Shown here: piece by piece, positions 1-64,000 of the stretch
Numbering within the stretch: position 1 is the stretch's first letter
How the letters are laid out: each line of letters starts with the position of its first letter
DNA from: Alphaproteobacteria bacterium
Lineage (GTDB): Bacteria; Pseudomonadota; Alphaproteobacteria; Micavibrionales; Micavibrionaceae
DNA: 64,000 bases
Reading direction: 5' to 3'
Assembly (NCBI GenBank): GCA_016125135.1
Contig: WGMJ01000014.1
Location: 62,001-126,000, forward strand
Program-made: the position numbers and the translations under genes
The notes under the pieces: model-generated
Database searches by the model: none
What the model saw: only the letters and a program-made list of their open reading frames with translations
What the model was told of the DNA's origin: nothing

Positions 1-516
1 GTGGGCGAAGTTCTGGAAAGCGTGGGCAAGAGTTTCCAGATGGAAATCAAGCTGCCGATAATCGAGAATATTATCGAGGGGCCAATCACCGATAATGCGA
101 GTACCGAAAAACAGGCGGGCGATATTGCTTTAAGAGCTGAATCCCTTTGGCCAAAGGCACGTGAAACATCAATACGCCGGTCGGGTGACGAGATCATGTT
201 TTTTATACCCGAGGCAGATTTTTTTGCCGTCATGAACACGGAGGCGGGCAAGCTTTGGGCACAGGATCTGGCACAGGAAATTAAAAACAACAAAACGTTC
301 CGTATTGATTTCTTTGCATTTACTCAGGATGTAAGTAACGAAAATAAAATCAATGAATTAAAAGATAATCTTCAAGCTTTTTCTGATTTCCTTGAAACGC
401 AGGGCGGGTTTGCAAAAGCTACATTCAGTATAGGCATTGCCGAGGGCGAAGACGCAGGGCGTGTTGCAGTCATTCTGCGGCGGCAAGACGAGATCAGTGA
501 CGGAGGCGGCTTATGA
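1..516 (+). CDS. OmpA/MotB-like C-terminal protein, 5'-truncated by window edge
   Basis: Open from base 1, so the true start probably lies outside the window; a GTG at base 1 could be fortuitous. The visible 171 residues resemble a divergent OmpA/MotB peptidoglycan-binding domain: a strand around residues 62-70 followed by an acidic loop, a helix 80-95, a second strand 98-107, a long helix 114-133, and a closing GIAEGEDAGRVAVILR segment (145-160) at the place where OmpA domains end in NRRVEI-type residues. The next gene starts inside its stop codon (ATGA overlap, 513-516) and is a clearer MotB-like protein, which supports a stator-type role. A MotA-like partner would be expected just upstream. 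The usual Asn/Arg peptidoglycan ligands are not obvious, so function is inferred from fold and neighbour. Confidence 0.55.
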   Translation: MGEVLESVGKSFQMEIKLPIIENIIEGPITDNASTEKQAGDIALRAESLWPKARETSIRRSGDEIMFFIPEADFFAVMNTEAGKLWAQDLAQEIKNNKTFRIDFFAFTQDVSNENKINELKDNLQAFSDFLETQGGFAKATFSIGIAEGEDAGRVAVILRRQDEISDGGGL

Positions 517-1196
517 TAATGCGCGTCACCAATCCTATCTGGTTAATTACCATGACGGACATTATGGCGTTGCTTTTGTGCTTCTTCGTCATGATCTTCG
601 CTATGGGGACGTATGAGATCAAGAAGAAGGACGCTGGCGAAACGCCCGAGAAGCTGACACATGCCGAGAAAACGGTTGAAATAGCAGGGCCTGAGCCTTT
701 GCCAATGGCGCAATATAACAAGGGCGCCGATTTGCAATATGTAGCCAGTATTTTCAAAAAACAAAAAGCTGAAGCGCCAGAGCTTAAGAATATGTCTATA
801 AGGACGGCGGGAGATCGCCTTGTCTTATCGTTTCCTTCCTCGTTCCTGTTCGAGAAAAATAGCGCGGCGCTCTCGGCAAAAGCGCAAAAAACGCTCGGAA
901 TTATGGCTTCCCTGCTCACATCCATCGACAATACAATCCAGATCGTTGGTATGGCTGATGCCAGTCTCGCTACCAATGCAAAGGGCAATGCAAATTGGTC
1001 TTTATCGCTGATGCGGGCGGTTAGTGTGGGCCAAGCACTTAAAAGCGCAGGTTATGAGCGCAAAATTGTAACACAGGGACGTGGTGATTCGCTGGCTTCT
1101 GCCAAAGCGCGGGATAGTGATCGCCGCGTGGATATCGTCCTTTTGCCGTATGACTTTACCAGCCCTGCCAGCAAGGGGATAATTTTTATTCCTTAA
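513..1196 (+). CDS. MotB-like flagellar stator / OmpA family protein
   Basis: Protein of 227 residues with one N-terminal membrane segment (about 10-31) preceded by NPIWLITMTD. Asp16 lies at the place of the proton-carrying Asp of MotB, in the typical TDxMALLLxFFVM setting. After a charged linker (35-95) comes an OmpA-like domain (about 100-212) with an F-EKNSAALS segment, NWSLSLMRA (161-169) and a closing DRRVDIVL (203-210), the conserved peptidoglycan-binding end. In MotB proteins this domain anchors the MotA/MotB channel to the cell wall. It overlaps the preceding gene by four bases and is followed directly by a large periplasmic TPR protein, so the three are probably one operon. It could belong to a non-flagellar stator (ExbD/TolR-like use), but the Asp-containing TM favours MotB. 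Confidence 0.75.
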   Translation: MIMRVTNPIWLITMTDIMALLLCFFVMIFAMGTYEIKKKDAGETPEKLTHAEKTVEIAGPEPLPMAQYNKGADLQYVASIFKKQKAEAPELKNMSIRTAGDRLVLSFPSSFLFEKNSAALSAKAQKTLGIMASLLTSIDNTIQIVGMADASLATNAKGNANWSLSLMRAVSVGQALKSAGYERKIVTQGRGDSLASAKARDSDRRVDIVLLPYDFTSPASKGIIFIP

Positions 1197-1232
1197 TTGC
1201 CGCTATTATTGCTATCTGGCACACTGTTTCCG

Positions 1233-4175
1233 ATGCTCAGGCTCTACTTTAACATCTTGATTCTCATGGCTTTCATGCTTCTGCCGTTGGCCGCGCAGGC
1301 GCTTGAAATCCGTGCCAGCGAGAAAGAAAATTTCAGTCGTGTGGTTTTCGAGTTTCCACAGCGCACCGACTATGATGCCAGCCAGCAGGGAAATATCTTC
1401 CGCATTACATTCAAAACACCAGCCCCTGCAACAACAATCCCGTCTATAAGTGCGTTAACGCGTGTCGAAAAAATTGCACAAAGTAACGACACGGTTTTTG
1501 AAATCACCGTCAAGTCCGGTATGAGTGCCCGTGCAGCTGCTTTGGGAAACCGTGTGATTGTTGATATTAAGGGCGGGCCGTCCACACAAACATCTGCGCC
1601 CACACCAACGCCTGAAGCCTCAATTCCGTCAGATGCACCCGATGTCCTCACGCCGCCTATCGAACCTGTCAAGAAAGCTACAGAGCCTGTAATGCCAGCC
1701 GTAGCGCCGCCTGTAGTGGAGACACTCAAAACAACAATAGCAGCAGAAAAACCAACGGGCGCTGCATCACCACATACAATTACGCTTGGTTCGTCAAGCG
1801 CGCTCTCAATGGCTGTGTTCAAGCGCGATGATAGACTTTGGCTCGTTACAAATCAGCCCAACATGGTGGTGTTCCCGCAAGTTGAAGGGCGGCAGGCAGA
1901 GGATTTCCCGCCGTTTGACAAGATTGCGATCCAGGGCGGCACGGCTTACCGTGTGCAACTGCCCGCAAATTTGCGTACAGCCGGTGTTGTTGTTGAAAGT
2001 GAAGGGTTGGTCTGGAAGATTTTTATTGCCACGCCTGAAAAACAAAAAGCCATTGATATATGGCCACTCCGCACAATCGAAGCGAATGCGGCGGATAACA
2101 AACTTTCGTGGAAACTGCCACAAGCGCAAGACCGCTTGCAAATCGAAGACCCGCAATATCATGACCAGATCATTGTTGTGCCTGTAACAGGCACCGGCTT
2201 TGCAGCTGTGCCGCAATCATTCCTCCAGTTCGAGCTTCTTGAATCCTACACAGGGCTTGCATTTGTACCAGAGATTGAAACGTTCCTTGTTACAAAAGAG
2301 GCTGATCAGGTGGTCGTGCGCTCGCCAGACGGATTGATGTTCTCGCCAGCATCAGATGTCAGCGGCTACATTGCCGAAATCAAGAAGCTGCAAGCAGCAA
2401 AAGCCGAACCAGCGCCGGCGGCCACGAAAGAAGGCGAAGTCGCTGCGCCTGTTGTCAGTGCAAAAGAAGCGGGGCTGATCCGTTTCGAGGATTGGCGGCA
2501 GGCAGGATTGGAAGAGCTTAAGCGGCAAAGTGTTTCCGTTCTCTCGGGCTTGGCGGCAAAAACGCCAGCAGGGCAGGCTGAGGATTTAATCGCACTCACA
2601 AAATCAAGCCTTGCGCATGGTCAGAGCGCAGAAGCAAAAGGTTTCATTGATTACGCTGTACTCGTTTTGCCGGGCCTTGCCGATACAGCTGAGGTGCGTG
2701 CCTTGCGTGGTGTTGCGCTTCTTCAACTCGGGCAGGCCGATCTTGCCTACCGTGAATTGTCTGCATCCTCGCTCGATAATATTCCCGAGATGGCTTATTG
2801 GCGCAGTATTGCGCTGGCGATGCTGGAAGACTGGCAGCAGGCGGGTACCTTCCTACCACAAGAAACAGCAATCCCCACAAACTGGCCGGATGAAATCAAA
2901 TACCGTTTTATTCCGTTTATGGCCGAGACCGCTTTACGCAAAGGTGACATAGCGCTTGGCGAAAGATTGATGGCGATTTTAACGAATGAAGCAACACTTC
3001 CTCCTTACGTGAAAATGCATGTTGATTATCTGAAGGGTGAATCAGCCCGCCAGCGCGGTGACAATGAACGCGCCGAGCAGCTTTGGGAAGAATTAAGCAA
3101 GAGCACGGATGATCTATACCGTGCACGCGCAGGCCTTGCGCTTGTGTCGCTTCAGTATAGCCAGAAGAAGATTGATCAAGCCGAAGCAATTGATAAGCTC
3201 GAGCGTCTTCGTTATGCATGGCGTGGCGATGCTTTGGAAATGACGGTCAATTTCCGCCTCGGGCAGGTTTACATGGAGGCAAAAGATTACCTCAAAGGTT
3301 TCTCGGTTCTGCGCAACGCGGCAAGCCTGACCCCTGAAGCAGAACTCAGCGGCGATATTACGGCGTTTATGGTGGAGTCATTCAAAAAGATATTCCAGCC
3401 GGAAACACTGAAAGAAACGGATCCGCTGCTTGCACTTACAGTTTACGAAGAGTTCGGCGAACTTTTGCCGCCTGGCGAGGAAGGCAAAGCTATTACGCAG
3501 GCACTCGCCGAGAGATTGCGCGAAGCCGACATGCTGGAACAATCGGCGAAACTGTTAGGAAAGCAGGTTAAAAATTCGAGCGGGCTAGAGGCTGTTACCG
3601 CCGCAACGCAGCTTGCCGCTGTCCGGTTGATTGACCGCAACCCTGAAGCCGCCCTGAAAGCGCTTGAGGGTGTGGAAGAGCCATTGTCAAAAGCTTCCAC
3701 TGAAGATGCCGAGCCGAAGCGCCGTGAAATTGCCTTGCTCCGTGCGCGTGCGCACTCGCAGCTCAAACAACCCGATGAAGCTTTCAAAGTTTTGAATACA
3801 ATCCCGCAAGAGGGGGATGCCTTGCGTTTGCGGGCCGACATTGCATGGCAGTCACAACGCTGGCAGGATGCCGCCGAGGCACTCGAGCGCCTTGTACAGG
3901 CCGAGCGGATTAGCGTGACACGGCCAATGACAGATGCGCAGGCAAATCTGGTGTTAAACTGGGCCGTTGCACTGAACCTTGCAGATAACCGCTACGTACT
4001 TGCCAATGTGCGCGAACGCTTTGCCCTTGCCATGCAATCAACAAAGAATGCAAAATTATTCGATGTCGTCACGCGCGCGCGGCAAAATGCAGGTCTGGCC
4101 GACCGCGAGACAATCCGCTCTTTCACATCTGAAGTCGATATGTTCAAGGATTTTCTGGAGAGCTATAAAAAATAG
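1233..4175 (+). CDS. Large periplasmic TPR protein with AMIN-like N-terminal domain
   Basis: About 980 residues. I chose ATG 1233, which gives a clean signal peptide (hydrophobic core then AAQA-LE around residue 24); an in-frame TTG at 1197, just after the motB-like stop, would add 12 residues. Residues about 25-110 alternate strands as in AMIN-type domains, followed by a Pro/Ala/Thr-rich linker (about 115-175), a second beta-rich domain, then from about residue 470 to the end a long alpha-helical region of TPR-like repeats (for example an ALLQLGQADLAYREL helix pair). Position after two MotB-like genes suggests a periplasmic accessory of the motor, comparable in place to rhizobial MotC, though no direct similarity to MotC can be claimed by eye. 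Confidence 0.7.
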   Translation: MLRLYFNILILMAFMLLPLAAQALEIRASEKENFSRVVFEFPQRTDYDASQQGNIFRITFKTPAPATTIPSISALTRVEKIAQSNDTVFEITVKSGMSARAAALGNRVIVDIKGGPSTQTSAPTPTPEASIPSDAPDVLTPPIEPVKKATEPVMPAVAPPVVETLKTTIAAEKPTGAASPHTITLGSSSALSMAVFKRDDRLWLVTNQPNMVVFPQVEGRQAEDFPPFDKIAIQGGTAYRVQLPANLRTAGVVVESEGLVWKIFIATPEKQKAIDIWPLRTIEANAADNKLSWKLPQAQDRLQIEDPQYHDQIIVVPVTGTGFAAVPQSFLQFELLESYTGLAFVPEIETFLVTKEADQVVVRSPDGLMFSPASDVSGYIAEIKKLQAAKAEPAPAATKEGEVAAPVVSAKEAGLIRFEDWRQAGLEELKRQSVSVLSGLAAKTPAGQAEDLIALTKSSLAHGQSAEAKGFIDYAVLVLPGLADTAEVRALRGVALLQLGQADLAYRELSASSLDNIPEMAYWRSIALAMLEDWQQAGTFLPQETAIPTNWPDEIKYRFIPFMAETALRKGDIALGERLMAILTNEATLPPYVKMHVDYLKGESARQRGDNERAEQLWEELSKSTDDLYRARAGLALVSLQYSQKKIDQAEAIDKLERLRYAWRGDALEMTVNFRLGQVYMEAKDYLKGFSVLRNAASLTPEAELSGDITAFMVESFKKIFQPETLKETDPLLALTVYEEFGELLPPGEEGKAITQALAERLREADMLEQSAKLLGKQVKNSSGLEAVTAATQLAAVRLIDRNPEAALKALEGVEEPLSKASTEDAEPKRREIALLRARAHSQLKQPDEAFKVLNTIPQEGDALRLRADIAWQSQRWQDAAEALERLVQAERISVTRPMTDAQANLVLNWAVALNLADNRYVLANVRERFALAMQSTKNAKLFDVVTRARQNAGLADRETIRSFTSEVDMFKDFLESYKK

Positions 4176-4181
4176 CAGCAA

Positions 4182-4207
4182 TAAAAAACCCGGCATTACG
4201 CCGGGTT
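4182..4207 (-). terminator. Rho-independent terminator, possibly bidirectional
   Basis: Arms ACCCGGC and GCCGGGT around loop ATTAC. On the minus strand the hairpin is followed by six T, ending the small gene at 4229-4369; on the plus strand a shorter TTCTT follows, which may help end the stator operon. Confidence 0.8.
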
Positions 4208-4228
4208 CTTCAGGAGGCCAGAAACTGA

Positions 4229-4369
4229 TTAACCCACCATTTGTTCTTCAGGGTTTTTAATCAGATCTTCCTTCGCCTTTTGCTCGCCTTTTTTCACGAA
4301 ATCAGGCTTTTTATTTGTTTTCTCTTTGCTCCCACATCCGCAAGAGCCATCTTTCTCGAAGTTACCCAT
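4229..4369 (-). CDS. Small Cys/Gly/Lys protein, 46 residues
   Basis: Unrecognised small protein. The start at 4369 is set by an AAGGAG motif seven bases upstream; longer in-frame extension to 4411 lacks such a site. The product begins MGNFEKDGSCGCGSKEK and then is strongly charged (Lys/Glu-rich) to the end. The C-G-C-G pair near the N-terminus could bind metal or form a redox pair, but nothing else supports this. It has its own strong terminator (4182-4207), so it is probably a monocistronic gene. No signal peptide or membrane segment. Confidence 0.65.
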   Translation of the reverse strand: MGNFEKDGSCGCGSKEKTNKKPDFVKKGEQKAKEDLIKNPEEQMVG

Positions 4370-4455
4370 AATTTTCTCCTTGTTTCTGCACAGCAAACGA
4401 CAGGCCGCCATAATGGTTCCTGTAAATTTTTATCGTGATGATATGGATATTAAAT

Positions 4456-4944
4456 TTATTCGTTTACTTTGCGGGCCTTGTAAGAACCGGGGATGCGTTC
4501 TTCATCCGCGCGGTACTCTTGCGGCGAAATTTTTCCGTCGCCATTGCGGTCAAACAATTCCTGCCGTTTCAGCATTATGGCTTTATATTCCAGCCATGAG
4601 GTCTCGCCATCGCGATTGCCGTCTTCATCCATCACGCGATAAAGTTTTTTAACACGCTGGGCGCGGTTCTTGGCGTTGCGGCCGTATATTTCTGTGCTTT
4701 CACTTTCAAACTTTTCAACAGCCGCATTTTTTTCATCACGTGTGACAACGCCATTGCCGTCAAGGTCGGCCGCTTTGAATTTCTTGAGCCAGCTATTTTG
4801 CAATTCTTCCACCTGCAGATAACCATCACCATCGGCGTCATATTCCGTTACCTGCTGGGCGCGGCTTGTTTGTACATTCTCTTTACCCGCCGCAAAAGCG
4901 GGGGAGGCAAGAAGAAGCAGCAGGAGGGGGATTATTTTCAGCAT
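4456..4944 (-). CDS. Exported EF-hand calcium-binding protein
   Basis: 162 residues. Signal peptide at 1-18 (hydrophobic Leu run, then AFA-A). Two canonical EF-hand loops at 36-47 (DADGDGYLQVEE) and 60-71 (DLDGNGVVTRDE), a third irregular one near 106-119 (DEDGN-RDG, with an insertion), and a fourth at 132-143 (DRNGDGKISPQE). The product should be a periplasmic calcium-binding, calmodulin-like protein. Its ATG overlaps the stop of the upstream ferritin-like gene (TGATG), so the two are probably translationally coupled. Function beyond calcium binding is unknown. Confidence 0.85.
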   Translation of the reverse strand: MLKIIPLLLLLLASPAFAAGKENVQTSRAQQVTEYDADGDGYLQVEELQNSWLKKFKAADLDGNGVVTRDEKNAAVEKFESESTEIYGRNAKNRAQRVKKLYRVMDEDGNRDGETSWLEYKAIMLKRQELFDRNGDGKISPQEYRADEERIPGSYKARKVNE

Positions 4945-5519
4945 CAGAGTTTTAACTGGCGATTAACATCGGCCTGCATCATTTCAACAGCCTCATTGTG
5001 GCGTGCAAGCGCAGCAGCAAGGGCCTCGGGCGTTGAAATTCTCTCGAAGCTTGTTGCGTGGTATGTTTCATCGGGTAGGGCAACATCAAGGAACGCTTTT
5101 ACATCGGCTGGCGTATCTTGATGGGCATGAATATAGGCAAAGCGGTCTGCGGCAAATTGCTCACCAATCGCAAAAGCGGCCGCACAAGTTGCCAGGTCGG
5201 TTACAAGTCCGTTTACATGATCCCAGTAAACACTTTGCGGCTGCTTTGTAGCATCGGGTGTAATGCCGCGTGCCGCCAGCAAATCCCACAATAGTTCGCC
5301 ATGGTGCTTCTCGTCCAAGCCTGTTTGCTGGAAAATCACACGGGCGCCGCGGCTGTCCTGCGCATATTTTTCGGCTGCCTCCATATTGTCCGGATAACCA
5401 TCGCTTTCGGTCCGCCATAATTTTGCAAGCCAGCGGTTCATGGCGTCTTCATCTTTCAGCAGACGCTCCCACCAGCTTTTTGTGAATTCCGCATTAAATT
5501 CAACGGTAATTGTTCTCAT
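4944..5519 (-). CDS. Ferritin-like helical protein (putative diiron)
   Basis: 191 residues, almost all helix. Two E-x-x-H motifs, E70-K-H-H73 (in LDEKHHGELLW) and E151-T-Y-H154 (in LPDETYHATSFER), are spaced as in ferritin/rubrerythrin-like four-helix bundles, with Glu49 and Glu120 as possible further ligands. I infer a diiron-binding protein, for example rubrerythrin-like or a DUF455/MiaE-type fold; the exact family is not certain. No signal peptide. The downstream EF-hand gene overlaps its stop codon, so iron and calcium proteins are co-expressed. A 126-base gap to the divergent ABC-F gene holds both promoters. Confidence 0.6.
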   Translation of the reverse strand: MRTITVEFNAEFTKSWWERLLKDEDAMNRWLAKLWRTESDGYPDNMEAAEKYAQDSRGARVIFQQTGLDEKHHGELLWDLLAARGITPDATKQPQSVYWDHVNGLVTDLATCAAAFAIGEQFAADRFAYIHAHQDTPADVKAFLDVALPDETYHATSFERISTPEALAAALARHNEAVEMMQADVNRQLKL

Positions 5520-5645
5520 GACACACCCTAGGGCCTTTGTTTTATAGGCTTCAAGATACTGCGGACCGGCCCCTCTGTCAATTTATTTTCCATATTATCT
5601 TAAAAATATTAGGTTTTTGGCCGGTTTTGTGGCATAAGCCCCCGT

Positions 5646-7511
5646 ATGATTAATATATCCAACCTCACCTATAAAATAGGCGCCCGCACCATTATCGAGG
5701 AGGCAAACCTCAATATCATGGATAATTGGCGCGTGGGCGTGGTGGGGTATAACGGTGCGGGTAAATCAACGCTTTTCAAGCTTATCACCAAAGACCTGCA
5801 AGCCGATGGCGGCACAATTACTATTCCTTCCACGCAAAAGCTCGCCATGGTGCGTCAGGACATCCCCGAAACAGATGCGCCGCTCATCGAACTGGTGATG
5901 ACCGCAAACGAGGAAATGGCCCAGCTCTGGAAAGATGCTGAAACCGAAACCGACCCTGATCGGATTGTTGAAATTTATCAGCGCCTGTCAGACATGGAAG
6001 CCTATACAGCAGAAGCCAAAGCGGCGGTGCTACTCAAAGGCCTCGGGTTTAAGGAACACCAGCTGCGTGAGCCGTTTTCATCCTTCAGCGGCGGGTGGCA
6101 AATGCGCGTAATGCTCGCGTCCGTCCTTTTTATCGAGCCTGAAATCCTGCTACTCGATGAACCAACCAACCACCTCGACCTTGAAGCCATCATGTGGCTT
6201 GAGGAATATCTGGCATCCTATCCGCATACACTAATGATTATCTCGCACGACCGCGAGTTACTGAATAAATGTGTTGATCATGTTATCCACGTTGATAATA
6301 AGGAACTGACTTTATATACAGGCAATTACGACACGTTCGAGCGTGAACGCGCTATGCGTTTAGGCATGCAACAGAAGATGCACGAGAAGCAGCAAGCCCA
6401 ACGTGCCCATATGCAGGCTTTTATCGACCGTTTCAAGGCCAAGGCCAGCAAGGCGCGTCAGGCGCAAAGCCGTATCAAAGCGCTTGAAAAAATGGATCTG
6501 GTTGATGCTGTTATCGCCGAGCGCGCCGTGCGCTTCCAGTTCCCCAACCCTGAAAAAATCGGCACGCCGATGATCAGCATCCACCATGCCGATGTAGGCT
6601 ATACCGAAGGCAAGCCTGTATTGCGGCAAATCTACGAGAATATCGAGTTCGATGACCGCATCGCGCTACTGGGCGCCAACGGTAACGGTAAATCCACCAT
6701 GATGAAGCTGATCGCCGGCAAACTTGCCACAATGGACGGCAATATGCAGCGTATAAGCCGCTTGCGTATCGGGTATTTCTCCCAGCACCAAACAGACGAG
6801 CTTGACGTTGACTCAACCCCGTACCGCGAGATGTTAAAATTGATGCTCGCAAAAAACCCGGATGTGAAGGAAAGCGCCGTGCGCGCAAAGCTTGGCGCGT
6901 TCGGCTTTACGCATATTCTGGCCGATAACCGCATCGGCGACCTGAGCGGGGGCGAGAAGGCGCGGTTATTATTCGCGTTTATGAGTTTCGATGCGCCGCA
7001 TCTGTTACTGCTCGACGAGCCAACAAACCACCTTGATATCGGCGCGCGCGAAGCGCTTGTGGAAGCGCTCAATAATTATCAAGGCGCAGTGGTAATTGTA
7101 AGCCACGACCCGAACATGGTTGAGCGCGTGGCCGACAGGCTGTGGCTGATTAAAGACGGCAAATGCGCTGATTTTGATGGTGACCTCGAGGACTACCGCA
7201 AATTCATCATCCAGTCCGCCCGTGAAGAACGCGCGAAAGAGAAAGAGCAGAAGTCAAAAGAGCAAAAAGCCAAAGCGGCTAATGAAGCGCCCGCGAAGGC
7301 CGCGAAAAATGGCCCCTCAAAGCATGAAATGGCAGCGCTTGAAAAAGAGATTGCCAAACTTCATGCGCAAAAAGAAAAGTTTGAAACCGAAATGGCCGCG
7401 CCTGATTTTTATAAAGACACCGTAAAATCCACCGCCACCCAGAAAAAATATGCCGCCCTCATCCGCGACCTCGCCGAAAAAGAAGAGGGTTGGCTCAGCC
7501 TGAGTGCTTGA
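5646..7511 (+). CDS. ABC-F family ATPase (YheS/Uup-like)
   Basis: 621 residues with two ATPase domains and no membrane domain, the ABC-F layout. First Walker A GYNGAGKST at 34-42, signature FSGGW near 146-150, Walker B LLLDEPTNH near 169-177. Second Walker A GANGNGKST near 343-351, signature LSGGE near 433, and a second LLLDEPTNHLD. Between them lies the helical inter-domain linker; the C-terminal 90 residues form a Lys/Glu coiled coil. Such proteins bind the ribosomal E site and relieve stalled or poorly initiated translation. YheS is the nearest E. coli relative by layout, but Uup cannot be ruled out. Monocistronic; convergent with the gene that ends at 7514. Confidence 0.9.
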   Translation: MINISNLTYKIGARTIIEEANLNIMDNWRVGVVGYNGAGKSTLFKLITKDLQADGGTITIPSTQKLAMVRQDIPETDAPLIELVMTANEEMAQLWKDAETETDPDRIVEIYQRLSDMEAYTAEAKAAVLLKGLGFKEHQLREPFSSFSGGWQMRVMLASVLFIEPEILLLDEPTNHLDLEAIMWLEEYLASYPHTLMIISHDRELLNKCVDHVIHVDNKELTLYTGNYDTFERERAMRLGMQQKMHEKQQAQRAHMQAFIDRFKAKASKARQAQSRIKALEKMDLVDAVIAERAVRFQFPNPEKIGTPMISIHHADVGYTEGKPVLRQIYENIEFDDRIALLGANGNGKSTMMKLIAGKLATMDGNMQRISRLRIGYFSQHQTDELDVDSTPYREMLKLMLAKNPDVKESAVRAKLGAFGFTHILADNRIGDLSGGEKARLLFAFMSFDAPHLLLLDEPTNHLDIGAREALVEALNNYQGAVVIVSHDPNMVERVADRLWLIKDGKCADFDGDLEDYRKFIIQSAREERAKEKEQKSKEQKAKAANEAPAKAAKNGPSKHEMAALEKEIAKLHAQKEKFETEMAAPDFYKDTVKSTATQKKYAALIRDLAEKEEGWLSLSA

Positions 7512-7513
7512 AT

Positions 7514-8008
7514 TTACTTAAAAGATTTTTTGAAATCTTCAGAAAATCGTAAATCATTAAGCATTGCTAGGATGTTGGATATTTCATATGTAAGGTCAGA
7601 GATCTCTTGTTTTTCTGGGGCTTTCCTCCAGGACCAATCATTATTTTGTAATTGTAAATCCGCAAAATCTAGGCGTGCCCAAATATTGTGTACATATTGG
7701 TTTCTCAGCATAGCTGCTTTCCATGCTCGATCTATTAAATCTAGAAGCTGAGTAAGGACACTTCCCGCGCATAATTTTCTTTTTGCTATTTTTTGTATGT
7801 CCTTTCGGATTATTGCACCCGTATCACGTTCAGTCAATTTTAAGGCTTCTGATATTGAGAGCTCATTTAATGACTTGTAGGTCATTTTAAAAATGTATTC
7901 TAAGTGAGCTTGCATTATTACAAGGCGGCCCAAGGCCTCTAGAGTTTCTTTATCTGGAAAGCCAAAGGTTATGGTGTGCTTTTTCAAAGTATTACCTATG
8001 CTTCTCAT
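7514..8008 (-). CDS. HEPN-like helical protein with RX4H motif
   Basis: Unrecognised protein of 164 residues from ATG 8008; a TTG at 8029 is an alternative start. Mainly helical. Around residues 102-107 it has R-N-Q-Y-V-H, matching the R-N-x-x-x-H (RX4H) active-site motif of HEPN-superfamily RNases, placed in a helix after a long helical bundle as in HEPN folds. This suggests an RNase or an RNA-binding protein of defence/toxin type, but the match rests on one motif. No nucleotidyltransferase (MNT) antitoxin partner is next to it. It starts inside the end of the upstream lipoprotein gene (17-base overlap). The pair is AT-richer than neighbouring housekeeping genes, consistent with acquisition. 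Confidence 0.6.
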   Translation of the reverse strand: MRSIGNTLKKHTITFGFPDKETLEALGRLVIMQAHLEYIFKMTYKSLNELSISEALKLTERDTGAIIRKDIQKIAKRKLCAGSVLTQLLDLIDRAWKAAMLRNQYVHNIWARLDFADLQLQNNDWSWRKAPEKQEISDLTYEISNILAMLNDLRFSEDFKKSFK

Positions 8009-8282
8009 AGCATGATGAACCCTTAGCAATCATGCAGCATATGTAGGTCCAGTCACTACCTACAAGCTCTTTATACCTAGCTTGCCGCCATGCAACACTG
8101 CCGCAACTATCTAAGCCTGTTGTTTTGCCTAAATACTCTTCTGTTCCACTCGGGTAATAAAAATAAACGTTATAGTCTGATTTTTGAATTTGGTCGCATG
8201 AGAAATCTGAGTATTTTCTGCATTCATCCTTACACGCGTTTAAGGTTAGCAAGGATAGAGCTAATAAAATGATGTTTTTCAT
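7992..8282 (-). CDS. Small lipoprotein, Cys-rich
   Basis: 96 residues from ATG 8282. A type II signal peptide ends in LTLNAC with lipobox Cys17, so the mature protein should be lipidated. After it come Cys-rich residues (D-E-C-R-K, S-C-D-Q, D-S-C-G, Y-I-C-C, S-S-C-Y), seven cysteines in the mature chain besides Cys17, likely several disulfides in the periplasm. No family recognised. It is upstream of and overlapping the HEPN-like gene, suggesting joint transcription; a lipoprotein with an RNase-like partner is an unusual pair. A longer in-frame start at 8318 exists but would bury the signal peptide. Confidence 0.65.
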   Translation of the reverse strand: MKNIILLALSLLTLNACKDECRKYSDFSCDQIQKSDYNVYFYYPSGTEEYLGKTTGLDSCGSVAWRQARYKELVGSDWTYICCMIAKGSSCYEKHR

Positions 8283-8336
8283 GGCTTCAATATAAAGAAT
8301 TATTGAGAAAGTTTTCAAAGCTAAATTTGGAAAAAT

Positions 8337-8412
8337 TGGCGTTCCCTACGGGATTCGAACCCGTGTCGCCTCCGTGAAAGGGAGGTGTCCTAGGCCTCTA
8401 GACGAAGGGAAC
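8337..8412 (-). tRNA. tRNA-Glu (anticodon TTC)
   Basis: Minus-strand cloverleaf starting GTTCCCTTCGTCTAGAGG; anticodon loop CTTTCAC with TTC; T-arm GGGTTCGAATCCC; acceptor stem GTTCCCT/AGGGAAC, discriminator G and an encoded CCA (8337-8339). 76 nt. Matches the usual bacterial tRNA-Glu very closely. Confidence 0.97.
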
Positions 8413-8527
8413 GTGCCTTGCAGCCGGCTATATATAAGTGCCGGAAAGAGGAAGCCCTTATATAAAGGATAAGCGCCTCAAAAATCAAGCCCGAATTTCG
8501 GTGATTTTCAGCCTTATTTTATTGAGT

Positions 8528-9460
8528 TTATTGATATTTCCGCCAGTTGGGCAGGCGCAAATAGGGTAAAACGCGCCTGAAAACGGGGATGGCGGCAAAC
8601 CAGACAAGGTCACTGACGATAAGGAAGGCGGTGACTTTGGGCGGGAAATAGAGGAGCGCAATACCAATCGCAAGTGATACATTCATTGCGCCTGAAGCCA
8701 GAGCTTTTGTGATTTTTGTACGGCGTTCATCGTGGAAGGCGAAGAACCAGCCCACGAGATACAAAACGGGGTAAAGCAGCGCGCAAATAACAAACGCCCC
8801 GCCGATAAAATCAAGATTATTGGCAAACACGTTGAATTGCTGGGCAAGGGCGATTGTACCAATTGTTCCGAGCAGCATCAGCACATAAAAATTATTATTC
8901 ATCTTTATCCATGTTTTGAGCTGCGGGTAAAAACGCACGCTCACGATATATAAAGCCGCAGGGATAACGATGACCATCAGCAGCTGCACACACATGGTAA
9001 TGGTATCAACCTGTACTTTCTGGTCGAGCACGGCATCGCTGAGGAAGGGAATAGTAAAAGGGGCCAGCAAGCTGGTGACAATGGTAAGCAGCAGCGCGAG
9101 TGATGTATTGCCGCCGAAGCTGGCCGAAAACGCCATCAGCGAGAAACCTGCAGGGCAGAGGAGCAGCAGGAACACGCCCAGCCAGTATTCCTCGGGCACG
9201 ATAAACTGGAGCAAGTAGAGTGCGGCGACAGGAAACGCGGCAAAGCGCAGCAGCGTGAATGAAATAAGTGGCACAAGGCGGATATTCTTGAATTCCTGCC
9301 ATGAAAGTTTTGCGCAGCTGAAGAAAATAATAAGGCCGAGCGCAAAGAGAACCGTTTCTTTGGGGAGCCTGTCAATATTCAGCAGGCCGATCACCGCGAC
9401 AACCGCAAGCCCCAGCACGAGCAGGGGGTTTTTCTTGATAAAGGCGAGGGCTTTTTGCAT
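8528..9460 (-). CDS. Bile acid:sodium symporter (BASS) family transporter
   Basis: 310 residues from ATG 9460 (a TTG just before it is possible). About nine to ten hydrophobic segments run through the chain. Residues around 110-125 carry CPAGFSLMAFSASFGGNTSLAL, similar to the crossing helix region of BASS/ACR3 transporters, and a GAMNVSLAIG segment near 265 is the second inverted-repeat counterpart. The family moves organic anions or arsenite across the inner membrane, usually with sodium. The substrate cannot be told here; the Cys expected for the arsenite exporter ACR3 is not clear. It sits alone between tRNA-Glu and recJ. Confidence 0.75.
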   Translation of the reverse strand: MQKALAFIKKNPLLVLGLAVVAVIGLLNIDRLPKETVLFALGLIIFFSCAKLSWQEFKNIRLVPLISFTLLRFAAFPVAALYLLQFIVPEEYWLGVFLLLLCPAGFSLMAFSASFGGNTSLALLLTIVTSLLAPFTIPFLSDAVLDQKVQVDTITMCVQLLMVIVIPAALYIVSVRFYPQLKTWIKMNNNFYVLMLLGTIGTIALAQQFNVFANNLDFIGGAFVICALLYPVLYLVGWFFAFHDERRTKITKALASGAMNVSLAIGIALLYFPPKVTAFLIVSDLVWFAAIPVFRRVLPYLRLPNWRKYQ

Positions 9461-9494
9461 CAATAACCTAGAGTAGAGCAGTTAACTGGTTATC

Positions 9495-11321
9495 TTATAT
9501 TGCATAGGCCGCGTCAAGGATTTGAAACTCGGGGTAGTCACGGCCCTGCCAGTGGTTAATGCGCACCTGCCCCAAAAGGTGGAAAGGCCGCTCTTTTTCG
9601 TTTAAAAGCGCTTCGCCCATGGGAGACGGGTATGAACGGAAAGAAATGCCCTTCAGCCAGCCGCCGCCATTCTGGTCGGCAATACGACAACTCACATGGG
9701 TTTTGCCGACAATATCGGCCTGCAGCACACGTGCATACGGAATTACAAAAACGGGTTCTGTGTGGCCCACACCAAACGGGCCCATGCCGTCATTCACCAT
9801 ACGGATTGAATCAGGCGTGATGCCGCTCACCGCCATAATGCCATCAACCATTGTTTCAGGCTGTGTGGGGGCGTTTGTCATCTGGTCGCTTACATGCGCG
9901 ATCATGAAGTTGCGGAATTCGTCGATCTTGTCGGGCTTGATTGTAAAGCCGCCCGCCATTGCATGCCCGCCGCCTTTTACAAGCAGGCCAAGGTCTTTTG
10001 CCGCCATAAAGGAAGATGCAATATTCACATTCTTGATAGAACGGCCCGAGCCACGGCCTTCGCGCCCGCCTTCAACATCGGCGTATGTAATTACACACGC
10101 GGGGCGGTCATATTTTTCTTTCAGGCCACCGGCTATCAAACCTGCGAGGCCGGGGTGCCAGCTATCGCCATCAACAATAATAACGGGGTCGTTATCGAAG
10201 CCTTTTGCGGTGACGCGCCCGACGGCTTCTTCCATCATCAGCTTTTGCATGTCGCGGCGTTTCAGGTTGCAATCTTCCAGTATGTAGGCAATTTGCAGTG
10301 CTTCATCGTAGCTTTCAGCAGAGAGGAGTTTCGCGCCAAGGTCAGAGCGGTGCACGCGCGAGCCTGCGTTAATGCGCGGGCCAAGGGCAAAGCCTGCATC
10401 CATTTGTGTGGGCGCTTTTTCAAGTTTTGCAATCTGGGCGAGGGCGCGGATGCCGTTATTCTTCATGTGTGCCATCTGTTCGAAGCCTGCTTTTGTTAGC
10501 AAACGGTTGGGGCCTTGCATTGGTACCATGTCGCAGACTGTTGCAAGTGCTACGAGGTCAAGCCAGCTTTTCAGCGGTGGTTCGCCGCGGCCCAGCCAGT
10601 CGAAGTAACGCTGTGCACGTAGTTCGCTATTCAGCGCAACCAGCGCAAGGAAGACAACGCCCGCAGCACAAAGCGCTTCATAACCGCTTGTATCGTCGGC
10701 ACGTTTCGGGTTCACCAGAAAGCGCGCACCGGGCAGTTTGTCTTCAGGCTCGTGGTGGTCGAAAATACAAATATCCATGCCCAGCCATTGGCCATGGGCA
10801 ATCACATCATGTGCGCTTGTGCCGCAGTCTGCCATCAGCACAATGTCACAGCCCATATCTTTTAGTTTGGTGAGGGCCTGTTTGTTCGGGCCATAGCCTT
10901 CATTCAAACGGTCGGGGATATAAACAGGGATATCGCGCCCGATATGCTGGAAGAATTTTTTAATCAGCGCGGCAGAGCATGAGCCATCAACATCGAAATC
11001 GGCGAACACGCCCACACGCTTGCCCTTGCGAATGGCCTCCGCCATATATTCGCTCCATTCCTGCATGTCTTTCAGTTTCAGCGGGTCGGGGAAGTCGCGG
11101 GAGAGCTTGGGCGCAAAGTAAGCATCCAGATTATCAGTCGGGATATTGCGCGAGAGAACAACCCGTGCAATCAGCTCCGAAATATTATGCGTTTGCACAA
11201 GTGTGCGTACTTCATTGCCGTCAATCTCGGGCATCACCCAGCGCGCGCCTTTGAATGAGCTGTCAACTCTCAGTAGCGTATCTTGCGCGCCTGCAAATGA
11301 TGATGGGTACAATATAGCCAT
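9495..11321 (-). CDS. recJ: Single-stranded-DNA-specific exonuclease RecJ
   Basis: 608 residues from ATG 11321, which overlaps the stop of the aldehyde dehydrogenase gene (TAATG); an in-frame ATG at 11354 would overlap further. DHH-family phosphoesterase: ADFDVDG near 106-112 and IFDHHEPE near 187-194 hold the metal ligands, followed by PGARFLVNPKR, the DHHA1 domain with GGGHAMAGGFTIK, and the C-terminal OB-like domain ending in a QILDAAYAI-type tail. RecJ digests single-stranded DNA 5' to 3' in recombination and mismatch/base-excision repair. It is last in the glpX-aldehyde dehydrogenase-recJ operon; glpX next to recJ is a common alphaproteobacterial arrangement. Confidence 0.96.
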   Translation of the reverse strand: MAILYPSSFAGAQDTLLRVDSSFKGARWVMPEIDGNEVRTLVQTHNISELIARVVLSRNIPTDNLDAYFAPKLSRDFPDPLKLKDMQEWSEYMAEAIRKGKRVGVFADFDVDGSCSAALIKKFFQHIGRDIPVYIPDRLNEGYGPNKQALTKLKDMGCDIVLMADCGTSAHDVIAHGQWLGMDICIFDHHEPEDKLPGARFLVNPKRADDTSGYEALCAAGVVFLALVALNSELRAQRYFDWLGRGEPPLKSWLDLVALATVCDMVPMQGPNRLLTKAGFEQMAHMKNNGIRALAQIAKLEKAPTQMDAGFALGPRINAGSRVHRSDLGAKLLSAESYDEALQIAYILEDCNLKRRDMQKLMMEEAVGRVTAKGFDNDPVIIVDGDSWHPGLAGLIAGGLKEKYDRPACVITYADVEGGREGRGSGRSIKNVNIASSFMAAKDLGLLVKGGGHAMAGGFTIKPDKIDEFRNFMIAHVSDQMTNAPTQPETMVDGIMAVSGITPDSIRMVNDGMGPFGVGHTEPVFVIPYARVLQADIVGKTHVSCRIADQNGGGWLKGISFRSYPSPMGEALLNEKERPFHLLGQVRINHWQGRDYPEFQILDAAYAI

Positions 11322-12730
11322 TATTTTTTTCTCGAAGTTACCTTGATTTGACATGTTTCATGGAAGCCTATTTTACCACCCTGCCGGCCAATGCCAGAAG
11401 CTTTATAGCCACCAAACGGATTTTGTGGGCGGTAATAGTGCGCACCAAGCGTAGTGAGCGAGCCAGCTTGAATATCGCGCAGGGCCTTCTTCTCTGTTTC
11501 CTTGCTGTTGGTGTATATGAAGCCGCTTAGCCCATAAGGGGTATCATTGCCCAGCTCTATCGCTTCTTCGTATGTTTCAAATGTAACAACGGCAAGCGCG
11601 GGCCCGAATACTTCTTCTGACCAAACACGCATATCGCGGGTGACATTGGTAATAATTGTCGGCTCATAATAGGCACCGGAAAGGCCTGTAGGTTTTTGGC
11701 CGCCACAAACAATCTTTGCGCCCTTTTTAATGGCATCCTTGATCTGCTCTTCCATTTTAAGCACTTGTCTTTCAGCGACGAGGGGGCCGAGCTCTGTTTC
11801 AGTGTTTAAGGGGTTGCCAACTTTTCGCGCCTTTGCGAAATCCACCAGCTTTTTAACAAGTTCATCATGATGTGATTTGTGAACAATAAGCCGTTTAAGC
11901 CCGTCGCAAAACTGGCCTGAGTTAAGAAAGCGCTGCCAGAAAATAGCTTCTACCAACTCGTCAGTGATTTCACAGTCCTCAAAGACAATCCCGGGGCTCG
12001 ACCCGCCAAGCTCAAGCGCAACGGGTGTAAAGCTTTCGGCAGCACGTTTATAAATATGGCCACCTGTTTGTGAACTCCCTGTAAAAGATACAAAGTCCAG
12101 CTTTTCATCTAGCAGGGCGTCGCCTGTTTTGCCGCTACCATATATAAAATTCACAACACCCTTAGGGATGCTTGTTTGAGCAATGATGGTTTCAAGAAAT
12201 TTACAAAAGAGGGGCACTTCTTCGGAATATTTCATCACTATGGTATTGCCTGCGAGTAAGCCTTGAGAGGCGCTCCAGACAAAGTTTGGCAGCGGGAAAT
12301 TCCACGCAACAATACATGCCATCACGCCGCGTGGCTCATAGGTCATCTCTGTGATCTCGGCATCGTCTTCATGCAATGTCTCTGTAGCGAGGTACTTTGT
12401 AGCGTTTTCAAGGTTCCACGTTAATTGTTCAATCGCACCATCTACAAGATTGGTTGAAAGACCGTGCGGCATACCCATTTCTTCTGATGTGCGTTTTACA
12501 AATTCCCCCTTGTTTTTTTCAAAAAGCGGGATTAATTCGCGTAGGCAGGCCATTCTTTTTTCAAGGCCCATATCTTCCCAGCTTTGCTGCGCTTTGCGGG
12601 CGAGCGCCACCTTTTCTTTTATTTCTGCAGGGGAAGAAACATCAACTTCGCCAAGTACGGCATATCCGTTGCCCGGGCTGGTCGAGATAATCCGGTCTTG
12701 TGTGTCTTGTTTCAGGGCTGCTTGTGACAT
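11321..12730 (-). CDS. NAD(P)-dependent aldehyde dehydrogenase
   Basis: 469 residues, ALDH superfamily. Visible catalytic parts: oxyanion Asn144 in VAWNFPLP, the cofactor-binding Lys167, FTGSSQTGG near 216, general base Glu240 in ALELGGSSP, and nucleophile Cys275 in NSGQFCDGLKR. The length and the R-I-I-S-T-S-P-G-N-G N-terminus resemble succinate-semialdehyde or related short-chain semialdehyde dehydrogenases; the substrate is not certain. The Lys motif reads MKYSEE rather than KPSE, slightly atypical. It lies 11 bases after glpX and overlaps recJ, apparently inserted between two genes that are often adjacent in alphaproteobacteria. Confidence 0.9.
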   Translation of the reverse strand: MSQAALKQDTQDRIISTSPGNGYAVLGEVDVSSPAEIKEKVALARKAQQSWEDMGLEKRMACLRELIPLFEKNKGEFVKRTSEEMGMPHGLSTNLVDGAIEQLTWNLENATKYLATETLHEDDAEITEMTYEPRGVMACIVAWNFPLPNFVWSASQGLLAGNTIVMKYSEEVPLFCKFLETIIAQTSIPKGVVNFIYGSGKTGDALLDEKLDFVSFTGSSQTGGHIYKRAAESFTPVALELGGSSPGIVFEDCEITDELVEAIFWQRFLNSGQFCDGLKRLIVHKSHHDELVKKLVDFAKARKVGNPLNTETELGPLVAERQVLKMEEQIKDAIKKGAKIVCGGQKPTGLSGAYYEPTIITNVTRDMRVWSEEVFGPALAVVTFETYEEAIELGNDTPYGLSGFIYTNSKETEKKALRDIQAGSLTTLGAHYYRPQNPFGGYKASGIGRQGGKIGFHETCQIKVTSRKK

Positions 12731-12741
12731 TCTGCGGGTTC

Positions 12742-13770
12742 CTATAAAAGCGGTTTCTTCTCGAGGTTATGTTGCGACTCAATGCGGCGCACTGTGCCTG
12801 ATTTTGACCGCATGACAATTGATTCAGTGGTGGCAATCCCGTGGCTGATGCGCACACCACGTAACATTGTGCCGTCTGTTACGCCAGTCGCCGCGAACAT
12901 CACATTGCCGGGTTTTGCAAGTTCATTGAGCGTATAAATTTTGTTGAAGTCCTTGATGCCCTGTTTCTCGGCACGGGCTTTCTCGCCGTCATTACGGAAG
13001 ATCAAACGGCCGAGAATATTCCCGCCCGTGCATTGCAGGGCGGCAGCTGCAAGTACGCCTTCCGGCGCGCCACCGGTGCCAATGTAAACATCAATGCCGC
13101 TTTCGCTTGTTGTTGTGGCAATCACTGCGCTCACATCACCGTCGGGGATCAGCGTAATACGTGCGCCCGCGCGGCGGGCAGCCTTGATAATCTCTTCATG
13201 GCGCGGGCGGTCAAGGATGCAAACCATCAGGTTTTCAACGCTATCCTGTTTTTGCTTGGCAATTTTTTGCAGTAAATCTTCAACAGGGCGGTCAAGGTCT
13301 TCGGGGTCAAGCGCAATGTCGGGGCCTGCCGCAAGCTTTTGCATGTAAACATCGGGCGCGTGTAAAAACCCGCCTTCATCTGTCATAGCGAGAACGGCAA
13401 GTGCATTCGGCCCGCCTTTTGCGGTAATGGTTGTGCCTTCCAGCGGGTCGAGCGCTATATCAACGCGCGGGCCCGAGCGGTTGCCAACAATCTCGCCAAT
13501 GTAAAGCATCGGCGCCTCATCGCGCTCGCCTTCACCGATAACAATATGGCCTGTAATAGAAAGTGAATTGAGTGACTGGCGCATGGCATCCACCGCCGCT
13601 TGGTCCGCTGCTTTTTCATCGCCACGCCCCACAAGACGCGCAGAAGAAAGTGCAGCCGCTTCCGTCACCCGCACGGCTTCAAGCGCGAGGTTCCGGTTCA
13701 TCAGCACATCAGCCTGATCATTGGCGTTCATATACTCTTCGGCGCTTTTCTGGATAGAAGGGGACGACAT
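12742..13770 (-). CDS. glpX: Class II fructose-1,6-bisphosphatase GlpX
   Basis: 342 residues. GlpX family: MNRNLALEAVRVTEAAAL (24-41) with GRGDEKAADQAAVDAMR after it, GEGERDEAPML at 79-89 and DPLEGTT at 108-114 hold the metal and substrate residues of this Li-sensitive phosphatase fold, followed by GTGGAPEGVLAAAAL. It converts fructose-1,6-bisphosphate to fructose-6-phosphate in gluconeogenesis. The first Met at 13770 gives a 23-residue extension before the usual family start; Met14 or Met24 are alternatives. First gene of the operon with the aldehyde dehydrogenase and recJ; promoter expected in 13771-13902. Confidence 0.96.
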   Translation of the reverse strand: MSSPSIQKSAEEYMNANDQADVLMNRNLALEAVRVTEAAALSSARLVGRGDEKAADQAAVDAMRQSLNSLSITGHIVIGEGERDEAPMLYIGEIVGNRSGPRVDIALDPLEGTTITAKGGPNALAVLAMTDEGGFLHAPDVYMQKLAAGPDIALDPEDLDRPVEDLLQKIAKQKQDSVENLMVCILDRPRHEEIIKAARRAGARITLIPDGDVSAVIATTTSESGIDVYIGTGGAPEGVLAAAALQCTGGNILGRLIFRNDGEKARAEKQGIKDFNKIYTLNELAKPGNVMFAATGVTDGTMLRGVRISHGIATTESIVMRSKSGTVRRIESQHNLEKKPLL

Positions 13771-13902
13771 GGCGATATCTTAAGGAACAGTTCCCGAGAA
13801 GGATAACACAATTCGGGCTTACCCACAGATTCTCCCGTTATGTCGTGCAGCAATCATCGCATTACAGAAAATAAATACGAAACGCTACGGCCCAATAATG
13901 TA

Positions 13903-14697
13903 TTATGAAAGTTCTTTACTGCGGTTTTCTGCGGCTTTGCCGGCTTCCAGCACAAGCTTTTTCAGCGCGTCGTTTTGTTCAAAAACACTCACACCTGCGG
14001 CGGTGGTTCCTTGCGGGCTGGTGATGGCTTCACGGAAGCTACTGAAAGGAGTATCAGGATTCGCCGCAACCATCGCCCCTGCGCCCCGCAGTACTTGTTG
14101 TTGCATTTGCTTGGCGAGGGCGGCGGACAAGCCGGCATCCTGCGCAGCGCGTTCCATATATTCGGCAAAGAGGTAATAAAAAGCAGGGCCGCTACTGGCA
14201 AGCGCAATAACGGCATGCATCAAATTCTGGTCATCAAGCTTTGCAACCGCGCCAAGGGGCGTAAAGAGCGTTCTAAAGCCGGCTTCCTGCTCTGCGGTTA
14301 CGTTTTTATTGGCGCAGTATACGCTCATGCTCTCGCCCACGGCGGCTGCGGAATTAGGGATCGCCCATATGACAGATTGCGTAGCAGGTAACTGGCCCGC
14401 ATAAAAATCAAGCGTCCGGCCCGCTGCCACGCTAATGATGCAGGTATTTGCAAGGTCTTTATTTTGAAGCTCTGCGCAGATATCCGGCACAATGTTGGGC
14501 TTAACCGCAATCACAATAATATCTGCGCTTTTTTGTGCATCGAAAAATGCAGATGCAGATTCATAGTAATCAAAAGCGCCTTTTACCGAAATTGGGTCAG
14601 GGTTTGCGATTGAGAGTGAAATATTTTTATCTTCAAGCCAGCGTGTGGCCATAATCGAGCCAAGGCGGCCGCATCCGATCAGGAGAACTTTTAGCAC
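13903..14697 (-). CDS. proC: Pyrroline-5-carboxylate reductase
   Basis: 264 residues. N-terminal Rossmann motif GCGRLGS at 8-14, VAVKPNIVPDI (P5CR-type AVKP), AAGRTLDFY, and the C-terminal dimerisation part with ASSGPAFYYLFAEYMERAAQDAGL and TSPQGTTAAGVSVFEQ, the family signature that binds the pyrroline. It makes proline from pyrroline-5-carboxylate with NAD(P)H. Its start overlaps the end of the YbjN-domain gene by seven bases, so it belongs to the BMFP-YbjN-proC operon, an arrangement seen in many alphaproteobacteria. Confidence 0.94.
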   Translation of the reverse strand: MLKVLLIGCGRLGSIMATRWLEDKNISLSIANPDPISVKGAFDYYESASAFFDAQKSADIIVIAVKPNIVPDICAELQNKDLANTCIISVAAGRTLDFYAGQLPATQSVIWAIPNSAAAVGESMSVYCANKNVTAEQEAGFRTLFTPLGAVAKLDDQNLMHAVIALASSGPAFYYLFAEYMERAAQDAGLSAALAKQMQQQVLRGAGAMVAANPDTPFSSFREAITSPQGTTAAGVSVFEQNDALKKLVLEAGKAAENRSKELS

Positions 14698-15191
14698 GAG
14701 CCGAGCACAGATGTGCGGGCGAGAAGCAAATCATTTTCTTGGGTATTATTTTCGCCCATAATCTGGAAGAGAGATGCAAAACGCTCGCACTCTCTGATGG
14801 CAGTTTCAATCAGCGCTTGGAAATGCTCGTCAATTGAATCGCGGCTCAAGCCTTTCAGCAGGCTGGCGTGACGGAAACACGGGTAAAGTGTTTCACGCGG
14901 AATAACAAAATGACCCAGCCACATATCTTCGTTTATTTCCTGTATCTGCGCGCAGGCAAATGCATAAGCGCTTGCTGGCAGGGGCTTGTCGTACTGACAG
15001 CAAAACTGCACGGTTTCGCTTTGTTCGTGCCACATAAAGTATATTTTGTACGTTGTCGTTTCTGATGAAACATTCAGCAGCAGCTCGTCATCGTTTGTAC
15101 GTTCGAAAATCCAGTCCTGTGCCTTAAGAACCGTCTCGATACTATCAAGCGGATGCATTTCATCAAAAACTGGTTCGGCGATCTGTGACAT
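14691..15191 (-). CDS. YbjN domain-containing protein
   Basis: 166 residues, cytosolic. The alternating helix-strand pattern HPLDSIETVLKAQDWIFERTNDDELLL, then short strands, then WLGHFVIPRETLYPCFRHASLL fits the YbjN/type III chaperone-like fold (DUF1790 in older names). Its role in the cell is not established; YbjN in E. coli is linked to motility and stress. Position between the BMFP gene (2 bases downstream of its stop) and proC (7-base overlap) is conserved in alphaproteobacteria and is the strongest support for the call. Confidence 0.8.
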   Translation of the reverse strand: MSQIAEPVFDEMHPLDSIETVLKAQDWIFERTNDDELLLNVSSETTTYKIYFMWHEQSETVQFCCQYDKPLPASAYAFACAQIQEINEDMWLGHFVIPRETLYPCFRHASLLKGLSRDSIDEHFQALIETAIRECERFASLFQIMGENNTQENDLLLARTSVLGSC

Positions 15192-15193
15192 AA

Positions 15194-15484
15194 CTAACGC
15201 TTCTTCGCCTTCGGTTTTGATTTTGCCGTTTTTTTGGCAGCGGGCTTTTTAGCTGCTTTAGGGGCGGCAGGCTTTCCACCTGTCTGGGCCGCACGCATTT
15301 TCTGAACAGTCGCTTTCAGATCTTCAAACTCGCGGCGTGAAACAAAATCCATTTTCTCCATAAAACCTTCAACCTGATTACGCACGCTATGGCGGATTTC
15401 CTCGCGCATGCTGTGAAGCAGGCTCATTGCGCCGCCGGCGGCACGGGCCAGATCATCGAACATTTTCGGGTCGGGTTTCATCAT
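15194..15484 (-). CDS. BMFP / accessory factor UbiK family protein
   Basis: 96 residues from the ATG pair at 15484/15481. An amphipathic N-terminal half (KMFDDLARAAGGAMSLLHSMREE), a coiled coil (FVSRREFEDLKATVQKMRAAQ, about 47-67), then a Lys/Ala-rich tail (71-96, PAAPKAAKKPAAKK). This is the BMFP layout; E. coli UbiK of this family helps ubiquinone synthesis and Brucella BMFP is membrane fusogenic. The basic tail may bind nucleic acid or acidic lipid. First gene of the operon with YbjN and proC; divergent from hldD, with the promoters in 15485-15641. Confidence 0.85.
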   Translation of the reverse strand: MMKPDPKMFDDLARAAGGAMSLLHSMREEIRHSVRNQVEGFMEKMDFVSRREFEDLKATVQKMRAAQTGGKPAAPKAAKKPAAKKTAKSKPKAKKR

Positions 15485-15641
15485 TTTTCGAGTCGCTGAA
15501 TTTTGACAGGGGGACAGGAATATCACCGGCCCCCTGCGCCGCACAAGAAAATTGCCCGAAGCCCCCTGTGAATGATGTGGATAGATAGCTATTGCCTTGA
15601 AATACAAAGCGGGGGAGAATAGCAGGGAAGGGATTTTACAC

Positions 15642-16634
15642 ATGATTATCGTAACAGGTGGTGCAGGATTTATCGGTTCGAACTTGGTCGCAGGCCTCGA
15701 GGAAAAAGGCGTTCGTGACATTGTTATTTGTGACGTGCTCGGCCAAGAGGACAAATGGCGTAATATCGGCAAGCGTGGTTTGCGCGATATTGTGCGCCCG
15801 GATCGTTTGTTTGATTACCTTGATAGTCACGGGCAGGAAGTCGATGCCATCTTCCATATGGGGGCTGTATCTTCCACAACCGAAAAAGATGCCGACATGA
15901 TTGTTGAAACCAACTTCACACTTTCGCGCATGTTGTGGAAATGGTGTGCGAATAACAAGGTGCGTTTTTTCTATGGCTCTTCATCGGCAACTTATGGCGA
16001 TGGTGCAAACGGGTTCAAGGATGATGAATCGCGTGAGGCACTTGCCAAATTGCGCCCGCTCAATCCGTATGGTTGGTCCAAGCATGTGTTTGACCGCCGT
16101 ATCGCACAAATTGTGCAGGATGGTAAAGGCGAGCTTGTGCCGCCGCAATGGGTAGGCTTCAAATTCTTCAATGTGTATGGGCCTAATGAGTTCCATAAAG
16201 GCGAACAGATGAGTGTTGTTGCCAAGCGCTACCCCGAAGTGGTTGCAGGCGCTGCCGCCAAGCTATTCAAGTCATATAACCCGCAATACGCCGATGGCGG
16301 GCAATTACGTGACTTCGTCTGGATCGATGATTGTATTGATATCATGATCTGGTTTTTAACAAACCCCAAAGTCAGCGGGCTGTATAATATTGGTAGCGGC
16401 AAAGCCCGCAGTTTTAATGATCTGGCTGATGCGTTGTTCGCTGCAACTGGCAAGCCACGCAAAATTACCTATATCGACATGCCTGAAGGCTTGAAGGAGA
16501 AATACCAGTATTTCACCGAGGCCGATATCAGCAAGCTCCGCGCAGCTGGGTATACAAAGGAAATGACAAGCCTTGAAGATGGCGTGAAAGAATACGTCAC
16601 AAAATACCTCGATACTGCCGGCCCTTATAGATAA
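15642..16634 (+). CDS. hldD: ADP-L-glycero-D-manno-heptose-6-epimerase
   Basis: 330 residues from ATG 15642, preceded by an AAGGGA site. Extended SDR enzyme: NADP-binding GGAGFIGSN at 6-14, SSSATYG near 115-121 and catalytic Tyr143-x3-Lys147 in PYGWSKHVFD; GFKFFNVYGPNEFHKGEQMSV and QLRDFVWIDDCID are characteristic of HldD/RfaD. It makes ADP-L-glycero-D-manno-heptose for the LPS inner core, so the organism makes heptose-containing LPS. Its stop overlaps the lgt start (TAATG). Confidence 0.95.
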   Translation: MIIVTGGAGFIGSNLVAGLEEKGVRDIVICDVLGQEDKWRNIGKRGLRDIVRPDRLFDYLDSHGQEVDAIFHMGAVSSTTEKDADMIVETNFTLSRMLWKWCANNKVRFFYGSSSATYGDGANGFKDDESREALAKLRPLNPYGWSKHVFDRRIAQIVQDGKGELVPPQWVGFKFFNVYGPNEFHKGEQMSVVAKRYPEVVAGAAAKLFKSYNPQYADGGQLRDFVWIDDCIDIMIWFLTNPKVSGLYNIGSGKARSFNDLADALFAATGKPRKITYIDMPEGLKEKYQYFTEADISKLRAAGYTKEMTSLEDGVKEYVTKYLDTAGPYR

Positions 16635-17446
16635 TGTTATCTTTCCCGAATATAGACCCCGTGGCCTTTGAAATAGGGCCACTTGTTTTTCGCTGGTATG
16701 CGCTTGCCTATCTTGCGGGCATTCTGGGCGGTTGGTGGTGCGCGCTCAAGCTTCTCAAGCAATATGGCCCGTCACCGCTAAACCCGACGAAAGAGCAGAT
16801 CGATGATTTTATCGTCTGGGTTATTCTTGGTATTGTATTGGGTGGGCGGCTTGGTTATGTGCTCTTTTATAATCTGCCCTATTATATCGAGAACCCGTTC
16901 GATATTCCTAAAATCTGGCATGGCGGCATGTCGTTTCATGGCGGTGCCACAGGTGTCATTCTTGCGATTATATTTTTCGCGCTTAAGAAGAAGCTGAGCG
17001 TCTTGCGTCTCGGTGATATTGTTTGCTGCGTCGTGCCTATCGGCTTGTTTTTCGGGCGCATTGCGAATTTTATCAATGGCGAGCTTTATGGCCGCATCAC
17101 AGATGGCCCGTGGGGTATGGTGTTCCCGCATGGCGGGCCAGAGCCCCGCCACCCCAGCCAGCTTTATGAAGCGGGGCTTGAGGGGCTTTTGATCTTTATT
17201 ACGCTTATGGTTCTTCACCAGATAAAGGATATTCGCGAGAAGCACGGTTTTATCGCGGGGATGTTCCTGCTTGATTACGGGATCTTCCGTTTCATCATCG
17301 AATATGTACGCGAGCCTGACGAACAGATTGGTGAAATTTTTGGCTTTATTACAATGGGGCAGGTACTCTGCCTGCCGATGATGATTGCAGGAAGCCTGCT
17401 CATCATGTTCTCGGTTATCAATAGTCGCCGCCATGTCCGCGCTTGA
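16634..17446 (+). CDS. lgt: Prolipoprotein diacylglyceryl transferase
   Basis: 270 residues with about seven membrane segments. The family signature runs through HGGMSFHGGATGV (near 96-108) and GLFFGRIANFINGELYGR (near 137-154), holding the essential Arg and phosphatidylglycerol-binding residues; PHGGPEPRHPSQLYEAGLEG and the late YVREPDEQIG complete it. It moves diacylglycerol to the lipobox Cys of prolipoproteins in the inner membrane. It overlaps hldD by one base and the MidA-like gene by 14, so the string hldD-lgt-midA-like-pgeF is one transcription unit. Confidence 0.97.
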   Translation: MLSFPNIDPVAFEIGPLVFRWYALAYLAGILGGWWCALKLLKQYGPSPLNPTKEQIDDFIVWVILGIVLGGRLGYVLFYNLPYYIENPFDIPKIWHGGMSFHGGATGVILAIIFFALKKKLSVLRLGDIVCCVVPIGLFFGRIANFINGELYGRITDGPWGMVFPHGGPEPRHPSQLYEAGLEGLLIFITLMVLHQIKDIREKHGFIAGMFLLDYGIFRFIIEYVREPDEQIGEIFGFITMGQVLCLPMMIAGSLLIMFSVINSRRHVRA

Positions 17447-18479
17447 GAAAATCATTATCGATGAAATCAGCAAGAAAGGCTGTATGCCACTTGATGAATA
17501 TATGGCACTTTGCCTCGGGCATCCGCAACATGGCTATTATATGACGCGTGACCCGTTCGGGCGCGCGGGTGATTTCATTACAGCGCCTGAAATTTCACAA
17601 ACATTTGGCGAAATGATTGGTGCATGGCTGATGGACACATGGCAGAAAATGGGCAGCCCTGCCAAATTCGCTCTTGTCGAGTGCGGCCCGGGGCGCGGGA
17701 CGTTGATGCGCGATATATTGCGCGTTGCCAAACTGCTGGAGCCTTTCAAGGCAGCAGCAAAAGTATATCTGGCTGAAATGAGCCCCGTTCTGATGGAAAT
17801 ACAAAAAGAAACACTCAAGGACGAAACCATCAACTGGATTGTTGATATAAAAGATCTGCCTAGCACGATGCCTGTTATTTTTATCGGCAACGAGTTTCTT
17901 GATGCCTTACCCGTTAAACAATATGTGATGAAGAACAAGCAACTACATGAGCGCGTTGTCGTTTATCGTGACAACGCGTTGCAAATCGTTGCGCAGGATG
18001 AAGGCGGAGGCCATGCCGAAATCGAAGACGGGGCAATTCTTGAAAATTCTCCCGCTGTTGAACTTTTCTGGCGGCAGATGCTGGCCCGTATCAAGGCGCA
18101 AACAGGTGCGGCGCTTTTTATTGACTATGGCTATTTGCAAAAACGCGCAGGCGATACATTGCAAGCCGTTAAAGGCCACCAGCCTGTGTCTATTCTCGAA
18201 GCGCCGGGTGAATGCGATTTAACAGCGCATGTTGATTTTGAAATGCTGGATCTGATCGCCAAAGAATCCGGTTTTACATCCCAGCGGATAACACAAGGTG
18301 CGTTTTTAAGAAAACTTGGCATCCGCGCACGTGCCGAAACATTGATGAAAAACAACGCGGCGAAAGCTGCTTCAATTGCGAATGATATCAATAGGCTTAT
18401 CGAACCGGACCGTATGGGCGGCTTATTTAAAGTGATTGCTGTGACATCCCCCACGCTCACAGCCGAGGGCTTCGCATGA
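17433..18479 (+). CDS. SAM-dependent methyltransferase, MidA/NDUFAF7 family
   Basis: 348 residues. The start ATG 17433 lies inside the end of lgt. Visible family parts: YYMTRDPFGRAGDFITAPEISQTFGEMIGAW (near 35-65) and the SAM-binding VECGPGRGTLMRDIL (near 83-97), GNEFLDALPV, and FIDYGYL. Mitochondrial NDUFAF7/MidA methylates an Arg of a complex I subunit; the bacterial proteins are thought to act similarly but this is not proven. Position between lgt and pgeF is the usual one in alphaproteobacteria. ATGA overlap with pgeF. Confidence 0.9.
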   Translation: MSALEKIIIDEISKKGCMPLDEYMALCLGHPQHGYYMTRDPFGRAGDFITAPEISQTFGEMIGAWLMDTWQKMGSPAKFALVECGPGRGTLMRDILRVAKLLEPFKAAAKVYLAEMSPVLMEIQKETLKDETINWIVDIKDLPSTMPVIFIGNEFLDALPVKQYVMKNKQLHERVVVYRDNALQIVAQDEGGGHAEIEDGAILENSPAVELFWRQMLARIKAQTGAALFIDYGYLQKRAGDTLQAVKGHQPVSILEAPGECDLTAHVDFEMLDLIAKESGFTSQRITQGAFLRKLGIRARAETLMKNNAAKAASIANDINRLIEPDRMGGLFKVIAVTSPTLTAEGFA

Positions 18480-19141
18480 GCGTTGTGATCCCGGCCTTCG
18501 AAGCGCCTGTAAAGGCAGCGTTCTTCGGCAGTGATGCCAAGCGTGATTATAACCACATAACAGCGCATTTTGGGTTACACGAGCAGGATATGGCTTTTGT
18601 AAAGCAGGAGCATACAAATATTTGCCACATTGTTTCATCAGGTTATGAAACACAAATTGGTGATGCGCTTGTTACAATTGAAAAAAACAAGCTCCTTGCC
18701 GTTATCACAGCAGACTGCGCACCTGTATTGTTTACTGACGGGCACGTTATCGCTGCCGCGCATGCAGGCTGGAAAGGGACTGTTTACGGCGTACTTGAAA
18801 ATACGATTGCAAAGATGAAAGAAATGGGCGCCGGAAACATTCGTGCCGTCATTGGTCCGTGCATCGGCCCGCAATCTTATGAAGTCTCGCCTGATTTTTT
18901 AGCCCCGTTTATGGCAGATGATAAAAAAGCCGCGCAATTTTTCCGTCCGCAGGGCGAGAAATATCTGTTTAATCTTCCCGCCTATGTGATTTTCCGCCTG
19001 CAACGGGCAGGGGTGCAGGATGCAAGCTGGGTCGGGCAGGATACCTACAAACAAGAAGACTTATATTATAGCTACCGCCGCGCAACCCAGCGGGGCGAGC
19101 CTTCTACGGGGCGGCAGGTCTCGGCAATCGGGATTTTCTAA
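18476..19141 (+). CDS. pgeF: Peptidoglycan editing factor PgeF (YfiH / laccase-domain family)
   Basis: 221 residues. Contains [20 protein letters not shown] (near 97-106) and [12 protein letters not shown], which give the Cys-His-His zinc site of the family. E. coli PgeF removes L-Ser mis-incorporated in place of L-Ala in UDP-MurNAc peptides; human FAMIN is a purine nucleoside enzyme of the same fold. 'Laccase' or 'polyphenol oxidase' are older labels. It starts within the stop of the MidA-like gene and ends 43 bases before prs. Confidence 0.92.
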
Positions 19142-19184
19142 AAAATATCTTTTCTTTCAGCGGCAAACCCGATATCAAAGGGGC

Positions 19185-20117
19185 ATGAAACTGATCGCCG
19201 GAAGCGCCAGTAAGCCACTGGCCCAAGCCATTTCAAAATATTTGCAGGTGCCGCTTGCCGATGCCTATATCCGCCGCTTCGCCGATATGGAAGTGTTCGT
19301 CGAGATTAACGAGAATATTCGTGGTGAAGATGTTTTCTACATCCAGTCAACGTCATATCCGGCAAACGACAATCTCATGGAATTGCTGGTGGCGATGGAT
19401 GCGTTGAAACGTTCATCTGCGCGCCGCATTACCGCTGTCATTCCTTATTTCGGTTACGCACGCCAAGATCGCCGCACAGGTTCACGCACGCCGATCTCGG
19501 CCAAGCTGGTCGCAAACCTGATTACAAAAGCAGGGGCCGACCGCGTGTTAACGCTTGATCTGCACGCCGGCCAGATACAAGGCTTCTTTGATATTCCGCT
19601 CGATAACCTGATTGCGTCCCCCATCATGGTGCCGGATATTCTGAAAGGCATAAAAGGTGAAGACGCAATGATTGTATCGCCCGATGTTGGCGGTGTTGTC
19701 CGTGCACGTGCTTTTGCCAAACGGTTAAACACTGAACTTGCAATAATCGATAAACGCCGCGAGAAGGCGGGGATGTCCGAAGTGATGAACGTGATCGGCG
19801 ATGTCGAAGGCAAGGTCTGTATTCTGGTTGATGATATGGTTGATTCCGGCGGTACGTTGTGTAACGCAGCTGATGCGCTTTTGAAAAACGGCGCAAAAGA
19901 TGTTCAGGCTTATATCGTCCACGGCGTGCTTTCAGGTGGCGCGGTTTCCCGCATCGAAGGGTCCAAAATCAGTAAGCTCGTGATTACAGATAGTATCTCG
20001 GTGCCCGAGAATGTGCGCAAATCGGCAAAAATCGAGATCCTGACAATCGCCGAACTCATGGGCGAAGCTATCCGCCGTATCTCTGAAGAACGCTCTATTT
20101 CAGCTTTGTTTGCTTAA
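19185..20117 (+). CDS. prs: Ribose-phosphate pyrophosphokinase
   Basis: 310 residues from ATG 19185 (AAAGGGG upstream). PRPP synthase type [21 protein letters not shown], flexible loop [20 protein letters not shown] near 85-104, [15 protein letters not shown] (ribose-phosphate binding) and the PRPP loop [10 protein letters not shown] near 216-225. It makes PRPP from ribose-5-phosphate and ATP for nucleotides, His and Trp. Last in the hldD-lgt unit by spacing, though its own promoter in 19142-19184 is possible; rplY and pth follow further on, as is usual, but separated here by other genes. Confidence 0.96.
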
Positions 20118-20127
20118 TACACTAAAA

Positions 20128-20808
20128 TTAAAGCGGCTCTGAGCGCGCAACGTAGTTTGTTCTGCGGGCATTACCGTTCACGGCAATATTTTCATTGAGT
20201 GTTGGCCCACGGTGCCAGTTTGGTATGGCGGGTTCTCCGTTATGCTTAATCGTTTCTTTTGTTGCAACAATGCTCAAGTCGCTCTGCATTGCATGTATAG
20301 TCGCGTTTTTTCCTCTGCTCAGTAAAGGGCCAGCACCATCAGCAGTTAATATGACAGTAAGTAAAGAAATGCCATCATGGTGCCAATGTTCTTTATTCGG
20401 GTCAGCTGTCCGTTCAAAATCTTGCCGTACATCAACAGACCATGGGTAAGGGGCTGGCACTGCGGCATTCAGGTCCTGAAGCAATATTTGTGAAGCTGTA
20501 CCAAATTTATAAAGAGCTTCGCTTTGTGGAATCACAGGCGTGATAGCATCCTCGTAGGCAGGTCGTGTACAGCGGCGAAAAACGCCATTGGCGTAGTACC
20601 CCGGGTTAAGTCGGGTTGAGTGTTTGCCATGTGTAATTCTTTTTGCTTCAAATTGCTGTCGCCAATCCAGCCAACCACGGATAATCACACCGTTGAAATC
20701 GCCGGCAAAAATTCCGCCCGAGGCATAGCCCAGCAAGGCTACAGGCGTTGCAAATTGTTGCGCCTGGCAGGTTTTTAGCCTGTAAGGGTTTGAGGCTTGC
20801 TGAATCAT
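20128..20808 (-). CDS. Unassigned protein with HxD...H cupin-like core (DUF1826-like)
   Basis: 226 residues, convergent with prs. Central part reads EHWHHDGISLLTVILTADGAGPLL (140-163), then IHAMQSDLSIVATKETIKHNG and NWHRGPT (197-203). H143-H144-D145 plus His199-Arg200 resemble the HxD...H iron site of double-stranded beta-helix oxygenases and the layout of DUF1826 proteins (zinc- or metal-stress associated in some bacteria). I infer a metal-binding cupin/2OG-like fold; no substrate can be named. No signal peptide. It lies between prs and rplY, which are often neighbours, so it is probably an insertion. Divergent from rplY with 140 bases between. Confidence 0.5.
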   Translation of the reverse strand: MIQQASNPYRLKTCQAQQFATPVALLGYASGGIFAGDFNGVIIRGWLDWRQQFEAKRITHGKHSTRLNPGYYANGVFRRCTRPAYEDAITPVIPQSEALYKFGTASQILLQDLNAAVPAPYPWSVDVRQDFERTADPNKEHWHHDGISLLTVILTADGAGPLLSRGKNATIHAMQSDLSIVATKETIKHNGEPAIPNWHRGPTLNENIAVNGNARRTNYVARSEPL

Positions 20809-20902
20809 ATGGGGAACTTAGCGGCCCGCATAATAATATGTCAATAATTAATGGCGTATTTTCCTTGCATTCTTTAATAAAAAAGCCTAAAAACCCCTCA
20901 CG

Positions 20903-20922
20903 CCGACACCCCTGGAGGTCGG
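20903..20922 (+). promoter_or_regulatory. Leader hairpin in front of rplY
   Basis: CCGAC and GTCGG close a ten-base C-rich/G-rich loop (ACCCCTGGAG), 26 bases before the rplY start and just ahead of its GAGGT site. Ribosomal-protein leaders often carry such stems, but no known L25 leader motif can be claimed. Confidence 0.35.
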
Positions 20923-20948
20923 TAACTTTTAACTTTTTGAGGTAAATC

Positions 20949-21635
20949 ATGTCCAAGCAGTACACGCTTGCGGCGGAAAAGCGCGAGAAGGCAGGTAAGG
21001 GGTCCTCACGCGCCATTAGACGGGAAAACCGTGTTCCGGCCGTAATTTATGGCGATAACAAACCCCCTGTTACAATCACACTGGTCGCAAAAGATCTGGT
21101 GAAGGAATACCACAAAGGCCACATGTTCACGAACCTGTGCGAGCTTGCCGTCGGTTCTGAAAAAACACTGGTTCTGGCGCGTGATGTGCAGGTTCACCCT
21201 GTAACAGACCGCCCGATGCACGTTGATTTCATGCGCGTATCACCAAAAACACAGATCCACGTTTCTGTGCCTATTGAGTTTATCAATCAGGATAAATCAC
21301 CTGGTATGAAGGCAAAAGGCGTTCTGAACATTGTGTATCACGAACTCCATGTTGTTTGTCCTGCAAATAACATCCCTGAATCAATTCAGGTTGACCTCAG
21401 TGGCCTCGAGATCGGCGACGCAGCCTATCTTTCTTCAAACGTTACACTGCCACAAGGCGTTAAAGTGGAAACAAAAGAAGACGATATGACGCTCTGCACG
21501 ATCCAGCAGCCAAAAGAAGACAAAGCCCCCGAGCCAACAGAAGCAGCTGCCGCTGCGCCTGGTGCCGAAGGTGCCGCTGCCGCCCCTGCGGCTGGTGCAG
21601 CAGCTGCGCCTGCCAAAGAAGGCGACAAGAAATAA
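20949..21635 (+). CDS. rplY: 50S ribosomal protein L25 / general stress protein Ctc
   Basis: 228 residues, the long (CTC/TL5) form. N-terminal 5S rRNA-binding domain (about 1-95: REKAGKGSSRAIRRENRVPAVIYGDN, then RDVQVHPVTDRPMHVDFMRV) followed by the beta-rich C-terminal domain (100-185) and a low-complexity Ala/Pro/Glu/Lys tail (186-228). The tail is longer than usual and may be flexible. Good ribosome site GAGGT seven bases upstream. L25 binds 5S rRNA in the central protuberance. Followed by a strong terminator at 21658, so it is monocistronic here rather than co-transcribed with pth. Confidence 0.95.
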   Translation: MSKQYTLAAEKREKAGKGSSRAIRRENRVPAVIYGDNKPPVTITLVAKDLVKEYHKGHMFTNLCELAVGSEKTLVLARDVQVHPVTDRPMHVDFMRVSPKTQIHVSVPIEFINQDKSPGMKAKGVLNIVYHELHVVCPANNIPESIQVDLSGLEIGDAAYLSSNVTLPQGVKVETKEDDMTLCTIQQPKEDKAPEPTEAAAAAPGAEGAAAAPAAGAAAAPAKEGDKK

Positions 21636-21657
21636 GCCTCTATTCAATAGGTGTTAC

Positions 21658-21686
21658 AATAAAAGCCCCGTTTTCGGGGCTTTTTT
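21658..21686 (+). terminator. Rho-independent terminator of rplY
   Basis: AAAAGCCCCG and CGGGGCTTTT arms with TTTT loop, followed by T-rich bases. Symmetric A and T tracts mean it could work on both strands. Confidence 0.9.
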
Positions 21687-21755
21687 ATTTCCCCTTGTAG
21701 GGCGCCCTCGTTTATGTCTACTATCACGAAATAACGATATAGAGGGAAGGTTTTT

Positions 21756-22340
21756 ATGAACGCTATTCAAAGAGCGACATCTTCGATTTTGGCACTGGGC
21801 TTTGTATTTGCAGCGGTGCCTGCGGCATCGTTCGCGCAAACGGCCGGAATTGAAAAACAAGATAATCAGAACACAACAGACGAAAACCAGCAGGACGACA
21901 TCTTAAGCCTTATTCTTCCGCAACAACTGGGCGAACAATGCGCAGTCGCTGTTGTAGTCGATTTGGGACGCGGCGAATACACTGAAGAGCAGGCAGCACG
22001 ACTGATTGATGAAGCCGGCCCATTGCTGGGACGTGGCGCCGCCGAGGGTATGGGGAATGTTCTTCGGTATCTAGCCCAAAATGGAACGACAATTGAAACG
22101 GTCTGTCAGGATATTGTTCAAAATAATACAACGCAGACAGATATAATGCTCTCATCAATAGGGCCATATTTTGCAAGAGCTGCTTCACTTAACGAGGATT
22201 TTGGCAATATCGAGTATCGTGGCATTGCTATTGTAGCAATTGAAAATGACCGAATTGTGCTCCCCAATGGAACCGTAATAGAGATACCGCCCGTGGCCCC
22301 ATTGCCGGACCGGCCGCCAAGTGTAGGCTCCCCCGTTTAA
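21756..22340 (+). CDS. Secreted protein, member 1 of a three-paralogue family
   Basis: 194 residues, family unrecognised. Signal peptide 1-27 ending SFAQT; mature protein acidic with a Gln/Asn/Asp-rich start. Its core aligns by eye with the products at 22369 and 24724: first Cys in EQCAVAVVVDLGRG, a helix with GRGAAEGMGN, second Cys in TVCQDIVQNN, then PYFARAASLNEDFGNIEYRGIAIVA and IVLPNGTVIEIPP. Two conserved Cys probably form a disulfide in the periplasm or outside. The ribosome site AGAGGGAAGG is strong. A Pro-rich tail ends the chain. Start of a probable two-gene unit with 22369 (28 bases apart). Confidence 0.7.
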   Translation: MNAIQRATSSILALGFVFAAVPAASFAQTAGIEKQDNQNTTDENQQDDILSLILPQQLGEQCAVAVVVDLGRGEYTEEQAARLIDEAGPLLGRGAAEGMGNVLRYLAQNGTTIETVCQDIVQNNTTQTDIMLSSIGPYFARAASLNEDFGNIEYRGIAIVAIENDRIVLPNGTVIEIPPVAPLPDRPPSVGSPV

Positions 22341-22368
22341 AAAGCAGAAAAGCAAGCAAGAGGTACTT

Positions 22369-22878
22369 ATGAAACAAATTTCTTTAAAGCAAGCTGTTGC
22401 CGCATTGCCCGCATTGGGCATGGCATGGGCAGCTCCCGCGGTGGCTTTTGCGCAAGAGGCAGAAGCGCCACAAAGCAACCCGATGTACGCTGTCATGAAC
22501 GGCAATTTTCCTGCGTGCAGAGTTGCAGTTGTATATGCGTTTGACCGTGCGGCCCAAAATAGAGAACAGGCAATAGCGGCATTAGATCGCGTGCAGCATT
22601 TACTTGAGGCAGGTGCTGACGAAGGCATGTATAATGCCATGGTGGCGCTTACGGTTACAGGCACAACAGCCGAAACGGCATGCAGTGATATCGCTGCGCA
22701 AAATACCACTGTAAACGAGATTTTAGCGGAAGGTGTCAGGCCATATTTTGATAGAGCCGTTGCTATAGACCCCGAATTCGCCACTATAGGTTTTACAGGT
22801 GTCTATGCTGTGTTGGTCGAAAATAATCAGGCAACTTTGCCAAACGGCAATACGCTTGACCTCTCGCCAAACCCCTAA
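22369..22878 (+). CDS. Secreted protein, member 2 of a three-paralogue family
   Basis: 169 residues; signal peptide 1-28 (AVAFAQE). Shares the family core: first Cys in PACRVAVVYAFDR, helix with LLEAGADEGMYN, second Cys in TACSDIAAQNTT, then PYFDRAVAIDPEFATIGFTGVYAVL and ATLPNGNTLDL. Closest to member 1, with which it forms a tandem duplication; the third copy at 24724 is more diverged. No known domain recognised. Ribosome site AAGAGGT. A GC-rich inverted repeat with arms GCCGGC follows at 22893-22919 and may end the transcript. Confidence 0.7.
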   Translation: MKQISLKQAVAALPALGMAWAAPAVAFAQEAEAPQSNPMYAVMNGNFPACRVAVVYAFDRAAQNREQAIAALDRVQHLLEAGADEGMYNAMVALTVTGTTAETACSDIAAQNTTVNEILAEGVRPYFDRAVAIDPEFATIGFTGVYAVLVENNQATLPNGNTLDLSPNP

Positions 22879-22971
22879 CCGGAAATAAAAGCGCCGGCCG
22901 CGGGATCAACGCAGCCGGCTTAGTTTATGTGGCTCTCGCCACGGGAGAAACTTGTTCTGGCTAAAAACTTC

Positions 22972-23652
22972 TTACATTGCACGTTCCATTCGAATGCCGC
23001 CAACCGCAAGCGGCGCTGCTGGTTGATCCCAGAGAGCTTCGACCTCCTCTGGTCGAAGAGTTTCGGAGCCATGGGTCTTCAAAGAGAGAGCTCTTGCTGT
23101 TGTGAAAGCGGCTTCTAGCGTTCTGCCGGAGTTCACACGCTCTTGTCCGTTCAGAAGAGCTGCAACAAGCGGCGTGCTGTCACCTTCTGTAATTCTCTGG
23201 AGCAAGGCACAAGCACTTAGCACAAGAGTAGGGGCAACAGAAGATGCCATCATGAAGGCTCGTATTGAACGTCTATCATATGAAACCTCAGTGCCGCTGT
23301 TTCTAAGTACTGTCTCCATAGTGCGATGCTCTTCATAAGGGTTCGCTTGAATAACATCTATTGCAGTCAACGCGTTCGTGATCACCTCATTCATGCCTGC
23401 GCTATCATTGCCGTTGATAACAGTACTACGGTCAAGCTTTACAGGATTATCAGGGTCCCACGACGCTTGATAGAATTCTGCGCTTACACCAAAAGTAATT
23501 TTAGATTTTTGTGGTGCTGCTGTATCAATCTCGATCTCGGCAATCGGTGTTTCTGCAAGCGATGGTTTGGGCCCGTTAATACTTTGGCGTGGGCGTACCC
23601 ATGATGGTGGAAGTTCACCAGCCGCGTATACCTTGTATGTTACTTTTGTCAT
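22972..23652 (-). CDS. Unrecognised protein, 226 residues
   Basis: No family recognised. No signal peptide. N-terminal beta-like segment (TKVTYKVYAAGELPPSWVRPR), a stretch of short strands to about residue 80, then a helical C-terminal two thirds including a hydrophobic FMMASSVAPTLVLSACALLQRI (about 131-152) that could be a buried helix or a membrane contact. Preceded by an AGGAGAAAG ribosome site. The 43-residue ORF at 23693-23824 lies just upstream on the same strand and probably shares its transcript. The surrounding region is all lineage-specific. Confidence 0.6.
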   Translation of the reverse strand: MTKVTYKVYAAGELPPSWVRPRQSINGPKPSLAETPIAEIEIDTAAPQKSKITFGVSAEFYQASWDPDNPVKLDRSTVINGNDSAGMNEVITNALTAIDVIQANPYEEHRTMETVLRNSGTEVSYDRRSIRAFMMASSVAPTLVLSACALLQRITEGDSTPLVAALLNGQERVNSGRTLEAAFTTARALSLKTHGSETLRPEEVEALWDQPAAPLAVGGIRMERAM

Positions 23653-23692
23653 TTTCTTTCTCCTGATTTTTGTTTGTTAAAAAACAATTTTA

Positions 23693-23824
23693 TTAAGCTG
23701 GCTTGAAACCACCGGCGAAACCGGCTGGGTCAAAAAAGTTTGCCATCATCCAGCTCAGTTCAATTGGTGTTGCTGCTGCTGCAAAACCGTTAATCGCTTT
23801 GTTGTTATTTGCATCTAGTCCCAT
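23693..23824 (-). CDS. Small protein, 43 residues
   Basis: ATG 23824 follows a clear GGGAGAGAG ribosome site six bases away. The peptide starts MGLDANNNKAINGF, has an Ala run, then LSWMMANFFDPAGFAGGFKPA at the end: aromatic and Gly-rich. 40 bases upstream of the 226-residue gene on the same strand, so probably co-transcribed. It may be a structural or signalling peptide; no precedent recognised. Confidence 0.5.
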   Translation of the reverse strand: MGLDANNNKAINGFAAAATPIELSWMMANFFDPAGFAGGFKPA

Positions 23825-23953
23825 CGTCTCTCTCCCTTGTTTTGTGGTTGTTTTCAACCTTATGCCTTAATCATCTCATAATTTTACATAAAGTTTTATG
23901 TTTTTAGTGTTTAGTTATATTTTATTTAAGTTAAATGGGATAAGCTTAAGAAT

Positions 23954-24637
23954 ATGGACGTTTCAGTTGCACAAATCAGAGCTGCGCGGGGGCTTTTAGG
24001 CTGGGGTCAGAAGGACCTTGCAGCAGAAATCGGCATTTCTGCGATTGCTATGAACCATATTGAAAGCGGGCAATCGCAGCCGCGCACCTCAACGCTTGGT
24101 AAAATTCGCAATGTCTTCGAAACTAACGGCGTGGAATTTACCGAAGGCCACGGCGTAAGGCTGAAGGAAGAAGTTTTCAAGGTCGATGTTTACCAAGGGG
24201 CCGATGCCACAATCCGCTATTATAAAGATATTGTTGAAACATTACGGCGTGATGGCGGCGAGGCACTCCACATCACCTTCGATGAAAGTATCTTCTGGAA
24301 GGAAGAGAAAGATCGCAAAGCACTCTTCTTTTATTATAAAGAATTTATGCGTTACGGGCTTGGCGAGAAGCTGATACTGAGCGAAACGGCAAACCAGCGC
24401 TATGGCCCCAAGCAAACATCAGAATACCGCGTTTACAGCAAAGATGTTTTCAGTGATGTCAGCACATCCGTTTACGGCATGAAATACGCCATTATTCTGC
24501 CGCGTAAAATTATTACCGTACAGAACCCTGAAGTCGCCGATACCTACCGCCGTCAGTTCCTTGACTACTGGAAGCGGGCCAAACCCATCGCGCCGCGCAA
24601 ATCCATGTTCGAAGAGGATATGGAGAAAGAACGTTAA
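23954..24637 (+). CDS. XRE-family HTH regulator with long C-terminal domain
   Basis: 227 residues. Residues 6-62 form an XRE/Cro HTH (QIRAARGLLGWGQKDLAAEIGISAIAMNHIESGQSQPR), the type common in alphaproteobacteria. The remaining 160 residues (from GADATIRYYKDIVETLRRDGGEALHITFDE to KIITVQNPEVADTYRRQFLDYW) resemble the sensor part of TrmB-like or phospholipase D-like regulators, but without a catalytic motif. Preceded by a 129-base AT-rich gap that should hold its promoter and that of the divergent small ORF; it may control the secreted-protein genes around it. Confidence 0.8.
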   Translation: MDVSVAQIRAARGLLGWGQKDLAAEIGISAIAMNHIESGQSQPRTSTLGKIRNVFETNGVEFTEGHGVRLKEEVFKVDVYQGADATIRYYKDIVETLRRDGGEALHITFDESIFWKEEKDRKALFFYYKEFMRYGLGEKLILSETANQRYGPKQTSEYRVYSKDVFSDVSTSVYGMKYAIILPRKIITVQNPEVADTYRRQFLDYWKRAKPIAPRKSMFEEDMEKER

Positions 24638-24639
24638 GA

Positions 24640-24660
24640 AAATCCCGCTTTGGGTTTTTT
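24640..24660 (+). terminator. Weak Rho-independent terminator
   Basis: AAATCCC and GGGTTT with a short CTTT loop and six T just after the HTH gene stop. The stem is short. Confidence 0.4.
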
Positions 24661-24723
24661 AACGGCTTGCTTTTAAAGCTGCGCCCTGCTTAAGTGTTGG
24701 CCTAATTATTTAGGGAGATAGTA

Positions 24724-25254
24724 ATGAAATCACTTATTCACGCTTCAGCACTTGCATTTGGCTTGGGACTTACAGGTCCATCCTATGCGCAGGACAGCGC
24801 GCCCCCACAGGCACCAATGGTGCCGGTATTTCCATTGGAACTATCAGACAGTCAATCAGGTGATACTTGTGGTGTAGCTGTTTTGGTAGAGTTTTACCCT
24901 GGCAATCTTTCACAGCAGCGTGCGACCGCTGTTTTACATGAAACAATGCCAACCATCGCACAAGGTGTAGCGGATGGTATTTCAGAATTGGCGAGCGCCG
25001 TAGCACCACCTTCAGAAGGGCTAAGCATTTGTCAGGAACTCGCAAATGTGGATGTGGATGATATGAATGACGCATTTGTCGCTCGATTAATTCCATCATT
25101 TCTTGCAGCTATAGCAGCAACCCCCGATTTTAGCAGTCTGGATTTTGGCGGAGTCACGGTTAATTACCGTATAGGTGATCGTATCTATATGCAGGATGGC
25201 ACTACATACACGATTCCCGGCATGGAGGCGGCTGTAAATCCGCCTGCACCATAG
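24724..25254 (+). CDS. Secreted protein, member 3 of a three-paralogue family
   Basis: 176 residues; signal peptide 1-22 (SYAQD). Family core: first Cys in DTCGVAVLVEFYPG, helix TIAQGVADGISE, second Cys in SICQELANVDVDD, then PSFLAAIAATPDFSSLDFGGVTVNY and IYMQDGTTYTIPG, matching members 1 and 2 position by position but with low identity. Separated from them by the 226-residue gene, the small ORF and the HTH regulator, so either an older duplication or a rearranged cluster. Ribosome site AGGGAG upstream. Followed by pth after 56 bases. Confidence 0.7.
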   Translation: MKSLIHASALAFGLGLTGPSYAQDSAPPQAPMVPVFPLELSDSQSGDTCGVAVLVEFYPGNLSQQRATAVLHETMPTIAQGVADGISELASAVAPPSEGLSICQELANVDVDDMNDAFVARLIPSFLAAIAATPDFSSLDFGGVTVNYRIGDRIYMQDGTTYTIPGMEAAVNPPAP

Positions 25255-25310
25255 GTCCAATATTAAATTAAGGCTTTTGCTTATGCCGTGCTTCTATTAC
25301 AAATAGAGGC

Positions 25311-25919
25311 ATGTTCTTCCGTAAGAAAAACACTGAAAGCTCGCCTGCATATATTTTTGTGGGCCTCGGCAATCCGGGCAGCGAGCACGAGCGCCAGCGC
25401 CATAATGTCGGCTTTATGGTGGCCGATGCCATCGCCGAAGAACATGGCTTCCCGATGATGAAAGAAAAATACGAAGGTCATTTCGCTGAAGCCAAAATAA
25501 ACGATACAAAAGTTTTTTTGCTGAAGCCACAAACCTATATGAATTTATCGGGCCAATCAGTTGCGAAGCTTGCACGGTTTTATAAAGTACAGCCCGACCA
25601 TATTTTTGTGTTCTATGACGAGCTTGATTTACCCGCTGGCAAGGTGCGGATTAAAAAAGGCGGTGGTGATGGCGGGCATAACGGCATAAAATCTATTGAT
25701 GCCTGTATGGGGAAAACCGATTACTGGCGCGTGCGTATTGGCATTGGCCATCCGGGGGATAAAGCGCGGGTTACGGGCCATGTTTTGGGTAATTTCGCGC
25801 CTGCCGATCAGGAATGGCTGCCAAAACTCTTGACGGGAATGGCGCAATATTGTCCTCTCCTGCTGCAAGGCAAGAATGACGAGTTTATGTCACGCCTCGC
25901 GATAAATAGTAAGGAATAG
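25311..25919 (+). CDS. pth: Peptidyl-tRNA hydrolase
   Basis: 202 residues. GLGNPG at 18-23 with Asn21, catalytic His31 in [51 protein letters not shown] and a final VLGNFAPAD segment: all Pth family marks. It frees tRNA from drop-off peptidyl-tRNA. ychF starts four bases after its stop, the classic pth-ychF pair; rplY, often the first gene of this unit, is 3.7 kb upstream here. Confidence 0.97.
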
Positions 25920-25923
25920 TAAA

Positions 25924-27027
25924 ATGGGTTTTAACTGCGGTATCGTCGGCCTTCCGAATGTTGGTAAGTCCACACTTTTTAATGCGCTTACGCAAACGGC
26001 GGCAGCGCAAGCAGCGAATTATCCGTTCTGTACAATCGAGCCAAATGTTGGCCGCGTTTCAGTGCCGGATGACCGCCTGACGAAAATCGCAGCCATTGGT
26101 AAATCGGCCCAAATTATCCCCACACAGCTCGAGTTTGTTGATATTGCAGGCCTTGTAAAGGGCGCTGCAACAGGCGAGGGCTTGGGTAATAAGTTTCTTT
26201 CGCATATCCGCGAAGTAGATGCCGTTATCCACGTGCTTCGTTGTTTTGAAGATGGTGATATTGTCCACGTTGAAGGCTCGGTTGACCCTGTGCGTGATTC
26301 CGAGACGGTTGAAACAGAACTGGCGCTTGCTGACCTCGAGAGCTTGACCAAGCAACGTGACAACCTCGCGAAAAAATCAAAAGGCAGTACAGATAAAGAA
26401 CTGCTTGCGCAAATCGAGCTTATGAACCGCGTGCTAGCTACCCTCAATGAGGGCAAGCCCGCCTTCGCAACCAAGTGCGATGATGACGAGCGCGTAACCA
26501 TGCGCCTGTTTAATTTGCTTACTGCGAAGCCGTTTTTATATGTCTGTAATGTGGCTGAAAGTGAAGCGGCAACAGGTAACAAACATACAGAAGCTGTCGC
26601 CAAAATGGCAAAAGACAAGGGTATGGATTCCGTTATTATTTCTGCTGCAATTGAGTCCGAAATTGCGCAGCTGGGATCAGACGAGGAGAAGAAAGAGTTC
26701 CTTGATACGCTTGGCCTCGATGAGCCAGGCCTCAACCGCATTATCCGCGCTGGCTATAATCTGCTGGGCTTGCAAACCTATTTTACAGTAGGCCCGAAAG
26801 AGGCACGCGCATGGACGGTGCGCCGGAAAGCAAAAGCACCGGAAGCGGCGGGGGCTATTCACACCGATTTCGAAAAAGGCTTTATCCGCGCCGAAGTGAT
26901 TTCATTTGCTGATTACGTCGCCTGCAACGGCGAATCTGGTGCAAAAGAAGCGGGCAAAATGCGCCTCGAGGGAAAAGAATACCCCGTACAGGACGGCGAT
27001 ATTATGCTCTTCCGCTTTAATGTCTAA
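25924..27027 (+). CDS. ychF: Ribosome-binding ATPase YchF (Obg family)
   Basis: 367 residues. P-loop GLPNVGKST at 8-16, switch [29 protein letters not shown], and CNVAE at the G4 position (N-x-x-E in place of NKxD), which explains the ATP preference. Helical coiled-coil insertion (about 125-170) and a C-terminal TGS domain (from [44 protein letters not shown]). Acts on ribosomes in stress. A parS-like palindrome begins right at its stop codon. Confidence 0.97.
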
Positions 27028-27048
27028 ATTGTTTCACGTGAAACAATT
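27027..27048. promoter_or_regulatory. parS-like ParB-binding palindrome
   Basis: A perfect 22-base palindrome whose 16-base core (27030-27045) is TGTTTCACGTGAAACA, identical to the bacterial parS consensus bound by ParB/Spo0J. It has no loop and no T tract, so it is not a terminator. It lies between ychF and an operon of small membrane proteins. No other perfect copy is in the window and parAB are not in the window; parS sites usually lie in the origin-proximal part of the chromosome. Confidence 0.85.
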
Positions 27049-27137
27049 CCTATTTTAGGCCTAAATTCAAATTTATTGACATATTGAAATGTGAACTGCT
27101 AGGTTCGCAGCGTATTATTGAAAGGCATCAAATCAAA

Positions 27138-27458
27138 ATGGTGATAGCAGCAATTACAGGCGGCCTTTTGGGGGCTGTGGGTTACGTAGGTTTTTCAGTC
27201 GTGCGCGCATTTACACCTGGTACAAAAGAGCAAGATATGAGTAACAAGGCTTTATTAAAAAGAGCTTTGGTAGGTGCTTTTTGGGGTGCGGTTGCTGTAG
27301 GCGGATTTGATTATGCGGTGAACGGACAAGGACGGGATGATGCCGTTTATTGCGCAAGTCAGCAGCAAAGTCTGGAACGGGGTGAAGAACTTCGTATCAG
27401 AATCGAAGAAGACGCAACGGTGCGATGCGAGGTTGTCGCCCCGCAAGCTTTTAATTAA
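27138..27458 (+). CDS. Small Gly-rich membrane protein 1 of a tandem trio
   Basis: 106 residues from ATG 27138; an earlier start at 27084 would add 18 residues but no better ribosome site. Two hydrophobic Gly-rich segments (about 1-24 and 43-60, ITGGLLGAVGYVGFSVV and LVGAFWGAVAVGGFDY) followed by a soluble tail with two Cys (V-Y-C and V-R-C, near 71 and 97). The same plan, two Gly-rich helices plus a C-terminal Cys pair, recurs in the next two genes, so they are probably diverged duplicates. Family unrecognised; a glycine-zipper membrane protein is inferred. Lies 90 bases after the parS-like site. Confidence 0.6.
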   Translation: MVIAAITGGLLGAVGYVGFSVVRAFTPGTKEQDMSNKALLKRALVGAFWGAVAVGGFDYAVNGQGRDDAVYCASQQQSLERGEELRIRIEEDATVRCEVVAPQAFN

Positions 27459-27470
27459 GGAGAAAATATT

Positions 27471-27809
27471 ATGGCGGTTATTGGTGCGGCAATTGTGTGG
27501 GGTTTAGTTTCGGGTGTTGCAGCGGGTGCTGTGACAAAGGTAAGAGGTATTGCAAGTGCCGCAGGTGGCGCTGACGGCTTTAATGCAAGTAAAGGTATTG
27601 TTTTGAGAAATGTTCTATTAGCAGCTGCACTTGGTGGCGGTATCGCAGGAACACTGGAAGGCATGGAAACCGAAGCCGATATAGCGGAGGCAAACATTTG
27701 CCCGCGACTTATGGAGAGTATGGAATCGGGTAGCGCGGACAGGATTATCATCGAGCGTAATGAAGAAGGACGCTATGAATGCCGTCTCATCAATAGGGAT
27801 TATCAATAG
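27471..27809 (+). CDS. Small Gly-rich membrane protein 2 of a tandem trio
   Basis: 112 residues, preceded by AAGGAG. Hydrophobic segments about 3-22 (GAAIVWGLVSGVAAGAV) and 44-62 (LRNVLLAAALGGGIAGT), then an acidic tail with two Cys (N-I-C-P and Y-E-C-R-L). Begins 12 bases after gene 1 of the trio and ends 12 bases before gene 3, an operon. No catalytic motif seen. The regular Gly/Ala spacing suggests tight helix packing in the inner membrane, with the Cys tail probably on the periplasmic side if oxidised. Confidence 0.6.
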   Translation: MAVIGAAIVWGLVSGVAAGAVTKVRGIASAAGGADGFNASKGIVLRNVLLAAALGGGIAGTLEGMETEADIAEANICPRLMESMESGSADRIIIERNEEGRYECRLINRDYQ

Positions 27810-27821
27810 AAAGAAAAAATT

Positions 27822-28115
27822 ATGAGTATGACGGTTGTAGCAATTTTTGCTGGTGCAGCAGGTGGGGCGGGTGTTGCAGGGTTTGCAAGCTGGTATAAAA
27901 ATGCGCTTGATAAAGCTTCCGGATTTCCACGGAGCTTTAGCAGAGCGGCTGTAGCCAAGTTAGTTGTGGTAAGTGCAATTTTCGGTGCTGCAGGGGGCGC
28001 TGGTGGCGCTTACATAGGGGAGAGGAATACCGAGCGCGTATGCGTTGAATATGCCCCCGGGGACCTGCGTTGTTGGGACCAGAGTAACGAACCACCGCCT
28101 TATGCGCGGCAATAA
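27822..28115 (+). CDS. Small Gly-rich membrane protein 3 of a tandem trio
   Basis: 97 residues. Hydrophobic segments about 3-24 (TVVAIFAGAAGGAGVAGF) and 47-65 (LVVVSAIFGAAGGAGGAYIG), then a short tail with R-V-C-V-E and L-R-C-W-D, giving the same Cys pair as the other two but only ten residues apart, and a Pro-rich end. Last gene of the trio; followed by a terminator at 28131. Confidence 0.6.
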   Translation: MSMTVVAIFAGAAGGAGVAGFASWYKNALDKASGFPRSFSRAAVAKLVVVSAIFGAAGGAGGAYIGERNTERVCVEYAPGDLRCWDQSNEPPPYARQ

Positions 28116-28130
28116 AACGGGGTCTCATTG

Positions 28131-28157
28131 AAACGGCGCGAAAGTGCCGTTTTTTTA
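28131..28157 (+). terminator. Rho-independent terminator of the membrane-protein trio
   Basis: Arms AAACGGC and GCCGTTT with loop GCGAAAGT, followed by a T run. Confidence 0.88.
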
Positions 28158-28246
28158 TACCCATTGGCACGAGCATTAACCATAAATTGTTTGACTTGGC
28201 CAAGTCCCGCTTTATAAATTCTACATAATTTAAAGGGAGATTTTCT

Positions 28247-28534
28247 ATGACCGTATACGCTAAGGGCGACTTTAACCGGCTGGCTATTCTTGCCGCAGTT
28301 GCTGACAAAGATAGAGATTGGGCTGTAAGTAAAAGCCAGCGCGTTACAATGCCGGGGTTGTGTATTACTTTTGTTCAAAGTGCGGATTGGGCTGAGGATG
28401 AAATACAAAGATCATTTCTGCCCGGATACTCACTCGAAGATTTTGATGCAGCCCTGACGAGCGGTACAATGCTGGATATTACAAAGCCAGCGCAGCAAGC
28501 AAAACTGGCGCAAGCGCTCAGAAATCTGCAGTAA
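28247..28534 (+). CDS. Unrecognised small protein, 95 residues
   Basis: No family recognised. Soluble, mixed alpha/beta. Strong ribosome site AAAGGGAG ten bases before the ATG. Features: VTMPGLCITFVQSADWAEDEIQRSF (33-57) and a helical C-terminal half (LEDFDAALTSGTMLDITKPAQQAKLAQALRN). csaA begins four bases after its stop, so the two are probably co-transcribed. Confidence 0.6.
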   Translation: MTVYAKGDFNRLAILAAVADKDRDWAVSKSQRVTMPGLCITFVQSADWAEDEIQRSFLPGYSLEDFDAALTSGTMLDITKPAQQAKLAQALRNLQ

Positions 28535-28538
28535 AGCT

Positions 28539-28874
28539 GTGACCATCACCTACGACGATTTTCTGAAAGTTGATGTACGCGTGGGCGCGGTTGTGAGCGC
28601 GGAAGAGTTTGTGGGTGCGCGCCAGCCCGCGATAAAGATGCAGATTGATTTCGGGCCTGAACTGGGGATCAAGAAAACATCGGCGCAGGTTACGGCTTAC
28701 TATAAGCCTGAGGAATTAATCGGGCGGCAGGTTTGCGCGGTGGTGAATTTCCCGCCAAAACAAATAGGTAATTTTATGTCGGAAGTGCTGGTGCTTGGCT
28801 TCAGCAAGGAAGATAAAAAGATCGTATTAATCGCGCCCGACCAGGAAGTGCCTAACGGCGTGCGGATGCATTGA
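28539..28874 (+). CDS. csaA: tRNA-binding protein / chaperone CsaA
   Basis: 111 residues starting with GTG. Single tRNA-binding OB-fold domain: DDFLKVDVRVGAVVSAEEF, ARQPAIKMQIDFGPELGIKKTSAQVTAYY, QVCAVVNFPPKQIGNFMSEVLVLGF and a final IAPDQEVPNGVRMH, the CsaA signature. It resembles the C-terminal domain of methionyl-tRNA synthetase; in Bacillus CsaA has secretion-related chaperone activity, elsewhere its role is open. Four bases after the 95-residue gene. Confidence 0.93.
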   Translation: MTITYDDFLKVDVRVGAVVSAEEFVGARQPAIKMQIDFGPELGIKKTSAQVTAYYKPEELIGRQVCAVVNFPPKQIGNFMSEVLVLGFSKEDKKIVLIAPDQEVPNGVRMH

Positions 28875-28898
28875 ATATATTATTGGGAGAAAAATATT

Positions 28899-29408
28899 AT
28901 GGTTGAACAGGAAGAACAAAAGACAATGCTGCAAGTGGCGTATGAAGCAGCAATTGCGCATATTGAGAAAGAGGTTAGTAGAGAAAACCGTCGCTTTGCT
29001 CTGGAATGTCTGCAGCCATCATTGGACCGCCTTAGAGATAGATGGAGTATGGATGGAAACCACCTGAGAGTGATATTCGAAGCGCTTGAGAGAAAGACGA
29101 ATAGCAGGATTAAAATGGATATGGGTCTGTATTCAGGCCTTAGTGGCAAGCTTTGTATCATATTTGAGGATCTGGCATCTAATGCCAACTATCGCGGTAT
29201 GGTTTACTTTACTTTTCGGGGAGCTGACCCAAACGAAATTGACAGTTACGAGATCGAAAGCATAACTCCCTTAATGCACACCAAGACAACATCGATCGAC
29301 GAGGCAGAGGAATGTATTATCGCCGGATTGACAGGTTTCGAGAATGGTGAAGACTTGGTTGAAACCGCACGTGCGGCAGTACAAGCGGCGAAGTTTGCGC
29401 ACTTCTAG
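28899..29408 (+). CDS. Unrecognised protein, 169 residues
   Basis: No family recognised. GGGAG ribosome site. Highly charged helical first half (EQEEQKTMLQVAYEAAIAHIEKEVSRENRRFALECL) and a beta-containing middle (LCIIFEDLASNANYRGMVYFTFRGADPNEIDSYEIESI) before an acidic helical end. No signal peptide or membrane segment. Between csaA and an amine oxidase, with short gaps (24 and 9 bases), so it could be part of either unit. Confidence 0.6.
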   Translation: MVEQEEQKTMLQVAYEAAIAHIEKEVSRENRRFALECLQPSLDRLRDRWSMDGNHLRVIFEALERKTNSRIKMDMGLYSGLSGKLCIIFEDLASNANYRGMVYFTFRGADPNEIDSYEIESITPLMHTKTTSIDEAEECIIAGLTGFENGEDLVETARAAVQAAKFAHF

Positions 29409-29417
29409 ACTTTTTTC

Positions 29418-30554
29418 ATGAAATACGACCTCGCTATTGTTGGTATCGGCTCGCACGGGAGTGCGGCGCTGCACCGCGCCGCGCAGGAGGGGTTAAAAGT
29501 CATCGGCATTGACCGTTTTGACCCGCCGCATACAAGAGGGTCACACCATGGCGACACACGCATTACACGCGAGGCGCAGTTTGAAGGCGATCACCTTGTT
29601 AAAATTGTGCAGGCGGGCAACAAATGGCGTGAAAGTTTTGAAGATAAAAACGATCCGCTTTTTGTGAAATGTGGGTGTTTGAATATTGGCGTTAAAAATT
29701 CCGATACAGTGCGTGATATTGCCGCCGCTGCCAGTGGAGTTGCGCAGCGTTGCAATATTGAAATTGAAACATTGGATGCCGCAACGCTTGCCAAGCGGTT
29801 CCCCGTGTTTCAGGTGCCTGATAATTTTGATGTCGTGTTCGAGCCGAATGCGGGCTATTTGCGCCCTGAAGCCTGTATCGCCAAAAACATAGAAATGGCC
29901 CGTCAATATGGCGCAAAAGTGTTGGTGAATACGGAAGTAACGGATATTGCAGAGGGTCGCATAACGCTTGCGGACGGCCGTGTGATTGAGGCTGAACAGA
30001 TTATTATTAGCGCGGGGGCCTATATTAAAAAATTCGTGCCTGCAACTTTTGCGCAGAAAATAAAGCCTGTGCGCATGTATGTAGGCTGGTTTAAAATAAA
30101 AGAGAATTATGAAGCGCATAAAAACGCGCCTGTTTTTTGCCTCGATTATAATGACTATGGTATTTACGGCTTCCCTGCGATTGACGGGCCTGATGGCGGC
30201 ATGAAAGTGGGCGTCGAGATTGATGTATTCAACAAGCCCGCGCTAGACCTTGCAACACATACATACGAGACAACAAAAGAAGAAATGGATGAGATCTTTG
30301 CGGGCGTTCTGGAATATTTGCCTGCGCTTTCCTACGATTACGTGCGCAGTGCTGCTTGTATTTATACGGTTGTAACTGATGATGAATTTATTATCGACAA
30401 GCACCCGCTGATGAAGGGCGTATGGATATGCTCGGCCTGTTCAGGGCACGGGTTCAAGCTTTCCTTTGGTATCGGCATGATGCTGGTTGATCTTGTAAAA
30501 ACCGGTAAGTCAGCGCTTTATACCGATAAATTCAAGTTCAGCCGTTTCAACTAG
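29418..30554 (+). CDS. N-methyl amino acid oxidase (SolA / monomeric sarcosine oxidase family)
   Basis: 378 residues, FAD-dependent. Rossmann motif VGIGSHGSAALHRA near 8-21, GSHHGDTRITREAQF near 41-55, and Cys314 in RSAACIYTVVTDDEF, matching the Cys that covalently holds FAD in monomeric sarcosine and N-methyltryptophan oxidases; the C-terminal GVWICSACSGHGFKLSFGIG follows. Expected to demethylate N-methyl amino acids with H2O2 release; the true substrate is unknown. Its stop shares the 4-base CTAG (30551-30554) with the convergent ilvE. Confidence 0.85.
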   Translation: MKYDLAIVGIGSHGSAALHRAAQEGLKVIGIDRFDPPHTRGSHHGDTRITREAQFEGDHLVKIVQAGNKWRESFEDKNDPLFVKCGCLNIGVKNSDTVRDIAAAASGVAQRCNIEIETLDAATLAKRFPVFQVPDNFDVVFEPNAGYLRPEACIAKNIEMARQYGAKVLVNTEVTDIAEGRITLADGRVIEAEQIIISAGAYIKKFVPATFAQKIKPVRMYVGWFKIKENYEAHKNAPVFCLDYNDYGIYGFPAIDGPDGGMKVGVEIDVFNKPALDLATHTYETTKEEMDEIFAGVLEYLPALSYDYVRSAACIYTVVTDDEFIIDKHPLMKGVWICSACSGHGFKLSFGIGMMLVDLVKTGKSALYTDKFKFSRFN

Positions 30555-31423
30555 CTATTCACAAGCTCCAGATAACGCGTGCGGATCTGTTTGAAAACAG
30601 GGCCAACATTGAACGTATGTGTATCTATTTTACCGACAGGTGTAATTTCTGTGGCTGTACCGCTGAGGAATATTTCATCGGCCTGCATTAGATCTTCAGG
30701 CGTTATGCGTGTTTCTTGCAAAGGTATATTCAGCTCGTGTGCGATTTCAATGACGGTTTGGCGTGTAATGCCGTTCAGAAAACAATCAGGGATAGGCGTG
30801 AAAATTTTATTGTTTTTGACCATGAATAAATTGGCGCCTGTGGCTTCGGCAACAAGACCGCGGTAATCAAGCATCAGCGCGTCGTGGCAGCCTGCATTTT
30901 CAGCGGCGTGCTTCGACATGGTGCCAATTGCGTATAAACAAGCTGTTTTGCTGGCAGTTGGTGCAGTTTCTGGCGCGGGCTTACGCCATTGCGATGTTTG
31001 CATCGTTATGCCGTTTTCTAAAAGCTCGGTTGAAAAATAAGCAGGCCATGCCCAAACAGCAATCGCAACATGGGTTTTGGTTTGGCGGGCGGCGATGCCC
31101 ATTTGCTCGGCGCCGCGCCATGCAACAGGGCGCACGTAACAATCAGCAAGATTGTTTGCTTTCATTGTTTCATATTTCGCAGTTTCAAGCTCATCAACGC
31201 TATAAGGCATGTCCATATCGATAAGGCGTGCAGAGCGGACGAAGCGCTCGGAATGTTCGCGTGATTTGAAAATTTTACCATTATAGGCGCGCTCGCCTTC
31301 GAAAATGGAGCTGGCATAGTGAAGCCCGTGGGAAATCACGTGGATTTTGGCCTCGCGCCAAGGGGTCATTTTGCCGTTAAACCATATAAAACCGTCGCGG
31401 TCATCAAAGGGAATCAGGGCCAT
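30551..31423 (-). CDS. ilvE: Branched-chain amino acid aminotransferase
   Basis: 290 residues, class IV PLP enzyme. Catalytic Lys159 in PTASKTACLYAIG, SHGLHYASSIFEGERAY (31-47) and Arg-rich RSARLIDMDMPYS, DALMLDYRGLVAEATGANLFMV (E-x-T-x-x-N phosphate cup) and FLNGITRQTVIEIA. Interconverts Leu/Ile/Val and their keto acids. Divergent from the response-regulator gene, with 69 bases between; ilvE next to a petR/ompR-like regulator is known in other alphaproteobacteria. Confidence 0.94.
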   Translation of the reverse strand: MALIPFDDRDGFIWFNGKMTPWREAKIHVISHGLHYASSIFEGERAYNGKIFKSREHSERFVRSARLIDMDMPYSVDELETAKYETMKANNLADCYVRPVAWRGAEQMGIAARQTKTHVAIAVWAWPAYFSTELLENGITMQTSQWRKPAPETAPTASKTACLYAIGTMSKHAAENAGCHDALMLDYRGLVAEATGANLFMVKNNKIFTPIPDCFLNGITRQTVIEIAHELNIPLQETRITPEDLMQADEIFLSGTATEITPVGKIDTHTFNVGPVFKQIRTRYLELVNS

Positions 31424-31492
31424 TTTGTGTTTCTCCGGAAATCAGCTAGGTTATTACCAGAACCGTATAAAGAAACAATATGCAGCGCTTCC

Positions 31493-32209
31493 ATGGATAA
31501 AAAGGTACCCCTGCCGACCGCCGATGCCCCCCATATTATGGTGGTGGATGACGACGACCGTATCCGCGATTTGCTGGCCCGCTACCTGCTGGAGCAGGGG
31601 ATGGCCGTTGTGGCCGCGGCCAGTGCCGCCGAAGCGCGGGAGCTGCTGAAGGTTTTTGAAGTCGATGCCATGGTACTGGACGTGCTGATGCCGAATGAAA
31701 CGGGCATCGAGTTTCTTCATGACTTCCGTAAAACGAGTGACTTGCCTATTTTAATGCTCACTGCACTTGGCGAAACGGCTGACCGTATCATCGGGCTTGA
31801 AGCGGGGGCTGATGATTACTTGCCAAAACCCTTCGAGCCCAAAGAGCTGGTTTTAAGGTTGCAGGCGATTATGCGCAGGCGACAAAAACCCGTGACGCTG
31901 GCGCGGCATTACCGCGTGGGTAAGTTTACACTCGATTTTGAAACGCAAACACTGCAAAACGGTGATGAGCGTGTGGGCCTGACAACAGTTGAAATAGGCC
32001 TGCTGAAGGGCCTGCTGAAGAAGCCCTCGCAGATTATCAAGCGCGAAGATTTGATTGACGGGAATAATAGCGAGATCAGCGACCGCGCCATTGATGTGCA
32101 GGTTGCACGTTTGCGCCGTAAACTAGGCGATGACGCGCGGATGCCGCAAATTCTGCAAACAATACGCGGGCAGGGCTATATTCTGCGGGCGGAGAAGGTT
32201 GATGCTTAG
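31493..32209 (+). CDS. OmpR-family response regulator
   Basis: 238 residues from ATG 31493. Receiver domain: acidic DDDD at 19-22, phospho-acceptor Asp63 in MVLDVLMPNETG, Thr90 and Lys111 in YLPKPFEPKEL. DNA-binding winged helix at about 140-235 ending RLRRKLGDDARMPQILQTIRGQGYILRAE. Pairs with the overlapping histidine kinase (8-base overlap). By context (next to ilvE, kinase downstream) it resembles PetR/OmpR-type systems of alphaproteobacteria; the regulon is not known. Confidence 0.93.
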   Translation: MDKKVPLPTADAPHIMVVDDDDRIRDLLARYLLEQGMAVVAAASAAEARELLKVFEVDAMVLDVLMPNETGIEFLHDFRKTSDLPILMLTALGETADRIIGLEAGADDYLPKPFEPKELVLRLQAIMRRRQKPVTLARHYRVGKFTLDFETQTLQNGDERVGLTTVEIGLLKGLLKKPSQIIKREDLIDGNNSEISDRAIDVQVARLRRKLGDDARMPQILQTIRGQGYILRAEKVDA

Positions 32210-33515
32210 CCGCTATCTGCCAAAGTCTCTTTTTGCACGGGCCGTGCTTATTTTTGTGGTGCCCATGGTTCTGGTGCAGGTTATCACCACAATTGTTTTT
32301 ATTGATAACCATTGGCAGAAAATTACCTCGCGTTTGGCGTCAGGCGTTGCGGGGGAGCTTGCCATTATTGCCGAGCGAGTTGAAGCTGACCCTGCCAGCC
32401 TGCCAACGCTTTCACAAGCGGCGGCCAGCAAGCTGGGCATGTTTATCAATTTCGAGCCTGATGTCGTGATGGAAAAAAAGGGCAAGAATACAGATGGTAT
32501 CTGGCGGCGCTTTGTGGGTATTACGCTTTCACGCGAGCTGGATAAATATGTGGGGCGGCCGCATAACCTTGCGATCCAGTCAAAAGGCGAGGAATGGGCG
32601 GAAGTTGATATACAGCTGAAAAACGGTGTGTTGAAAGCTTTTGTGCTGGAACGCCGCTTGTTTACATCATCATCCTATATTTTCCTCGCATGGATGAGCT
32701 TGTCGGCTTTTATATTATTTACGGTTTCAATTATCTTCCTGCGTAACCAGATACGTCCCATTAAACGCCTGGCTGTTGCGGCGGAGCGTTTCGGGCGTGG
32801 GCGTGAAGTGCGTGGGTTCCGCCCGCAAGGCGCATCCGAAGTAAGGCGTGCGGCACAAGCTTTTATCGATATGAAATCGCGCATCAATAAGTTTATTGAC
32901 CAGCGCACAACGTTGCTGGCTGGTGTCTCGCATGATTTGCGCACGCCCTTAACGCGCATCAAGCTCGGGCTTTCGTTTTTGCCGGAGTCACCGGATGTGG
33001 ACGCGTTGAAAAGCGATGTGAATGAAATGGAAATGATGGTAAACGCCTATCTTGATTTTATCCGCGGCGAGGGTGATGAACCCTTCGAGGATGTGTCACT
33101 CGGGGATATGCTGGAAGCCGTTGCCGAGCCGTTCCGCCGTGAAGGACATAAAATAGAGATTGAAAAAGAAAAAAATATTATTATCGAAGCGCGAAAACTC
33201 TCTGTTTCCCGCTGCTTAACCAATATTGTGAAAAATGCCTGCCGACATGGTGGCGGTGATGTTCACATTAAATTAACCGAAGCGCCGCATAATGTAACGA
33301 TCACCATTGATGACAAGGGCGAGGGTATTCCCGCTGAAAAGCGTGAAGATGTTTTCAAGCCGTTCTACAGGCTTGAAAAATCGTCTGGAAAAGCAGGTGT
33401 CGGGCTCGGGATGACCGTAGCCCGTGACCTTATCCAGTCCCAAGGTGGGGAAATAGCACTGTCCGAAAGCCCTTATGGTGGCTTGCGTGTAGAGCTTGTA
33501 TTGCCAAAAGAATAA
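32202..33515 (+). CDS. Sensor histidine kinase, EnvZ-like
   Basis: 437 residues from ATG 32202, GGAGAAGG ribosome site. TM1 about 13-35, periplasmic loop to about 155, TM2 about 155-178, HAMP (RNQIRPIKRLAVAAERFGRG), then H-box GVSHDLRTPLTRIKL with His244, N-box NIVKNACRHGG, G1 DDKGEGIP, F-box FKPFYRLEKSSGKAGVGLGM and G2. A periplasmic sensor of the EnvZ class; the signal is unknown. Translationally coupled to the response regulator. Confidence 0.93.
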   Translation: MLSRYLPKSLFARAVLIFVVPMVLVQVITTIVFIDNHWQKITSRLASGVAGELAIIAERVEADPASLPTLSQAAASKLGMFINFEPDVVMEKKGKNTDGIWRRFVGITLSRELDKYVGRPHNLAIQSKGEEWAEVDIQLKNGVLKAFVLERRLFTSSSYIFLAWMSLSAFILFTVSIIFLRNQIRPIKRLAVAAERFGRGREVRGFRPQGASEVRRAAQAFIDMKSRINKFIDQRTTLLAGVSHDLRTPLTRIKLGLSFLPESPDVDALKSDVNEMEMMVNAYLDFIRGEGDEPFEDVSLGDMLEAVAEPFRREGHKIEIEKEKNIIIEARKLSVSRCLTNIVKNACRHGGGDVHIKLTEAPHNVTITIDDKGEGIPAEKREDVFKPFYRLEKSSGKAGVGLGMTVARDLIQSQGGEIALSESPYGGLRVELVLPKE

Positions 33516-33536
33516 ATTCGCATAGACTATTAAGGC

Positions 33537-34103
33537 ATGAGTAAACAACCGCAAGTTGGCGCTAAGAAAACGGGAAGTCTCAAAGGGATTTCGGTCCTCG
33601 TTGTTGAGGATTACCCGTTTATGGTGGATATGTTGACCGCAATGCTGCGTGAATTCGGCGTGGGCCGGATTATTGTTGCGGAAAACGGAGAAGAGGCCAA
33701 AGACCTGATCCGTTATTCGTTCAGCGCCAGCGGGAATGCGATTGATATGGTTCTGGTCGACTGGTTGATGCCGGTTTGTAACGGGGTCGAGCTTTTGCAA
33801 TGGGTCCGTGGGAACAAAAACGAGCAAATACGGTTTTTACCTATGGTGCTTATTAGCGCGAATACGAGCGAGCGTGTTGTTAAAACCTCGCGCGATTTCG
33901 GTGCGAATGAGGCGCTGGTGAAACCTGTATCGCCGAAAAGCCTTTCGTCGCATTTGGCCCATGTGATTAACCATCCACGGCCCTTTGTGAAAGCGCCAGG
34001 GTTTTTCGGGCCTGACAGACGAAGACAGTTTAGAGAGATTAACTTTAATGACAGGCGTAAAACCGCGCCGGAACTAGTGAAGGAATATCATGAGCAGCTC
34101 TGA
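33537..34103 (+). CDS. CheY-like single-domain response regulator
   Basis: 188 residues: receiver domain 17-145 with Glu24-Asp25, phospho-acceptor Asp75 in VLVDWLMPVCNG, Ser107 and Lys129 (ALVKPVSPKSL). A basic C-terminal extension (150-188, FFGPDRRRQFREINFNDRRKTAPELVKEYHEQL) has no known domain; a PDRR-type tail is typical of alphaproteobacterial CheY-like proteins. Overlaps the next gene by 14 bases, suggesting the two work as a phospho-relay or as partners. Confidence 0.9.
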   Translation: MSKQPQVGAKKTGSLKGISVLVVEDYPFMVDMLTAMLREFGVGRIIVAENGEEAKDLIRYSFSASGNAIDMVLVDWLMPVCNGVELLQWVRGNKNEQIRFLPMVLISANTSERVVKTSRDFGANEALVKPVSPKSLSSHLAHVINHPRPFVKAPGFFGPDRRRQFREINFNDRRKTAPELVKEYHEQL

Positions 34104-34638
34104 TGCAAACCCGGAATCAGCGAACCCGCAGGAAGACATGGATGACGGCGTGGAGATGTTCCACCGCGTGAACCGCCTGAAAATGAAGACGGGCCTTCTG
34201 CCGAATGATGACAACGTATTCCGCATCGAGAAAGAAAAAGTCGACAGCGCGCAAGTGATTATCGAGAGCAAGGCCTCGCTTTACCCGAACGAAGTGAAGA
34301 ATGTTCTGAATGCGCTTGATAAGGCGTGGCAGGACTCCAAAAAGGCTGCAACACGGGATAAAGCCAAGCCGCATCTTGAAAAGCTTTTCCACAAAGCAAA
34401 CCAGATCAAGGATCTTGCTTCAACGTTCAGCTATGTCTTGATGCAATATTTCGGTATGAGCTTGCGTGACTTTATTGAAAAAATTGATATCGAAAATCCG
34501 AAACACCTGATTATCGTGCAGGCACACATCGATGTTATGTGGGTTGTGCTGAACGAGAACATCAAGGATGAGGGCGGCGACAAGGCCAAAGAACTGAAGA
34601 TGATTGTCGCCAAAGCGATCGAAAAATACAGCCAGTAA
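34090..34638 (+). CDS. Helical protein with degenerate Hpt-like segment
   Basis: 182 residues, no family firmly recognised. The first 60 residues are charged and probably flexible. At 101-116, HKANQIKDLASTFSYV resembles the histidine phosphotransfer signature (A-H-x-I-K-x-x-A-x-x-F) but Asn104 stands where the phospho-accepting His would be. So it may be a non-phosphorylatable Hpt fold that binds the overlapping CheY-like protein. The flanking helices (61-90 and 120-180) fit a four-helix bundle. The call is from motif shape and gene overlap only. Confidence 0.55.
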   Translation: MSSSDANPESANPQEDMDDGVEMFHRVNRLKMKTGLLPNDDNVFRIEKEKVDSAQVIIESKASLYPNEVKNVLNALDKAWQDSKKAATRDKAKPHLEKLFHKANQIKDLASTFSYVLMQYFGMSLRDFIEKIDIENPKHLIIVQAHIDVMWVVLNENIKDEGGDKAKELKMIVAKAIEKYSQ

Positions 34639-34782
34639 AAAATTAGCTTGGAAGGGCATCTGCAGTGTCAAACGCGTGCTCGAAACGCGTGTACCTTTAA
34701 GTACACTTGCCTTTCTGCGCGCGCTTTTTCCCCGCATCTGCCTCTTCTAAAATAATTTTTAGAGTGCGCTTATAAAAAACTC

Positions 34783-34810
34783 TTGCAGTGCAAAATTTTT
34801 GTGCTATTTA
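34783..34810 (+). promoter_or_regulatory. Candidate promoter of the decarboxylase leader
   Basis: TTGCAG (34783-34788), 16-base spacer, TATTTA (34805-34810). Start of transcription would be near 34817. Upstream, 34639-34782 has no gene; it holds an inverted repeat GTGTAC/GTACAC (34689-34706) and a repeated ACGCGTG, meaning unknown. Confidence 0.4.
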
Positions 34811-34829
34811 TTTCCTTACGTATGTGCCT

Positions 34830-34883
34830 ATGGCCCCCGACCTAAAACCCGTGAAGGTGTTTTTCTCCTACAAGGCATACTAA
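34830..34883 (+). CDS. Candidate leader peptide, 17 residues
   Basis: ATG 34830, peptide MAPDLKPVKVFFSYKAY then stop. No clear ribosome site, but a GTG inside the same frame (34851) is also possible. The end is rich in Lys, Phe and Tyr. Lies in the decarboxylase leader; a sensing role is inferred only from position. Confidence 0.35.
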   Translation: MAPDLKPVKVFFSYKAY

Positions 34884-34893
34884 GGGATCGGTT

Positions 34894-34920
34894 ATGCAAC
34901 AGCGTAAACTACTTGTTTAA
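34894..34920 (+). CDS. Candidate leader peptide MQQRKLLV
   Basis: ATG 34894 with an AAGGGAT ribosome site six bases ahead; eight codons then stop at 34918-34920, two bases before the GGAGC stem. Contains Arg and Lys. Enterobacterial speF is controlled by an ornithine-sensing leader peptide (SpeFL); a similar but unrelated device could act here. Confidence 0.45.
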   Translation: MQQRKLLV

Positions 34921-34961
34921 CCGGAGCGTAAGCTCCTCTTGATCTTGGGTTTACTGTTGAA

Positions 34962-36176
34962 ATGATCACCTTGAAACGTGGGGGGCGCGCCACTGCATCG
35001 CGCCGTGCTGGTTTATCGAAATTCAAGCAAAAGCGAGCCATGCCTGCGGCCAAGCAGCGCAAGTGCCAACCCTTGCATGACTGGGTTTCCCAGAATCGTC
35101 CTGCTTTGCCTGTTTCTGTTCTTTGGCCTGAGAAGGTGGAAGCGAATGCCCGTAATTTCGCTCGCGGGTTCAAGGGCAAGGTAATGTACGCCGTGAAATG
35201 CAACCCCGACCCTGAGGCCATCAAGGCAGTTTATCGTGGCGGTGTTAGGCGCTTTGATGTGGCCTCGCTCCACGAGATTGCACTGGTGAGCGACCTTCTG
35301 CCCGATGTAACGCTTTACTTCATGCACCCCGTTAAGGCGCCGGAAGCGATCCGTAAAGCTTACAGCAAATACGGTGTGCGTAAATTCGTGCTCGATAGCG
35401 AGGAGGAACTGCTGAAAATCATGCGCATGACAGATTGCGCGACCGACCTTGATCTGTTTGTCCGCATTGCTTTGCCAAAGCATGATGGGGCAGGTGTGGC
35501 TCTGCACGGCAAATTTGGTGCTTTACCGGACGAAGCTATTTCGTTGCTACAAAAGGCAAGGGCTGTGTCTCGTAAGCTGGGTGTCAGCTTCCATGTAGGC
35601 TCTCAGTGTATGGAGCCAGAACTTTATGCACAGGCCATTCGCTTAACGGCAGATATAATTGACCGTGCGGGCATCAAAGTGGATGTGCTTGATGTCGGAG
35701 GCGGGTTTCCATCGCATTATCCCGATATGACACCACCTGCAGATCATGTTTATTTTTCGACCATTCACCGTGCTATAGCAGAGTGTGGGTTGAAAGGATT
35801 AGAGCTGATCTCGGAGCCCGGGCGCAGGCTTGTAGTGGATGCTGGCGCGATTGTGGCCCGTGTTGAGGGCCGCAAAAATGATTTGCTATATCTAAATGAC
35901 GGCGTTTATGGCGGATTGTATGATGCAGGGCCTTCAGTGCGTTTCCGCTTCCCCGTAGCATTGCTGAGAAGTCGGTTACGGGGCATGAAATCGCAGGCCG
36001 TCTTCCGCTTTGCAGGACCCACTTGCGACTCCCATGACATGATGGAGGGCCCTTTTAGTTTGCCGGATGATGTTGCTGAAGGCGACTGGATCGTTTTCGA
36101 GCGTATGGGGGGGTATAGTGATACGTTCCGTACCAATTTCAACGGCTTTGCGGAATATCTGAAGATATATCTCTGA
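34962..36176 (+). CDS. Type III PLP-dependent ornithine/lysine decarboxylase
   Basis: 404 residues from ATG 34962; the first 40 are basic and poorly conserved, so a later start (for example 35041) is possible. Alanine-racemase-fold barrel: PLP Lys79 in MYAVKCNPDP, FDVASLHEIALV, FHVGSQCMEPELY, LDVGGGFPSHY, ISEPGRRLV, and Cys355 in AGPTCDSHDMM at the dimer active site. Decarboxylates ornithine (or lysine) to putrescine (or cadaverine), the first step of polyamine synthesis. The long leader in front suggests polyamine or amino-acid feedback control. Confidence 0.92.
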   Translation: MITLKRGGRATASRRAGLSKFKQKRAMPAAKQRKCQPLHDWVSQNRPALPVSVLWPEKVEANARNFARGFKGKVMYAVKCNPDPEAIKAVYRGGVRRFDVASLHEIALVSDLLPDVTLYFMHPVKAPEAIRKAYSKYGVRKFVLDSEEELLKIMRMTDCATDLDLFVRIALPKHDGAGVALHGKFGALPDEAISLLQKARAVSRKLGVSFHVGSQCMEPELYAQAIRLTADIIDRAGIKVDVLDVGGGFPSHYPDMTPPADHVYFSTIHRAIAECGLKGLELISEPGRRLVVDAGAIVARVEGRKNDLLYLNDGVYGGLYDAGPSVRFRFPVALLRSRLRGMKSQAVFRFAGPTCDSHDMMEGPFSLPDDVAEGDWIVFERMGGYSDTFRTNFNGFAEYLKIYL

Positions 36177-36240
36177 TATCTTTTTGCCGCCTATTGTCTT
36201 TGCAAAAAGCCGCAGTATTCTTGGGCTATACGAGGTTTAT

Positions 36241-36975
36241 ATGCTGGTTGAATTTTTCACGAGTCCCGAGCTTTTTGCGGCACTTCTTACACTCACAATA
36301 CTCGAAATCGTGCTCGGGCTTGATAACATCATTCTCATTTCCATTCTGGCTGACAAATTGCCGCAAGAGCAGCAGAAATTGGCCCGCCGGCTTGGTTTAT
36401 TTGCTGCCCTTGTGACGCGTTTAATGCTTTTATCGCTCGTTTTCATCATTTCACACCTCACTCAGACCATATTTACGGTGCTCGGGCACGAGGTGTCATG
36501 GCGCGATATACTGCTAATTGTGGGTGGTTTATTCCTTTTAGCCAAAGGAACAACCGAAATTCACGAGAAAATAGAGGGGCACGACTCAGCGGGCGATAAT
36601 GTCAAAAAACATGCACGATTCGGTCTTATTATCCTGCAAATCGCAATAATGGATATTGTATTCTCTTTTGATAGCGTCATCACGGCGATAGGAATGACGC
36701 ATAATATTCTAATTATGATTGTATCTGTTGTTATCTCGATGATCATTATGGTATTTGCCATTGATTCGATCAGCAGCTTCATCAACAAGCACCCCACCAT
36801 CAAGGTATTAGCGCTTAGTTATATGCTGTTGATAGGGCTTGCGCTGATTGGCGAAGGATTGGAGATGCATATTCCGAAGGGATACTTATACTTCGCAATG
36901 GCGTTTTCAGTGCTTGTAGAGCTTGTAAATATGGCCATTCGTAATAAAAAGAGCGCATCTAAAATAAAATCATAG
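36241..36975 (+). CDS. TerC-family integral membrane protein
   Basis: 244 residues from ATG 36241 (GAGG site just ahead). Seven or so membrane helices; the two TerC signature segments LEIVLGLDNIILISILADKL (near 21-40) and MDIVFSFDSVITAIGM (near 139-154) each carry the conserved Asp in a membrane helix. TerC/YkoY/Alx proteins are linked to manganese export and metalation of exported proteins. Monocistronic by spacing. No yybP-ykoY riboswitch was recognised in the 64-base gap upstream. Confidence 0.92.
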   Translation: MLVEFFTSPELFAALLTLTILEIVLGLDNIILISILADKLPQEQQKLARRLGLFAALVTRLMLLSLVFIISHLTQTIFTVLGHEVSWRDILLIVGGLFLLAKGTTEIHEKIEGHDSAGDNVKKHARFGLIILQIAIMDIVFSFDSVITAIGMTHNILIMIVSVVISMIIMVFAIDSISSFINKHPTIKVLALSYMLLIGLALIGEGLEMHIPKGYLYFAMAFSVLVELVNMAIRNKKSASKIKS

Positions 36976-37070
36976 GTTGTCCTGTTAATAGAATTTTCAC
37001 TTTTCACTTTACGCCTTTTTTTTATTTTTATTTCTGATATGATTGTTTCTGTGGTTCGTGGTGAATCACT

Positions 37071-37089
37071 CGGTCTTTTGACCGTTTTT
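37071..37089 (+). promoter_or_regulatory. Terminator-like hairpin just before the histone-like gene
   Basis: CGGTC-TTTT-GACCG followed by five T, ending 27 bases before the ATG at 37116. It could end TerC read-through or act as an attenuator of the histone-like gene. Confidence 0.45.
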
Positions 37090-37115
37090 ATTACCTTCAC
37101 GAGGTGGAGATAAAA

Positions 37116-37313
37116 ATGCCAGTAGCAAAAAAGAAAGCCGCTAAGAAGCCTGCAGCTAAAAAAGCTGTAAAGCGTCCAGCAGCTAAAAGAGTAGCTAAAA
37201 AAGCAGCTAAAAAGCGCCCAGCAGCCAAAAAAGCTGCAAAACGCCCAGCTGCGAAAAAAGCTGCGAAGAAGCCTGCTAAACGCAAGGCGAAGCGCACAGC
37301 TAAGAAAAAGTAA
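37116..37313 (+). CDS. Histone H1-like Lys/Ala-rich DNA-binding protein
   Basis: 65 residues from ATG 37116, GAGGTGGAG ribosome site. The whole chain is made of KKAAKKPAAKK / KRPAAKK-like units (Lys, Ala, Pro, Arg only, after an initial PVA), like the C-terminal tail of eukaryotic H1 and the bacterial histone-H1-like proteins (HC1, BpH1, AlgP-type repeats). Expected to bind and condense DNA. Strong own terminator follows, so it can be expressed highly. Repeat number varies between strains in such genes. Confidence 0.85.
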   Translation: MPVAKKKAAKKPAAKKAVKRPAAKRVAKKAAKKRPAAKKAAKRPAAKKAAKKPAKRKAKRTAKKK

Positions 37314-37335
37314 TTTAACCCTCACGTTAGATTAC

Positions 37336-37370
37336 AAAAAAGCCTGCAGGCTACGCCTTGCAGGCTTTTT
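37336..37370 (+). terminator. Rho-independent terminator of the histone-like gene
   Basis: AAAGCCTGCA and TGCAGGCTTT arms around GGCTACGCCT, flanked by an A tract and a T tract; could also serve the minus-strand gene ending at 37473. Confidence 0.9.
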
Positions 37371-37472
37371 CTATGGCATCACGAAACATGAGTCAACGAA
37401 ACTTATGGCAATTATTTTGTAAGTACCTGATATAAGCCTGATATATTTTTCGTTAAAATTTTTGAAGCAACT

Positions 37473-38969
37473 TTAAAGCAGCGGGTCGTAGCCAAGCTTT
37501 ACCACATACGGGTTCAGCTTCTTGTAGTAGGATTCGAAATATTTGCTATAATTTTTCCACTTATAGGCCGATGTTTTATAAAGCCCCTGCGTGATCTGGC
37601 TATGGCTTGGCGTTTTGGCCCGCATATTCTTCTTTGCTTTTTCGCTGAAGCTTAAAACCTCATCGCTCCACTCCATGCCCAGGAAGGCAAGTAGCGGACG
37701 CACTTGTCCTTCGAAGTCATCTACGAGGTCTTCGTATCTGAACTCATGGAGAGGTAGCTTCAGATATTGTTTATGCTTTTCCCAGCAATCCATCACAAGG
37801 CAGTACATTTCGATGGATTTCTCGAAATCCAGAAAACACGCCATGGCATCATTCAGTTGGAAATTTTGCATATAGCAGCTCAGAAGTGCGTCTAGAGGAT
37901 GCCGCGTGATATGAATGACTTTGCTTTCAGGGAAAATATTCTGTATCAGCGGCGTATAAATCATGTTCAGGGGCATCTTGTCGATGAACATGCCACCCTC
38001 TTCGAAACGAAAATCGAGTTGATGATTGGCCCAGTATAGATTCTGAATCGCCTCTACCTCGGCATCATGGATGTCGAATATAAGATCGGGGAAGGTTTTC
38101 CCTGCTGCTGCCAGACTGCGGATAATATGATTCATCGCTGCGTTTTCATCTGTCACTGCGATATCGGGATGAGAGTGCAGAATTTGGCCCGAAAGCGTCG
38201 TGCCTGACCGTGGAAATCCCATGAGGAAAGCCATTTTGCGATCGGAAGGGGCAATGCGTAGGGCGGGCGGCTCTGCAGGGGTGCAAGAGAGAATTTTATT
38301 CAAATGGCCGATATAGATATTGTTTTTGAATGTGTGAGCTTCGCTCGTTCCTTTAAGCAAGTCTTTTGCCTTGCCTAGAATTTCCATGGTGCCGTCATAA
38401 TTCTTGATTTTGTCAGCGGCTTTTGCCTGTAAGTACAAGGAACCACTTCCTAAGTTAATCCCATTTTTGGTTGCGTTTTCCAGCAATTCAAATAGCTCTT
38501 CAGGTTTACCGGCACGATCAAGCATAATCGCTTCAACATAGAATGTGGTCGGGGAGTTCGGATCGTTCTTCTTCAGAGCCTTCAGATGACCGGGGATCGC
38601 ATCATATTTTTTTATCCTGTCAAGCAGATGGATAACTTCGCCGCGCAATCTGGTATTGTTAGGCGCAAGCTCTATTGCTTTTTCTAACCATACAGCGGCA
38701 TCTTCAAACAGGCTTAATCCGTATAGTGCGCGCACTCTTTCGAGGTACGCGGGGATAAAGCTTTTTTTCAGCTTTATTGCCTTATCCGCCATTTCCAGTG
38801 CGTTGCTATGTTCGTTACGTCTGTTCATGATAAGTGCCAGCATGCAGAACGGCTCTGGCTCTTTAGGGTATTTCTGCGCAAGTTGCAGGAATAATTCAAG
38901 CGCCTGAATGTTGTTGCCGCTCTTAAGCGCCTGCGTGGCAAAAGCAAAACTGGGGTCTTTATGGATCAT
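37473..38969 (-). CDS. TPR-sulfotransferase fusion, copy 1
   Basis: 498 residues. N-terminal half (about 1-240) is TPR-like (AFATQALKSGNNIQALELFLQLAQKYPKEPEP and following helix pairs). C-terminal half is a sulfotransferase: 5'-phosphosulfate loop GFPRSGTTLSGQILHSHP near 252-269, FIDKMPLNMIY, and the 3'-phosphate region VIHITRHPLDALLSCYMQNF. TPR-sulfotransferases move sulfate from PAPS to tyrosine or sugar targets, some in the cell envelope. Tandem with a homologous gene (38996), 26 bases apart. No glycosyltransferases are nearby, so the acceptor is unknown. Confidence 0.88.
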   Translation of the reverse strand: MIHKDPSFAFATQALKSGNNIQALELFLQLAQKYPKEPEPFCMLALIMNRRNEHSNALEMADKAIKLKKSFIPAYLERVRALYGLSLFEDAAVWLEKAIELAPNNTRLRGEVIHLLDRIKKYDAIPGHLKALKKNDPNSPTTFYVEAIMLDRAGKPEELFELLENATKNGINLGSGSLYLQAKAADKIKNYDGTMEILGKAKDLLKGTSEAHTFKNNIYIGHLNKILSCTPAEPPALRIAPSDRKMAFLMGFPRSGTTLSGQILHSHPDIAVTDENAAMNHIIRSLAAAGKTFPDLIFDIHDAEVEAIQNLYWANHQLDFRFEEGGMFIDKMPLNMIYTPLIQNIFPESKVIHITRHPLDALLSCYMQNFQLNDAMACFLDFEKSIEMYCLVMDCWEKHKQYLKLPLHEFRYEDLVDDFEGQVRPLLAFLGMEWSDEVLSFSEKAKKNMRAKTPSHSQITQGLYKTSAYKWKNYSKYFESYYKKLNPYVVKLGYDPLL

Positions 38970-38995
38970 TGTTTTCCTGCTTTGTGGGTGCGTTG

Positions 38996-40489
38996 TTAGA
39001 GGAGGGAATCGTACCCAAGTTTGACGACATATGGATTAATTCTTTCGAAGTAAGGCTCTAGATATTGACTGTAATTCTTCCATTTGAAAGCAGATGTTTT
39101 GTATATGCCCTTCGTGATCTGGCGATGACTTGGCGTCCTGGTACGCACATTTTCTTTGGCCTTTTCACTAAAACGAAGAATTTCGTCATCCCAGTCTTCA
39201 CCCAGGAAGTCCAGAAGCTTCCTGACCTCGCCTTCAAAATCCTGTACCAGATCTTCGTATTTGAATTGATGTACAGGTAACGACAGGTTTTTTTTATGTT
39301 TTTCCCAGCAATCCATCGATAAACAATACATTTCCACAGCGTCAGCGAGGTCCAGAAAGCAGGCCATCGAGTCATTCAAGGCGAAACTTTGCATGTAGCC
39401 ACTGAGGATCGTATCGAGCGGATGACGCTCGCAGAAGATTATTTTCGAAGCTGGAAAAAGAATCTGGATAAGCGGCATGTAAATATAATTGAGTGGCATC
39501 TTATCAACAAAGAGGTCGGCTTCTTCAAAGCGCGGGTCATTCTTTTGGTGCAGCCAGTAAATTTCGCGTGCGGCCGTCACCTCTTCTGGTGTTAAATCAT
39601 ACAAGGTGGCAGGCATTGTTTTTCCAGCTGCGATCAGGCTCATGATTAACTGCCCCATGGCCTGCACTTCATCGGTGACCGTTATACTGGGGTGAGATTG
39701 AAGTATTTGCCCTGTTAATGTTGTGCCCGAGCGTGGAAAGCCAACAATAAAAGAAATCTTTTGCGACTCAGCATTTTGTGCAAGGGGCTGTAAAGTGCCA
39801 TCATAACGTAAAATATGTTTTAGTAATGAAAGATAGCGTTGTGAATTATAGAGGCGTGTTTCAGGCAGTGTTTTTTGTGTTTGCTTGGCTTTACTGAGCG
39901 CAGCCATACTTTCGTCAAATTTTTTCAACTTGTCGTAGGCTTCGGCAAGCAAATATGCGCTACTAACGCCTTCAATGCTAGGTGCGTTATCAATGGCTTC
40001 CAAAACAGTTATGGCCTCGGCGTAACGGTCAGTGCGAGCGAGCCATAGCCCTTCCGCATATTTCGTCACGGTTGCTTCCGGCGCAATGGATTTCAGCCTT
40101 TTAAAATAGGGTTCGATTTTATCGAATTTCTTTTGCTGCTCCAGATACATGATCATATTGGTCAAAAGAAATTGGTCGTCGGGTGCAATCTGAAGGCCTT
40201 TCTCGAGGGCTTTGCCAGCTTCTTCGTTCAGGCTCAGTCCTTTTAGCGATTTTGCTTTTTCATGGTAAGCTGGTACAAATTTTGGAAAGACATTGATGGC
40301 CTGCTTGGCCATTTCCAGTGCGCCACCATGCTCCCCTTGCGCATTGAGAATGCGGGCGATGAAAGTATATGGCTCGGGTGCCTTCGGGAATTTCTGCGCT
40401 ACCTGATAAAAGAACTCGAGTGCATCAAGGGCCTGCCCTTTTTTCAAGGAATCGAGTGCGAGCTTATATGTGAGGTCATTCTGGATCAT
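38996..40489 (-). CDS. TPR-sulfotransferase fusion, copy 2
   Basis: 497 residues, same plan and length as copy 1: TPR half (ALDSLKKGQALDALEFFYQVAQKFPKAPEP) and sulfotransferase half with GFPRSGTTLTGQILQSHP near 250-267, FVDKMPLNYIYMPLIQ and IIFCERHPLDTILSGYMQSF. Both copies end with an almost equal NPYVVKLGYD(P/S)LL tail, evidence of recent duplication. First gene of the pair; promoter expected in 40490-40566, shared with the divergent rhlE. Different acceptor proteins or redundant function are both possible. Confidence 0.88.
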   Translation of the reverse strand: MIQNDLTYKLALDSLKKGQALDALEFFYQVAQKFPKAPEPYTFIARILNAQGEHGGALEMAKQAINVFPKFVPAYHEKAKSLKGLSLNEEAGKALEKGLQIAPDDQFLLTNMIMYLEQQKKFDKIEPYFKRLKSIAPEATVTKYAEGLWLARTDRYAEAITVLEAIDNAPSIEGVSSAYLLAEAYDKLKKFDESMAALSKAKQTQKTLPETRLYNSQRYLSLLKHILRYDGTLQPLAQNAESQKISFIVGFPRSGTTLTGQILQSHPSITVTDEVQAMGQLIMSLIAAGKTMPATLYDLTPEEVTAAREIYWLHQKNDPRFEEADLFVDKMPLNYIYMPLIQILFPASKIIFCERHPLDTILSGYMQSFALNDSMACFLDLADAVEMYCLSMDCWEKHKKNLSLPVHQFKYEDLVQDFEGEVRKLLDFLGEDWDDEILRFSEKAKENVRTRTPSHRQITKGIYKTSAFKWKNYSQYLEPYFERINPYVVKLGYDSLL

Positions 40490-40566
40490 TGGCCCATTTT
40501 ACAGTCCTTGAAACATTTGCCAAGCTTGGCGTTTTGGGGTAAACAGATAGGCAATGAGAACTAAAT

Positions 40567-41880
40567 ATGTCTTTTGATGCGCTGGGGCTAAGCCCTGATA
40601 TTTTGAAAGCGCTAAGCGAGGAAGGGTATAAAGACCCGACCCCCATTCAAGCGCAGGCGATCCCCGAGATTTTGCAAGGCCATGATGTTGTCGGCCTTGC
40701 CAAAACAGGCACCGGTAAAACCGGCGGCTTTTTGTTTCCGCTGATCGACATACTTTCACGTGGCCGTGCGCGTGCGCGCATGCCGCGCTCACTTGTTTTA
40801 ATACCGACACGCGAGCTCGCCGCGCAGGTGTGGGAAAATATGGGCATTTACGGCAGACACACGAAACTGACAAAAGCGCTGATTGTAGGTGGTGAATCCA
40901 TGCCCGAGCAGCAGAAGGTTATCGAGCGCGGTGTTGATGTACTGATTGCTACGCCAGGCCGCTTGATGGATTTGAAGCAGCGTGGCGGCATCCTGATGAA
41001 CGATATTCACTACGTTGTTATTGATGAAGCTGATCGTATGCTGGATATGGGCTTTATCCCCGATATCGAGAAGATATTGGCGATGGTGCCGCCGAAACGG
41101 CAAACGCTTTTATTCTCGGCAACCATGCCGCCCGAAATTGAAAAAATGGCGCAGAGATTCTTACGCAACCCCAAGCGCATTATGGTGAGCCCACCTGCAT
41201 CGCCTGCTGAAACTGTTGACCAGAAGGTGTTTATTGTGCGGCCTGACCAGAAGAAAAAAATGCTGCTGGGCTGGCTGCGCTGTGATGAATTCAAGAACGC
41301 ATTTGTGTTTTGTAACCGCAAGCGCGATGTTGATTCTATAGCGTCATACTTACGCAAAGAAGGCGTTTCTGCAGCGCCGCTTCATGGCGATATGGTGCAA
41401 AAAGAACGCACGCAAACGCTGAATGATTTCAAAGACGGTACTATAAAATTCCTCGTGTGCTCGGATGTTGCCGCGCGCGGGCTTGATATTGAAGCGGTAA
41501 GCCATGTTGTAAACTACGACGTGCCGTTTAATGCAGATGATTATATCCACCGTATAGGCCGCACAGGCCGCGCAGGGCAAACGGGCGAAGCCTATATGCT
41601 GGCAACCGAAGACGAGCGCGAGTTACTGGACGCTATTGAAAAGAAAACTGGCCGTAAGCTCCCAATCCAGAAAGAAGCAGGGGGGGGCAGTGCCCCCAGC
41701 CCACGCGAAGAGCGGCAGAGCGAGGGGCATCGGGCACGGGTGCAAAAATCACATGAGAAACGCCCCCAGCCGCAAAAGAGCAAGTCACCACAGCAGCAAT
41801 CAAAGCCCGATAAAAGGGATGACGATGATGATGCGGGGAATGGCTTTGGGGATGATGTGCCCGCATTTTTCAGAATATAG
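40567..41880 (+). CDS. rhlE: DEAD-box RNA helicase RhlE
   Basis: 437 residues. Q-motif PIQAQAIP with Gln28, Walker A AKTGTGKT 45-52, IPTRELAAQV, DEAD 153-156, SAT 184-186, then second RecA domain with RGLDIE and HRIGRTGRAG. The tail from about 375 is basic, Gln/Ser/Lys-rich and unstructured, a common RNA-binding feature in RhlE. Remodels RNA/ribosome assembly, helpful in cold. Monocistronic; a promoter for lptD follows. Confidence 0.93.
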   Translation: MSFDALGLSPDILKALSEEGYKDPTPIQAQAIPEILQGHDVVGLAKTGTGKTGGFLFPLIDILSRGRARARMPRSLVLIPTRELAAQVWENMGIYGRHTKLTKALIVGGESMPEQQKVIERGVDVLIATPGRLMDLKQRGGILMNDIHYVVIDEADRMLDMGFIPDIEKILAMVPPKRQTLLFSATMPPEIEKMAQRFLRNPKRIMVSPPASPAETVDQKVFIVRPDQKKKMLLGWLRCDEFKNAFVFCNRKRDVDSIASYLRKEGVSAAPLHGDMVQKERTQTLNDFKDGTIKFLVCSDVAARGLDIEAVSHVVNYDVPFNADDYIHRIGRTGRAGQTGEAYMLATEDERELLDAIEKKTGRKLPIQKEAGGGSAPSPREERQSEGHRARVQKSHEKRPQPQKSKSPQQQSKPDKRDDDDDAGNGFGDDVPAFFRI

Positions 41881-41889
41881 TTGATTCTA

Positions 41890-41917
41890 TTGACTTTTTT
41901 ATCGAAATTGGCATGAT
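41890..41917 (+). promoter_or_regulatory. Candidate lptD promoter
   Basis: TTGACT (41890-41895), 16-base spacer, CATGAT (41912-41917). Good -35, moderate -10, 50 bases before the lptD start. Confidence 0.45.
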
Positions 41918-41966
41918 GGGACAGGGGAAAGTTTCAAAATTTTCCTCAGAGTAAAGCCTGCCTTTG

Positions 41967-44162
41967 ATGTCTAGCAGAACCATTTTTTATTCATTACTAG
42001 CCGCATCGTATCTGATGTGTCCGGCGCAAATTTTTGCAGCCACAGATTCCGGCAAAAGCACGCCGGTTGATTTCTCCGCCGACCAGGTGATTTACGATGA
42101 TGTCAATCAAATCATAACGTTACGCGGAAATGTTGAGATGGAACAATCGGGCCGCATTCTGAAGGCGGACGAGATTTCACATGAATTAAAAACCGATACC
42201 GCGCATGCCAAAGGCAAGGTTGTGCTGCTTGATGAAAAGGGAAATACATACTTCGCCGACGAGTTGACATTGCAGAAGGATATGAAGGAAGGCTTTATTG
42301 CCGGCCTTAAAACTTTACTGAACGACGGCTCGCGTTTTACCGCAAGAGAAGGCCGCCGCACGGAAGGCCGTAAAACCGAAATGGTAGAGGCAACCTATAC
42401 GCCTTGCTTGCCGTGTAAGAAAAACCCCGAGAAATTTCCGTGGATGATCAAGGCTGATAAGGTGACGCATGATCAGGCCGAGAAAACGATCGAGTATGAA
42501 GATGCCACGATGGAGCTTTTTGGCTTGCCTGTGGCGTGGCTGCCCTATTTTTCGCATCCTGATGGCACGGAACGCCAGAAAAGCGGCGTTTTACCCCCTA
42601 GTTTTGGCTATGACAGCGAAATGGGGCTGAACACTACCCAGCGCTATTACTGGGCTGTTGCCCCCGATACGGACGCAACTTTTGGCATACGGGCCTATAC
42701 CAAAGACTCCCCCGTTATGCAGGCGCAGTACCGCAAAAAATATAACCATGCCGAAATGGAATGGGATGGCAGCTTTACCTACTCCGACCGGACAGACCGC
42801 ACAGCAGGCAATAATGTGAACACCGATAAAGACCCGCGCGGACATTTGTTCGGTGAAGGTGTATGGGACATGAACGATAAATGGCGCTCGGGTTACGAGA
42901 TTGCCGTGACATCCGACAACCAGTATTTGCGCCAGTATGATGTAACTTCGAAGCGCGTGCTGGAAAACCGTGTGTACGCCGAACGGTTCGATGCACGTGA
43001 TTATGCGGTTTTCAATTTGCTTGCTTATCAGGACACACGCATTAACCGTACAGTTGACCAGCCAAACATTTTACCCGAGATACAGGCGCAATTTTTAGGC
43101 GACCCTGGCAGCTTTATGGGCGGGCGCTGGGAGATGGATATGTACGGGCTGGGGGTGCAGCGCGAAGGTTCGGACCAGGATGTTATGCGTTTCTCGACAG
43201 ATGTGGGCTGGAAAGGCAAACATGTTAGCAAAATGGGTCTTGTGCATAATCTCTCGGCCTTCGTGCAAACAGATCTTTACCATGTCACCGATCAAGACTT
43301 GCCGCTAACTGACCCTGACGCAGGCGGTAATAACTCTGAATATCGCGTGATACCGATGGCGCAATGGCAGGTCAGTTATCCGTTTGCAAAGCGGAATGAA
43401 AATTCTCAAACTGTGATTGAGCCGATTGTTTCTTTTACAGCGACGCCGAATATCGACCTCGATGCCGATATTCCGAACGAGGATTCGCAGGATGTGCAGA
43501 TAGATGCAAGTAATCTGTTTGAGGCAAATCGCTTTCCGGGACGTGATTTGATTGAAGATTCCAGCCACGTCACATACGGTATGCGCACCGGTATTTTTGG
43601 TGATAGCGGCTCGATGGGGTCAGTCTTCCTCGGGCAAAGCTACAGGTTACAAGATGATGACAATCCGTTTCCTGTGGGTTCAGGGCTTTCAAACCAGCGT
43701 TCCGATATTGTAGGGCAGGTGACAGGCCGTTACGAAGATAACCTGGAACTCAATTACCGCTTCCAGCTTGATAGCAACAAATTAAAATCGGAACGGCACG
43801 AGCTTGATGCCTATGGTAAAATCGGGGCCTTACGCATGGGAACGACGTATTTGTATGCAAACGCGCTGGCAGGCACAGGCCTGACAGACCGCGAGCAGAT
43901 CAACACAAATTTATTCTATAAATTTACTGACGATTGGCAGTTGCGTACAGGCACAGTGTTTGATTTGAGTAACGGCGACAAGGAGTTACGCCGTGCTGAT
44001 CTTGGTCTTGATTATCTGGGCGAGTGTTTGGGCGTTTCATTTACAACGCGCCGCTCGGTGATTGACCCCGCAACAGGTGAAAGTGACCTTGAGTTCTTCT
44101 TTAATATCGGGCTGAAGAATTTAGGGGAATTCAAGCAGGGGCAGGCGATCCTGCCGCACTAA
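41967..44162 (+). CDS. lptD: LPS-assembly protein LptD
   Basis: 731 residues from ATG 41967 (TTG 41964 also possible). Signal peptide to about residue 25 (QIFAATD). Periplasmic OstA/LptA-like beta-jellyroll (VDFSADQVIYDDVNQIITLRGNVEMEQSGRILKADEI), then CLPCKKNPEKFPWMIKADKV with the Cys pair typical of alphaproteobacterial LptD, then the large outer membrane barrel ending LEFFFNIGLKNLGEF. Inserts LPS in the outer leaflet with LptE. Its stop abuts the parE stop (convergent, no bases between). surA/pdxA/ksgA, common neighbours, are absent. Confidence 0.92.
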   Translation: MSSRTIFYSLLAASYLMCPAQIFAATDSGKSTPVDFSADQVIYDDVNQIITLRGNVEMEQSGRILKADEISHELKTDTAHAKGKVVLLDEKGNTYFADELTLQKDMKEGFIAGLKTLLNDGSRFTAREGRRTEGRKTEMVEATYTPCLPCKKNPEKFPWMIKADKVTHDQAEKTIEYEDATMELFGLPVAWLPYFSHPDGTERQKSGVLPPSFGYDSEMGLNTTQRYYWAVAPDTDATFGIRAYTKDSPVMQAQYRKKYNHAEMEWDGSFTYSDRTDRTAGNNVNTDKDPRGHLFGEGVWDMNDKWRSGYEIAVTSDNQYLRQYDVTSKRVLENRVYAERFDARDYAVFNLLAYQDTRINRTVDQPNILPEIQAQFLGDPGSFMGGRWEMDMYGLGVQREGSDQDVMRFSTDVGWKGKHVSKMGLVHNLSAFVQTDLYHVTDQDLPLTDPDAGGNNSEYRVIPMAQWQVSYPFAKRNENSQTVIEPIVSFTATPNIDLDADIPNEDSQDVQIDASNLFEANRFPGRDLIEDSSHVTYGMRTGIFGDSGSMGSVFLGQSYRLQDDDNPFPVGSGLSNQRSDIVGQVTGRYEDNLELNYRFQLDSNKLKSERHELDAYGKIGALRMGTTYLYANALAGTGLTDREQINTNLFYKFTDDWQLRTGTVFDLSNGDKELRRADLGLDYLGECLGVSFTTRRSVIDPATGESDLEFFFNIGLKNLGEFKQGQAILPH

Positions 44163-46154
44163 TCAGATATCAACATCCTGCACGAAATGTGCGTTTTCCT
44201 GAATGAAGGTAAAACGCTGTTCGGCATCTTTACCCATCAGACGGTCAACAAGACTATCAACGCTTGCGTATTTCTTACTTTCCAGCGCGGCTTCTTCTGC
44301 CATAGGGAGTGTTACACGGAGTAACGTGCGTGATGATGCATCCATTGTCGTTTCTTTGAGTTGCCGTGCAGGCATTTCACCCAAACCTTTGAAGCGGCTG
44401 ATATCAACCTTTGTACGGCCTTTGAATGTTGTTGCGAGGTGCTTTTCTTTCTCGGCATCGTTCATGGCATATACCTGCTTGTCACCGGCTGAAAGCCTGT
44501 AAAGCGGTGGTTGGGCGAGGTACAAACGTCCTGCTTCAATCATCGGGCGCATATGGGTATAGAAGAATGTCATCAGGAGGGAGGCAATGTGCGCACCGTC
44601 AACGTCTGCATCAGTCATGATGATGATGCGTTCATAGCGCAAGCCATCGAGCTTGAAATCGCGGCCCGTACCACTGCCCAGTGCGAGCATGAGGTCTTGA
44701 ATTTCCTGGTTCGCGGCAATTTTATCTTTACTCGCGCTCACTACGTTCAGGATTTTACCGCGCAAAGGGAGAATGGCCTGTGTTTCACGGTTACGCCCTT
44801 GTTTGGCAGAACCGCCCGCTGAGTCACCCTCAACGATAAAAATTTCTGTACCTTCCGCAGCCTGGCGGGAGCAATCAGCCAGTTTACCGGGCAGGCGCAC
44901 ACGGCGCGTGGCAGATTTACGTTGTAGGGCTTTATCATCTTTTTTGCGCTGGCGGTCCTCTGCGCGCTCGATGATATATTCAAGAAGTGCCTTGCTGCTG
45001 GTGGGGTCATCGGCGAGCCAATGGTCGAAATGGTCTTTCACTGTGTTCTCAACAATGCGCGAGACTTCAGGGTTTACGAGCTTCTCTTTTGTTTGCCCTT
45101 GGAATTGCGGCTCGCGGATAAAGATTGAAATAAGAACGGCCGCAGAATCCATCACATCATCAGCTGTAATTTGCGTAGCCTTTTTATTGCCTGTGAGTTC
45201 GCCATACGCTTTTAGCCCGCGTGAAAGCGCTGCACGTAACCCCGCTTCGTGCGTGCCGCCTTGTGGGGTGGGGATTGTATTGCAGTATGAGTGCGAGAAA
45301 CCTTCTTCGCCGTCCATCCATGCAATCGCTAGCTCCATGCGGCCTTGACCGTTTGAAAACTCAAGCTCGCCATAGAAGTTTTTCTTGGTCAGCGTTGCTG
45401 TGTTGCCGATATCGGCAACAAGGAAGTCATGCAAACCATTCGGGAAGTGAATCTTATCGCTTTGCGGTGTTTTATCGCCCTCGGTCAGTAATGACGGCGC
45501 GCATGACCATTTAATTGTTACACCTTTATAAAGATAGGCTTTCGAACGCGCCATTTTGTAAAGTTGTGCTGGTTTGAAAGAGAGCGTTTTGCCAAAGATT
45601 ACAGGGTCTGGCATGAAGCATACTGTCGTACCGCTTTTGCGCTCGGCTTTGCCAACGGCTTTTACAGGCCCTTTCACGTGGCCTTGCGCGTATTCCTGTT
45701 TGAATTTCTGTCCGTCGCGGTGCACTTCTACCCATAGCCATTCTGAAAGCGCATTCACAACAGCCGACCCCACACCGTGCAGACCGCCTGATGTATTGTA
45801 GGCCTTGCCGCTGAACTTACCGCCCGAGTGCAGCATCGTCATAATAACTTCAAGCGCGGATTTTTTCGGGAATTTCGGGTGGTTATCAACGGGGATACCG
45901 CGCCCGTCATCTGAAATTTTCAATGAACCATCCACCTGCAATTCAACATCAATGGTGCGGGCGTAACCGGCAACGGCTTCATCCATCGCGTTATCAAGAA
46001 CTTCAGAGGCTAGGTGGTAGTAGCCGCGCTCGTCCGTGCCGCCAATATACATGCCCGGGCGTTTACGCACCGGTTCAAGCCCTTCAAGGACTTCAATACT
46101 GGATGCGTCGTAATCGTTCTTTTTCAATGCGGCAGCGCCTTTTTTATCAGCCAT
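44163..46154 (-). CDS. parE: DNA topoisomerase IV subunit B
   Basis: 663 residues, the length of ParE rather than GyrB (about 800). GHKL ATPase: LDNAMDEAVAG, ISDDGRGIPV, and GGLHGVGSAVVNALS; transducer domain; TOPRIM with EGDSAGGSAKQGRNRETQAILPLRGK and TDADVDGAHI; C-terminal RFKGLGEMPARQLKETTMD. Decatenates daughter chromosomes with ParC, which is not in the window. Divergent from yciA with 49 bases between. Confidence 0.95.
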   Translation of the reverse strand: MADKKGAAALKKNDYDASSIEVLEGLEPVRKRPGMYIGGTDERGYYHLASEVLDNAMDEAVAGYARTIDVELQVDGSLKISDDGRGIPVDNHPKFPKKSALEVIMTMLHSGGKFSGKAYNTSGGLHGVGSAVVNALSEWLWVEVHRDGQKFKQEYAQGHVKGPVKAVGKAERKSGTTVCFMPDPVIFGKTLSFKPAQLYKMARSKAYLYKGVTIKWSCAPSLLTEGDKTPQSDKIHFPNGLHDFLVADIGNTATLTKKNFYGELEFSNGQGRMELAIAWMDGEEGFSHSYCNTIPTPQGGTHEAGLRAALSRGLKAYGELTGNKKATQITADDVMDSAAVLISIFIREPQFQGQTKEKLVNPEVSRIVENTVKDHFDHWLADDPTSSKALLEYIIERAEDRQRKKDDKALQRKSATRRVRLPGKLADCSRQAAEGTEIFIVEGDSAGGSAKQGRNRETQAILPLRGKILNVVSASKDKIAANQEIQDLMLALGSGTGRDFKLDGLRYERIIIMTDADVDGAHIASLLMTFFYTHMRPMIEAGRLYLAQPPLYRLSAGDKQVYAMNDAEKEKHLATTFKGRTKVDISRFKGLGEMPARQLKETTMDASSRTLLRVTLPMAEEAALESKKYASVDSLVDRLMGKDAEQRFTFIQENAHFVQDVDI

Positions 46155-46203
46155 AATATAGTACCTTTGCGCGTAAATTTATTGTGTTAGAATAGAATAA
46201 GCA

Positions 46204-46611
46204 ATGGATACTACCCAGAAAACCACAGAAAACCCGCAAATGCCGAACCGTGCCCCCCTGATGCGGACGGTTGCGACCGAGTCGGACGCGAACCCTGGCG
46301 GCGATATTTTCGGCGGCTGGCTGCTGGGGCAAATGGACCTTGCAGGCGGCATCCATGCCTATACCTATACGCAGGAGCATGTGGTGACGGTAGGGGTCGA
46401 GGCAATGAGCTTCCATAAACCTGTTTTTGTGGGGGACGAAGTCCAGTTTTTTACCGAGATCGCGCGGCATGGCACAACCTCTATCGCGATCAGGATTGAG
46501 GCATGGGCCACGCGCAAAAACGGCGAGCAGGTAAAAGTGACAGAAGGTGTATACACCTTCGTCGCGCTTGATAGGAACCGCCAGCCTGTTGAATACAAAA
46601 AAGTTGCATGA
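46204..46611 (+). CDS. yciA: Acyl-CoA thioesterase YciA
   Basis: 135 residues, hotdog fold. RTVATESDANPGGDIFGGWLLGQMDLAGGIHA (about 21-52) and GVEAMSFHKPVFVGDEVQFF are YciA marks; Asp at DANPGGDIFGG is the likely catalytic residue. Hydrolyses short to medium acyl-CoA. Overlaps the start of the following gene (ATGA, 46608-46611). Confidence 0.92.
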   Translation: MDTTQKTTENPQMPNRAPLMRTVATESDANPGGDIFGGWLLGQMDLAGGIHAYTYTQEHVVTVGVEAMSFHKPVFVGDEVQFFTEIARHGTTSIAIRIEAWATRKNGEQVKVTEGVYTFVALDRNRQPVEYKKVA

Positions 46612-47786
46612 AGTATATTAGAACATTCCTGTTAACAAGTGTTGTGCTGGCTATGGTCGGCATTGCATTTGCGCAAACACCGGCAAAGCCCAAGGTGGAT
46701 ATCTGGACGAACCCGCCCAAGCTGGACCGCAAAATCAACCTGACGCAGGAGCAGTTTCAGGAACAGACACAGATTTTCACCGAACCTTCCGAGCTTCATA
46801 AAAATTATGGTTTTACGGTGCGTTTGCCGCAAAGCTGGAAGAAGCAGGATGCAGGTATTGGTGAGGGTGAAGTGCAATCAGGGCTTAGCAATGCCTTATT
46901 GGTAGGGCTTGCTGCTTTTACAGGGCCTGTGAGTTACGAGGGGCAGTCAAGCCTGCGCGTTAAAGGGCAGCAATTATACCGCTCTACATCGGCCTATAAC
47001 TGGATGGCCAATTATATTCTTGACCAAGGCTACACGCTGAACGGCATCGCAGGGTTAAGCCATACGCGTGCTGAAGCAGATTATATTGTTGTGCTGAACG
47101 GGCAGTCATACCTTGTCCGCGCTGTGGCAATTATCAATGCGCCGCACGTAATACTGGCCGAATATATGGTGCCGATTTCCCTTTCTGAAAAAGAGCGTTC
47201 AGTGCAGGTTTGGTCTATCGGGACATTGCGGCCGGTTGCTGTAAGCGCAGGCTCTATAGAGCCAATAGAAAAATACGAATATCTCGACAATTTCATTTTT
47301 GAATATCCGGCATCGTGGATTTTCCAGCCAGCCATTATGCGCACATCCGACAGGCTGGAAGGTAAATTATTGAATGTACGTGGGGGGCGCAAGAAACTGG
47401 AGCAACTAGGCTATTCCCGCGTTATTCTGGACGGTAAAATCGATTTTACAGTCCATGCCATCAAGCCCGAGCTGGATTTAAAGAAAGAAATTACAATACT
47501 GCGTGACGCGCTGAAAAAAGACGGCTTCATGATAGGGGACTTGCTTGAAACGCGTACAAATTTGCGCGTACATGAAGGATTCCCGTACCAACGCACCGAT
47601 ATTTACAAGATCAATAACCCTGGCAAAAACCTGCTTGACCATGAATACTGGGTTACGCTGGTGAAGAATGATAAACACATTATTGTGCTCACAATGGTGA
47701 CGCCTGGGCGCGAGCAAGACCGTAGCATCTGGCTGAATAACATCGATGGTTTTCAGGAAATTATCGCGCGGTTAAAGCCGCTTTAA
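46608..47786 (+). CDS. Exported protein, unrecognised, 392 residues
   Basis: Signal peptide 1-22 (GIAFAQT). The mature chain has two similar-looking parts: ELHKNYGFTVRLPQSWKK (near 63-80) and EYLDNFIFEYPASWIFQ (near 223-239) each begin a beta-rich domain, like the paired 'PsbP/DUF1795-like' stress folds. No catalytic motif seen. Translationally coupled to yciA. Its stop shares TTAA (47783-47786) with the convergent methyltransferase. Function unknown; periplasmic location inferred. Confidence 0.65.
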   Translation: MKYIRTFLLTSVVLAMVGIAFAQTPAKPKVDIWTNPPKLDRKINLTQEQFQEQTQIFTEPSELHKNYGFTVRLPQSWKKQDAGIGEGEVQSGLSNALLVGLAAFTGPVSYEGQSSLRVKGQQLYRSTSAYNWMANYILDQGYTLNGIAGLSHTRAEADYIVVLNGQSYLVRAVAIINAPHVILAEYMVPISLSEKERSVQVWSIGTLRPVAVSAGSIEPIEKYEYLDNFIFEYPASWIFQPAIMRTSDRLEGKLLNVRGGRKKLEQLGYSRVILDGKIDFTVHAIKPELDLKKEITILRDALKKDGFMIGDLLETRTNLRVHEGFPYQRTDIYKINNPGKNLLDHEYWVTLVKNDKHIIVLTMVTPGREQDRSIWLNNIDGFQEIIARLKPL

Positions 47787-48415
47787 GCAGAAAAAACCAG
47801 TATATATGAATGGTCGTAGTGCTCGCCGTCATCTGTGTTTCCGGCAGCGCAATTTATGATTTCATATTCGAATTTATAATGTTTTCGCAGCGTTAGTGCT
47901 GCTATAAAGGCAAGCGGAAGCGCGCCTCTGTTATCGTGAACATTTGCGATTTCAACGACCAGTTTGCCGGTTGGCTTCAAGATGTTTTTGAGTTTTAAAA
48001 AGATCTCTTCAAAATCCTTGAAATAAATTTCTTCGGGGTCGTTTTGCGTGCCGCGAAATGATGCATAAGGCGGGCTTGTGAAGATAAGATCAGCTTTTTC
48101 AAGCCCGTGATTTTCTACGTTTTGAATGGAATCATTGATGAAAGTCTCAGGCTTGTCGCCAATGATTTTCAGTGCTGTTTCATAAGTTTTAGGGTCTTTT
48201 TCGAAGCCGTAGCATTTTCTATTCAACGCACGTGCGGCCAAGAAACTTGTGCCGAAACCTGCAAATGGATCAAGAACGGTTCCGCCTTCAGAACAGAAGC
48301 GGCTGATGACATACTCGGCAAGATCAATCGGGAAGCGATAGTCAGGCCCGTTATAATCAGGAATGGGTGGATTGTTCCGCCCGTCGAATATAAGCCAGCT
48401 TTTGTCTTGTGCCAT
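47783..48415 (-). CDS. Orphan DNA methyltransferase (N6-adenine/N4-cytosine type)
   Basis: 210 residues. SAM motif LDPFAGFGTS at 48-57 preceded by RFPIDLAEYVISRF, and catalytic TSPPY at 113-117, then a motif with FSYILVFSA-like ending. The order SAM motif then (T/D)PPY is opposite to the usual beta-class genes and fits a permuted or gamma-like layout; an RNA (tRNA) target is also possible. No restriction endonuclease is nearby, so it is not part of a visible restriction-modification pair. Its start overlaps the glnA stop (TAATG). Confidence 0.75.
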   Translation of the reverse strand: MAQDKSWLIFDGRNNPPIPDYNGPDYRFPIDLAEYVISRFCSEGGTVLDPFAGFGTSFLAARALNRKCYGFEKDPKTYETALKIIGDKPETFINDSIQNVENHGLEKADLIFTSPPYASFRGTQNDPEEIYFKDFEEIFLKLKNILKPTGKLVVEIANVHDNRGALPLAFIAALTLRKHYKFEYEIINCAAGNTDDGEHYDHSYILVFSA

Positions 48416-49848
48416 TAGCCCGAGTAATACATCTGGTATTCGATCGGGTGCGTCATCGTTTCAAACGCTTCAACCTCTGCCATTTTCAGCTCGATATAGG
48501 CATCAATCATATCATCGCTGAACACGCCGCCTTTGGTCAGGAAGGCACGGTCTTTGTCGAGATTTTCAAGCGCTTCACGCAAACTACCGCAAACGGTTGG
48601 TACTTTCGCGAGTTCTGCTTTTGGCAGTTCGTACAGGTTTGCATCCATTGCATCACCGGGGTTGATCTTGTTGGCAACACCATCAAGGCCCGCCATCAGC
48701 ATGGCTGCGAAGGCAAGGTACGGGTTTGCCAGCGGGTCGGGGAAGCGCACTTCAACGCGCTTTGCTTTTGGCGAGTGCACGAAAGGAATACGGCATGAGG
48801 CTGAACGGTTGCGTGACGAGTAAGCCAGCAGAACAGGCGCTTCATAGCCCGGCACCAAACGCTTGTAGCTGTTTGTTGACGGGTTAGTGAGTGCATTCAG
48901 TGCTTTTGCGTGTTTAATGATACCGCCGATATAGTGAAGCGCAGTTTCAGACAGGCCTGCATAACCATCACCCGCAAAAAGCGGCTTACCGCCTTTCCAG
49001 AGTGACTGGTGTATGTGCATGCCAGAGCCATTATCACCGAAAATAGGTTTCGGCATAAAGGTGGCTGTTTTGCCGTAAGCATGCGCCACGTTGTGAACAA
49101 CGAATTTATAAAGCTGCATGTTGTCAGCTGTTTCAATGATTGTGCCGAACTTCATACCAAGCTCGTGCTGGGCTGGCGCAACTTCGTGGTGGTGTTTTTC
49201 AACAGGCACACCGGTTTGCGCTAGAACGCTGAGCATCTCCGCGCGGATATCTGTGCCGCTATCAACAGGCGCTTCAGGGAAGTAACCACCTTTTTTGCCA
49301 GGGCGGTGGCCCATATTGCCTGCATCATAGGCGCGGTCGCTATTTTGCGGGAATTCAACGCTATCGACGTGGAATGAAACTTTGTCTGTATCAACTTTGA
49401 AACGGACATCGTCGAAAATAAAGAATTCAGCTTCAGGGCCAAAATAGGCTGTATCGGCGATGCCGGAGTCTTTCATGTATTGCTCGGCGGCTTTTGCGAT
49501 CGAGCGTGGGTCACGGTTATACGGTTTGTTTGCGATCGGGTCATAGATATCGCAGAAGAATTTCAGCGTTGGTTGTGCTGCGAACGGGTCCATACAGGCG
49601 CGGGTGATATCGAAGCGCGCATTCATATCTGACTCGTTAATGGCCTTCCAGCCAGCAATCGAGGAGCCGTCGATCATAAAGCCGTCTTTCAGGCTGTCGG
49701 CATCAATTGTGCTGATATGCTGGTCAAAATGCTGTAATTTGCCCTTTGTATCGGTGAAATTCATGGTGACGTACTGGACATTGTTCTCTTTGCAGAACTT
49801 TTCGACGTCGTGGGGGGATTTAAAAGACAGGGCATTTGTATGGGACAT
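48415..49848 (-). CDS. glnA: Glutamine synthetase type I
   Basis: 477 residues, GSI-beta length. [18 protein letters not shown] (near 58-75), [31 protein letters not shown] with metal ligands, [21 protein letters not shown] and [15 protein letters not shown]. The adenylylation Tyr lies in [12 protein letters not shown]. Makes Gln from Glu, ammonia and ATP. glnB, its usual upstream partner in alphaproteobacteria, is absent; the 150-base gap upstream (49849-49998) should hold its promoter. I could not find a convincing sigma-54 site there. Confidence 0.96.
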
Positions 49849-49998
49849 AGGGGGGCGAAACCTCGTATTTATTAAGAATTATTGTGCAATGCATAACATG
49901 CAGGCAAAAGAGGGTCTAGGGGGCGGTAAAATTTTTACAATTTTATAGACAGGTTAATAGGTTTTTTATATAACAAGCCACTTGTGAATGGTACTAAT

Positions 49999-50074
49999 GG
50001 CGGCTGTAGCTCAGTGGTAGAGCCCTCGGTTGTGGTCCGAGTTGCCGCGGGTTCGATCCCCGTCAGTCGCCCCA
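49999..50074 (+). tRNA. tRNA-His (anticodon GTG)
   Basis: G at -1 (49999) pairs C73, the hallmark of tRNA-His; acceptor GCGGCTG/CAGTCGC, anticodon loop TTGTGGT, T-arm GGGTTCGATCCCC, encoded CCA at 50072-50074. Confidence 0.96.
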
Positions 50075-50157
50075 TTCTACCCAAGCCACTTAATATTTGA
50101 CATAATCATTAAATATTGGTATATTTTAGCCCTAAGTTTAAAAAGGGGGCTTTATAT

Positions 50158-50460
50158 ATGCCTAGATATACAAATTCTTTAGGTGAGGTTTTTGCCAAAG
50201 AGAGCGACTACAGGGAGCTTGGCAATGTTCGAGTGATCGAGGGTAGAGTTTTCGCTGACATTACCTTTAAGCAGGATGTTTATATAGACGGTAGCTTACT
50301 TTTCAGCCCAGAAGATAGTGTCTCTGGTAACCTTTTCGGGGCAAATTTTAGAGATGCAGCCCGTAGGCTTGAAGCTGATGGCATTGAACCAGATGAAACC
50401 CTTAAAGTTATCGGCAAACTAGTTACCCTCGGTTATTCTGGGCCAGCGCTGCCGTGTTAA
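50158..50460 (+). CDS. Unrecognised small protein between two tRNA genes
   Basis: 100 residues from ATG 50158, which follows a GGGGG ribosome site; an earlier in-frame ATG at 50116 lacks one. AT-rich compared with neighbours. Strand-rich first half (VRVIEGRVFADITFKQDVYIDGSLLF), helical second half (FRDAARRLEADGIEPDETLKVIGKLV). No family recognised. The position between tRNA-His and tRNA-Leu is one where genes are often gained. Confidence 0.55.
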   Translation: MPRYTNSLGEVFAKESDYRELGNVRVIEGRVFADITFKQDVYIDGSLLFSPEDSVSGNLFGANFRDAARRLEADGIEPDETLKVIGKLVTLGYSGPALPC

Positions 50461-50529
50461 TTCTCTTTATCTTTTATTCAAATTAATCCTTGGATTTACA
50501 GGCTTTATGCTATAAAAACCATGCTTATT

Positions 50530-50614
50530 GCGGGCGTGGCGAAATTGGCAGACGCACCAGATTTAGGTTCTGGCGCCGTGAGGCGTGGGGGTTCAAGTCC
50601 CTCCGCCCGCACCA
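50530..50614 (+). tRNA. tRNA-Leu (anticodon TAG)
   Basis: 85 nt class II tRNA with long variable arm; acceptor GCGGGCG/CGCCCGC, anticodon stem CCAGA/TCTGG with loop TTTAGGT, T-arm GGGGGTTCAAGTCCCTC, encoded CCA. Directly upstream of tig, a common alphaproteobacterial order. Confidence 0.96.
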
Positions 50615-50651
50615 TCAAAAAAGCGATTTTTGAAAAAAGAAAGTAAAAGTG

Positions 50652-52025
50652 ATGCAACTGAAAGTAAAAGAAACAAGCAATAAGGGTTTGAACCGCGGCT
50701 ACGAAGTTGTTGTGCCGAAAAGCGATATTCAAACAGAAGAAGACGCTATTTTGCAGGACTACAGCAAAAAAGTAAAAGTTGCAGGCTTCCGCGCTGGTAA
50801 AGTGCCAATGAACATTATGCGCCAACGCTATGGCAATGCCGTTAAGGGTGATGTGCTTGAGCGCGTGGTTAACAAGTCACTGCAAAAAGTGATTACTGAT
50901 AACAAGCTGAAACCAGCGATCCAGCCGAAGATCGAAGTGAAATCATTTGAAGATGAGGGTGACCTGACATTCACGGTTGAAGTGGATATCATTCCTGAAT
51001 TCAAGGTGATGGACCTTGCGAAAATCGAGATTGAAAAACCAGTTGCCAAAGTGCCGGCAAGCCGTGTTGATGAAACGCTTGAAACGCTTACGAAGAATAA
51101 CCCGGAACTGGAAGATATCAGCGAAGACCGCGCCGCCAAGAAGGGCGACTATGTTGTTATGGATTTCCACGGCCAGCTGGAAGACGGTACAGCGCACCCG
51201 GGTATGCAAGCGCATGATTACACAATCGAACTTGGTAGCGGCCAGTTGATCCCTGGTTTCGAGGACCAGTTGATTGGCCAGAAGATTGGTGCGCATGCCC
51301 ATGTGAACGTAACGTTCCCTGACAATTACGGCGCCAAAGAACTGGCCGGCCAGAAAGCCATGTTCCATTGCGATATCAAGGGAATCAAAAAAGCGACACC
51401 GGTTAAAATTGATGACGAGTTTGCGAAGAAGATTGGCTTTGAAAAACTTGATGATTTGAAAGCGATGATTGAAACGCAATTGGGCGGTGAATACAAACAC
51501 ATGTCACGCCTGAAAACGAAAAAAGCATTGTTCGATGCACTTGAAGAAGGCCACAAGTTCGAGCTGCCATCAGGCATGGTTGACGCCGAGTTTGAAAACA
51601 TTATGCGCCAGCTTGATAACGAGCGTAAGCAAACGAAGAACGAAGAACCTGTTTCTGAAGATGACAAGGAAGAAATGCGCGATATCGCCGAGCGCCGCGT
51701 GCGTTTAGGCCTTGTGCTTGCCGAGATTGGCCAGGCGCAGAATATTCAGGTGAGCAACCAAGAGCTTCAGCAGGTTCTGTTTACCGAGGCACGTAAATAT
51801 CCGGGCCGCGAGCAGCAAGTATTTGAATTCTACCAGAAGAACCCACAGGCGCTGGAAAGCCTCCGTGCTCCTGTGTTCGAGGAGAAGGTGGTTGATTTCA
51901 TCCTTGGCAAGATCAAGGTGACAGAAGTTGAAACTGACCCGGACGAGCTTCTAAAGGAAGACGACCTTGAGCCTAAAGGCGAAAAAGCGCCGAAAAAGAA
52001 GGCCGCTGCCAAGAAAAAGGCTTAA
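50652..52025 (+). CDS. tig: Trigger factor
   Basis: 457 residues from ATG 50652 (GTG 50649 adjacent). Ribosome-binding domain with GFRAGKVPMNIMRQRYG (near 39-55, the FRKGxxP-type loop), FKBP-like PPIase domain (about 155-245, VVMDFHGQLEDGTAHPGMQAHDY, GSGQLIPGFEDQLIGQKIG), and a helical substrate cradle ending in a Lys/Ala-rich tail. Chaperone at the ribosome exit. clpP/clpX, usually next, are not here; instead a strong terminator and unrecognised genes follow. Confidence 0.96.
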   Translation: MQLKVKETSNKGLNRGYEVVVPKSDIQTEEDAILQDYSKKVKVAGFRAGKVPMNIMRQRYGNAVKGDVLERVVNKSLQKVITDNKLKPAIQPKIEVKSFEDEGDLTFTVEVDIIPEFKVMDLAKIEIEKPVAKVPASRVDETLETLTKNNPELEDISEDRAAKKGDYVVMDFHGQLEDGTAHPGMQAHDYTIELGSGQLIPGFEDQLIGQKIGAHAHVNVTFPDNYGAKELAGQKAMFHCDIKGIKKATPVKIDDEFAKKIGFEKLDDLKAMIETQLGGEYKHMSRLKTKKALFDALEEGHKFELPSGMVDAEFENIMRQLDNERKQTKNEEPVSEDDKEEMRDIAERRVRLGLVLAEIGQAQNIQVSNQELQQVLFTEARKYPGREQQVFEFYQKNPQALESLRAPVFEEKVVDFILGKIKVTEVETDPDELLKEDDLEPKGEKAPKKKAAAKKKA

Positions 52026-52053
52026 AACCTTAAATTAATATTTGACGTATTCA

Positions 52054-52091
52054 TTCAGGGGTTGGTATACAAAACCAACCCCTGAATTTTT
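52054..52091 (+). terminator. Rho-independent terminator of tig
   Basis: Twelve-base arms TTCAGGGGTTGG and CCAACCCCTGAA with a nine-base loop, followed by five T. Confidence 0.95.
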
Positions 52092-52113
52092 ATAAATAAA
52101 TTAGAGAATTAGA

Positions 52114-52857
52114 ATGTCTGTTGCTGACGTTGATCCGGAAATCATAAAAAAAGTCGAGGAGCTTTTTGACAAGCTTGAGCGTGAATCGCCCGCAAATCTC
52201 GAAAGATTTCTGAATGAATATCCGCATATCACACTCGATATGCTTCTCCAGCAATTACTGTTCATTGAATGGGTTGCGGAGCATTACAGTGAAGACCCTT
52301 CAACGCAAACAGCATCCGCAAATTTTACGCCAGAAGGCGCACTGCGGTCGCTTGGTGTGAATAATATGCCTGAGGGCATTGAAAGGGTTAGCGAGATATT
52401 CGAGAACAATGTTCTCAAGAAATTAGTGACAGGCCATGCCGAAAAAAATTCTTGTATTGTAGTAGGTAGTAAAGATGGTCCGGGGTTAAAGGACCACTAT
52501 AATGTATCAAAGGTATATCACTGCGCCCCATGTTTGAACGATATACATGCCTCGGGCATGTCATACGCCTTTTCTAATCGTAAGTCCACAAGCGCAGGTG
52601 TTATGATGCGCTACGCTGACTCATTCCTCGCCTCGGGGCTTATGCTTGATAAGATGATTAACCCCAAGGTGGCGCATATTTTTCTGGATATCCCTGCTGG
52701 GGTAACACTACAATTTGGTGTCGGGGCTTTGTATGAATTGAAACAGTTGATAACCGGCATTGCCTTTAACCCGCCCATTACTTACACAGACCTAATTGCA
52801 TGGGGGCAGGGTACGCCGCGTCTTCAGCCCAATATACCCATACTGGGGGTAAAATGA
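52114..52857 (+). CDS. Unrecognised protein, 247 residues
   Basis: No family recognised. Helical acidic N-terminus (EIIKKVEELFDKLERESPANLERFLNEYPHITL), then a middle with KVYHCAPCLNDIHASG (about 133-148), a Cys-x-x-Cys that could bind metal, and a C-terminal third with FLDIPAGVTLQFGVGALYELKQL. No signal peptide. The next gene begins inside its stop (ATGA), so the two products are probably partners. It starts just after the tig terminator. Confidence 0.6.
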   Translation: MSVADVDPEIIKKVEELFDKLERESPANLERFLNEYPHITLDMLLQQLLFIEWVAEHYSEDPSTQTASANFTPEGALRSLGVNNMPEGIERVSEIFENNVLKKLVTGHAEKNSCIVVGSKDGPGLKDHYNVSKVYHCAPCLNDIHASGMSYAFSNRKSTSAGVMMRYADSFLASGLMLDKMINPKVAHIFLDIPAGVTLQFGVGALYELKQLITGIAFNPPITYTDLIAWGQGTPRLQPNIPILGVK

Positions 52858-53453
52858 GTATAGCCGCTCACCAGCTTAAAGACTTATTCCACGACACGGC
52901 CATTGAACGCCGTGCCGTGCAAACGCTGAGTGATTACGGGCAGCAAGCACGCTTGCTGGCGCTTCACAGTGTCGAACGTGTAAAAAACGGGGCGTTTCTT
53001 TTAGCGCCACGCCCGCAAGGTGAATTTACGGCGCTGGCTGCAGGGTATAATAGTTTGCCAAAGGGCATGGCCCCGAATCCGTCGATCTATGATGAGGAAA
53101 ATCGTGAACTAAAACTATCTCTCACACGCTATGCCATTGAAAGTGCGCTTGACGTGGCTACCCGCGAAGGGATCAAAACAGCGGGTGCGGAAATACTCAC
53201 GAGGCTATACCCTGCTGCGCGGGATGCCTACATGATGGGCGAGATGGGCATACGAAAAGTGTATGTTGACCGCGCAGGGTTCAACGTTGAAGGGCTTCTT
53301 GATCGCTGGAAAGGTGATTTTGACGTTGCGAAAAAGATCATTGATTATTACGGTATCGAAGTTGTGCCTCTATTGGTTCCGCTCGTCGCCAACCCGCAGG
53401 CGCGATTCATAGAGCCCGAGAAGAACCCTTACTCAGGGTTTGCGCTCGTTTAA
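52854..53453 (+). CDS. Unrecognised protein, 199 residues
   Basis: Coupled to the previous gene by a four-base overlap. Mostly helical: HQLKDLFHDTAIERRAVQTLSDYGQQARLLALHSVERVKNG, then GEFTALAAGYNSLPKGMAPNPSIYDEENRELKLSLTRYAIESALDVATREGI. The helices carry many Arg/Lys and Glu. It ends VVPLLVPLVANPQARFIEPEKNPYSGFALV. No recognised domain. A DnaA-box sequence follows right after its stop. Confidence 0.6.
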   Translation: MSIAAHQLKDLFHDTAIERRAVQTLSDYGQQARLLALHSVERVKNGAFLLAPRPQGEFTALAAGYNSLPKGMAPNPSIYDEENRELKLSLTRYAIESALDVATREGIKTAGAEILTRLYPAARDAYMMGEMGIRKVYVDRAGFNVEGLLDRWKGDFDVAKKIIDYYGIEVVPLLVPLVANPQARFIEPEKNPYSGFALV

Positions 53454-53458
53454 ACAAG

Positions 53459-53467
53459 TTATCCACA
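53459..53467 (+). promoter_or_regulatory. Consensus DnaA box
   Basis: TTATCCACA, the perfect 9-mer, in the 136-base gap before the oxygenase gene. A single box is not an origin, but DnaA may regulate or be titrated here. Confidence 0.5.
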
Positions 53468-53478
53468 GGGCGTTTTGT

Positions 53479-53507
53479 CTTTTCCCAAGTGTAACTTGGT
53501 GAAAAGT
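53479..53507. repeat. Imperfect inverted repeat
   Basis: CTTTTCCCAAG and CTTGGTGAAAAG around TGTAA, one bulged base. Lies between the DnaA box and the oxygenase start; could be an operator or a hairpin in the leader. Confidence 0.4.
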
Positions 53508-53589
53508 TGCATCTGTTTGCAGCGCAAGGAAGCCCCTTTTTCTCTTTATTTAAAAGTGCTATGCCAAATAGCATAAGGGAGAAATTGTC

Positions 53590-54612
53590 ATGCCTATGCA
53601 AGAAGGGTTACCGCCGGTTCCTGCTTTTAACCTCGCCACTTTAAATGCTGAAGGTGAGCCAGAACGTTTGTATAAAGCGTTCCGTGATGTGGGTGCAATT
53701 GCACTGAAGATTGATGAAATCTATCCTGAGTTTGAAGCGCTGTTGAATGATTTTGAAAACCAGTCATGGACATTCTGGCGTTTGTCACAAGAAGAAAAAA
53801 ACAAGTTCAGACACCCGGAGGCTAACTTCGAAATTGGCTACAATAATGAAGAAAAAGCCAGCCATATGCTTGTGCCTGACAACAAGGAGATGCTGACATT
53901 CAAGCGCGCAGCACTATCGAACGAGCCATATCCTAACGAGCTTTTAAAAAATATCGATTTGCCTATGCTTCCAGGCTTTACTGAAAAGGCCGTCCGTATA
54001 AACGCAACAATGACGCAAATTAATGCCGCCGTCCTTCAAGTTCTGGCATCACAACTATTTCTTGAGGGTGGTTTTGTAAAGGGTGTTAATTCACACATAA
54101 AAACAGCCGGGGACCTTGCACAACAGTTTAACCGTAATTACTCGACCCATACACGTATTCTGCACTACCCTGAAAACGGGACGGCAGAAGATCATCGTGA
54201 CAGGTCAGCCTTTACGTGTTTGGCACCACGACGCCCCGGGCTTGAAATTGAAGACCGTGATGGCAACTGGTTTGCTGCCAATGCAAAAGAAGGCTGGGTC
54301 ATTATCAACACCGGCCGTGCGATGGGCGCCTTAACGAACGACCATATTCTCCCCTGTAACCACCGTGTTATGACGGAAGGAGAGCGCCTTTCAACCGTAA
54401 CATTCTCGTCATGGGAGCCGGACACAGTGATGGAGCCGATGATTAGCTGCGCATTGTTCGAGACTGTTGAAGACTACAGCAAGTATCGCGGCGGTACATT
54501 TGATGATTACGATAAGCGCCGTGTACAGCATAATTTTGCCGGTGTGCACGGGGTTCATGTGGATACGCTGGTTGATGCTAAAGGGCGTGTAATTACGCCG
54601 AAAAGCCCTTAA
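53590..54612 (+). CDS. 2-oxoglutarate/Fe(II)-dependent dioxygenase (isopenicillin N synthase family)
   Basis: 340 residues, AAGGGAG ribosome site. Iron facial triad: H202-R-D204 in AEDHRDRSAFTCL and distal His258 in PCNHRVMT; the 2-oxoglutarate Arg266-x-Ser268 in GERLSTVTF; the N-terminal DIOX_N-like part includes GAIALKIDE and SWTFWRLSQEEKNKFR. This family hydroxylates, desaturates or cyclises small molecules. No biosynthetic partner enzyme is adjacent; neighbours are unrecognised proteins. Its stop shares TTAA with the convergent gene at 54609. Confidence 0.85.
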   Translation: MPMQEGLPPVPAFNLATLNAEGEPERLYKAFRDVGAIALKIDEIYPEFEALLNDFENQSWTFWRLSQEEKNKFRHPEANFEIGYNNEEKASHMLVPDNKEMLTFKRAALSNEPYPNELLKNIDLPMLPGFTEKAVRINATMTQINAAVLQVLASQLFLEGGFVKGVNSHIKTAGDLAQQFNRNYSTHTRILHYPENGTAEDHRDRSAFTCLAPRRPGLEIEDRDGNWFAANAKEGWVIINTGRAMGALTNDHILPCNHRVMTEGERLSTVTFSSWEPDTVMEPMISCALFETVEDYSKYRGGTFDDYDKRRVQHNFAGVHGVHVDTLVDAKGRVITPKSP

Positions 54613-55496
54613 GGCGCCTCGTCTGAAGTAGTATCTTTTAATTTACGCTCGGCTTCACTGATAAAAAGAGAAAAGGCGGGCTTCTCGGGCCGGTAGCGCA
54701 CATTATAAAGGCTCTCGAAACTTGTAATGCTGGCTTCAATGCGACGGATACGCTCCTCGGCCTGTTTCATTTTATATTGCATTTCTTTTTTCTCGGAGTG
54801 GCCAAGGCGACCCGCTTCGTGGTTCTGGTGCGATGCACCGATTTCAAATGAGAGTTGAATTGCCTCTAGATAGTCCGCGCAAACCTCAAGGCAATGCACC
54901 ATATTGAGCGGGTTTTTCTCTTTTGGTGTGATGGTACAGTTGAACGTACCTTTACGCTCGGCCCCACGGGAGATCAAGCCGCAACGTGCTTCTTTCTTTG
55001 TGAAGTGCAATAACAGGCCAATCATCAGATTATGGTTTATGCGCACACGCTTGCCGAGTTTGCGAAAAGCATCTTCAGCAATTTTGATTGTCTCTTCGTA
55101 ATTCTCGCGGTTGAGCCGGTCGCATTGCTCGATAATGTTCAGAAACGGGTGGGGCTCGCCTTGGTCAAAAACAATCTGACCATCCTTATAAACCGTGCAC
55201 CAGATTTTCGGGTTATAGAGCCGCTCATGGTGCGAGACAACATCATCCCATGCGTCCGCCCATTTGAACGGAACAGCGCGGCCGGCAACGGGGCCGAGTT
55301 CGAGGAATGATTTTAAAATGCGGGAGCCCATTCGCAGGGCACAATGCATGGTTTGGGAGCGGATAACAAAAAACTCTGCCGGCGTACCATCGGCATTATA
55401 CAGCACCATGGGGAAGCGATTGCTAAGCGCAATCACCTCTTCTGTATCCTCATGGATCAGAAACCGTTCGCGGTAGAGTGTGCTATGTAATTCCAA
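54609..55496 (-). CDS. Unrecognised protein, up to 295 residues
   Basis: The longest frame starts at a TTG (55496) with no ribosome site and right next to a terminator, so the true start may be a later Met (for example residue 30). Mixed alpha/beta, no signal peptide. Contains WADAWDDVVSHHERLYNPKIWCTVYKDGQIVFDQGEPHPFLNIIEQCD, an Arg/Lys-rich middle, and a C-terminal coiled coil (YKMKQAEERIRRIEASITSFESLYN, about 240-265). Family not recognised. Confidence 0.55.
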   Translation of the reverse strand: MELHSTLYRERFLIHEDTEEVIALSNRFPMVLYNADGTPAEFFVIRSQTMHCALRMGSRILKSFLELGPVAGRAVPFKWADAWDDVVSHHERLYNPKIWCTVYKDGQIVFDQGEPHPFLNIIEQCDRLNRENYEETIKIAEDAFRKLGKRVRINHNLMIGLLLHFTKKEARCGLISRGAERKGTFNCTITPKEKNPLNMVHCLEVCADYLEAIQLSFEIGASHQNHEAGRLGHSEKKEMQYKMKQAEERIRRIEASITSFESLYNVRYRPEKPAFSLFISEAERKLKDTTSDEAP

Positions 55497-55520
55497 ATAA
55501 AAACCCCATCAAACTGGGGT
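55495..55520 (-). terminator. Rho-independent terminator
   Basis: On the minus strand ACCCCA-GTTTGA-TGGGGT then TTTTATTT, ending the gene at 55561-55959. Confidence 0.85.
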
Positions 55521-55560
55521 CTAGAATAATTTATTATGGGCGTTATTAAAAGGGGCCGAA

Positions 55561-55959
55561 TTACATACCAAAGCTGCCAGCATAGCCTAGTGGTGCCGGA
55601 GCAGGGGCTGGTCTGTTGAAGTTTGCTGCTTCAAGAGTTACTTTTACTTCTGGAATATGAGCAAAAGCTTCAAGGTCTGCTAATTCACGGCGTTGTTGTG
55701 GCAGGTTGTTGGCCAATGTATCGGAAAGAGCGGAAATATTCATTAGGATGTCATTCATTGCAAAGCTCATGCCTGCGAATTCAATGCCTGGAACAACCGC
55801 TGGCATGAAGACATCTAGAAAGCTTGTGCCCATTTCATTTGCAGCTTCTTTTTGGTGCGCTGTTGCCTGAGGGCCTGCAGGCGCTGGTGCGGCGGCCATA
55901 CCAAACTGGCCTTGTGCCAGTCCGTTTCTTCTTGCTAATTGTGCGCCTGCGTTGCTCAT
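55561..55959 (-). CDS. Unrecognised Ala/Pro/Gly-rich protein, 132 residues
   Basis: No family recognised. Low-complexity start (GLAQGQFGMAAAPAPAGPQATAHQ), a central hydrophobic helix-like part (SFLDVFMPAVVPGIEFAGMSFAMNDILMNIS, about 46-76), then an acidic helical part and a Pro/Ala tail APAPAPLGYAGSFGM. No cleavable signal peptide. Its own terminator follows. The two GxFGM ends recall the Gly-rich end of the 43-residue protein at 23693, but this may be chance. Confidence 0.55.
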   Translation of the reverse strand: MSNAGAQLARRNGLAQGQFGMAAAPAPAGPQATAHQKEAANEMGTSFLDVFMPAVVPGIEFAGMSFAMNDILMNISALSDTLANNLPQQRRELADLEAFAHIPEVKVTLEAANFNRPAPAPAPLGYAGSFGM

Positions 55960-56110
55960 GTAATTAGAATATCAATTGTCGCTAAATACATGCCTAATTA
56001 TGCAAACAATTTTATCTAATTGGTTTTTTAATTTTTGCAATAAAAACAGTAGGTTAATATGTTTTTAGATGCCTAAAATTTTAGGTATTCTAAGAATTTA
56101 TAAAAAAAGC

Positions 56111-56203
56111 AAAAAAAAACCGGACCAAATTGGCCCGGCGAGTTGAACAGGGAGGTTTCACGTCTGGGAGACGTAAAAATTGATGCGAAGCATCAACGGG
56201 ACG
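56111..56203 (-). ncRNA. AbcR / alpha-r15-like trans-acting small RNA
   Basis: In a 326-base gene-free gap (55960-56285). On the minus strand: hairpin TTGATGC-TTC-GCATCAA (56196-56180), hairpin ACGTCT-CCC-AGACGT (56174-56160) whose loop region reads CTCCCA, an unpaired ACCTCCCTG, then terminator stem CCGGGCCAA/TTGGTCCGG (56138-56120) with nine T (56119-56111). A promoter TATACA-17-TATATT lies just upstream. This is the layout of rhizobial AbcR sRNAs, with anti-Shine-Dalgarno C-rich motifs, and those genes also lie beside a trxB-adjacent lysR (lsrB/vtlR). The rest of the gap has AT-rich sequence with nothing else clear. Confidence 0.7.
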
Positions 56204-56285
56204 AAATATAAGTTTAAGTTGGGAAAATGTATAGCATTATTTATTCATGGCAGATATGCGTAAAACGCATGGAACAATCTTAAAA

Positions 56286-57179
56286 TTAGGCCAGTGTTTG
56301 AGCCGTTTTTAACAGAAAATCCCGAAAAAGGGTGATTCTACGGGCATTCTTCCGTCCTTCGGGGTATACGAAATATACAGCCACTGGGTCTGGTTTTTCC
56401 TCGGGGAAGAGTGTCACGAGGTTTTTATTTTCCCGAATCAAATAGTCGGGCAAGAGGCCAATTCCAAGGCCTGCCGAAATGGCGTAGGAAACGCCTGTCA
56501 GCGTGGTGATTCTCACAAGATTCGGGTTTTGCCCCTCATCGGCAATTTTCAGCTTATGGGTGAGCCACGCATGGTCTTTAAAGGGGGCATTCAGCCCGTG
56601 AGCAGGTAGGGTTACAAGCCGGTGGTTGCGCAGGTCGGCAAATTCTTTCGGCGTGCCGCGCTTCTGCAAATAGTCTTTAGATGCGCAGATCGAGAAATGC
56701 AGGTTTGTCACCTGTCGCTGGATCAAATCTTGTTGCTCAGGTTTATAAAGACGAATAGCCGCATCGGCCTCGCGCATGCCCAAATTCAAAACACGGTCAT
56801 CAAGTAAAAATGTAATAGCGATATCTGGGTGTTCGTCATGAAACGCGCCGATATGTTTGGCCAGCCATGTTACACCAAGGAAACCGGGCATCGTAATTTG
56901 TAACGGGCCTGCCGCAACATCTTTTGTATCGGTAAGTTTGGCCTCCACTTGCGAGAGCTGCGCGAAAATACTTTCTGCCGTGTGGTGAAGCATTTCACCC
57001 TGTTCGGTGAGCACAAGCCCGCGCGCATGACGCTGGAAAAGTTGAATGCCTAAAGATTCTTCTAAAGTGCTGATCTGACGCGAAACGGAAGATTGTTGAA
57101 GCCCCAGCATTTCGCCAGCGCGCGTAAAACTGCCAGCCTGCGCTACGGCGTAGAAAATGCGGAGCTTGTCCCAATCCAT
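56286..57179 (-). CDS. LysR-family regulator (LsrB/VtlR-like)
   Basis: 297 residues from ATG 57179 (GTG 57185 also possible). Winged HTH MDWDKLRIFYAVAQAGSFTRAGEMLGLQQSSVSRQISTLEESLG (1-45), then a periplasmic-binding-fold effector domain (90-295, PLQITMPGFLGVTWLAKHI). Directly after trxB (stop 9 bases away), and followed downstream by the sRNA. In rhizobia the equivalent LsrB/VtlR sits next to trxB and controls abcR2 and redox or envelope genes; a like role is inferred here. Confidence 0.9.
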   Translation of the reverse strand: MDWDKLRIFYAVAQAGSFTRAGEMLGLQQSSVSRQISTLEESLGIQLFQRHARGLVLTEQGEMLHHTAESIFAQLSQVEAKLTDTKDVAAGPLQITMPGFLGVTWLAKHIGAFHDEHPDIAITFLLDDRVLNLGMREADAAIRLYKPEQQDLIQRQVTNLHFSICASKDYLQKRGTPKEFADLRNHRLVTLPAHGLNAPFKDHAWLTHKLKIADEGQNPNLVRITTLTGVSYAISAGLGIGLLPDYLIRENKNLVTLFPEEKPDPVAVYFVYPEGRKNARRITLFRDFLLKTAQTLA

Positions 57180-57187
57180 CGTCACAT

Positions 57188-59106
<1,919 letters not shown>

Positions 59107-59180
59107 ATTTGTGAAATTCTCTTGCTTAAGCGTATAATCATGTTTATATCAGGTCAGGTTAAAAAGGAAATATAATAAAA

Positions 59181-59657
59181 ATGACACGCATCAAGCTCGA
59201 TAAAATCGATCTCAAAATCCTCAAGGAATTACAAGAAAACGGCCGCATAACGAATGTGGAGCTGGCCAAAAAAGCCGGCATTTCCGCGCCGCCTTGTTTG
59301 CGCCGCGTTCGCCAGCTGGAAGAGCTGGGCATTATCACGGGCTACCATGCCGATTTGAACGGCGCGATGTTAGGCTATGGCATTACAGTGTTTGCACACG
59401 TGAAGCTGAACAGCCAGAGCGATGCCGAGCTGAAGAAATTCATGGCCGAAGTATGCGGCTGGGCAGAAGTGCGCGAAGCATGGACGCTAACAGGCGAAGA
59501 CGATGTGCTGCTGAAGATCGTTGCAAAAAGCTGGGAAGGCTACCACGCGCTGCTGGTACAAAAACTCACACCGCTTGCGAACGTCAAAACCGTGCGTTCT
59601 TCTTTGGCTGTGACCGCTGATAAATCCGTCCCCGGCGTTCCGGTGGATGTGGAGTAA
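59181..59657 (+). CDS. Lrp/AsnC-family regulator
   Basis: 158 residues. HTH at 6-55 (LDKIDLKILKELQENGRITNVELAKKAGISAPPCLRRVRQLEELGIITGY) and a C-terminal RAM ligand domain. Typical amino-acid-responsive global or local regulator. Next to ELM1/trxB/lysR, its usual place in alphaproteobacteria. The HNH gene follows 12 bases later, possibly on the same transcript. Confidence 0.94.
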   Translation: MTRIKLDKIDLKILKELQENGRITNVELAKKAGISAPPCLRRVRQLEELGIITGYHADLNGAMLGYGITVFAHVKLNSQSDAELKKFMAEVCGWAEVREAWTLTGEDDVLLKIVAKSWEGYHALLVQKLTPLANVKTVRSSLAVTADKSVPGVPVDVE

Positions 59658-59669
59658 GCCTTTTTAGCT

Positions 59670-60413
59670 ATGACGTTTGAATTTCAAAGGAAACGTTTAG
59701 GATCGCTTTCTCAAGATGAGATTCTATTAGAGCTTGAGAAAGCCGCAAAACATTTTAACTACATAGAATTTTCATACAGGGATTTGAATAGGCTTCCAGA
59801 AGTTGCTGTTAGCGCTACGGCTGTAAAAAGATATTTTGGAAGCTGGAAAAAAGGTCTTTTAGCACTTAAGAGGCACCTACAATCCAAAGGCTTGGACTTA
59901 ATTGTAAGGCCGCATTCTCCCAACAGAATTTATTCTGATATAGAGCTCTTTCAGGAAATGGAAATTATCTGGAGTAAAGTAGGGCAACGGCCATCAAGAA
60001 CTGAATGGGAATCTTCTGATCCTAAAATTAGTTATCAATGCTATAAGCAGCGTTTTGGTGGTTGGATTAATGCTTGTCTTAAGTTTATCGAATATAAAAT
60101 GGGAGGTGAAGTTACTTCTGATAGTTTAGAATTACCCGCCCCAATTGCTATAGAAAAAAGGGATATCAAAGAAAAATCCTTACCTATAGATATGCGAAAT
60201 GTTTCTGCAGGTCTCAAAGTAAAAGTTTTAGAAAAAGATAATTTTAAATGTGTTTTTTGTGGTAAAAGCCCAACAACTGATATTGGAACGCGGCTTCATA
60301 TTGATCACATAGTGCCTTTCTCTAAGGGAGGAAAAACTATTTTAGAGAATCTTCAAGTCTTGTGTGTGGAATGCAACCTAGGCAAGGGTGCGCAAGATAT
60401 AAGAAAAACCTAA
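59670..60413 (+). CDS. HNH endonuclease with homing-endonuclease-associated repeats
   Basis: 247 residues, clearly AT-richer than the genes on both sides. C-terminal HNH: zinc pairs C194-x2-C197 and C232-x2-C235, and HIDHIVPFSKGG (D212-H213) with Asn227 and Asn236. The N-terminal part has two helical repeats (about 33-70 and 92-142; e.g. SKVGQRPSRTEWESSDPKISYQCYKQRFGGWINACLKF) like the homing-endonuclease-associated repeat. It sits between lrp and greA, which are neighbours or near-neighbours in relatives; likely gained horizontally. Whether it is a homing, defence or repair nuclease is unknown. Confidence 0.8.
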   Translation: MTFEFQRKRLGSLSQDEILLELEKAAKHFNYIEFSYRDLNRLPEVAVSATAVKRYFGSWKKGLLALKRHLQSKGLDLIVRPHSPNRIYSDIELFQEMEIIWSKVGQRPSRTEWESSDPKISYQCYKQRFGGWINACLKFIEYKMGGEVTSDSLELPAPIAIEKRDIKEKSLPIDMRNVSAGLKVKVLEKDNFKCVFCGKSPTTDIGTRLHIDHIVPFSKGGKTILENLQVLCVECNLGKGAQDIRKT

Positions 60414-60423
60414 TAAGATATGT

Positions 60424-60897
60424 TTACTTATAAGCGACGTTCACAATTTCGTAGCTTTTTTTGCCTTTGGGCGTTGTCACTTCAACCGTATCGTTGACGG
60501 CTTTACCAATCAGCGCGCGGGCAATAGGGGCGGTAATGGCAATCTTGCCGCTGTCGGCATCTGACTCATACTGGCCAACGATTTGATAAGTATGTTCTTC
60601 ATCTGTATCACAATCAGCGACCACAACAGTTGCGCCGAACTTCACTGTGTCACCCGAAAGCGATTTGACATCAATAATTTGCGCTACTGAAATAACACCT
60701 TCAAGTTCCTGAATGCGGCCTTCGTTGAAGCTTTGCTTTTCTTTTGCGGCGTGATATTCGGCATTCTCCGACAAATCACCATGCGCACGCGCTTCCGAGA
60801 TCGCCTCGATAATGGCGGGGCGCTCGACGCTTTTCAGATGTTTCAGTTCGGCTTCTAGTTTTTCAAAGCCTGCTTGTGTCATTGGTACGCGTTCCAT
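60424..60897 (-). CDS. greA: Transcription elongation factor GreA
   Basis: 157 residues. N-terminal coiled coil with acidic tip D41-L-S-E44 ([16 protein letters not shown]) that enters the RNA polymerase secondary channel, and a C-terminal FKBP-like domain ending [14 protein letters not shown]. Stimulates cleavage of backtracked RNA. AAGGAG ribosome site. Follows carB with a terminator-like stem between. Confidence 0.97.
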
Positions 60898-60913
60898 GGC
60901 GGTACTCCTTAAA

Positions 60914-60943
60914 AAAACAGAACCCGCCGAAGCTTTGGCGGGT
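60914..60943 (-). terminator. Terminator-like stem between carB and greA
   Basis: ACCCGCC and GGCGGGT arms (60943-60922) with a T7 run a few bases later; may end carB transcripts or attenuate greA. Confidence 0.6.
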
Positions 60944-60984
60944 ACTTGATTATAGGTAAACCCTACAAAAAAAGGGCAAAAAGG

Positions 60985-63900
60985 TCAACCGTTGGCGGCT
61001 TCGTCCGTATTCATGGGGGCGAAATAGCTTTGCAGCGGTGCAACAGAAAGCTCGCGGTTTTTCATGGCGCGCATGGCCTGAACCCCTGCACGGGCCGCTG
61101 TCATAAGCGTGTAGTAGGGGATTTTGCGCATCAGGGCGCTGCGGCGAATGCTTAAGGAATCAGCATGGGCCTGCGGGCCTTTGGTGGTGTTGATCATGAA
61201 ATGCACATCACCATTAATAATGGCATCAACAATATGCGGCTGGCCTTGCATCACCTTATTAATGCGCAAAGCAGGAACGCCCGACTTGTTGAGGAACTCG
61301 CATGTGCCGCCTGTGGCAATAATGTTAAAGCCAAGCTCGAGCAGATCTTTTGCAACGGGGATCAAGGCTTCTTTGTCGCTATCTTTGACTGACAAGAACA
61401 CAGTACCACCTGTTGGCAACATCATGCCTGCGCCGAGTTGTGATTTCGCGAAGGCTTGCGCCATATCAGGCGCGAGGCCCATGACTTCACCGGTTGATTT
61501 CATTTCAGGGCCGAGTATCGGGTCAACACCGGGGAAGCGGCTGAACGGAAACACAGGGGCTTTTACCGCGGTATGGTCAACCGCCATGGTGTTGAGCCAG
61601 CCGCGTGCCTTGAAGCTCGCGAGCGTTTCACCAGCCATAACGCGTGCAGCGAGTTTGGCAAGCGGTGTACCTGTGGCTTTGGCAACGAATGGCACCGTGC
61701 GGGAGGCACGCGGGTTCACTTCCAGCACGTTGATATCCCATTCGCCTGTGTCTTTATTACGCTTCAGCGCATATTGCACGTTCATAAGGCCTTTTACTTT
61801 AAGAGCCTTAGCCATTTGAATTGTTTGCTTCTCGATGCTCTGTACTGTTTTAAAGGGCAGCGAGTGCGGCGGCAGCACACAGGCACTGTCGCCCGAGTGA
61901 ATGCCGGCTTCTTCGATATGCTCCATAATGCCCGCAACAAAAACTTCGTCGCCATCACACAGCGCATCGACATCAATTTCAATTGCATCTTTCAAGTAAC
62001 GGTCAAGCAATATGGGGTTTTCGCCTGACATACGCATAGCCGTTGTAATAAAGCGCTCAAGCCCTTCGATATCGTGGACGATTTCCATGGCCGCACCACC
62101 CAACACATAAGACGGGCGAATAACCAGCGGGAAGCCAAGCTCTTTTGCTTTTTCAATCGCTTCTTCGGCATTTTTGGCAAGGGCGTTTGGTGGTTGTTTA
62201 AGGTTCAGCTTATGCAAGAGCTTCTGGAAACGCTCGCGGTCTTCTGCCAAGTCAATTGCATCAACTGACGTGCCAAGTACGGGGATATTGTTTTTCTCAA
62301 GTACGTGCGCCAAGCGCAGTGGTGTTTGCCCACCAAGCTGCACGATAACGCCCAGTAGCTCGCCATTTTTCTTTTCAGCGAGAATAAGCTCGATTACATC
62401 CTCATTTGTCAGCGGTTCGAAATAGAGGCGGTCAGAAGTATCAGGATCCGTTGAAACAGTCTCAGGGTTGCAATTTACCATGATGGTTTCAATGCCCATT
62501 TCACGCAGGGCAAAGGAGGCGTGCACGCAGCAATAATCAAACTCGATCCCTTGGCCAATACGGTTGGGCCCACCCCCCAGAATAACCACTTTCTTTTTAT
62601 CGGATGGTTGTACTTCGCTTTCAGCGTTGAGGCCTTCGTAGGTGCTGTATAAATAAGCGGTTGAGGAGGGGATTTCAGCCGCGCATGAATCCACGCGTTT
62701 ATAAACGGGGTTTACTTCAAGCTTGCGGCGTTTCTTCGTTACGTCGTCTTCTTTCTGGCCTGTGAGTTTGGCAAGGCGTGCATCTGAAAAGCCGAATTGT
62801 TTGAGCGCAAGAAATTCCTCAGCTGTTTTCGGCAGGCCTTCTGCGGCTACTTCAGCCTCGATATCAACGAGGCGTTTGATTTTCTCGAGGAACCAGCGGT
62901 CATATTTCGTGTACTGGTAAACATCTTCAACACTGAAGCCGTGGCGGAAGGCTTGCGCGACATAGAGAATACGCTGCGGTGTTGGCTTGGATAAAACAGC
63001 GCGTACTTGGTCAGGGTGCGGCGCGCCTTGTGAAGTGGAGGGCGAACCGATTGCAATCTCATCAAAACCTGTAAGGCCTTTTTCAAGAGAGCGCAAAGCT
63101 TTTTGCATCGACTCTTCGAAGTTACGGCCTATCGCCATCGCTTCACCGACTGATTTCATTGCTGTTGAAAGGTTGTTATCAGTGCCTTTGAATTTCTCGA
63201 ATGCGAAGCGCGGAATTTTTGTGACCACGTAATCAATTGTCGGTTCGAATGAAGCGGGGGTGAGGCCGCCCGTAATGTCGTTCTTTAGTTCATCAAGCGT
63301 ATAGCCAACGGCGAGCTTTGCGGCGACTTTTGCAATCGGGAAACCGGTGGCTTTTGATGCAAGCGCCGATGAACGGCTGACGCGCGGGTTCATCTCGATA
63401 ATCACCATACGGCCTGTATCGGGGTGGATGCCGAATTGCACGTTCGAGCCGCCTGTTTCAACGCCGATGCCGCGCAAGATCATCAGCGATGCATCGCGCA
63501 TGCGTTGATATTCTTTATCAGTCAGCGTCAGGGCGGGGGCAACAGTTATCGAGTCACCTGTATGCACGCCCATCGGGTCAATATTTTCAATCGAGCAGAT
63601 AATAATGGCGTTGTCGGCCTTATCACGCACGACTTCCATTTCATATTCTTTCCAGCCGAGGAGGGATTCTTCCACCAGCACCTCACCAACGGGCGAGGCG
63701 TTAATGCCTTCCTTCAAAATCTTTTCAAACTCGTCACGGTTATAAGCAATGCCCCCGCCTGTACCGCCGAGTGTGAATGACGGGCGGATAATGGCGGGCA
63801 AGCCAACAAGCGCCAGTGCGCCAGCGGCTTGGTTCGGGTCTTTAATCACAATGCTTTTAGGGCTCTCAAGCCCGAGTGTATCCATGCAGTCGCGGAATTT

Positions 63901-64000
63901 CTGGCGGTCCTCTGCTTTTTCAATCGCTTCGGCATTCGCGCCAATCAATTCAATGCCGAGTTTTTGTAATGTGCCATTATGGTGAAGCGCCATCGCAGTA
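60985..64000 (-). CDS. carB: Carbamoyl-phosphate synthase large subunit, 5'-truncated
   Basis: Runs off the right edge; about 1004 of some 1080 residues are visible, beginning in the ...TAMAL motif of the first half. First ATP-grasp half ([19 protein letters not shown]), oligomerisation domain with [38 protein letters not shown], second ATP-grasp half ([36 protein letters not shown]) and a C-terminal MGS-like allosteric domain. Makes carbamoyl phosphate for Arg and pyrimidines. carA is expected beyond the window; carB-greA is the usual alphaproteobacterial order. Confidence 0.97.

Follow-up and report, generated by a model that had tools for sequence, protein, structure and literature searches.

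A divergent αr45/speF-type RNA domain in the leader of an alphaproteobacterial decarboxylase gene, and its possible role as a polyamine-linked switch

The leader of a lysine/ornithine-type decarboxylase gene in a member of the Micavibrionaceae carries, as comparison with related leaders indicates, a divergent copy of a conserved folded RNA that corresponds both to the small RNA αr45 and to the 5' domain of the alphaproteobacterial speF leader. This domain stands before genes of polyamine biosynthesis at most of the places where it occurs, and the two short open reading frames that overlap it in the window (the whole stretch of DNA analysed here, 64,000 nucleotides long) are not conserved as peptides. 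We infer a switch logic, a sign for it and a polyamine-linked signal, and with modest confidence regard the leader as a cis-acting RNA of the αr45/speF type that acts as a riboswitch-like switch for polyamine-biosynthesis genes by gating translation.

The decarboxylase locus

The decarboxylase belongs to the Orn/Lys/Arg/DAP fold-III family and is encoded on the forward strand, as are all features described below, at 34962-36176, with an ATG at 34962 and a leader of about 145 nt before it. The assignment comes from a Pfam match to Orn_Arg_deC_N (4e-37) and from a PDB sequence search in which the nearest solved structures are lysine/ornithine decarboxylases (2plj, 6.7e-36; 5gjm, 2.9e-34); at 33% identity, the enzyme and the ornithine decarboxylase (ODC) of locus L159 are paralogues. 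The enzyme is present in 65 of 115 related genomes (E<=1e-40), and further relatives were drawn from 80 loci of named genomes. Leaders are called Micavibrio-type below as a label of convenience, a Micavibrio MAG being among the named enzyme matches.

The source genome comprises 2.23 Mb in 23 contigs. Neither a spermidine synthase (PF01564 search) nor a homospermidine synthase (search without a positive control) was found in it, and thus the host may, tentatively, make diamines only. No sigma-70-like site emerged when the window was scanned for promoters, and a plasmid search gave no match. Upstream of the leader, a GTGTAC-GTACAC hairpin at 34689-34706, followed by a T-rich run, likely terminates the preceding gene, whose end is at 34638, and positions 37104-37313 (+) hold a 69-residue ORF that is Lys/Ala/Pro-rich and histone-H1-like.

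A conserved RNA domain in the leader

Many relatives of the window enzyme have CGCACGTGCC-TATGGCC ... GGTTATGCAACGACG upstream, and the consensus of the leaders, CGYA-CGUGC-CNM-UGGCC ... GGUUA-N-GC-N-ACG-R-CG, consists of two halves that pair with one another: P1a as CG/CG, P1 as CGUGC/GC-N-ACG with one bulged base, and P2 as UGGCC/GGUUA with two adjacent G.U pairs. The domain comprises a pair of short helices whose internal loops are conserved, and the stretch separating the two halves differs widely in length. In the window the domain with its closing pairs spans 34816-34907. Its 5' strand at 34819-34827 is made up of P1a (CG, 34819-34820) and P1 (UGUGC, 34823-34827) and pairs, with the support of covariation, with 34896-34904, and the 5' strand of P2 (UGGCC, with the tandem G.U) at 34831-34835 pairs with GGUUA at 34890-34894, where 90% of cells in a 56-sequence alignment are paired. 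The P2 loop at 34836-34889 is long in the window and varies in both length and sequence among relatives. The 3' strand, 34890-34904, placed by alignment and by a covariance-model match, leads from the GGUUA of P2 through U34895, the GC-A-ACA of P1 (34896-34901) and G34902 to the CG of P1a (34903-34904). Compensatory changes occur, one of them in the window itself, whose P1 is UGUGC/GC-A-ACA with U34823-A34901 in place of the consensus C-G; in locus L127 the same helix is CAUAC/GU-A-AUG.

Statistical support for the fold comes from two alignments. In A1, a plain MAFFT alignment of 56 sequences, 7 of 12 pairs have changes on both sides, and the 16 double-change cells compare with 2.8±1.4 in shuffles (0/500) and with 0-6 in slid versions; RNAalifold predicts P1 unaided. 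A first loose pattern also caught chance matches in coding regions, and false rows (L051, L067, L084, L085, L108, L135, L148) were removed by eye before A1 was made. Left out of the larger set of 112 sequences were L175, L258 and L275, which the scan had mislocated, L258 and L275 being real matches of model R1 at other coordinates. The rows of A1 were picked by a scan demanding at least four of five P1 pairs, and paired fractions of that scan are biased upward; because such a scan selects for P1 pairs, a sequence-only model, R2, was built. On 72 loci R2 matched 71, with 72 matches (L166 in two pieces, L286 none), and in the 70 distinct rows that it chose P1 is paired in 100% of cells, while the whole structure has 8 double-change cells against 1.0±0.9 in shuffles (0/500). 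A covariance model from this 70-row set, R3, which excludes the window's copy and includes a second copy from the same genome (L236), matches the window at 34816-34920 with 41.5 bits and E 2.3e-11, the sole match in 64 kb at E<=10; model R1, built with the window included, matches 34813-34928.

A conserved DNA site, either a promoter or an operator formed by the palindromic GCACGTGC, would account for the palindrome and for the TATAAT-like hexamer whose end frequently falls 6-11 nt upstream (33 of 42 leaders with a 5/6 match, a raw count without a shuffle control). It would not account for compensatory changes between strands that lie tens of nucleotides apart, and the window breaks the palindrome yet keeps the helix, all of which makes a DNA site in place of an RNA highly improbable.

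Short open reading frames in the leader

The original prediction saw in this leader two candidate leader peptides and a GNRA-type stem, and direct reading finds all three in the sequence. The ORF MQQRKLLV (ATG CAA CAG CGT AAA CTA CTT GTT TAA) lies at 34894-34920; its stop is followed by CC and then by GGAGC (34923-34927), GTAA (34928-34931) and GCTCC (34932-34936). A 17-codon ORF, MAPDLKPVKVFFSYKAY, reads ATG..TAA at 34830-34883 and falls mostly within the variable P2 loop.

As peptides the two ORFs fared poorly, since a set of 112 non-redundant leaders has no conserved start, stop or codon pattern for them, and both candidates were rejected for want of conservation in start, length and codons. 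The ATG of MQQRKLLV lies within the 3' strand of the conserved helix, at the P2/P1 junction, and is present in 75 of the 112 leaders; in the other 37 it is replaced (by AAG, CAG, ATA, ACG or TAG). In eleven of the 75 a stop comes immediately after the ATG, as it does (ATG-TAA) in the other copy that the window's genome carries, and the equivalent ORF ranges among relatives from 1 to >80 codons, with a Shine-Dalgarno-like 4-mer before its ATG in 4/75. Changes that destroy the ORF leave the helix intact, as with ATG TAA in L011 and L127 and ATA in L116 and L139. On this non-conservation MQQRKLLV was judged to be no functional peptide gene. For the 17-codon ORF, an ATG stands at the start position in 50/112 leaders, and the 17-codon length is found only in the window (L001).

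Leader control of an ornithine decarboxylase by a peptide is established for SpeFL of Enterobacteria, and by analogy MQQRKLLV and/or the 17-residue ORF could encode leader peptides through which the ribosome senses ornithine or a polyamine. Both ORFs do exist in the window, and among the 75 leaders with the MQQRKLLV-equivalent ATG, 64 have at least two codons, the frame often being M(Q/L)RR. This frame recurs, however, because the RNA core GC-N-ACG-R-CG spells it, and a conserved peptide of the SpeFL kind is absent from the 112 leaders; with the ATG so often lost or followed by a stop, ribosome sites so rare and base changes that follow the helix, a role for either peptide is very improbable.

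The GGAGC-GUAA-GCUCC hairpin at 34923-34936 forms the tip of the start-region hairpin P3. The stem of the original prediction is thus real as a feature, but taken alone its 5 bp rise above chance only weakly (2 terminator-like sites against 0.6 expected in shuffles); most relatives examined have some hairpin at the P3 position, of a sequence unrelated to that of the window. Many relatives have a different short ORF further downstream, at a start codon that in the window is the enzyme's own. In L002, L007, L025, L026 and L112 this putatively RNA-gated start begins a short reading frame containing WGHxxP; the motif may belong to a peptide, or may simply be what a GGGGC-GCCCC hairpin immediately past the start codon reads as when translated.

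Relationship to αr45 and the speF leader

The analysis supports the original proposal in so far as the decarboxylase, of ornithine/lysine type, has a regulatory leader akin to the speF leader of Alphaproteobacteria. The link runs through αr45 (RF02347, 'Alphaproteobacterial sRNA ar45'), which shares with the window element a CGCACGUGCC ... GCAACGACG core, a P1 with a single-base bulge, a variable insertion on top and a place at the 5' end of an ODC leader. The two differ in that αr45 has in Rfam a GCCC/GGGC outer stem and U6, both absent from the window, in that the P1 of the window has a changed pair, and in that RF02347 is filed in Rfam as an independent sRNA whereas the window element is part of a cis leader. 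The RF02347 model (cut-off 40 bits) has no match in the window, none at E<=10 in 34600-35100 and none in the window's own genome. R3 matches the window and 9/9 ar45/speF loci, its alignment having contained other ar45-type rows (L164, L166, L168, L174). An Rfam search of the window and 17 loci of the class found nothing at the element, which therefore falls under no other named family.

The speF leader (RF00518) likewise precedes a COG0019-type decarboxylase, but there the enzyme is ODC, the paralogue of the window decarboxylase, and the conserved bulged stem-loop of about 80 nt that RF00518 models gives no match in the window. A search with this covariance model (cut-off 37 bits), the check suggested originally, found nothing in the window or its genome. 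Its matches lie in 4 of 142 genomes of the class, and in 4/4 this core stands immediately 5' of them; the model begins about 20 nt after GCAACGACG, and cmscan of L159 and L162 named the core 5' of RF00518 as RF02347 ar45. The conserved 5' domain also fits the description of the speF element in Corbino et al. 2005, according to which it starts with a conserved sequence near the transcription start, followed by a stem topped by a large insertion, and the original statement that the speF leader has no settled mechanism agrees with that text. PMC7717549 and PMC12403871 treat αr45 as an sRNA without an assigned function that is expressed apart from speF, and the listings of the open-licence PMC papers searched describe no mechanism or polyamine riboswitch for the αr45/speF RNA.

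Distribution and downstream genes

The 5' domain is far more common than Rfam detects, R3 having matches in 84 of 385 alphaproteobacterial genomes against 13/385 for RF02347 (both E<=0.01). R1 matches 73 of the 385 (E<=0.1), the R1 and R3 samples being largely identical, as well as 51 of 115 near relatives (E<=1; G101 and G104 only by weak matches of 0.4-0.9) and 10 of the 80 named-organism loci, including Belnapia, Roseomonas and uncultured alphaproteobacteria. Sampling across the phylum (299 genomes, an unstated share of them from outside the class) yielded 18 matched genomes, all of the same class.

The first downstream gene was recorded at 150 distinct places (130 + 20), with families assigned by tblastn using queries from these loci and with Pfam support for AdoMet_dc, Sacchrp_dh, SSF, GNAT and GATase. 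At 132 of the 150 it is a gene of polyamine biosynthesis: a speF-type ODC (70), a window-type decarboxylase (54), a homospermidine synthase (6) or SpeD (2). The name homospermidine synthase is here a reading from the Sacchrp_dh match and the place beside ODC, which comes next in 5 of the 6 cases, and no NCBIfam model gave that name. Nine places precede genes without a known polyamine role (an ATP-grasp-like protein at 5, a GNAT acetyltransferase with a carboxylesterase at 2, a sodium/solute symporter at 1 and a glutamine amidotransferase at 1), and the last nine are unclassified, 5 lying at contig ends, 3 having E>0.4 and 1 preceding an unknown ORF. To judge from these family assignments, the genes downstream of the αr45-type domain form a polyamine regulon.

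Among the minor arrangements, the second copy in the window's genome (L236, G000:C23:120632-120746) precedes the GNAT acetyltransferase and carboxylesterase, and the same gene pair occurs at the relative L237. The ATP-grasp-like protein, of about 580 residues and without a good family match, follows the RNA at L240-L244, in five genomes that all belong to a single family within the same order, and is possibly a polyamine-conjugating ligase. At L238 a second copy in one genome stands before the sodium:solute symporter, a candidate polyamine or amino-acid transporter, and at L339, which alone among the unclassified places is free of both a weak match and a contig end, the RNA precedes an unknown 136-residue ORF.

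The genomic positions bear on whether the domain works through a protein or a trans-acting RNA instead of a small molecule, or is itself a trans-acting, Hfq-bound sRNA. According to PMC7717549, the αr45 of S. meliloti reportedly co-immunoprecipitates with Hfq and was proposed to act in trans, and Corbino et al. 2005 state that six metabolites were tested and that none bound the A. tumefaciens speF RNA. Set against this, 132 of 150 copies stand in cis ahead of genes for polyamine biosynthesis, some genomes having two such genes and a copy before each, and no separate locus type was seen among the 150 places, so that this explanation is judged unlikely.

A predicted switch at the start region

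Translational riboswitches combine a compact conserved domain before metabolic genes with an exclusive fold that hides the ribosome site. Window-type leaders resemble them in having a compact conserved domain and may also share an exclusive fold over the ribosome site. In the proposed mechanism the domain would have two mutually exclusive states: when it is folded, the ribosome-site/start region of the downstream ORF would be freed, and when it is unfolded, its 3' strand (34897-34910 in the window) would pair with 34948-34959 and hide that region, the balance being set by a signal tied to polyamine metabolism, either a small molecule or a protein. In the free MFE structure of the leader, the 5' half of this alternative helix consists of CAACA (34897-34901) and GUAAACU (34904-34910) and excludes P1 and P1a; the 3' half, supported by folding energies and complementarity, consists of GGUUUAC (34948-34954) and UGUUG (34955-34959) and covers the ribosome-site region before the start codon. 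The 3' strand of the domain can take part in P1 and P2 or in a helix with the ribosome-site/start region, and either fold rules out the other.

In most leaders the core is followed, some 50-70 nt on, by a start codon that has a ribosome site and begins either the enzyme, as it does in the window, or a short ORF; in the 90 leaders with such a start, the frame stays open throughout the stretch read in 27 and closes within 59 codons in 63. When P1/P1a are forced, accessibility of the ribosome-site/start region rises by >0.05 in 58 of 87 leaders and falls in 3, with a change from 0.16 to 0.68 in the window, and it is this rise that leads to the prediction that the folded domain is 'on' for translation. 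In the same 87 leaders the core 3' strand pairs with its own start region at -9.0 kcal/mol, against -6.8 kcal/mol for shuffled start regions; as controls, the 5' strand of the domain and the region 40-68 nt downstream do not exceed shuffles. The partners of the core 3' strand differ by group: CAACA/UGUUG in the window, CAACG/CGUUG plus GGUUAU/AUGACC in L015, UGCAAC/GUUGCA in L214 and L226, AGCAAC/GUUGCU in Belnapia L038 and GCUAC/GUAGC in L223.

The bases right after the core also pair with the ribosome site, at -10.2 kcal/mol in 36 Micavibrio-type leaders, against -7.7 for swapped and -4.8 for shuffled partners; L002, L003 and L005 form here helices of 12-13 bp that differ in sequence. In 54 other leaders the effect is weak (-9.9 own, -8.8 swapped, -8.5 shuffled). 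Swapping start regions among relatives costs little (rank 0.49 in the Micavibrio type, 0.42 elsewhere), and the complementarity is therefore conserved rather than clearly co-evolving; the longest exact run between the P1 3' strand and the start is in slight excess, 4.08 against 3.57 in shuffles, the energy-based comparisons giving a clearer though still tentative signal. Nearest-neighbour energies favour the alternative over the folded domain by 9.9 kcal/mol in the window and by >1 kcal/mol in 76 of 87 leaders, and the folded domain would thus need co-transcriptional folding or a partner. Eleven of 35 Micavibrio-type leaders have no competition (ddG<=1).

Leaders that are not of the Micavibrio type have an outer stem, in most cases GACGC/GCGUC, with CUUUUUGG immediately after it. 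This arrangement is terminator-like and would make αr45 the short RNA of a stopped leader, the folded domain then being 'off' for transcription; in groups with such a stem, the proposed switch may itself also stop transcription in this way. The transcriptional and translational predictions are opposite in sign. Taken as the whole mechanism, attenuation would make the entire 5' domain a terminator hairpin, such that a bound signal stops transcription at the U-tract and leaves αr45, with read-through otherwise. The GCCC/GGGC stem followed by UUUUUU in the ar45 of Rfam is in keeping with this, as are the separate short αr45 transcripts recorded for Bartonella (PMC7717549) and Methylosinus (PMC12403871). 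Most Micavibrio-type leaders, however, lack the outer stem and adjacent U-run, as does the window, where P0 is only UUA/UAA plus CG/CG, followed by ACUACUUGUUUAA. Moreover, the tract is just 4-5 U in many leaders and is able to pair with the ribosome site CCGAGAGGG, and sequence by sequence the outer stem P0 is not above shuffles. Attenuation alone is accordingly rated rather unlikely, and because the window has neither outer stem nor U-tract, the translational reading is preferred there.

We know of no established natural bacterial riboswitch for a polyamine, and none is named in the titles or abstract openings of the papers that literature searches listed. A wider and more tentative proposal, held with something less than even confidence, is that the domain represents a riboswitch class across the Alphaproteobacteria that senses a polyamine or a precursor, for example homospermidine, agmatine or arginine, and controls ODC, the lysine/ornithine-type decarboxylase, homospermidine synthase and SpeD through an aptamer whose 3' strand would alternate between the aptamer fold and the start-codon region, with αr45 and the speF leader as two halves of one leader.

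Implications

Rfam lists the speF leader and αr45 as unconnected orphans, the former as a leader and the latter as an sRNA, and here they appear as adjacent pieces of one leader. Small natural variants exist, such as the window leader of only about 145 nt. With an RNA of about 90 nt, defined helices and few candidate signals, a question that has been open since 2005 becomes directly testable.

Follow-up and report, generated by a model that had tools for sequence, protein, structure and literature searches.

A small RNA behind trxB-lysR, widespread in Alphaproteobacteria, appears to belong to a control circuit older than the rhizobia

The locus and its RNA element

In the window (the whole stretch of 64,000 nt that was analysed), a thioredoxin reductase gene is followed on the minus strand by a lysR gene and then by a small RNA element (Table 1). 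Both genes were confirmed, and with them the place that the first-pass annotation had given the RNA, directly downstream of a trxB-lysR pair. An Lrp-type gene (59181-59657) lies on the strand opposite to this pair. Past the RNA, the next gene (55561-55959) is again on the minus strand; neither this open frame nor the one further downstream (54609-55496, minus strand) matches a Pfam or NCBIfam profile.

Table 1. Coordinates of the locus in the window and of the RNA copies found in viral contigs
Feature	Position	Strand	Basis
trxB, thioredoxin reductase	57188-58162	-	TIGR01292, 413.7 bits (cut-off 343.45)
lysR, orthologue of VtlR/LsrB	56286-57185	-	gene call, profile and protein matches
Palindromic LysR-type box ATGCGTTTTACGCAT (ATGC-N7-GCAT, T-N11-A)	56256-56270	-	conserved across loci
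GCATATCTGCCAT, exact match to published VtlR/LsrB box GCAT-N3-TG-N3-T	56247-56259	-	PMC8844928, PMC7486931
-35 box CTATAC, 17-nt spacer	56229-56234	-	read from sequence
-10 box TTATAT	56206-56211	-	read from sequence; relatives have a TATAT-like element here
sRNA, about 89 nt	56111-56199	-	5' end inferred from -10 box, 3' end from U tract
5' stem-loop	56179-56197	-	varies among taxa; further CUCCC in loop of some relatives
Core hairpin with CCC loop	56156-56178	-	fold; CUCCCA at 56170-56165
Class-wide conserved 28-nt core CGUCUCCCAGACGUGAAACCUCCCUGUU	56146-56173	-	sequence conservation
Unpaired anti-Shine-Dalgarno stretch CCUCCCUGUU	56146-56155	-	fold
Intrinsic terminator	56111-56139	-	stem 56139-56119, U tract 56118-56111; pattern scan, covarying helix
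sRNA copy, viral contig L307	2925-3000	+	R1
sRNA copy, viral contig L308	7979-8049	-	R1
sRNA copy, viral contig L309	9875-9939	-	R1
sRNA copy, viral contig L310	4199-4267	-	R1
sRNA copy, viral contig L311	5396-5465	-	R1
sRNA copy, viral contig L312	1364-1446	-	R1

Folding of 56203-56111 gives two stem-loops, then 16 unpaired nt as a linker, and last the terminator hairpin with its U tract. The energy of this stretch is -32.9 kcal/mol, and that of shuffles -17.5 +/- 3.1 (z = -4.9; equalled by 0 of 200). A pattern scan also recovered the terminator (2 found, 0.2 expected from shuffles). The two stem-loops and strong terminator that had been annotated here on the minus strand are therefore confirmed by fold and scan, and CCUCCCUGUU is unpaired in the minimum-energy fold, as had been stated; of the CTCCCA that had been placed in a loop, the loop holds the CCC and the stem the flanking C, U, and A. 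The 5' part could not be aligned among relatives, and the consensus structure was taken from a trimmed alignment (A3). When 105 relatives were folded singly, 97 formed the core hairpin with a free CCC loop, 73 left the second seed unpaired, 104 formed the terminator, and 87 had a further hairpin just 5' of it. The terminator helix covaries (0.238 versus at most 0.112 for slid controls), with 43 cells changed on both sides and a score reached by 0 of 500 shuffles; the core hairpin has no such support because it is too invariant. Most copies have the core consensus CGUCUCCCAGACGUGAARCCUCCCUGUU exactly or with hardly a change, and since it is conserved across the class, the element lies far beyond chance. 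The next gene being on the same strand, one could see in the RNA a cis-acting leader, but a strong terminator stands between the two and the genes behind the RNA differ by lineage (e.g., ArsR in rhizobia, with no comparable gene in the window), which makes this reading extremely improbable.

A conserved promoter and an orthologous regulator

The position of the -10 box puts the start near 56199, hence the length of the RNA. The ATGC-N7-GCAT palindrome, with its end 21 nt upstream of the -35 box in the window, is found upstream of the RNA at 96 of 134 distinct loci (shuffles: mean 0.8, maximum 4), and the looser TGC-N7-GCA at 118 (mean 10.5, maximum 17); with other spacers, N5 and N8 were at chance and N6 was raised (45). 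The published box GCAT-N3-TG-N3-T, which overlaps the right half of the palindrome, occurs at 35 of the loci (shuffles: mean 3.1, maximum 8). Counted from the inferred start, GCATATCTGCCAT takes up about -60 to -48 in the window; in the AbcR1 promoter the published box lies around -61 to -49. Seven of eight RNA copies displaced from lysR have kept the palindrome; since the box travels with them, it belongs to the promoter of the RNA. In and around the window's family, most copies that have no lysR are also without the palindrome, which means that LysR does not control the RNA everywhere. Over both sets, 118 of 134 lysR-linked and 10 of 22 unlinked copies have the loose box; the sets are non-random, such that a test value should not be over-read.

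These observations bear on the possibility that the trxB-lysR transcript simply ends in this stretch as its 3' UTR and terminator, from which a stable fragment may be cut. The element would then be expected on the same strand and directly behind lysR, as it is in most genomes, yet the box and -10 element are conserved between lysR and the RNA, a near-invariant core of 28 nt is unnecessary for termination, and some copies lie kilobases from lysR or have no lysR at all. We consider this explanation very improbable.

The adjoining LysR is the best match of Sinorhizobium meliloti LsrB in the window's genome (43%, E 4e-73; next match E 7e-8), so that the RNA indeed occupies the place next to lsrB/vtlR that had been given for rhizobial AbcR1/2. 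Across orthologues, identity to S. meliloti LsrB has a median of 75% in the DNA-binding domain and 43% in the remainder. The window's protein has a single cysteine (167) and misses the redox cysteines of rhizobial LsrB. The redox switch of the latter involves C144/C273 among others (PMC11975290), and 122 of 202 orthologues are free of cysteine; the class-wide signal is therefore probably different, and the cysteine switch should not be transferred to the whole class.

Distribution across Alphaproteobacteria

We built a covariance model, R1, from 39 sequences; its matches at E <= 1e-4, with E-values that are rough (shortened calibration), cover 180 of the 385 alphaproteobacterial genomes and, counted by hand, about 83 families. 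Its sole match in the window is 56175-56111 (77.1 bits). By Blast, 96 of 143 related genomes have a relative of the RNA (80 of the 105 that are of good quality), other families included, and 27 of 29 loci found in this way have lysR directly upstream on the same strand, mostly preceded by trxB. Among the 30 best R1 loci, 22 have a LysR within 1.5 kb. An independent survey started from TrxB in the 385 class genomes and examined the regions behind trxB, as the first-pass annotation had proposed for the gaps downstream of trxB-lysR: the RNA lies behind 39 of 57 pairs with enough sequence, sampled across families, and 18 pairs have none in the sequence examined behind them. Named genomes, scanned with an alignment of LysR, yielded 80 loci, with TrxB upstream in 68 and a divergent Lrp/AsnC gene in 36. 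The core is exact or nearly so in about 60 of them, including Thalassospira, Azospirillum, Magnetospirillum, Kiloniella, Tistlia, Nisaea, Reyranella, Elioraea, SAR116, and others. The pair of RNA and regulator is present in about 83 of the families sampled and hence predates the Rhizobiales, a suggestion of the annotation that these data bear out. We did not find the core sequence in the published literature of one open library, and a published sRNA-seq study of Azospirillum makes no mention of trxB or ar15.

A number of loci depart from the common arrangement. Thalassospira lucentensis (L142) has two tandem copies behind trxB-lysR (2832-2900 and 3200-3266, plus strand), as AbcR1 and AbcR2 in rhizobia. 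In L263, from another family, three CUCCC-rich RNA-like units stand in a row behind lysR (2550-3180, plus strand), one of them with a UUCCUCCCAGU loop as in AbcR; the match to ar14 is weak (28.7 bits, cut-off 58.8). In the genomes L057, L128, and L151, lysR is absent from its place and the RNA comes straight after trxB, which suggests that the regulator was lost and the RNA kept. The window's family also has paralogous short RNAs (L052 1473-1426, L053 1285-1243, and L054 1387-1345, minus strand) that share only ACCUCCCUGUUCAACUCGCCGG and the terminator and are without the core hairpin or LysR box.

Six viral contigs carry the core and terminator (R1 46-77 bits; Table 1), none with an adjoining LysR box or LysR gene. 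In three of them, terminase and portal, DnaB helicase, RecT, and integrase are among the neighbouring genes. These look like phage-borne copies of a host RNA; among the phages of INPHARED, no RNA of the R1 type was matched.

Relation to AbcR and SorX

AbcR1 and VtlR/LsrB have been studied as rhizobial regulators of symbiosis and virulence. The alpha-r15 family, to which the first-pass annotation had likened the RNA, is stated to be confined to Rhizobiaceae and Brucellaceae (PMC3712013). Membership in it is supported in neither direction. The Rfam model ar15 (RF02345) gives no match in 56000-56290 at E <= 10, and it gives 97-127 bits on true AbcR1/2 behind trxB-lysR in S. meliloti, Shinella, and Rhizobium leguminosarum, whose loci were taken from large replicon records in a plasmid collection; R1, run unfiltered on AbcR1/2, reaches at most 4.9 bits, on the wrong strand. 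In the class genomes and one further family ar15 found nothing, a weak negative as few candidates were scored. The lack of a covariance-model hit, one half of what the annotation had itself named as counting against its proposal, tells against the name AbcR and not against an old module. As to the seeds, CUCCCA, the short form of the first AbcR seed (CUCCUCCC/CUCCCA in a loop), is present in the window, partly in a stem, and the longer CUCCUCCC is absent; in place of the second (UUCCCCUC/GUUCCC between hairpins) there is CCUCCCUGUU. Nor does the window's genome have two or more copies, an AbcR trait, the R1 match being the only one there. AbcR RNAs further bind Hfq and repress mRNAs for ABC transporters.

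The promoter is shared with AbcR1. In S. meliloti the same palindrome, as ATGCGCAAACGGCAT, stands 72 nt upstream of AbcR1, and our search upstream of AbcR2 gave none, in line with the published binding and activation by LsrB of AbcR1 and not AbcR2 (PMC8844928). An earlier study reported no LsrB effect in S. meliloti and activation of abcR1 by VtlR in Agrobacterium (PMC7486931).

A number of arguments could be made for a true orthologue of alpha-r15/AbcR1, i.e., one RNA of common ancestry that in Rhizobiaceae changed past recognition, or else acquired a hairpin ahead of the terminator and after the second seed, with locus, regulator, and promoter all retained. First, the gene order Lrp-trxB-lysR-sRNA is the same. 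Second, so is the promoter box. Third, CUCCCAG is common to the window-type RNA and the AbcR seed loop. Fourth, Thalassospira has tandem copies like the rhizobia. Fifth, ar15 and suhB belong to one Rfam clan, and suhB weakly matches some members of the class. With neither covariance model recognising the RNA of the other and with a different second seed, we find such orthology possible but rather doubtful.

Judged by sequence, the closest described RNA is SorX of Rhodobacter. The window matches no Rfam model better than that of SorX (RF02784), at 27.8 bits (E 6e-5 for 291 bases searched), well below the cut-off of 46.6. Two relatives, L131 and L320, reach this cut-off; the trxB-lysR-linked copy of L131, from another family, passes both SorX (51 bits) and R1 (52.1 bits). 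In Paracoccus SorX stands directly behind the same LysR (52.6 bits). Since L131 passes both models and Paracoccus has SorX at this place, SorX looks like one branch of the window-type RNA. The best Rfam match, L131, and Paracoccus might also be taken to mean that the window's RNA itself belongs in the SorX family, whose singlet-oxygen sRNA comes off the 3' end of an mRNA. This we think unlikely: besides the low score, SorX of Rhodobacter sphaeroides is processed from the ompR-1 mRNA (PMC9438474, PMC8625941), whereas here promoter-like elements of its own, the LysR box among them, are conserved behind lysR and speak against release from the 3' UTR of an mRNA for an OmpR-type regulator. MmgR/suhB (RF00519) scores 18.9 bits on the window, for a cut-off of 41.

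A proposed circuit and its relatives

The reading that we find likely is that of a predicted trans-acting sRNA, switched by LysR and part of an old alphaproteobacterial module. It would proceed as follows: 1) the RNA would be a stand-alone unit with its own sigma-70-type promoter just behind lysR; 2) by analogy with the rhizobial experiments, the VtlR/LsrB orthologue would bind ATGC-N7-GCAT and switch the RNA on; 3) the CCC loop in the core hairpin and the unpaired CCUCCCUGUU, both CU-rich, could serve as seeds that cover the ribosome-binding sites of mRNAs; 4) this pairing, as read from sequence, would lower their translation; and 5) the circuit of regulator, promoter, and RNA might have taken different courses, the same regulator and box driving in Rhizobiaceae an AbcR1 that is no longer recognisably related, and the RNA at the trxB-lysR place being of the SorX type in Rhodobacterales. 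We found no convincing target in the window's genome because long complementary sites (YRGGGAGGT) are not above control (14 versus 17 for the reversed control) and only one precedes a long open frame. As SorX in Rhodobacter reduces the translation of potA, which codes for a component of a polyamine transporter (PMC9438474), control of transporters is by analogy plausible.

The regulator box and gene order are common to this non-rhizobial RNA and AbcR1, and the control circuit therefore appears to be much older than the rhizobia, though the RNA is not a recognisable AbcR. One may tentatively go further, while leaning slightly against it, and suppose that the circuit was ancestral to much of Alphaproteobacteria and kept its box, that Rhizobiaceae swapped or rebuilt the RNA, with alpha-r15 replacing the class-wide core RNA, that the signal of the regulator changed, with redox cysteines only in rhizobia, and that phages carry cores without the box. 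If the circuit operates in dozens of non-rhizobial families, it would be among the broadest sRNA circuits of the class, one that is missing from Rfam as such. It offers a direct test of the role of the circuit before symbiosis and of how a promoter persists while its RNA product changes.

Three known systems can be compared with it. MmgR/suhB RNA shares a CUCCCU stretch between a short hairpin and the terminator and scores 26-41 bits on some relatives, but the matches are below the gathering score and the locus is different. SorX and SorY (RF02651) of R. sphaeroides share ACCUCCCUGUU followed by a terminator, and some trxB-lysR-linked copies pass as SorX; the latter, however, is cut from a 3' UTR with no LysR box described, and the window's copy, below the SorX cut-off, has a CGUCUCCCAGACG hairpin. 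AbcR1/2 with VtlR/LsrB in Sinorhizobium, Agrobacterium, and Brucella share the order trxB-lysR-sRNA and an orthologous regulator, the ATGC-N7-GCAT box with GCAT-N3-TG-N3-T at sigma-70 promoter spacing in the case of AbcR1, and an RNA with CUCCCA in a hairpin, a second unpaired CU-rich seed, and a terminator. They differ in RNA sequences that cannot be aligned, without an ar15 match to the window's sRNA, in the second seed, in a further AbcR hairpin before the terminator, and in the redox cysteines that most orthologous LysR proteins lack. Set against AbcR1, the window has the same switch in the same place, with a different or unrecognisably changed RNA.
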